Positions 1 through 16,562 of a stretch of DNA of 16,562 nucleotides are shown one piece after another. The stretch is from Vibrio tasmaniensis 1F-187 (GTDB lineage: Bacteria; Pseudomonadota; Gammaproteobacteria; Enterobacterales; Vibrionaceae). Position 1 is the first letter of the stretch. Every line of letters begins with the position of its first letter. The stretch spans positions 1-16,562 of the forward strand of contig NZ_AJZM02000100.1 of assembly GCF_000272405.2 (NCBI RefSeq). Reading direction: 5' to 3'. Both the position numbers and the translations under genes were made by a program. The notes below the pieces were generated by a model. That model did not search any database, was not told the DNA's origin, and saw only the letters and a program-made list of their open reading frames with translations.

Positions 1-62
1 CAACGTATTTTAGGACGAGACATTAAATCAAAATAATTTCAGTTGTTTGCGTCTAGAATATG

Positions 63-97
63 CGAAAATTTATAGCTGAATTTTCGGTGTAGCACCG
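63..97. repeat. Two overlapping short inverted repeats in the left intergenic region
   Basis: CGAAAATT (63-70) and AATTTTCG (79-86) form a perfect 8-bp inverted repeat around an 8-nt loop. The last bases overlap a second hairpin, CGGTG (85-89)/CACCG (93-97). The two structures cannot form together. They could be the terminator region of a gene left of the window or an operator for the hydratase gene that starts at 169; there is no clean T-run to decide. No gene is visible in 1-168. Confidence 0.35.
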
Positions 98-136
98 TTG
101 TTGAATTGTCTATTCAAGCTTTAAAAAATCCGATAT

Positions 137-162
137 TATACTGGTCATAAAACTAAAGGTGG
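137..162 (+). promoter_or_regulatory. Probable -10 element and strong ribosome binding site of the hydratase gene
   Basis: TATACT at 137-142 (overlapped by TATTAT at 134-139) is a good -10 candidate, but no good -35 lies at the right distance; TTCAAG at 113-118 is weak. AAAGGTGG at 155-162 is a strong Shine-Dalgarno placed six bases before the ATG at 169 and settles that start. Confidence 0.4.
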
Positions 163-168
163 TATTAT

Positions 169-933
169 ATGACAAATGTATTTAAACAAGCAGCTGAAGA
201 ACTGTTGAGTCGTCGCGTTGCTGGCACCAAAGCACCAAGATTGGACGAACAGTACCGTCCGAATAACTTGGAAGATGCGCTAAAGATCCAATCTTCAATG
301 ATCGATTTGAAAAGCGATAAAGTCGGCGGTTGGAAGTGCTTACTTCCTCTGGCTGAAGACAAGTTTGTTGTTGCGCCAATCTTCTCGGGCAGCGTTCAAC
401 AAGGCGAAGTTTGTGAACTGTTTGCAGACAACGATGTAGTGCGTGTTGAGCCTGAAATTGCATTTACTCTTGCTAAGAGTCTGCCTGCAAACCAAGAAGG
501 CTACAGCGAAGAGCAAATCAACGAAGCAATTGGTTCTTGCCACATGGCACTTGAGTTAATGCAATCTCGTTTTGCGGATGACAGCGGCGCTGAGTTCTAT
601 GAAAAACTGGCCGATGGCCTAGTAAACCAAGGTCTGTTCATTGGCCCTGAGATTGATCGCGAAAAAGCGTTCACTTCTGCAGAGATCAGTATTGAAGTGA
701 CTCAAGGCGAGCAAATTCAAGCATTCGACGGTAAGCACCCGAATACACTGCCACCAAGCCCAATTTACTGGCTGATTAACTACATGACACGTCGTGGTGT
801 TGATTTCCAAGCGGGTGAAGCTATTATCACGGGCTCTTACTGCGGTATCGTGGAAATGGAATTCGATAAGCCAACGACCTTCCACTACGAAGGCATTGGC
901 GAATACCAAGTGACGTTCCAACAAAAACGCTAA
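169..933 (+). CDS. 2-keto-4-pentenoate hydratase / fumarylacetoacetate hydrolase-fold protein
   Basis: A 254-residue soluble protein of the MhpD-like branch of the FAH superfamily, whose members hydrate 2-keto-4-pentenoates or cleave or decarboxylate related keto acids using a divalent metal. The likely metal ligands are E94 and E96 in the VEPEIAFTL motif and E129 in MALELMQSRF. GWK (54-56) supplies a lysine typical of the active site, and the C-terminal TGSYCG (221-226) matches the usual TGS segment. Length is normal for the family (~250-270). The ATG has an excellent Shine-Dalgarno. The gene is monocistronic: a strong terminator follows and the neighbouring antiporter has its own promoter. 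No other aromatic meta-cleavage genes are nearby, so the real substrate is unknown; a role in general keto-acid metabolism is as likely as aromatic degradation. The family call is firm, the reaction is inferred. Confidence 0.9.
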   Translation: MTNVFKQAAEELLSRRVAGTKAPRLDEQYRPNNLEDALKIQSSMIDLKSDKVGGWKCLLPLAEDKFVVAPIFSGSVQQGEVCELFADNDVVRVEPEIAFTLAKSLPANQEGYSEEQINEAIGSCHMALELMQSRFADDSGAEFYEKLADGLVNQGLFIGPEIDREKAFTSAEISIEVTQGEQIQAFDGKHPNTLPPSPIYWLINYMTRRGVDFQAGEAIITGSYCGIVEMEFDKPTTFHYEGIGEYQVTFQQKR

Positions 934-992
934 CTTAGCAAAAGCGTTAAGTAAGCAAAAAGTTAGCTTCTGCGCATACGCTATCTGTTCTC

Positions 993-1026
993 AAAAGGCT
1001 ATTTACTGGTGAGTAAATAGCCTTTT
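993..1026 (+). terminator. Strong intrinsic terminator after the hydratase gene
   Basis: A perfect 15-bp stem, 993-1007 with 1012-1026, closes on a 4-nt loop (GGTG). The left arm begins AAAAGG and the right arm ends CCTTTT, followed by CTATT. The symmetrical A and T flanks would let it work in both directions, but only the plus-strand gene ends here. Confidence 0.9.
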
Positions 1027-1075
1027 CTATTATGTGATGTTCAATGGCGTGCTTATTACTTTTCATTAAATTGGG

Positions 1076-1122
1076 CGTTTAGACGTCTAGACGTTGACAA
1101 CCTCTAAGTGTGACATTAGTCT
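1076..1122 (+). promoter_or_regulatory. Promoter of the NhaC-type gene with an overlapping palindrome
   Basis: TTGACA at 1094-1099 is a perfect -35; a 17-bp spacer leads to TAGTCT (1117-1122), a weak -10. This would give a leader of about 27 nt before the ATG at 1156. Immediately upstream and touching the -35 is a perfect 12-bp palindrome, ACGTCTAGACGT (1083-1094). It sits within an 8-bp tandem pattern (CGTTTAGA, CGTCTAGA, CGTTGACA at 1076-1099). A weak -10 with a palindrome beside the -35 suggests a regulator-dependent promoter; this is inference. Confidence 0.5.
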
Positions 1123-1155
1123 GCTCATCTTCCTGTTCTATTGCGTTGATGTTCC

Positions 1156-2514
1156 ATGTCCAATTCAAAAAATTCTAATGCGGTAATTGCCCCTTCGGCA
1201 GTTGCGCTTATCCCTCTTATCGTGTTCCTATCGTTGTTTATTGGCGTAGGTACGTACTTGTCGCTGCAAGGCGTCGATTTTGCTTTCTATCAGCTTCCAG
1301 CTCCAATTGCAGCTTTGCCTGCTGTGATGTTAGCGTTGTTGCTAAGCAAAGATAAATTGAACCGCGCTATCGAACAATTCTTAGGTGGAGTAGGTCACAA
1401 AGACATTATCGCAATGTGTATGATCTACCTATTGGCGGGTGCTTTTGCGGCTGTGGCTAAAGCGTCTGGTGGCGTGGACGCAACGGTAAACCTAGGTCTA
1501 TCGGCGATTCCGACAAGCATGATCCTACCGGGTATCTTCCTAATTTCAGCTTTCATTGCGACCGCAATGGGCACATCTATGGGTACTATCGCTGCGGTAG
1601 CCCCTGTTGCGCTAGGCATTGCTGACTCAGCTGGCATGAGCATTCCTCTAACCGCAGGCGTGGTGCTAAGTGGCGCTATGTTTGGTGACAACCTTTCAAT
1701 CATCTCTGATACCACGATTGCCGCGACACGTTCGCAAGGCTGTGAGATGAGAGACAAGTTTAAAGAGAACATCCGTATTGCTCTGCCTGCTGCTCTTATC
1801 GCGATCGTTATCTTTGCTTTCAATAGCACGGCAACTCAGGTACCTGAAACAGGTCCAATTGAGTGGCTCAAAGTTCTGCCGTACATCACTATTCTGATTC
1901 TTGCGGTATCGGGTATGAATGTATTCGTCGTGCTGACGATTGGTATCTTACTGGCGGGTGGCGTGAGTTTAGGTTCTATTGAGAACTACGGTATGACGGA
2001 TTACGCTAAAGATATCTATGCAGGCTTCGGCAACATGCAAGAGATCTTCTTACTGTCGATGCTGATTGGTGGTTTGAGTGAGCTAATGCGTCGTCAAGGT
2101 GGATTGGCGTTCCTGACTAATCTAGTGAGCGGTTTGATTCGTGCGTTTGGTTCTTCCCACTCTAAGCAAGCGAATGGCCGTGCGAGTGAGCTAGGTATTG
2201 CTGGCTTGGTATCTATGGTGAACCTATGTACGGCAAACAACACGGTAGCGATTATTGTGTCTGGTAGCGTGGCTCGTCAATTGGCGGAAGAAAACAATGT
2301 ATCTCCACGTCGCTCTGCAAGCCTGTTGGATATCTTCTCTTGTGTGATTCAAGGTGTGTTGCCTTACGGTGCTCAGGTATTGCTATTAGGTTCTGTGTTC
2401 AACCTATCGCCTTTGGAAATCGTGTCTAACTCATACTACTGTTTTGCACTTGCAATCGTGGCTGTAGTCGCTGTGTTTAACAAACACCCAGCGCGCCAAG
2501 TGGCTAACGCTTAA
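1156..2514 (+). CDS. NhaC-family Na+/H+ antiporter
   Basis: A 452-residue inner-membrane protein with about 11-12 hydrophobic segments. It would exchange cytoplasmic Na+ (or a related substrate) for protons. The family hallmark is GDNLSIISDTT at 177-187, with acidic D178 and D185 in the middle of the membrane region. A second polar segment, NLCTANNTVAI, lies in the C-terminal half, as expected for the inverted-repeat fold of the IT superfamily. The length fits NhaC proteins (~450-490). The ATG is not preceded by a good Shine-Dalgarno. An in-frame TTG lies at 1141, also without one, so I keep the ATG. It stands alone between terminators. In a marine bacterium Na+ export is the natural role, but NhaC relatives also carry other exchanges (for example malate/lactate), so the substrate is not proven. 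Confidence 0.85.
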   Translation: MSNSKNSNAVIAPSAVALIPLIVFLSLFIGVGTYLSLQGVDFAFYQLPAPIAALPAVMLALLLSKDKLNRAIEQFLGGVGHKDIIAMCMIYLLAGAFAAVAKASGGVDATVNLGLSAIPTSMILPGIFLISAFIATAMGTSMGTIAAVAPVALGIADSAGMSIPLTAGVVLSGAMFGDNLSIISDTTIAATRSQGCEMRDKFKENIRIALPAALIAIVIFAFNSTATQVPETGPIEWLKVLPYITILILAVSGMNVFVVLTIGILLAGGVSLGSIENYGMTDYAKDIYAGFGNMQEIFLLSMLIGGLSELMRRQGGLAFLTNLVSGLIRAFGSSHSKQANGRASELGIAGLVSMVNLCTANNTVAIIVSGSVARQLAEENNVSPRRSASLLDIFSCVIQGVLPYGAQVLLLGSVFNLSPLEIVSNSYYCFALAIVAVVAVFNKHPARQVANA

Positions 2515-2554
2515 TAGCAACTGACCAAACTTAGTTATCACTGATTTTGATAGT

Positions 2555-2580
2555 AAAGGCTCCTGACTAGGAGTCTTTAT
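2555..2580 (+). terminator. Intrinsic terminator after the NhaC-type gene
   Basis: AAAGGCTCCT (2555-2564) pairs with AGGAGTCTTT (2569-2578) around a GACT loop, with one G-U pair, and is followed by ATTATATAT. It lies 40 bp after the TAA stop. Confidence 0.8.
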
Positions 2581-2674
2581 TATATATGGCGAATGAATTA
2601 CCATGAGTTCAAGTTATCATCGATACTTATTGAGCTATCGACGCTATATACTCTGTTATTAAAATGGAACTTTG

Positions 2675-3739
2675 ATGCTCGCAATTCCCCTGCCATTTGT
2701 TGCTGCTCTGTTGTTATTTATCACGGCTGTTTTGCTTCGATATCGTTACCCACAAACAAGCCAAAAAACGTTTTGGTTTATTATGTTGTGTGCGTTGATG
2801 ATTACTGTCGTTGGGCTACGTTGGACGTTTGATATTGCACTGTTCCGTTTCTTACAACCGGTTCTAGGGGCAAGTGTACCGGTGGCTGCATGGCTCTGCT
2901 TTGCGGGAGTTCATCGAAGTGAACCTTTGTCTCTTTTGCATTGCTTAGGCCCAGTGGTTGTTCTGGTTGGCTCCTTTTCTTATTCGTATATTTGGGATGG
3001 AACGATTGATCTATTGTTGATCTCGTTGTACCTCGGCTATGGCTGCTTGTTGTTGAAGTCATCGTTTAACTTTCCAGAGCACATCAGGCTGAGTGATGTA
3101 TCGAATGTTTTGTATGCAGAGCGTACGGCTGGTATAGCCTTACTGTTTTCAGCTCTCGTGGATAGCATTATCTCGTATGATATTTTGCTACTCAACGCAC
3201 AACACACAGACTTGATCTTATCTATTAGCTACTTAGTTCTTATTCCTGCGATTGTTGGGACTGTGATTGTTGTCAGCACCAGTACGTCTCCGATTCAGGA
3301 ACAAAACCAACAGCAGAGTGAACTGACAACACCAAGCTATTCTCCTGAAGACATTGATGTATCTGCGGGATCGTCGAGAAGCTTAAAAGTCGATGAAGAA
3401 GTCCCGCAAATCGTCGCTAAGTTTGATGCATTAATGAAGGATCATCAGGTGTTCAAGGATCCTGATTTGTCCCTCAATCGAGTGGCGAGAAAGCTAGGTA
3501 TCCCAGCTCGAAAAATATCGTCTGCGGTTAACCAAACTCATAATGAGAATATTTCGAAGGTGATCAATGCCTATCGAATTGAGCACGCTAAGACTCTCCT
3601 GAAGCAAAGTGATGAAGCGATAACTGACATCTTCCTTAGTTCAGGCTTTCAGACCAAGTCCAATTTCAATCGAGAGTTTTCAAGGATAACTAGGCAAACT
3701 CCGAGTGAGTACCGAAGTTCGCCACAAGTGTTAGATTAA
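2675..3739 (+). CDS. Membrane-anchored AraC-family transcriptional regulator
   Basis: A 354-residue protein in two parts. Residues 1-200 are strongly hydrophobic with about six or seven predicted membrane helices (roughly 3-22, 33-48, 66-79, 92-106, 111-128, 152-166, 178-200). Residues ~205-245 are a polar Ser/Gln-rich linker. Residues ~262-347 are an AraC/XylS DNA-binding domain with two helix-turn-helix units: the first around LSLNRVARKLGIPARKIS, the second around AITDIFLSSGFQTKSNFNREF, closed by the typical TPSEYR. The start is the ATG at 2675; a TTG lies directly before it at 2672, and neither has a strong Shine-Dalgarno. Such regulators are thought to sense a signal at or in the membrane and act on DNA from there. 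The target is unknown; adjacent candidates are the antiporter upstream and the convergent hydrolase downstream. The DNA-binding call is firm, the sensing role inferred. Confidence 0.88.
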   Translation: MLAIPLPFVAALLLFITAVLLRYRYPQTSQKTFWFIMLCALMITVVGLRWTFDIALFRFLQPVLGASVPVAAWLCFAGVHRSEPLSLLHCLGPVVVLVGSFSYSYIWDGTIDLLLISLYLGYGCLLLKSSFNFPEHIRLSDVSNVLYAERTAGIALLFSALVDSIISYDILLLNAQHTDLILSISYLVLIPAIVGTVIVVSTSTSPIQEQNQQQSELTTPSYSPEDIDVSAGSSRSLKVDEEVPQIVAKFDALMKDHQVFKDPDLSLNRVARKLGIPARKISSAVNQTHNENISKVINAYRIEHAKTLLKQSDEAITDIFLSSGFQTKSNFNREFSRITRQTPSEYRSSPQVLD

Positions 3740-3759
3740 GTGTGTTTGCTTTATGTTTA

Positions 3760-4773
3760 TCAGTTCAGAAAGCTAATGATGTCGTTTAAGATCAATTGAT
3801 GTAGCTGGTCGCGTGATGTACCAACGCCATCTTTACAAATAATGCCATCGCCTGGGACTTCTTCTTCAAGCATCGGTATTGCCCCAGGTTTACAGCTTTG
3901 AATGAAGCTGAAATGGGTGGCGCTTTCATAGACCTTATAGCGTCTTAAATTAAGAGGCATGTGCTCAGCAATGTAGCCAGACTCTAATGCCTGGGGTAAG
4001 TCGCCAATATCAATTCCTGCAGCCAATATTAAGGTTGGCACTGTAATGTTATTTAAGCTTTGTAGCGAAAAGCTACGAGCAAGCCCCAAATCAAGGCTGA
4101 CAACGCGCTGAATTCTAGGGTCTGATAGGTCTTTTTCATTTGGTTCAGCTGGTTGGGCTTGTGATAGTCCTAATTCATCAGACAGTCCACAGGTACGCGG
4201 GTTAGAGTATATAAGACACTCGGCTTCAAAGGTCGCTCTATCTATTTTCGCTCCTGCCAATTGCATCACTGTCCAGCCTCCTAAAGAGTGCCCGATTGAG
4301 GTAACATTTTCAGCGTTAGCAAATTGCTTCCACGGGATTTCGGATAACAAGTAGTCCAGAATGCGTGACATATCTTGTGGTCTCTCCCACCATTTCGCTG
4401 CTTGCTTCGGGGATTGGTCGAAAGAAGTGGTTCCCGGATGGTCAGTGGCCGCTACGATGTAGCCACGACTCGCAAGTTCGGTTGCCAACCAGTTTTGGTT
4501 TCGCCAGTTTCCTCGGTAGCCGTGTGATAGCAGTACAACTGGAAAAGTGCCGGATTGAATCTCTCCATCTTTGATGACTTGCGTGCCGATGAAGGCTGGG
4601 TTATCGCCAATCAAGGTTGTGTCTGATACATCTTGTGTGGGATACCAAATGGTAGTGTTTAGCGGGCGATTAGGATCGTCAGCTAAGGTGACTTGAGTGA
4701 ATCCGACACCGGAAGCGATGGATGAAGTGCAAAGGAAAAGTAGGGATGTGAACAGTAAATGTATCCATTTCAT
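3760..4773 (-). CDS. Secreted alpha/beta hydrolase (dienelactone hydrolase / PAF-acetylhydrolase-like)
   Basis: A 337-residue protein starting with a signal peptide: K2, a hydrophobic core ~5-17 and a likely cleavage near SIASG (18-22), so it is probably periplasmic or exported. The nucleophile elbow is GHSLGG (161-166) with Ser163. The oxyanion region is LLSHGYRG (81-88), and the probable remaining triad is D255 and H287 (ESATHFSF). Four cysteines (C187, C195, C294, C313) in the mature part could form disulfides. The family includes lipases, esterases and PAF-acetylhydrolase-like enzymes; the substrate cannot be read from sequence. The ATG is preceded by GGAG at seven bases' distance, and this Shine-Dalgarno lies in a hairpin (see separate entry). 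It converges with the AraC-type gene, with 20 bp between their stops and no visible terminator. Confidence 0.85.
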   Translation of the reverse strand: MKWIHLLFTSLLFLCTSSIASGVGFTQVTLADDPNRPLNTTIWYPTQDVSDTTLIGDNPAFIGTQVIKDGEIQSGTFPVVLLSHGYRGNWRNQNWLATELASRGYIVAATDHPGTTSFDQSPKQAAKWWERPQDMSRILDYLLSEIPWKQFANAENVTSIGHSLGGWTVMQLAGAKIDRATFEAECLIYSNPRTCGLSDELGLSQAQPAEPNEKDLSDPRIQRVVSLDLGLARSFSLQSLNNITVPTLILAAGIDIGDLPQALESGYIAEHMPLNLRRYKVYESATHFSFIQSCKPGAIPMLEEEVPGDGIICKDGVGTSRDQLHQLILNDIISFLN

Positions 4774-4776
4774 GGT

Positions 4777-4805
4777 TTAACTCCAATTGAGGTGATTGGA
4801 GCCAA
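4777..4805 (-). promoter_or_regulatory. Leader hairpin that buries the Shine-Dalgarno of the alpha/beta hydrolase
   Basis: On the minus strand TTGGCTCCAAT (4805-4795) can pair with ATTGGAGTTAA (4787-4777) across a 7-nt loop. The stem has 11 bp including two G-U pairs, with a perfect 7-bp core. The 3' arm contains GGAG, the only Shine-Dalgarno of the gene, three bases from the end of the stem and four before the ATG. The 5' arm can also pair weakly with itself (ATTG/CAAT), giving a possible open form. This is typical geometry for translational control or an RNA thermometer, but it is inferred from base pairing alone. Confidence 0.5.
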
Positions 4806-4833
4806 TATGCGCTAAAGCCAGTGAGGGTGAGAC

Positions 4834-4871
4834 CTTAAACACGATCGAGTACGTCCTAAATCGTGTTTAAG
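4834..4871 (-). terminator. Probable terminator of the efflux pump gene, 12-bp inverted repeat
   Basis: CTTAAACACGAT (4834-4845) and ATCGTGTTTAAG (4860-4871) form a perfect 12-bp inverted repeat around a 14-nt loop, 27 bp beyond the stop of the minus-strand efflux gene. No separate T-run follows the stem, although the arms end in TTTAAG. It could instead be an operator of the hydrolase gene, which is transcribed in the same direction from just beyond it. Confidence 0.45.
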
Positions 4872-4897
4872 TGCCAACTTAGCTATTTTGGATGTCC

Positions 4898-6094
4898 CTA
4901 ATTCAGTTTCTTAGTCACATACTCTTTGTTTCTGACCATCAGCCACATCAAGCCGCCTAGGATTCCCACCGATAATTGGATAAAGCCTAGGTTTTCAATT
5001 AGCGAATCTGGTCGGATTGAAACCAACACCATGCCAAGCGAGCCACAAATCATGCTAAAGAACTGAATCAATGCGACGGCAGAGCCCGTGTCATGATCTT
5101 GCTGGTTCAGCATTAAGTTGGTACCCGGTACTCGCATGATGATAACCATCAGCGTCGCTGGTGCTGCGATAAACATAAAGAACCAAGGGGACAAGTCGCC
5201 GATGGTTAGGGTAAAGATTCCTGCTATCGCCAATAAAGCAAAACATCCAGAGATGACCTTTTGAACTGATATTCTGTAGGACAACTTCATATAAATTGTT
5301 GGGCCAAATGAGGCGCACAATGCATTGAATGCGAACGCGTAACTAAACTGTTGTTCGGTCAATCCAAAGTGATCGATGTAGATATAAGAACCCGCCGCAA
5401 GAAAGCCCATCAATGCCATCGGTATGATAGAGAAAATGACCAGCAGCTTGAGGAACGAGCGGTTTTTCATGACCACGCCCATTCTTCCCCATGAGCGGAA
5501 CATAGAACCTTGGTATTTGGTTTCGAGTGTTTCTCGATAGCAGCAAGCTAAAACTGACGCAAATGCACCAAAAATGGCGAGGGTGACGAACATCATTCGC
5601 CAAGACGCAATTTTCAGTAAGAAGGCACCAAATACAGGCGCAACCATTGGCGCGATGATCACCAGTGACATGATAGTCGCCATGATCTTTTCACGTTCTC
5701 GGCCGTCATAAAGGTCTTTCACAATGGCGGTTGCGATAACGGTGATGGCACTGCCCGCAAAGGCTTGGGATATACGGGCACCAATCAACTGCTCAATGCT
5801 GTTGGTCATGGCACATAATACGCTCGCCACCATATAGCTTGCGATGCCAATGAGTAGAATCGGCTTACGTCCAAACTTTTCGCTGAGCGGTCCCCAGAAC
5901 AACAGGCCAACCGCATAGGTCACGAAGTAGCTGCTCAGGGTTAGGTTGACCATCGATTGGTCGGTATTGAACACCTCAACCATTTGCGGAAGGGCTGGCA
6001 AATACAGGTCGATGGTCAATGGAGGAAACGCACTGATGATGACGAGGAAAAATAGCATACCGGTCTTACCCAGTATTGGTTGTGGTTTCTTCAA
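4898..6094 (-). CDS. Bcr/CflA-family multidrug efflux MFS transporter
   Basis: A 398-residue inner-membrane protein with about 12 hydrophobic segments, a drug:H+ antiporter of the DHA1 type. Visible motifs: TIDLYLPALP (27-36) in helix 1, typical of Bcr/CflA proteins; motif A GPLSEKFGRKP (68-78) between helices 2 and 3; R107 in RISQAFAGSA (motif B); and motif C APMVAPVFGAFL (148-159) in helix 5. The length is normal. The start is TTG, not ATG: an in-frame TAG lies five codons upstream, and a GGGGA Shine-Dalgarno sits six bases before the TTG. The first ATG is codon 13, inside helix 1, with poor ribosome binding. It is monocistronic with a clear promoter at 6248-6276. Substrates cannot be predicted; relatives export bicyclomycin, chloramphenicol, sulfonamides or cysteine derivatives. 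Confidence 0.9.
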   Translation of the reverse strand: MKKPQPILGKTGMLFFLVIISAFPPLTIDLYLPALPQMVEVFNTDQSMVNLTLSSYFVTYAVGLLFWGPLSEKFGRKPILLIGIASYMVASVLCAMTNSIEQLIGARISQAFAGSAITVIATAIVKDLYDGREREKIMATIMSLVIIAPMVAPVFGAFLLKIASWRMMFVTLAIFGAFASVLACCYRETLETKYQGSMFRSWGRMGVVMKNRSFLKLLVIFSIIPMALMGFLAAGSYIYIDHFGLTEQQFSYAFAFNALCASFGPTIYMKLSYRISVQKVISGCFALLAIAGIFTLTIGDLSPWFFMFIAAPATLMVIIMRVPGTNLMLNQQDHDTGSAVALIQFFSMICGSLGMVLVSIRPDSLIENLGFIQLSVGILGGLMWLMVRNKEYVTKKLN

Positions 6095-6247
6095 GGTATT
6101 TCCCCGCTATCCAATAAAGGGCTTTTAATGGATGTGATGTTGGCTTTCAGAAGGTTTAAGACACGCTAGACATGAAGGATGGATTCGCTCAAGAACTTGG
6201 CGGAAAATCTCTAATGGTTTGTCTTGGTACTTATTGTATTACAAAAT

Positions 6248-6276
6248 ATTATCACTCTTATAGTGAACGAGTTCAA
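6248..6276 (-). promoter_or_regulatory. Sigma-70-type promoter of the efflux pump gene
   Basis: On the minus strand TTGAAC (6276-6271), a 17-bp spacer and GATAAT (6253-6248) make a good -35/-10 pair. Transcription would start near 6241, leaving a leader of about 145 nt before the TTG start. The spacer holds an inverted repeat TCACT/AGTGA (6252-6266, 5-nt centre), well placed for a repressor. Confidence 0.65.
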
Positions 6277-6288
6277 CCTGTTAGTGAC

Positions 6289-6368
6289 TAGGTTAGATTG
6301 CAATGATGATCGATAGATTGTAGTGCGGATAGATAGTTTGTAATGCTCATCGAAAGCTTGTAGTAGCT
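6289..6368. repeat. Four degenerate 20-bp tandem repeats upstream of the efflux promoter
   Basis: Units start at 6289, 6309, 6329 and 6349 with an exact 20-bp step. The clearest unit is ATCGATAGATTGTAGTGCGG (6309-6328). Units 2 and 3 agree at 15 of 20 positions, units 2 and 4 at 14, and units 1 and 2 at 12. The common core is roughly ATNGAWAGNTTGTART. The array ends 12 bp upstream of the -35 of the efflux gene, on the same DNA face at each step because 20 bp is close to two helical turns. It also covers the 3' end region of the gene at 6382. Confidence 0.6.
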
Positions 6369-6381
6369 GTGAGTTAGCTGG

Positions 6382-6762
6382 TTATCTTTTCTTTGGGCGC
6401 TTTTCTACCAAGCCGTTGCGTTCTAGGCCGCGTCTAACACTACTGCATAGCTTACCAAAACGGCGTAATTCTTCGAAGTTAGGGCCTTGGCCGATTGAAA
6501 TACTGTGTTCCCAGTACATCAATTCACTGTCGACCATCTCCAGTAGTTTCTTAGAACAACCGGCGCAGTTTCCTTTTGGGCCACAGATAAACGTCTCCGA
6601 CTCGTAAAGAGGGAGTTCGTTTTTCACTTCTTCAATTAGATTGAGCATTGCCGAGTTTAAATCTGGCTTTTTGTTTGTGAGTGGTTTCAAGCTTAGTGCT
6701 TGCGAAGCGATCACGGAAGACGTAGTTGTGTTGGATTGTATATTCCAAGCAGCTGATGACAT
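6382..6762 (-). CDS. Small Cys-rich protein of unknown function
   Basis: A 126-residue soluble protein I do not recognise. The start at 6762 is chosen because GAGG lies eight bases before it. The reading frame stays open upstream to a GTG at 6888, but that stretch reads as low-quality coding. The N-terminal ~35 residues are Ser/Thr-rich and probably disordered. The centre holds C60-x5-C66-x2-C69 in a segment CGPKGNCAGCSKKLLE, with a fourth cysteine at C106; this resembles a metal site (zinc or iron-sulfur). The C-terminus is basic and ends KRPKKR. The helix around NFEELRRFGKLCSSVRRGLERNGL could be amphipathic or nucleic-acid contacting. It lies downstream of the pseudouridine synthase on the same strand, but a hairpin separates them. 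Metal binding is inference. Confidence 0.7.
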   Translation of the reverse strand: MSSAAWNIQSNTTTSSVIASQALSLKPLTNKKPDLNSAMLNLIEEVKNELPLYESETFICGPKGNCAGCSKKLLEMVDSELMYWEHSISIGQGPNFEELRRFGKLCSSVRRGLERNGLVEKRPKKR

Positions 6763-6879
6763 ATCAAAGGCCTCAAGGAAAGAAGAAGAGGCGCATGCTA
6801 CTCGTCTCAAAAAAGTGGACCTTGATGTAGTGCAATAAGCGTGGAGAATTATCCGAAAGGGGTAGGAGAAAGAGGGAGG

Positions 6880-6906
6880 CAGAGTCACAAATGGCTTGTG
6901 ACTCTG
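6880..6906 (-). terminator. Hairpin terminator after the pseudouridine synthase gene
   Basis: CAGAGTCACAA (6880-6890) and TTGTGACTCTG (6896-6906) form a perfect 11-bp stem around a 5-nt loop, 58 bp past the stop. On the minus strand the stem is followed by a pyrimidine-rich CCTCCCTCTTTCTCC, not a pure T-run, so termination is likely but may be incomplete. Confidence 0.65.
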
Positions 6907-6916
6907 GTTTATCTCC

Positions 6917-6970
6917 TAGGCTCAACGCAGAAAATAGGCTTAACGCAGAAAGTAGTCTTAACGCTTAGAA
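6917..6970. repeat. Three 18-bp tandem repeats across the stop codon of the pseudouridine synthase
   Basis: Units TAGGCTCAACGCAGAAAA (6917-6934), TAGGCTTAACGCAGAAAG (6935-6952) and TAGTCTTAACGCTTAGAA (6953-6970). Units 1 and 2 match at 16 of 18 positions, units 2 and 3 at 13. The third contains the TAA stop (6965-6967) and the last codon of the minus-strand gene. The period is six codons, and the frame stays open for the other two units after the stop. Confidence 0.75.
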
Positions 6971-8677
6971 TTCGGCGTCGAACTGGAACTCCATCCACTC
7001 TTTGGTGACTGGGTGGTGTAGTGCTAGCCTTTCTGCGTGTAGGTGCAGTCGGTCGGCTTTGTTGCCATATAAGCCGTCACCAACGATAGGCATGTTAAGC
7101 CCTTCTTCATGTGAACAGTGAACACGTAATTGGTGTGTGCGGCCCGTTTTCGGGTGCAGATAAACCTTTGTTGTGTCTTGGCTTCGCTCAATCACTTCCC
7201 ATTTCGTTTCAGCAGGCTTGCCGTGTTCGAAGCAGACAATCTGACGAGGACGATCGTATAAATCTCCACGTAGTGGTAAGCGAACATAACCTTCATCTTG
7301 CTCTAAAACGCCTTCTATCATTGCCACGTAACGCTTCTCAACTTCACGAGTAATGAACTGCTTCTGTAGGCTTTTGTTCGCACGTCGTGTAAGCGCAAAT
7401 ATTAGAATGCCAGAGGTCGCCATATCCAAGCGGTGGATAACAAATGGCCCTTCAACATCGGGATGCATTTCTTGAACACGAGTGTAGGCCGAATCTTTTA
7501 TGGTTTTACCCGGTACGGATAGAAAACCTGCTGGTTTGTGTACCACAACGATGTGATCGTCTTGGAACAGGATATCGAGGTCTTTGCCTTCTGCTGGGTT
7601 CTCTAGCAATGGGTTGGGATCGACTTCCAAGCCTTTCATCATATGGCCTAAAATCGGTACACACTTACTTTGGCAAGACGCGTAGTATTTCTTGTGCTTA
7701 CGGATTTCCGATTTCGGTGAACGACCCCACCAAAATTCAGCCAATGCCAGCGGTGTGTAACCGTTCAAATACGCGTATTGCAGCAGCTTGGGAGCGGCAC
7801 ATTCGCCAGAACCCGCTGGTGGTATCTTGTTTGGTGTGTCTTCAAAGATCTGGTTGAGATCCTCAATGTTTCCTTCCGCATTTTGGAAAGCGTATTGTGA
7901 AAACAGTTTGTGCTGAAGCTGATGAGAAAGGTGCGCTCTTTGCTCTTTGAGTTCAGCTAATTGATTAGTGAACACATCAACTTTGATTTGTAACTCGTTT
8001 AGGCTCTGTTCCCAGTTGAGCTTAAGATATTTCTGCTGATTCTTGTCGGCAACACTGGCTTTGTTTAGCTCGTTATTTAGCTGTTCGAAGGCTTGCTCAT
8101 CAAGGTTTTCTCTACCTTGTTCACGCTGTTCTTTACGTGTTTTTCGGCCTTCGATAATTAATAAACGCTGAGCTTCAATCGCTTGTTCAGCTTGTGCTTT
8201 TTGTTGTGCTAATTGTTCACACAGTTCAAGGTATTCAGCGTTTGCTTGCAGCGCTTTAAATTTCGCATTCACAGCCATCATGTCGGCTGTATCTTGATGG
8301 AAAAAGCTGTCGCTGCTCAACATGTCGAATACGGGTGGCACAAAGTGAGGCAGTAGGTTTTGGTCGGCGATTTTTCCGGAGAAAGCAGAGAAGTAACCAA
8401 GCTCACCTTCTGGGCTTCTCACCAACAACACACCAAACATTTTGCCGCGACCAGCGTCAGAATCTAAGCCGAAGTCATGTTGCCAGTCGGTTTGTGTTTC
8501 TAGATATTGTTGAAGCTGATGGGAGGCGATTTCACACAGTGGGTGCGGTTCGTAGTAGAACGGGAATGTGAAACGCTCAGGCAACGAATATGACTCGATC
8601 GGCTGTTGAAAACGAGTGAAGCAATGCTCAGGTGTGTGGCTGTTTTCTGAGTCGTGCGTTGATTTAGATGAGTGCAT
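6965..8677 (-). CDS. RluA-family pseudouridine synthase with long N-terminal extension
   Basis: A 570-residue protein in three parts. Residues ~360-570 are the RluA catalytic domain, which isomerises uridine in rRNA or tRNA. The catalytic aspartate is D418 in HRLDMATSG (415-423); KPAGFLSVPG (381-390), R450-Y in EKRYVAMIEG and HPKTGRTHQLRVH (508-520) are the other standard motifs. Residues ~145-260 are Gln/Glu/Lys-rich and look like a long coiled coil. Residues ~285-350 contain GSGECAAPKLLQYAYLNG and a Cys pair C335-x3-C339. Typical RluA proteins are ~220-330 residues, so the first half is an addition, though long relatives exist in Vibrio. No S4 domain is seen. The ATG at 8677 has no clear Shine-Dalgarno; the next in-frame ATG candidates fall too far inside. 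The RNA target is not predictable. Confidence 0.88.
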   Translation of the reverse strand: MHSSKSTHDSENSHTPEHCFTRFQQPIESYSLPERFTFPFYYEPHPLCEIASHQLQQYLETQTDWQHDFGLDSDAGRGKMFGVLLVRSPEGELGYFSAFSGKIADQNLLPHFVPPVFDMLSSDSFFHQDTADMMAVNAKFKALQANAEYLELCEQLAQQKAQAEQAIEAQRLLIIEGRKTRKEQREQGRENLDEQAFEQLNNELNKASVADKNQQKYLKLNWEQSLNELQIKVDVFTNQLAELKEQRAHLSHQLQHKLFSQYAFQNAEGNIEDLNQIFEDTPNKIPPAGSGECAAPKLLQYAYLNGYTPLALAEFWWGRSPKSEIRKHKKYYASCQSKCVPILGHMMKGLEVDPNPLLENPAEGKDLDILFQDDHIVVVHKPAGFLSVPGKTIKDSAYTRVQEMHPDVEGPFVIHRLDMATSGILIFALTRRANKSLQKQFITREVEKRYVAMIEGVLEQDEGYVRLPLRGDLYDRPRQIVCFEHGKPAETKWEVIERSQDTTKVYLHPKTGRTHQLRVHCSHEEGLNMPIVGDGLYGNKADRLHLHAERLALHHPVTKEWMEFQFDAEF

Positions 8678-8788
8678 AGTCGTATTAATACTTATATCGT
8701 GGTGATAAAGGGTTGTGGGTCTACTGTGTGAGAGTCTAAAAACTGATGCGCTAAAAACAAAAGTGAAGAAACACAGTACAAGGCGGCG

Positions 8789-8817
8789 ATTCTACTCTTT
8801 ATCGAAATACGCCTCAA
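8789..8817 (-). promoter_or_regulatory. Promoter of the pseudouridine synthase gene
   Basis: Minus strand: TTGAGG (8817-8812), a 17-bp spacer, then TAGAAT (8794-8789). Transcription would begin near 8782 and give a leader of about 105 nt. The 314-bp region 8678-8991 separates this divergent pair; I see no gene in it, and no convincing promoter for the plus-strand Nudix gene. Confidence 0.6.
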
Positions 8818-8946
8818 ATAAGAATCGCTCAATGACTGGGTACAAAGGTTGTTATTAGATATACAAACCTCAAGAGTTGCGCTTGATGTTTATAAATTGA
8901 TGAGTGGCCTCTCGTTTTTAATCATAGAAGACAATTTAACAAACCA

Positions 8947-8968
8947 AGGGTGGTAGCCTTGCCGCCCT
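8947..8968 (+). promoter_or_regulatory. Hairpin in the leader of the Nudix gene
   Basis: AGGGTGG (8947-8953) pairs with CCGCCCT (8962-8968) across an 8-nt loop, with one G-U pair. It is the most GC-rich element in an AT-rich leader and ends 23 nt before the ATG, leaving the ribosome binding site free. Its role is unknown. Confidence 0.35.
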
Positions 8969-8991
8969 CTTATGAAAACTAAGGTAACGTT

Positions 8992-9444
8992 ATGATTCCA
9001 CTCAACACTTCGATTGTATCCGGTGTCGCTATTTCAGAGATCAACGGACAAATGAAAATGCTATTAATGAAGCGTGTTAAAGGTGAGTTTTGGTGCCACG
9101 TCGCAGGCTCGATTGAAGCAGGTGAAACAGGCTGGCAAGCTATCGTGCGCGAGTTTGAAGAAGAGACCCAAATTAAGGTGGAAGCTCTGTATAACGCGCA
9201 GTTTCTGGAGCAGTTTTACGAGGCGCATGTAAATGTGATTCAGCTAATCCCTGTGTTTGCAGTGCTATGCTCGCCCAACCAAGCGATTGAACTGAATGAT
9301 GAACACACCGAGTACCGCTGGTGCAATTTAGAAGAGGCAAAAGCGTTAGCGCCGTTTCCTAATCAACATGCGGTCTACGATCATATCTGGTCGTATTTTG
9401 TCGACAAACCAGTAAACCCACTTTACCGAGTGAAATTGAGCTAA
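8992..9444 (+). CDS. Nudix hydrolase
   Basis: A 150-residue soluble enzyme of the Nudix superfamily, which hydrolyses a nucleoside diphosphate linked to another moiety with Mg2+. The Nudix box spans G39-I61: G-x5-E (GSIEAGE), seven residues, then REFEEETQI. All the glutamates of the REUXEE core are present, but the usual glycine near the end is replaced by Q60. A beta-strand-rich N-terminus (STALLMKR-like MLLMKRVKG, 23-31) precedes it. The overall pattern, including WCHVAGSIEAGET and a C-terminal EYRWCNLEEA, resembles the dihydroneopterin triphosphate/dATP pyrophosphatase (NudB) group, but that is a suggestion only. The ATG has AAGGT six to seven bases upstream. It ends 16 bp from the convergent deaminase gene. 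Confidence 0.85.
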   Translation: MIPLNTSIVSGVAISEINGQMKMLLMKRVKGEFWCHVAGSIEAGETGWQAIVREFEEETQIKVEALYNAQFLEQFYEAHVNVIQLIPVFAVLCSPNQAIELNDEHTEYRWCNLEEAKALAPFPNQHAVYDHIWSYFVDKPVNPLYRVKLS

Positions 9445-9460
9445 TACTGGCTGTTTAGAT

Positions 9461-9898
9461 CTAGGACTTACCAAGGTAAGGGGTTAAAAAGGCGCTCACT
9501 TGTGCTTGGCATAGCCCTACATCCACTTTCACGCCGTGCGATTCAAGTATCGCCACACCACGACCATTATTGCGAGGGTCTGGGTCTAGCATCGCCACTA
9601 CTACGTGTTTTATACCTGCTTTAACCAATGTACTTGCGCAAGCGGGTGTTCTGCCAACAAATGAACATGGCTCTAAAGTTACGTAAGCGGTAACGCCTTC
9701 CATTTCTCCATCCGTTTCGCAGTCATAGCCATTCAGTGCTTCAACCTCGGCGTGGTTTCCACCGACCTTTTGCGTATATCCAACAGACACCACCTTATCG
9801 TTTTTCACCAAAATACAACCCACAGGCGGGTTTGGTTGGCAATCGGGTAGGGCTTGGCGCGAAGCTTTGAGTGCTTGCAGCATGTATTGTTGGTTCAT
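9461..9898 (-). CDS. Stand-alone RibD-type deaminase domain protein
   Basis: A 145-residue zinc deaminase matching the N-terminal half of RibD, which deaminates the diaminopyrimidine intermediate of riboflavin synthesis. Motifs: PNPPVGCILV (22-31), HAEVEAL (49-55) with zinc ligand H49 and catalytic E51, and TLEPCSFVGRTPAC (74-87) with zinc ligands C78 and C87; then DPDPRNNGRGVAIL. All catalytic residues are present. The reductase domain that makes up the second half of bifunctional RibD (~370 residues) is absent, and the frame ends with a natural TAG, so this is not simple truncation by the window. It may be a specialised paralogue, with the full ribD elsewhere in the riboflavin operon, or act on another pyrimidine or pterin-like substrate. 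Only a weak GAG precedes the ATG. The Nudix gene converges on it. Confidence 0.82.
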   Translation of the reverse strand: MNQQYMLQALKASRQALPDCQPNPPVGCILVKNDKVVSVGYTQKVGGNHAEVEALNGYDCETDGEMEGVTAYVTLEPCSFVGRTPACASTLVKAGIKHVVVAMLDPDPRNNGRGVAILESHGVKVDVGLCQAQVSAFLTPYLGKS

Positions 9899-10162
9899 GG
9901 TCGTTACTCAGTATGACGAGAGAGCGTAGCAGCTAGTCGCCACGCGCGGTTGATGAGCTGGTTAGTCACTAACTTACTAAGCTAATAAATTATTAAGCGA
10001 AGCAAGTGGGGGCATGTTCGATCTGATTGGGCTTTTAGTCAATGGTTTTAGTACAGAGGCAAAGTTTGATTCGACATAGGTTAACCATGCTAACTACGGT
10101 GTCATAAGGTAGAGTTGATGTTGTCTACGCAATAGAGCTCAATTATTGAATCACCACGATAA
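9899..10162. other. Intergenic region between deaminase and lipoprotein genes
   Basis: No gene is supported in these 264 bp. An AT-rich element, TAATAA-A-TTATTA (9979-9992 area), is a possible promoter region for the minus-strand deaminase, and TCAATTATTGA near 10139-10150 is a small palindrome just downstream of the lipoprotein stop. Neither is strong enough to call on its own. Confidence 0.3.
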
Positions 10163-10690
10163 TTAATTTAATAGGCTAGCCATAAATTCGCTGACCGGCT
10201 CTGACAATAAATCTTGTGGGTGGTCACCGCCAAAGGTAGCTAGCCCGCTTTTTCCTTCGATTATGCCAGACTTAATAATTACTTTTGTTTTAACATCAAC
10301 AACTGTAATTTTTACGCTTACTTTATCTGGCTTTGCTGACCATTCAGTCGCGCGATCTTCCCAGTGTAATATGGTAGGAAAAATTAAGTAGTCGAACTCA
10401 TTGCTTTTCGCATATTCAAGGACAAAATTGTAATCAGCTGCTTGGTTAGCGATTGCGACGTTGTTTAGTTTTGTGAATAACTCTGATTGAAGAGCTTTAC
10501 TCACCATTAGTCCTGAGCCTGAATAATAGTGCTTCCCATATTCCCCATTCTTTGAGCGGCCGATTAAAACTGAATCACTTGTTTCAAATTTAGCTGTCGA
10601 GTTTACATCCGTAACCTGAAGTTTATGTGTATCAGCACACCCAATGATAACTAAGCTTATAAGTATCAGTAACGCACGTAAAATCGACAT
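10163..10690 (-). CDS. DUF4823-type lipoprotein
   Basis: A 175-residue lipoprotein. The start at 10690 is supported by AAGGT seven bases upstream; a longer frame from 10729 has no such site. Residues 1-17 form a lipoprotein signal with R5, a hydrophobic core and a lipobox ending VIIG-C18, so it is lipidated at C18 and membrane anchored; A19-D20 follows, and an Asp at +3 gives no clear inner-membrane retention signal. The mature part is a single domain with features I associate with DUF4823, including DYLIFPTILHWEDRATEWS and VKITVVDVKTKVI. The function of that family is unknown. It lies 76 bp downstream of the nucleotidyltransferase-like gene on the same strand and may be transcribed with it, though the AT-rich gap could hold its own promoter. 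Lipidation is firm; the family name is from memory. Confidence 0.8.
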   Translation of the reverse strand: MSILRALLILISLVIIGCADTHKLQVTDVNSTAKFETSDSVLIGRSKNGEYGKHYYSGSGLMVSKALQSELFTKLNNVAIANQAADYNFVLEYAKSNEFDYLIFPTILHWEDRATEWSAKPDKVSVKITVVDVKTKVIIKSGIIEGKSGLATFGGDHPQDLLSEPVSEFMASLLN

Positions 10691-10766
10691 AATAGCTACC
10701 TTATATGGATGTGAGCTAATATTAACCATAGTTTATATTAAACATATTAATGTATAAAATTTGCGA

Positions 10767-11354
10767 CTAATTAGTACGAGCGACAAAGGACCCTTTGAGA
10801 CTCAAACAACCAATAGTTAACTTCGGCCAATGAGTTAACCAGTTTTTGGACTGAACTCGTTGATCAAACACGTCTCTGCTGCGATTGGGATTCGGTGTGA
10901 TCTTTAAATCAAACAAACTCTCTAAACCAAAAGCCGAAATGCACTCGATTTCCCCTGTCGGGCTTTGCTTGACGGCGACTGTGGTTTCTTTCTCTGGCCA
11001 GTAACGCATCGCATCCAATGAGCCTTGGTAAGGTTCATCCCCATTTCTGGTGTGCATGTTGGCTTGATTGCGAACTTGCCAATTCAATTCAGGTAAGCGT
11101 TGTTTAAGCTGAGCCTCGTATCGAAGATCCGATTCGTAGGAGGTATCAATGGTATCAAAGTAGATCACATCAATATCATTGAGAGGCGTCGGGGAGTCAA
11201 AGTCATGCAAGTGATCCCAAACGAGGTTTCTCACAAAGCCCGCAGCAACATAGCACTGCGGCAAATCCAGCTGAGCGACACAGTCTAAAACCTGCATTCG
11301 TAAGGGATCTTGCTTGATCAACGTGACGATACTGTTGGCTAGCGGATGTATCAT
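10767..11354 (-). CDS. Nucleotidyltransferase-like protein (COG3575/DUF925 type)
   Basis: A 195-residue soluble protein of the short nucleotidyltransferase-fold family known as DUF925. The glycine-containing motif GFVRNLVWDHLH (39-50) is followed by PLNDIDVIYFD (57-67), where D60 and D62 are the expected metal-binding pair of the Pol-beta-type fold. Residues ~75-110 contain RYEAQLKQRLPELNWQVRNQANMH, typical of this group. The physiological substrate is unknown. Its ATG overlaps the stop of the upstream monooxygenase-like gene (TAATG), so the two are translationally coupled; this pairing suggests co-production but not a shared pathway. Confidence 0.82.
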   Translation of the reverse strand: MIHPLANSIVTLIKQDPLRMQVLDCVAQLDLPQCYVAAGFVRNLVWDHLHDFDSPTPLNDIDVIYFDTIDTSYESDLRYEAQLKQRLPELNWQVRNQANMHTRNGDEPYQGSLDAMRYWPEKETTVAVKQSPTGEIECISAFGLESLFDLKITPNPNRSRDVFDQRVQSKNWLTHWPKLTIGCLSLKGSFVARTN

Positions 11355-11641
11355 TATGATGTCGGAACATCGGTGACTTGGTAATGACGTGTCACGTTCT
11401 TGGAGGTTTCACTCCATTCAGACGTTTTTACTCGCTGTTGGTGCGCTTCGAATGCTTCTCGGCTAGTGAATTCTTCATACACTTCAAAGCGATTAGGTTG
11501 AAGCGTGCTCTGACTGACTCGAAACGCAATACAACCAGGTTCTTCCAGTGTCAGTTCTTTGTGTACAACCAAGGCTTGTGTGACGGCTTTTAGGTCGTTG
11601 TCTGGCACTAGAATATGCCCTTGCAGAATTACTTTACTCAT
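11354..11641 (-). CDS. ABM-type (antibiotic biosynthesis monooxygenase / YgiN-like) protein
   Basis: A 95-residue ferredoxin-like alpha+beta barrel protein of the ABM family; characterised relatives are quinol monooxygenases or heme-degrading enzymes. Family features: EPGCIAFRV (34-42), FEVYEEFTSREAFEAHQQ (52-69) with H67. I place the start at 11641 (MSKVIL), with GGAC as a poor Shine-Dalgarno. An alternative ATG four codons upstream (11653) is also possible. Both start regions lie within three 14-bp tandem repeats, so the start is uncertain. It is the first gene of a TAATG-coupled pair with the nucleotidyltransferase-like gene. The reaction is not known. Confidence 0.8.
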   Translation of the reverse strand: MSKVILQGHILVPDNDLKAVTQALVVHKELTLEEPGCIAFRVSQSTLQPNRFEVYEEFTSREAFEAHQQRVKTSEWSETSKNVTRHYQVTDVPTS

Positions 11642-11682
11642 AATTACGTCCATTTAATTACGCCTATTTAATTTTGTCCATT
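11641..11682. repeat. Three 14-bp tandem repeats over the start of the ABM-type gene
   Basis: TAATTACGTCCATT (11641-11654), TAATTACGCCTATT (11655-11668) and TAATTTTGTCCATT (11669-11682), an exact 14-bp step. On the minus strand each unit reads like a start region (AATGGACGTAATTA), so the repeat has multiplied ATG-like and GGAC-like elements just before the gene. Confidence 0.7.
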
Positions 11683-12129
11683 ACGGCTTTTTTCTATCAA
11701 AAGCTCTATCCGTTACAAACATAATCCCATTTTGATGTTGTGACGTATAGGCTAATGTGGCGACTATTTGTTCACAGTGAATGTACATTTAGTTACGCTG
11801 TAACTTTATGGGTGGGGTGAGTAATAAAAGATAAGATGCTGGAACTAAATCTGTGTTAGTCCGGTATATGAAATACGTATCACTGAACTGTATTGATACT
11901 GAAATGAATTTGTCATCTGAGAGAACTAATCTAAATTTCGAACAACGGCTTAAGAGATTGAATTGAGCCATAGTTGATAACTAGGTCATACTTTGATGTA
12001 AATGGTACTCGAAACTCTATATATTTTGTGACTTGTATCATTGATCTGGACATCAAACACCGTTAGATTCGAATGGTTGGCAATAAAAATAGCTCATGAA
12101 GAGCAGTTAAAGAAAAGGAAATATCCCTT
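11683..12129. other. Gene-poor intergenic region with two small palindromes
   Basis: No convincing gene is seen; a 60-codon minus-strand frame at 11789-11971 has no ribosome binding site. Two perfect inverted repeats sit side by side: TTCAC-A-GTGAA (11771-11781) and AGTTAC-GCT-GTAACT (11791-11805), with TGTACA (11783-11788) between them. This is the probable control region for the minus-strand ABM operon and for the plus-strand mini-ORF at 12130, but no promoter is clear enough to call. Confidence 0.35.
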
Positions 12130-12213
12130 ATGAAAAAAATGAGAAGAGCACAGCTTCATCGCGTTCGTATCCAATACTGGAAAGACACGTCAAAAGAAGC
12201 ATCAAAGAAATAA
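12130..12213 (+). CDS. Putative 27-residue basic small protein
   Basis: ATG to TAA, 27 codons, beginning MKKMRRAQLHRVRIQYWKDT and ending in a Lys/Ser-rich tail (KEASKK). It is strongly basic (about 11 Lys/Arg/His-type positive residues) and would form an amphipathic helix with one Trp and one Tyr. AAGGAA at 12115-12120 is a good Shine-Dalgarno, nine bases before the ATG. A 9-bp hairpin (12211-12219 with 12225-12233) starts at the stop codon. It could be a small protein, a leader peptide or chance; I recognise no family. The ribosome binding site and composition make it more credible than a random frame. Confidence 0.45.
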   Translation: MKKMRRAQLHRVRIQYWKDTSKEASKK

Positions 12214-12500
12214 GCTTTAAATCGTAAAGCTTAAAAGCTTGATAAAATGTAAAACGCTACAAACCGATTTCATTAGCACTCTCAAGGACCTTCATCTGGT
12301 CGGCGACTAAAGAAATTACCCCCCAAAGAGCTGGGAGGCATTAACAGTAATGCAATTCAATGTCAGCTCATTAATACCTCCTAGTTTATCTTTACCCGCT
12401 CAGCACTCTGAAGCAAAACCAAAACCAACCACCAATCCGTACCTTTGCCTCTATCACGAAAACCGTTGTTAGAATTCAAAGCACCTAACAATAAAACAGC
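12214..12500. other. Non-coding stretch with a 54-bp imperfect inverted repeat
   Basis: CTGGGAGGCATTAA (12331-12344) pairs with TTAATACCTCCTAG (12371-12384), 13 of 14 positions counting one G-U, around a 26-nt loop. A 40-codon plus-strand frame (12350-12472) starts inside the loop, with GGGAGG of the left arm as its only possible Shine-Dalgarno. The rest of the stretch shows a short hairpin around GGACC/GGTC (about 12290-12302) and no recognisable gene. A small RNA is possible but unproven. Confidence 0.35.
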
Positions 12501-12503
12501 GGC

Positions 12504-12536
12504 CAATAAAAAAGCTCCCGATTTCTCAGAAGCTTT
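12504..12536 (-). terminator. Intrinsic terminator of the GntR-ABC operon
   Basis: On the minus strand AAAGCTTCT (12536-12528) pairs with GGGAGCTTT (12519-12511) around an 8-nt loop, with two G-U pairs, followed by TTTATT. It lies 62 bp beyond the permease stop. Between the two are four tandem hexamers (TTTGAT, TTAGAT, TTAGAT, TTTGAT; 12534-12557). Confidence 0.75.
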
Positions 12537-12598
12537 GATTTAGATTTAGATTTTGATATCTGATTTGGTTACCCGTTGAGGGCTCAGAATAAGTGACT

Positions 12599-13456
12599 CT
12601 ATCGTTGGAACAGCGTCTTCAAGCTCACATCGTCCGTTCTATTTAGCTTTAGGCTCAGCAGATAGCCGCCAACACCAATCAGCACATAAATACCCAAAGA
12701 CAAAACCGGCGCTTCTGCAATCGCACTGAATGGGTTGCTCGCCGTTAGTACCTTTATTGGTAGTGATGCGATGAGAGAGAAGAAGTCATTGATGCCATAG
12801 AATCCAAATACGGCGACCGAGAGTAACTTAATCGCATAGCTTGAGATAAAAATGACAAGCAGTGGAGAATTCACTAACTGCGAAATTGCCAGGGTAACGG
12901 TTGCTAGTGGCAATAAAACCAGTGCAACTAACATCATTCGCCCAAAGAATACCAACCAATTGCTCAGCACATAAAACAGTGATTGCTGCTCTACTATCAA
13001 TGCCAATTGTTGTTCGCTTGAGACGTTCAATATCCAGAATAGGAAGTCAGCGAATAGAACTAATAGCGCGCAGATAGCCGGAATAACCACTAGACCGAAG
13101 CCTAGCTTAACGCCGTGAGTCATGGCATTGGATACTGGCATACTTCTCCAAAACATCGAGCTTCCTTCTTGGCGCTCTTTACGCAGTGTTTTAGGGATGT
13201 AAAGCGTCGAAAGTATGAGTGAAATAAGGCCAGCACCAAAGTAGATCACTGAGTTGAGGTCTTGTGCGAACTCTCTGTGTATGTCGCTTACGTCACCATT
13301 CACTTCCATTTGGAAGAAAAACTCATGCTGCGCTGCGCCATTGAAAAACAAACTAACGAACAGCAAGAAACCACATAACGCGATAAATAGAGGTAATCGA
13401 GTGTTAATTTTGTGCTCGATCAGTTCTTTTTCTAGCATATAAAAAGTTGGGTGCAT
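12599..13456 (-). CDS. ABC transporter permease (ABC-2 type)
   Basis: A 285-residue membrane protein with about six hydrophobic segments (roughly 21-39, 69-88, 117-143, 166-190, 197-219, 252-268). The cytoplasmic RKERQEGSSMFWRSMPVSN (92-110) after the second segment is the typical ABC-2-type coupling region. A loop at ~40-68 faces the outside. It pairs with the ATPase encoded immediately upstream: its ATG overlaps the ATPase stop (TAATG) and GGAG-AAGG lies just before. Such GntR/ATPase/permease sets are often linked to cell-envelope stress, peptide antibiotic resistance or efflux; the cargo is unknown. It is the last gene of the operon. Confidence 0.85.
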   Translation of the reverse strand: MHPTFYMLEKELIEHKINTRLPLFIALCGFLLFVSLFFNGAAQHEFFFQMEVNGDVSDIHREFAQDLNSVIYFGAGLISLILSTLYIPKTLRKERQEGSSMFWRSMPVSNAMTHGVKLGFGLVVIPAICALLVLFADFLFWILNVSSEQQLALIVEQQSLFYVLSNWLVFFGRMMLVALVLLPLATVTLAISQLVNSPLLVIFISSYAIKLLSVAVFGFYGINDFFSLIASLPIKVLTASNPFSAIAEAPVLSLGIYVLIGVGGYLLSLKLNRTDDVSLKTLFQR

Positions 13457-14310
13457 TATGCCTTCTCCGTCTGTGTTGCAAGGAATAGGTCTGCGAGACC
13501 AACGTTGTAGATGTTACCCAATGATTCAACTTGCGCTTTATATTGGCCTTCCAATAACCACTTAGTGGTTCCTAGCCCAGGCTGTGAGGTCAGAGGATTG
13601 AGTTTCTGGATTTCACTTGAGTGGTTGTTTGCGACATCGATAATGAAATAGTCGTTTTCGATGTCTTCCATGCTCTTTTGCAGCACACAGTGGCCTTGTT
13701 TTAGAATCAATACATCCGTTAATAGGTGTTCAATCTCTGAAACCTCATGGCTGGCAATGATCATCGCGCGTTCGCCGTCATGGAACCACTCTAGGAGGTG
13801 GCGATAAAAAGTATCGCGGTAGAGCAGATCTAGACCTAGCGTTGGCTCATCTAAGATCAACACTTGAGTGTCGGTCGCGATGATGATCGCAAGGTGAAGT
13901 TGTACCTTCATTCCTTTAGAAAGCTGCTTGATAGTCGAAGTCAGCTTAATGTTGGTGCTACTTAACGTTTGTTCTGCTTTTTGCTTGTTGAAGCTTGGGT
14001 GAACGCCTTGTGTGTATCGAAGCAGTTGCTTTACTGTCATCCACTCAGGCAATACGTTCACATCTGAAATGTACGATAAGTGCAACATGAGTTCTGCATG
14101 CTGGTGGATAGGGTGATAGCCGTTAACTTCTATCTCACCTTGATAGCTGTGTCCGCCAAGCAGTGATTTGATCAGAGTCGATTTCCCTGCGCCATTGTGG
14201 CCTAGCAGACCAAGCACTTGCCCCGGTTTTAACTCAAAGCTGATGTTCTCGACACCCACTTGATTTGAATAGGTTTTGGTTACGTTTTTCACTGAAAGTA
14301 AAGTACTCAT
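13456..14310 (-). CDS. ABC transporter ATP-binding protein
   Basis: A 284-residue ATPase of the YtrB-like group that would energise the permease encoded just downstream. Walker A is GHNGAGKST (37-45), with K43 contacting phosphate; the signature is LSKGM (130-134), a variant of LSGGQ common in this group; Walker B is LILDEP (151-156) with E155 as catalytic base; the switch histidine is H188 in IIASHEVSE. The usual Q-loop glutamine is replaced around S82-D83 (SYISDVNVLP), as is often seen in this branch. Residues ~205-284 form a C-terminal extension. The ATG overlaps the GntR stop by four bases (ATGA), with AAAGGA six bases upstream, so expression follows that of the regulator. Confidence 0.9.
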   Translation of the reverse strand: MSTLLSVKNVTKTYSNQVGVENISFELKPGQVLGLLGHNGAGKSTLIKSLLGGHSYQGEIEVNGYHPIHQHAELMLHLSYISDVNVLPEWMTVKQLLRYTQGVHPSFNKQKAEQTLSSTNIKLTSTIKQLSKGMKVQLHLAIIIATDTQVLILDEPTLGLDLLYRDTFYRHLLEWFHDGERAMIIASHEVSEIEHLLTDVLILKQGHCVLQKSMEDIENDYFIIDVANNHSSEIQKLNPLTSQPGLGTTKWLLEGQYKAQVESLGNIYNVGLADLFLATQTEKA

Positions 14311-14678
14311 GACTTGTCCTTTATATGTTGTTCTAGCTGTTTCACGAGTTCTTCGACACTCATATCAATGATGCCTAGCGTCTCAGCGATGGCTGGGATC
14401 TGTGTGTTGATGAATGATTGATGTGCGGACTCTTTCAATTTTTGAAGTGCCCCTTCTGCGACATACATACCTTGGCCGCGTTTTTTCTCTACCAAGCCTT
14501 CATCCACCAGTAACTGGTAGCTTTTCATGACAGTAAGGTGGTTGATCTTGAGATCGGCGGCAACCGCACGCACAGAGGGCAGTGCTTGTTGCTCTAACCA
14601 AACACCTTGAAGAATTTGGTCACTGATCTTTGCCGCTAGCTGCCTAAAGATCGGTTGGTCGTCTTTCCATTCGGTCAT
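14307..14678 (-). CDS. GntR-family transcriptional regulator, YtrA/YhcF subfamily
   Basis: A 123-residue DNA-binding protein. Residues ~9-73 are the GntR winged helix: PIFRQLAAKISDQILQG, LPSVRAVAADLKINHLTVMKSYQLLVDEGLVEKKRGQGMYV. The C-terminal part (74-123) is short and helical with no large effector domain, which defines the YtrA subfamily and implies dimerisation through this tail. It is the first gene of a three-gene overlapping operon with an ABC ATPase and permease, the standard YtrA arrangement, in which the regulator represses its own operon until an inducer, often a cell-wall antibiotic, relieves it. The 22-bp palindrome 16 bp upstream is the expected operator. The ATG at 14678 lacks a good Shine-Dalgarno; a tiny overlapping frame (ATG CAG TTT TAA) precedes it. 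Inducer unknown. Confidence 0.9.
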   Translation of the reverse strand: MTEWKDDQPIFRQLAAKISDQILQGVWLEQQALPSVRAVAADLKINHLTVMKSYQLLVDEGLVEKKRGQGMYVAEGALQKLKESAHQSFINTQIPAIAETLGIIDMSVEELVKQLEQHIKDKS

Positions 14679-14693
14679 AATTAAAACTGCATG

Positions 14694-14715
14694 GTGATAT
14701 ACATGTGTATAACAC
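14694..14715 (-). promoter_or_regulatory. Palindromic operator over an extended -10, GntR-ABC operon
   Basis: GTGATATACA (14694-14703) and TGTATAACAC (14706-14715) form an inverted repeat around TG, matching at nine of ten positions. On the minus strand the half TGTTATACA doubles as an extended -10 (TGT-TATACA, TATACA at 14711-14706), with no good -35. A repressor bound here would block RNA polymerase; the GntR protein encoded 16 bp away is the obvious candidate, since YtrA-type operators are palindromes of this kind. Autorepression is inferred. Confidence 0.65.
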
Positions 14716-14904
14716 TAAACTTTTTATTCAGATTGGCAAGGTTTTTATAAAAATGAAGAGTATATTTTTATGTTTGAGAGAAATGTATTGGGTTATGAGA
14801 ACGCTTGAAGCCTACTTCCTTGTGGGCTCTCAAGTCGTTGTATGATCAATGGCAATTAAACAAGAAAAGGGAGGTCATCAATATTTAAATGAGGTGGTAG
14901 ATAA

Positions 14905-16562
14905 TTACTCCTCCGAGTGACTAGGTCTACTGTACAGATAACCTTGATGTAGGTTGTAGCCTAACTGACATAAGATATATTGCTGCCTGCGCGTCTCGAC
15001 ACCTTCATAAATCATCGTGATGTTTGATAAGCGTCCAATCTCCGATATATTAAGCAATACTCCTTGATGATAATCTCCTGACTCAATGTCTTTAACAAAA
15101 CAACGATCCAGTTTTAGGTAGGTCGGAGAGATAGCACTAATTATTTCAATGTTGTTGTTACCTGTACCAAAGTCGTCTAGCGCGATGGTGATTCCAAGAT
15201 CTTTGATCATTTTGATGTTGTCGATGACCTCATAGCCATAGCCAATGTTTGAATACTCTGTTATTTCTACGACAAACTCATTCGCTTCCATCGTGACTAA
15301 ATGCTCTTTGAGCTTTGTAAAGTTAGATCCCACCAACGCACTCGGGCACACATTGACACCGTAGATATCATGGCTATTGTCTAACTTCGCTTTTTTTACT
15401 GTTTCAATGATTAAAATAGTATGAAAGGTCAACAAATTAGTACGTCTCATGGTGTTGATGAAACTCAGAACGCCTACGTTACGCACTCTAGACAATAACT
15501 CGTAATATAAAACGCTATTGTCGTCAGTGTTGATTATGGGCTCTTCCTCGAAGGATATGTGTCGCCAACGAAGCAGGTAAATGCCAAAGCCAAGAATATA
15601 TGAGCGATAAAGTAGCGTGGCGATCACCAGAGAAAAAATGACCCACAGAAGCACAATATCATCACTGTAGAAAGTGATGGTTGCACCGGTTGGAAGTGGG
15701 GCTTGATAAATCGGCTGACTGTTTTCGCCTAGGTTTAATATGTAGTGACCATTTTTTTGTATGGAAACTGAATCAACCAAAAGAGGGAGTAATGAGTTCT
15801 TATATCTAGCTTCAATAGACCATTTAGAAATACGCGCAATGAGTTCGATGTCCTCTTTGGGGTCTGAGAAGCGTGAATAAGCAAAATCTAGGCTATCGTC
15901 AAAGTTTTCAATTTGGTCTAGTTCAACCATTTTTGATTGTGTTTTGGATATGTAGCATGAACCATAAGGCGTTGTCATCAAAACAGAATCCAGGTTAAGT
16001 GAGTGCCTCAATGCGTACACTGCAACTTCGCTATCACAGCCATAGTTCATTACTTCCTCTACTATTTGCTTTGCGTTTTTACTGTATTCATCTGCAATTT
16101 TCGTTGTATAAAGGATTTGGAAGAAGTAGACAACGAACAAAAAAAATGAAGAAACGGTACAAACGGCTATAAAGCCTCTGATCAACTCTTTTTGGTAAGT
16201 GTTGAGCATCAGCTTCAACATCTCGATATGGCTGAGCTTGAATTGGTTGATGTTGTATTTTGGTGTTATACGGTTGGTTGTACTTTTATCTAGGTCGATA
16301 AAATAACCAACCTTATAAAGGTTCGAGATAAGTTCACTATTATTGTTAATTTTGGCTTTCTTACACAGATTCCTATACTTTTTTCTTATCGAAGCAATAA
16401 TGTTCTTTAAAGCGTACAAGCTGAACTCTTCATCGAAGTGTAATTTAAATGACTTTTCAACATCTCTAGCAGATTGAGGGTTTGATATCGATGAATGCTC
16501 AATAAGATATTTAAAAACAAAACTTTCTTTACTATTAAGACTTTCCTCTGATATCTTATTAC
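14905..16562 (-). CDS. Winged helix - TM - CSS sensor - TM - EAL protein (c-di-GMP phosphodiesterase), 5' end outside the window
   Basis: A minus-strand frame open from the right edge to TAA at 14905; its start lies beyond 16562, and the TTG at 16419 is probably internal. Numbering from that TTG: residues 1-42 plus ~47 upstream residues resemble an OmpR/ToxR/CadC winged helix, with recognition helix YALKNIIASIRKKY and wing ELISNLYKVGYFID. Helix 82-104 spans the membrane. Residues 105-253 are periplasmic with C128-D-S and C155, matching the paired cysteines of the CSS-motif domain (PdeC-type). A second membrane helix is ~254-276. Residues ~300-504 form an EAL domain with E307 (ELL in place of EAL), N356, E388, D415-D416 in DDFGTG, K436, E472/E475 and Q492, so catalysis of c-di-GMP hydrolysis looks intact. 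A CSS-EAL protein with an added DNA-binding head would join periplasmic sensing to c-di-GMP and transcription. It runs off the edge; the fusion is seen in frame but the winged-helix call is by pattern. Confidence 0.85.
   Translation of the reverse strand, partial: NKISEESLNSKESFVFKYLIEHSSISNPQSARDVEKSFKLHFDEEFSLYALKNIIASIRKKYRNLCKKAKINNNSELISNLYKVGYFIDLDKSTTNRITPKYNINQFKLSHIEMLKLMLNTYQKELIRGFIAVCTVSSFFLFVVYFFQILYTTKIADEYSKNAKQIVEEVMNYGCDSEVAVYALRHSLNLDSVLMTTPYGSCYISKTQSKMVELDQIENFDDSLDFAYSRFSDPKEDIELIARISKWSIEARYKNSLLPLLVDSVSIQKNGHYILNLGENSQPIYQAPLPTGATITFYSDDIVLLWVIFSLVIATLLYRSYILGFGIYLLRWRHISFEEEPIINTDDNSVLYYELLSRVRNVGVLSFINTMRRTNLLTFHTILIIETVKKAKLDNSHDIYGVNVCPSALVGSNFTKLKEHLVTMEANEFVVEITEYSNIGYGYEVIDNIKMIKDLGITIALDDFGTGNNNIEIISAISPTYLKLDRCFVKDIESGDYHQGVLLNISEIGRLSNITMIYEGVETRRQQYILCQLGYNLHQGYLYSRPSHSEE

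Follow-up and report, generated by a model that had tools for sequence, protein, structure and literature searches.

The minus-strand gene that runs off the end of the window, i.e., the whole stretch of 16,562 nucleotides of Vibrio tasmaniensis 1F-187 DNA analyzed here, probably codes for a TpdA-type, membrane-integrated trigger phosphodiesterase. Its product joins an OmpR/ToxR-type winged helix to an EAL domain through two predicted transmembrane helices that enclose a periplasmic domain, in which two cysteines are invariant. The protein belongs to a conserved Vibrio family, and the genes of its close relatives are preceded by a unique, conserved promoter repeat. Gating by c-di-GMP and autoactivation may be expected by analogy with the genetics of TpdA.

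Coding frame and true start

The window is the entire contig C99 of an assembly in 435 contigs. In the ORF translation, the minus-strand frame has its stop at 14905 and is open through the contig's last full codon at 16560, so that the first-pass annotation was right to describe it as open upstream of its nominal TTG start at 16419. Alignments with six orthologues (71-85% identity) span this frame and run on further upstream. Five of the six have an ATG 29 codons ahead of the first codon of the window, preceded by a conserved ribosome-binding site, TAGGAGTT(G/A)AG; the sixth (L004, from genome G006) differs from the other orthologues at its extreme N-terminus. The open frame and the orthologue alignment together define a truncated coding frame of 551 codons plus stop (14905..16560, minus strand), with its first 29 codons beyond the contig end.

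The upstream frame could in principle be accidental, with the protein starting near the TTG, which is indeed the mechanical ORF start. However, relatives with as little as 26-31% identity still conserve the upstream residues, the orthologues have their own ATG and ribosome-binding site, and the TTG is residue 48 of the frame, within helix alpha3 of the winged helix. We therefore excluded TTG 16419 as the start and regard an accidental upstream frame as extremely improbable.

The missing 29 codons are most likely located in an assembly gap. The orthologous 1.5-kb stretch that spans them matched only 24 bases at the contig edge in a search of the window's own genome, which revealed no second copy of the start region. 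The upstream neighbor gene of the orthologues found its best-identity match (80%, residues 7-71) at positions 12233-12427 of the 12443 of contig C244. Because the start of this PAS/GGDEF-EAL-like neighbor ends that contig (G000:C244:12233-12427), synteny appears to be continuous over the gap.

Family and distribution

The nearest relatives are found in splendidus-clade vibrios. Near full-length relatives were present in at least 9 of 41 genomes, the window's own included, with 71-85% identity in six and 26 and 31% in two; the remaining matches listed among these genomes cover the EAL part only. Among the best 80 of 532 relatives, 17 were near full-length, all from Vibrio. An N-terminal profile matched 51 of 296 genomes at the family level, all of one genus, and at the class level (369 genomes) only the window's own genome and one marginal frame of 165 codons that contains a stop. 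The gene is not intact everywhere, since the copies L048, L209, L210, L211 and L212 in other vibrios are interrupted or shortened.

A tree was built from 35 aligned rows, comprising the window, ten added relatives and all full-length loci except L004 (24 of 25), with 34 different sequences. It contains four groups, each set apart by a supported branch: A, with the window and the splendidus clade; B, with TpdA; C; and D. BLAST aligned the window protein with TpdA at 26.6% identity over 548 positions (E 2.3e-54). The TpdA equivalog model NF051476 of NCBIfam, which has a cut-off of 1000 bits, was aligned with the window protein over 32-568 of its 570 positions at 246.9 bits; the full-length orthologue L030 scored 256.3 bits, and L223, from Vibrio genome G236, exceeded the cut-off (1082 bits). 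The window protein and L030 were therefore rejected as TpdA equivalogs although nearly the whole model was aligned. Judged by full-length homology and the same domain order, the protein is a member of the wider TpdA-like family.

The published tpdA primers (PMC12405303, in its Table 1) match L223 at gene positions 875-894 and 1563-1582 and, with one mismatch, at 1285-1304. The reported deletion of nt 1305-1562 fits exactly if it is counted from the ATG of MIRFELGN, which lies ahead of the winged helix, and this numbering indicates that TpdA itself has the N-terminal domain.

Winged-helix domain

The window encodes the C-terminal 92 of about 121 residues of the OmpR/ToxR-type winged-helix domain (16285..16560, minus strand); strands 1-3 fall outside it. 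Pfam PF00486 (Trans_reg_C) gave no match up to E 1 in the window protein or its relatives, and none up to E 10 in a search of its own genome. Of the HMM searches suggested by the first-pass annotation, that for EAL was positive and those for Trans_reg_C and CSS were negative. Because of these two negative scans, we used profile-profile and structure comparisons. A full-length AF2 model of orthologue L003 (pLDDT 72.9) gave a poor wing, and EAL structures filled its Foldseek list; the N-terminal domain was therefore predicted alone. The AF2 model of the L030 domain has the winged-helix fold, with b1-b4, a1-a3 and the C-terminal hairpin, as structure comparison confirmed, and hhalign detected homology with the Trans_reg_C set. 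These results bear out the ToxR/CadC/OmpR winged helix read from the letters alone. The first-pass annotation had named two findings that would overturn it, a real start near 16419 and a structure without a winged helix; neither was found.

Coordinate mapping from the L030 model places the predicted recognition helix alpha3 (SLYALKNIIASIRKKYRNLCK) at 16360..16422, including the TTG at 16419, and the predicted wing (ELISNLYKVGYFIDL) at 16291..16335, both on the minus strand. Six alpha3 residues, K81, N82, A85, S86, R88 and K90 in L030 numbering, are invariant across A2.

The protein might be mainly a membrane c-di-GMP phosphodiesterase whose winged helix has given up transcriptional control and serves for dimerisation or protein contacts. 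The EAL domain is the most conserved domain (91% identity within subfamily A and 38% between A and B; the winged helix has 89% and 27%) and the only one above its Pfam cut-off. However, the basic residues of helix 3 are invariant, and of six pairs, the two with estimable dS gave winged-helix dN/dS values of 0.025 and 0.040. In two paralogues, the EAL motifs have decayed but the winged helix and both cysteines persist. TpdA, moreover, controls its own promoter according to the available text of PMC10269520. We thus consider a mainly enzymatic protein quite unlikely.

Transmembrane helices and periplasmic domain

The proposed passage through the membrane holds: hydropathy of orthologue L006 and the AF2 model of L003 agree on two hydrophobic helices, transmembrane helix 1 at 16114..16176 and transmembrane helix 2 at 15595..15657 (minus strand). 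Between them lies a periplasmic domain of about 152 residues (15658..16113, minus strand). It contains Cys175 (204 in L030; 16036..16038, minus strand) and Cys202 (231 in L030; 15955..15957, minus strand), which are the C128 and C155 of the first-pass annotation in the numbering of the 551-residue frame. Both are cysteines in all 35 aligned rows, window included, and probably form a disulfide. A redox role for the pair may be suggested by analogy with PdeC, as described in the accessible part of PMC8846402.

The same domain had been called a CSS-type sensor, and this assignment failed. No Pfam PF12792 (CSS-motif) match was found in the window protein, in nine members of A1 or in five further relatives. 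In the window's own genome, only a genuine CSS-motif EAL protein on contig C351 matches this family (G000:C351:2758-3282, L001); a genus-wide CSS search did not list this match, and absences in that search were not relied on. The Cys-Ser-Ser motif is absent from the 35 rows, in which the second cysteine is followed by YI, LV, LI, FI, YV, FV or VI. The two cysteines are 26 or 29 residues apart, versus 25-31 in 30 Vibrio CSS proteins. An hhalign comparison of the periplasmic domain with CSS gave P 0.021 and a probability of 2.3% with the cysteines in register, while the lowest of 30 column shuffles reached 0.083. Other modes and regions gave P 0.009-0.13, and a first, shallower alignment 0.17, with a probability of at most 2.3%. 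Because the motif is absent and the profile comparison marginal, we describe the domain as CSS-like in layout and not as a member of the CSS family.

EAL domain

The EAL domain (14920..15552, minus strand) was identified by Pfam (E 7.4e-31), by a motif table and by the solved EAL structures that relatives matched. The catalytic residues of EAL domains are assigned in the EAL literature. The conserved catalytic motifs of an active EAL phosphodiesterase are present in the window (ELLSR, NVCPS, EITE, DDFGTGNNN, LKLD, EGVE and QG), in keeping with the active-looking enzyme proposed at first. With its intact EAL residues and its DNA-binding domain, the window protein has the make-up expected of a trigger phosphodiesterase. 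The loop after DDFGTG reads NNN in the window and in TpdA, and YSS in several other EAL domains among the neighbor proteins. TpdA expression lowered the c-di-GMP pool (PMC11315295, in the text available), and the complete motif set together with the shared loop suggests that the window enzyme is likely active. A further cysteine, at L030 residue 434 (window 15346-15348), adjoins a conserved EAL asparagine and is present in 35 of 35 rows, decayed EAL domains included.

Alternatively, the protein could be a ToxR-like transcription factor with its main input in the periplasm, either thiol state or another ligand, and an EAL domain that serves as a c-di-GMP receptor with little turnover. The invariant cysteine pair, the NNN loop and paralogues that keep all remaining parts beside a degenerate EAL domain are in line with such a protein. 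However, of the 16 rows displayed, 12, among them the window, retain the conserved EAL residues (L204 and L205a show partial changes, and L200 and L201 retain little of the set), and TpdA lowers c-di-GMP despite the same loop. This alternative is therefore unlikely.

Group D consists of L200 (G062:C2) and L201 (G233:C1), paralogues that have kept the winged helix and both cysteines and lost most EAL motifs, with MTDFG for DDFG and YTGVD for EGVE. The winged helices of A and D are 31% identical, versus 27% for A and B, and the EAL domains 23% versus 38%. The retained domains and the higher A-D identity of the winged helix support the idea that the regulatory output may outlive the enzyme.

At L224:10272-12041, a paralogue with winged helix, both cysteines and decayed EAL motifs is followed by an OmpA-like gene and by one with Asp-rich repeats, both recognized by eye. 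At L205:1808-7884 and in L039, two family members are near neighbors, separated and followed by chemoreceptor-like genes, and the first member of the pair has a partly altered EAL domain (EIVE, VKLG, EGVA).

Gene neighborhood and promoter repeats

Neighbor identities were read from sequence by eye, not by HMM. A pilin-like gene lies upstream in 11 of 14 subfamily A loci, nine recognized by sequence (one a short frame) and two, L032 and L033, by size and place. GntR-like and ABC genes lie downstream in 12 of 14 (L032 and L033 by size; L031 is cut after the first), as in the window, and a large convergent gene, GGDEF-EAL-like where its sequence was seen, is present in 6 of 14. In subfamily B, ten loci had sufficient flanking sequence (two are identical), and in all ten, serine-transporter- and serine-dehydratase-like genes lie upstream.

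Upstream of subfamily A genes, we found TGGATAAAT-N11-TGGATAAATC, a direct repeat with a 20 bp period. A pattern search located its start 249-260 bases ahead of the ATG in 13 of 14 sequences; L034 has a near match by alignment. It precedes by about 11 bases a conserved TTGTAA-N16-TATAAA, a putative promoter recognized by eye. In eight genomes chosen from about 30 that have the subfamily A gene, the repeat occurred with up to three mismatches exactly once per genome, always upstream of this gene, and a reversed-pattern control matched once in all eight genomes. As no second site was found in these eight genomes, we propose no wider regulon. The assembly containing the window lacks the direct repeat.

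Subfamily B genes carry TATATCC-N9-GGATAT about 98 bases ahead of the ATG. In six genomes chosen from about 19 that have the gene, this inverted repeat was exact at the gene and nowhere else in four and had one mismatch at the gene in two; one-mismatch sites elsewhere (five places in the six genomes) were not commoner than matches to the reversed-pattern control (17). Among the upstream regions of groups C (six) and D (two), only that of L039 has, at a comparable distance, GGATA cores spaced 20 bases apart. The shared GGATA core and the dedicated site are consistent with autoregulation, and a protein of the window type may bind the candidate direct repeat.

Proposed mechanism

In this protein, a cytoplasmic ToxR/CadC-like winged helix is connected through the first transmembrane helix to the periplasmic domain and through the second to a cytoplasmic EAL domain, for which binding and hydrolysis of c-di-GMP are most likely. 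We propose that at low c-di-GMP this domain would leave its catalytic configuration and the winged helices would be free to pair on DNA, where they could activate their own promoter through the direct repeat just upstream of the -35-like element. When it is plentiful, the protein would be engaged as an enzyme and activation would cease. The disulfide state of the periplasmic pair would probably bias the dimer and hence both outputs.

This scheme rests on the precedent of TpdA, a trigger phosphodiesterase whose promoter is induced in a TpdA-dependent manner when c-di-GMP falls, while the induction observed in the absence of OpaR is lost when c-di-GMP is raised (PMC10269520, as far as its available text reports). 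The earlier idea that the EAL domain acts as a trigger coupling c-di-GMP to DNA binding fits these genetics. It is possible, though we say so tentatively, that periplasmic disulfide and cytoplasmic c-di-GMP turnover jointly gate a ToxR-type domain in one membrane protein, that this protein rewires its own transcription via a dedicated direct-repeat operator, and that side branches carry a pseudo-enzyme while the regulator and cysteine pair persist.

TpdA and its relatives would gain a structural reading as membrane ToxR-type regulators with the EAL as a second cytoplasmic domain, and a concrete candidate operator can be named for splendidus-clade vibrios. The cysteine pair could connect envelope redox state with c-di-GMP and transcription, and the decayed-EAL paralogues provide a natural experiment that could show what a trigger enzyme retains after loss of catalysis.

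Comparison with known systems

E. coli PdeL, which we take to be soluble, resembles the window protein in part. It also has a DNA-binding domain N-terminal to an active EAL, and c-di-GMP blocks its autoactivation, but this domain is of the LuxR type, and the excerpt of PMC5052742 describes no transmembrane or periplasmic part. Likewise, Klebsiella FimK combines an N-terminal helix-turn-helix with an EAL domain, but it is a fimbrial-operon protein for which the available portion of PMC3419637 mentions no transmembrane or periplasmic part. ToxR/CadC-like regulators share the cytoplasmic OmpR-type winged helix ahead of a transmembrane helix and a periplasmic domain. However, ToxR-like receptors signal through a single transmembrane helix to a periplasmic sensor (PMC5430869, in part), whereas the window protein has two predicted transmembrane helices, the second leading back to the cytoplasmic EAL. 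CSS EAL proteins such as E. coli PdeC share the similarly spaced two-cysteine periplasmic domain between two transmembrane helices before an EAL; the window protein differs in its lack of the Pfam CSS match and of Cys-Ser-Ser, in an hhalign probability of about 2%, and in the added winged helix.

The main text of a survey of transmembrane transcription regulators (PMC10269533) contains neither the word EAL nor c-di-GMP, and a partial literature search, with the original TpdA paper outside its scope, yielded no description of this architecture. The combination had been presented as unusual, but a precedent exists: TpdA (VP1881) of Vibrio parahaemolyticus shares this architecture over its full length, with winged helix, transmembrane helix, periplasmic cysteine pair, transmembrane helix and EAL in the same order and the same EAL residues. 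The window protein differs from TpdA in sequence, at 26.6% identity and below the NF051476 cut-off, and the TpdA group differs in its sdaC/sdaA-like neighbors (by eye) and in an inverted-repeat promoter element instead of the direct repeat of subfamily A. TpdA is thus the described precedent, and the value of the present gene lies in the ToxR-type reading, the dedicated candidate operator, the invariant cysteine pair and the degenerate paralogues.
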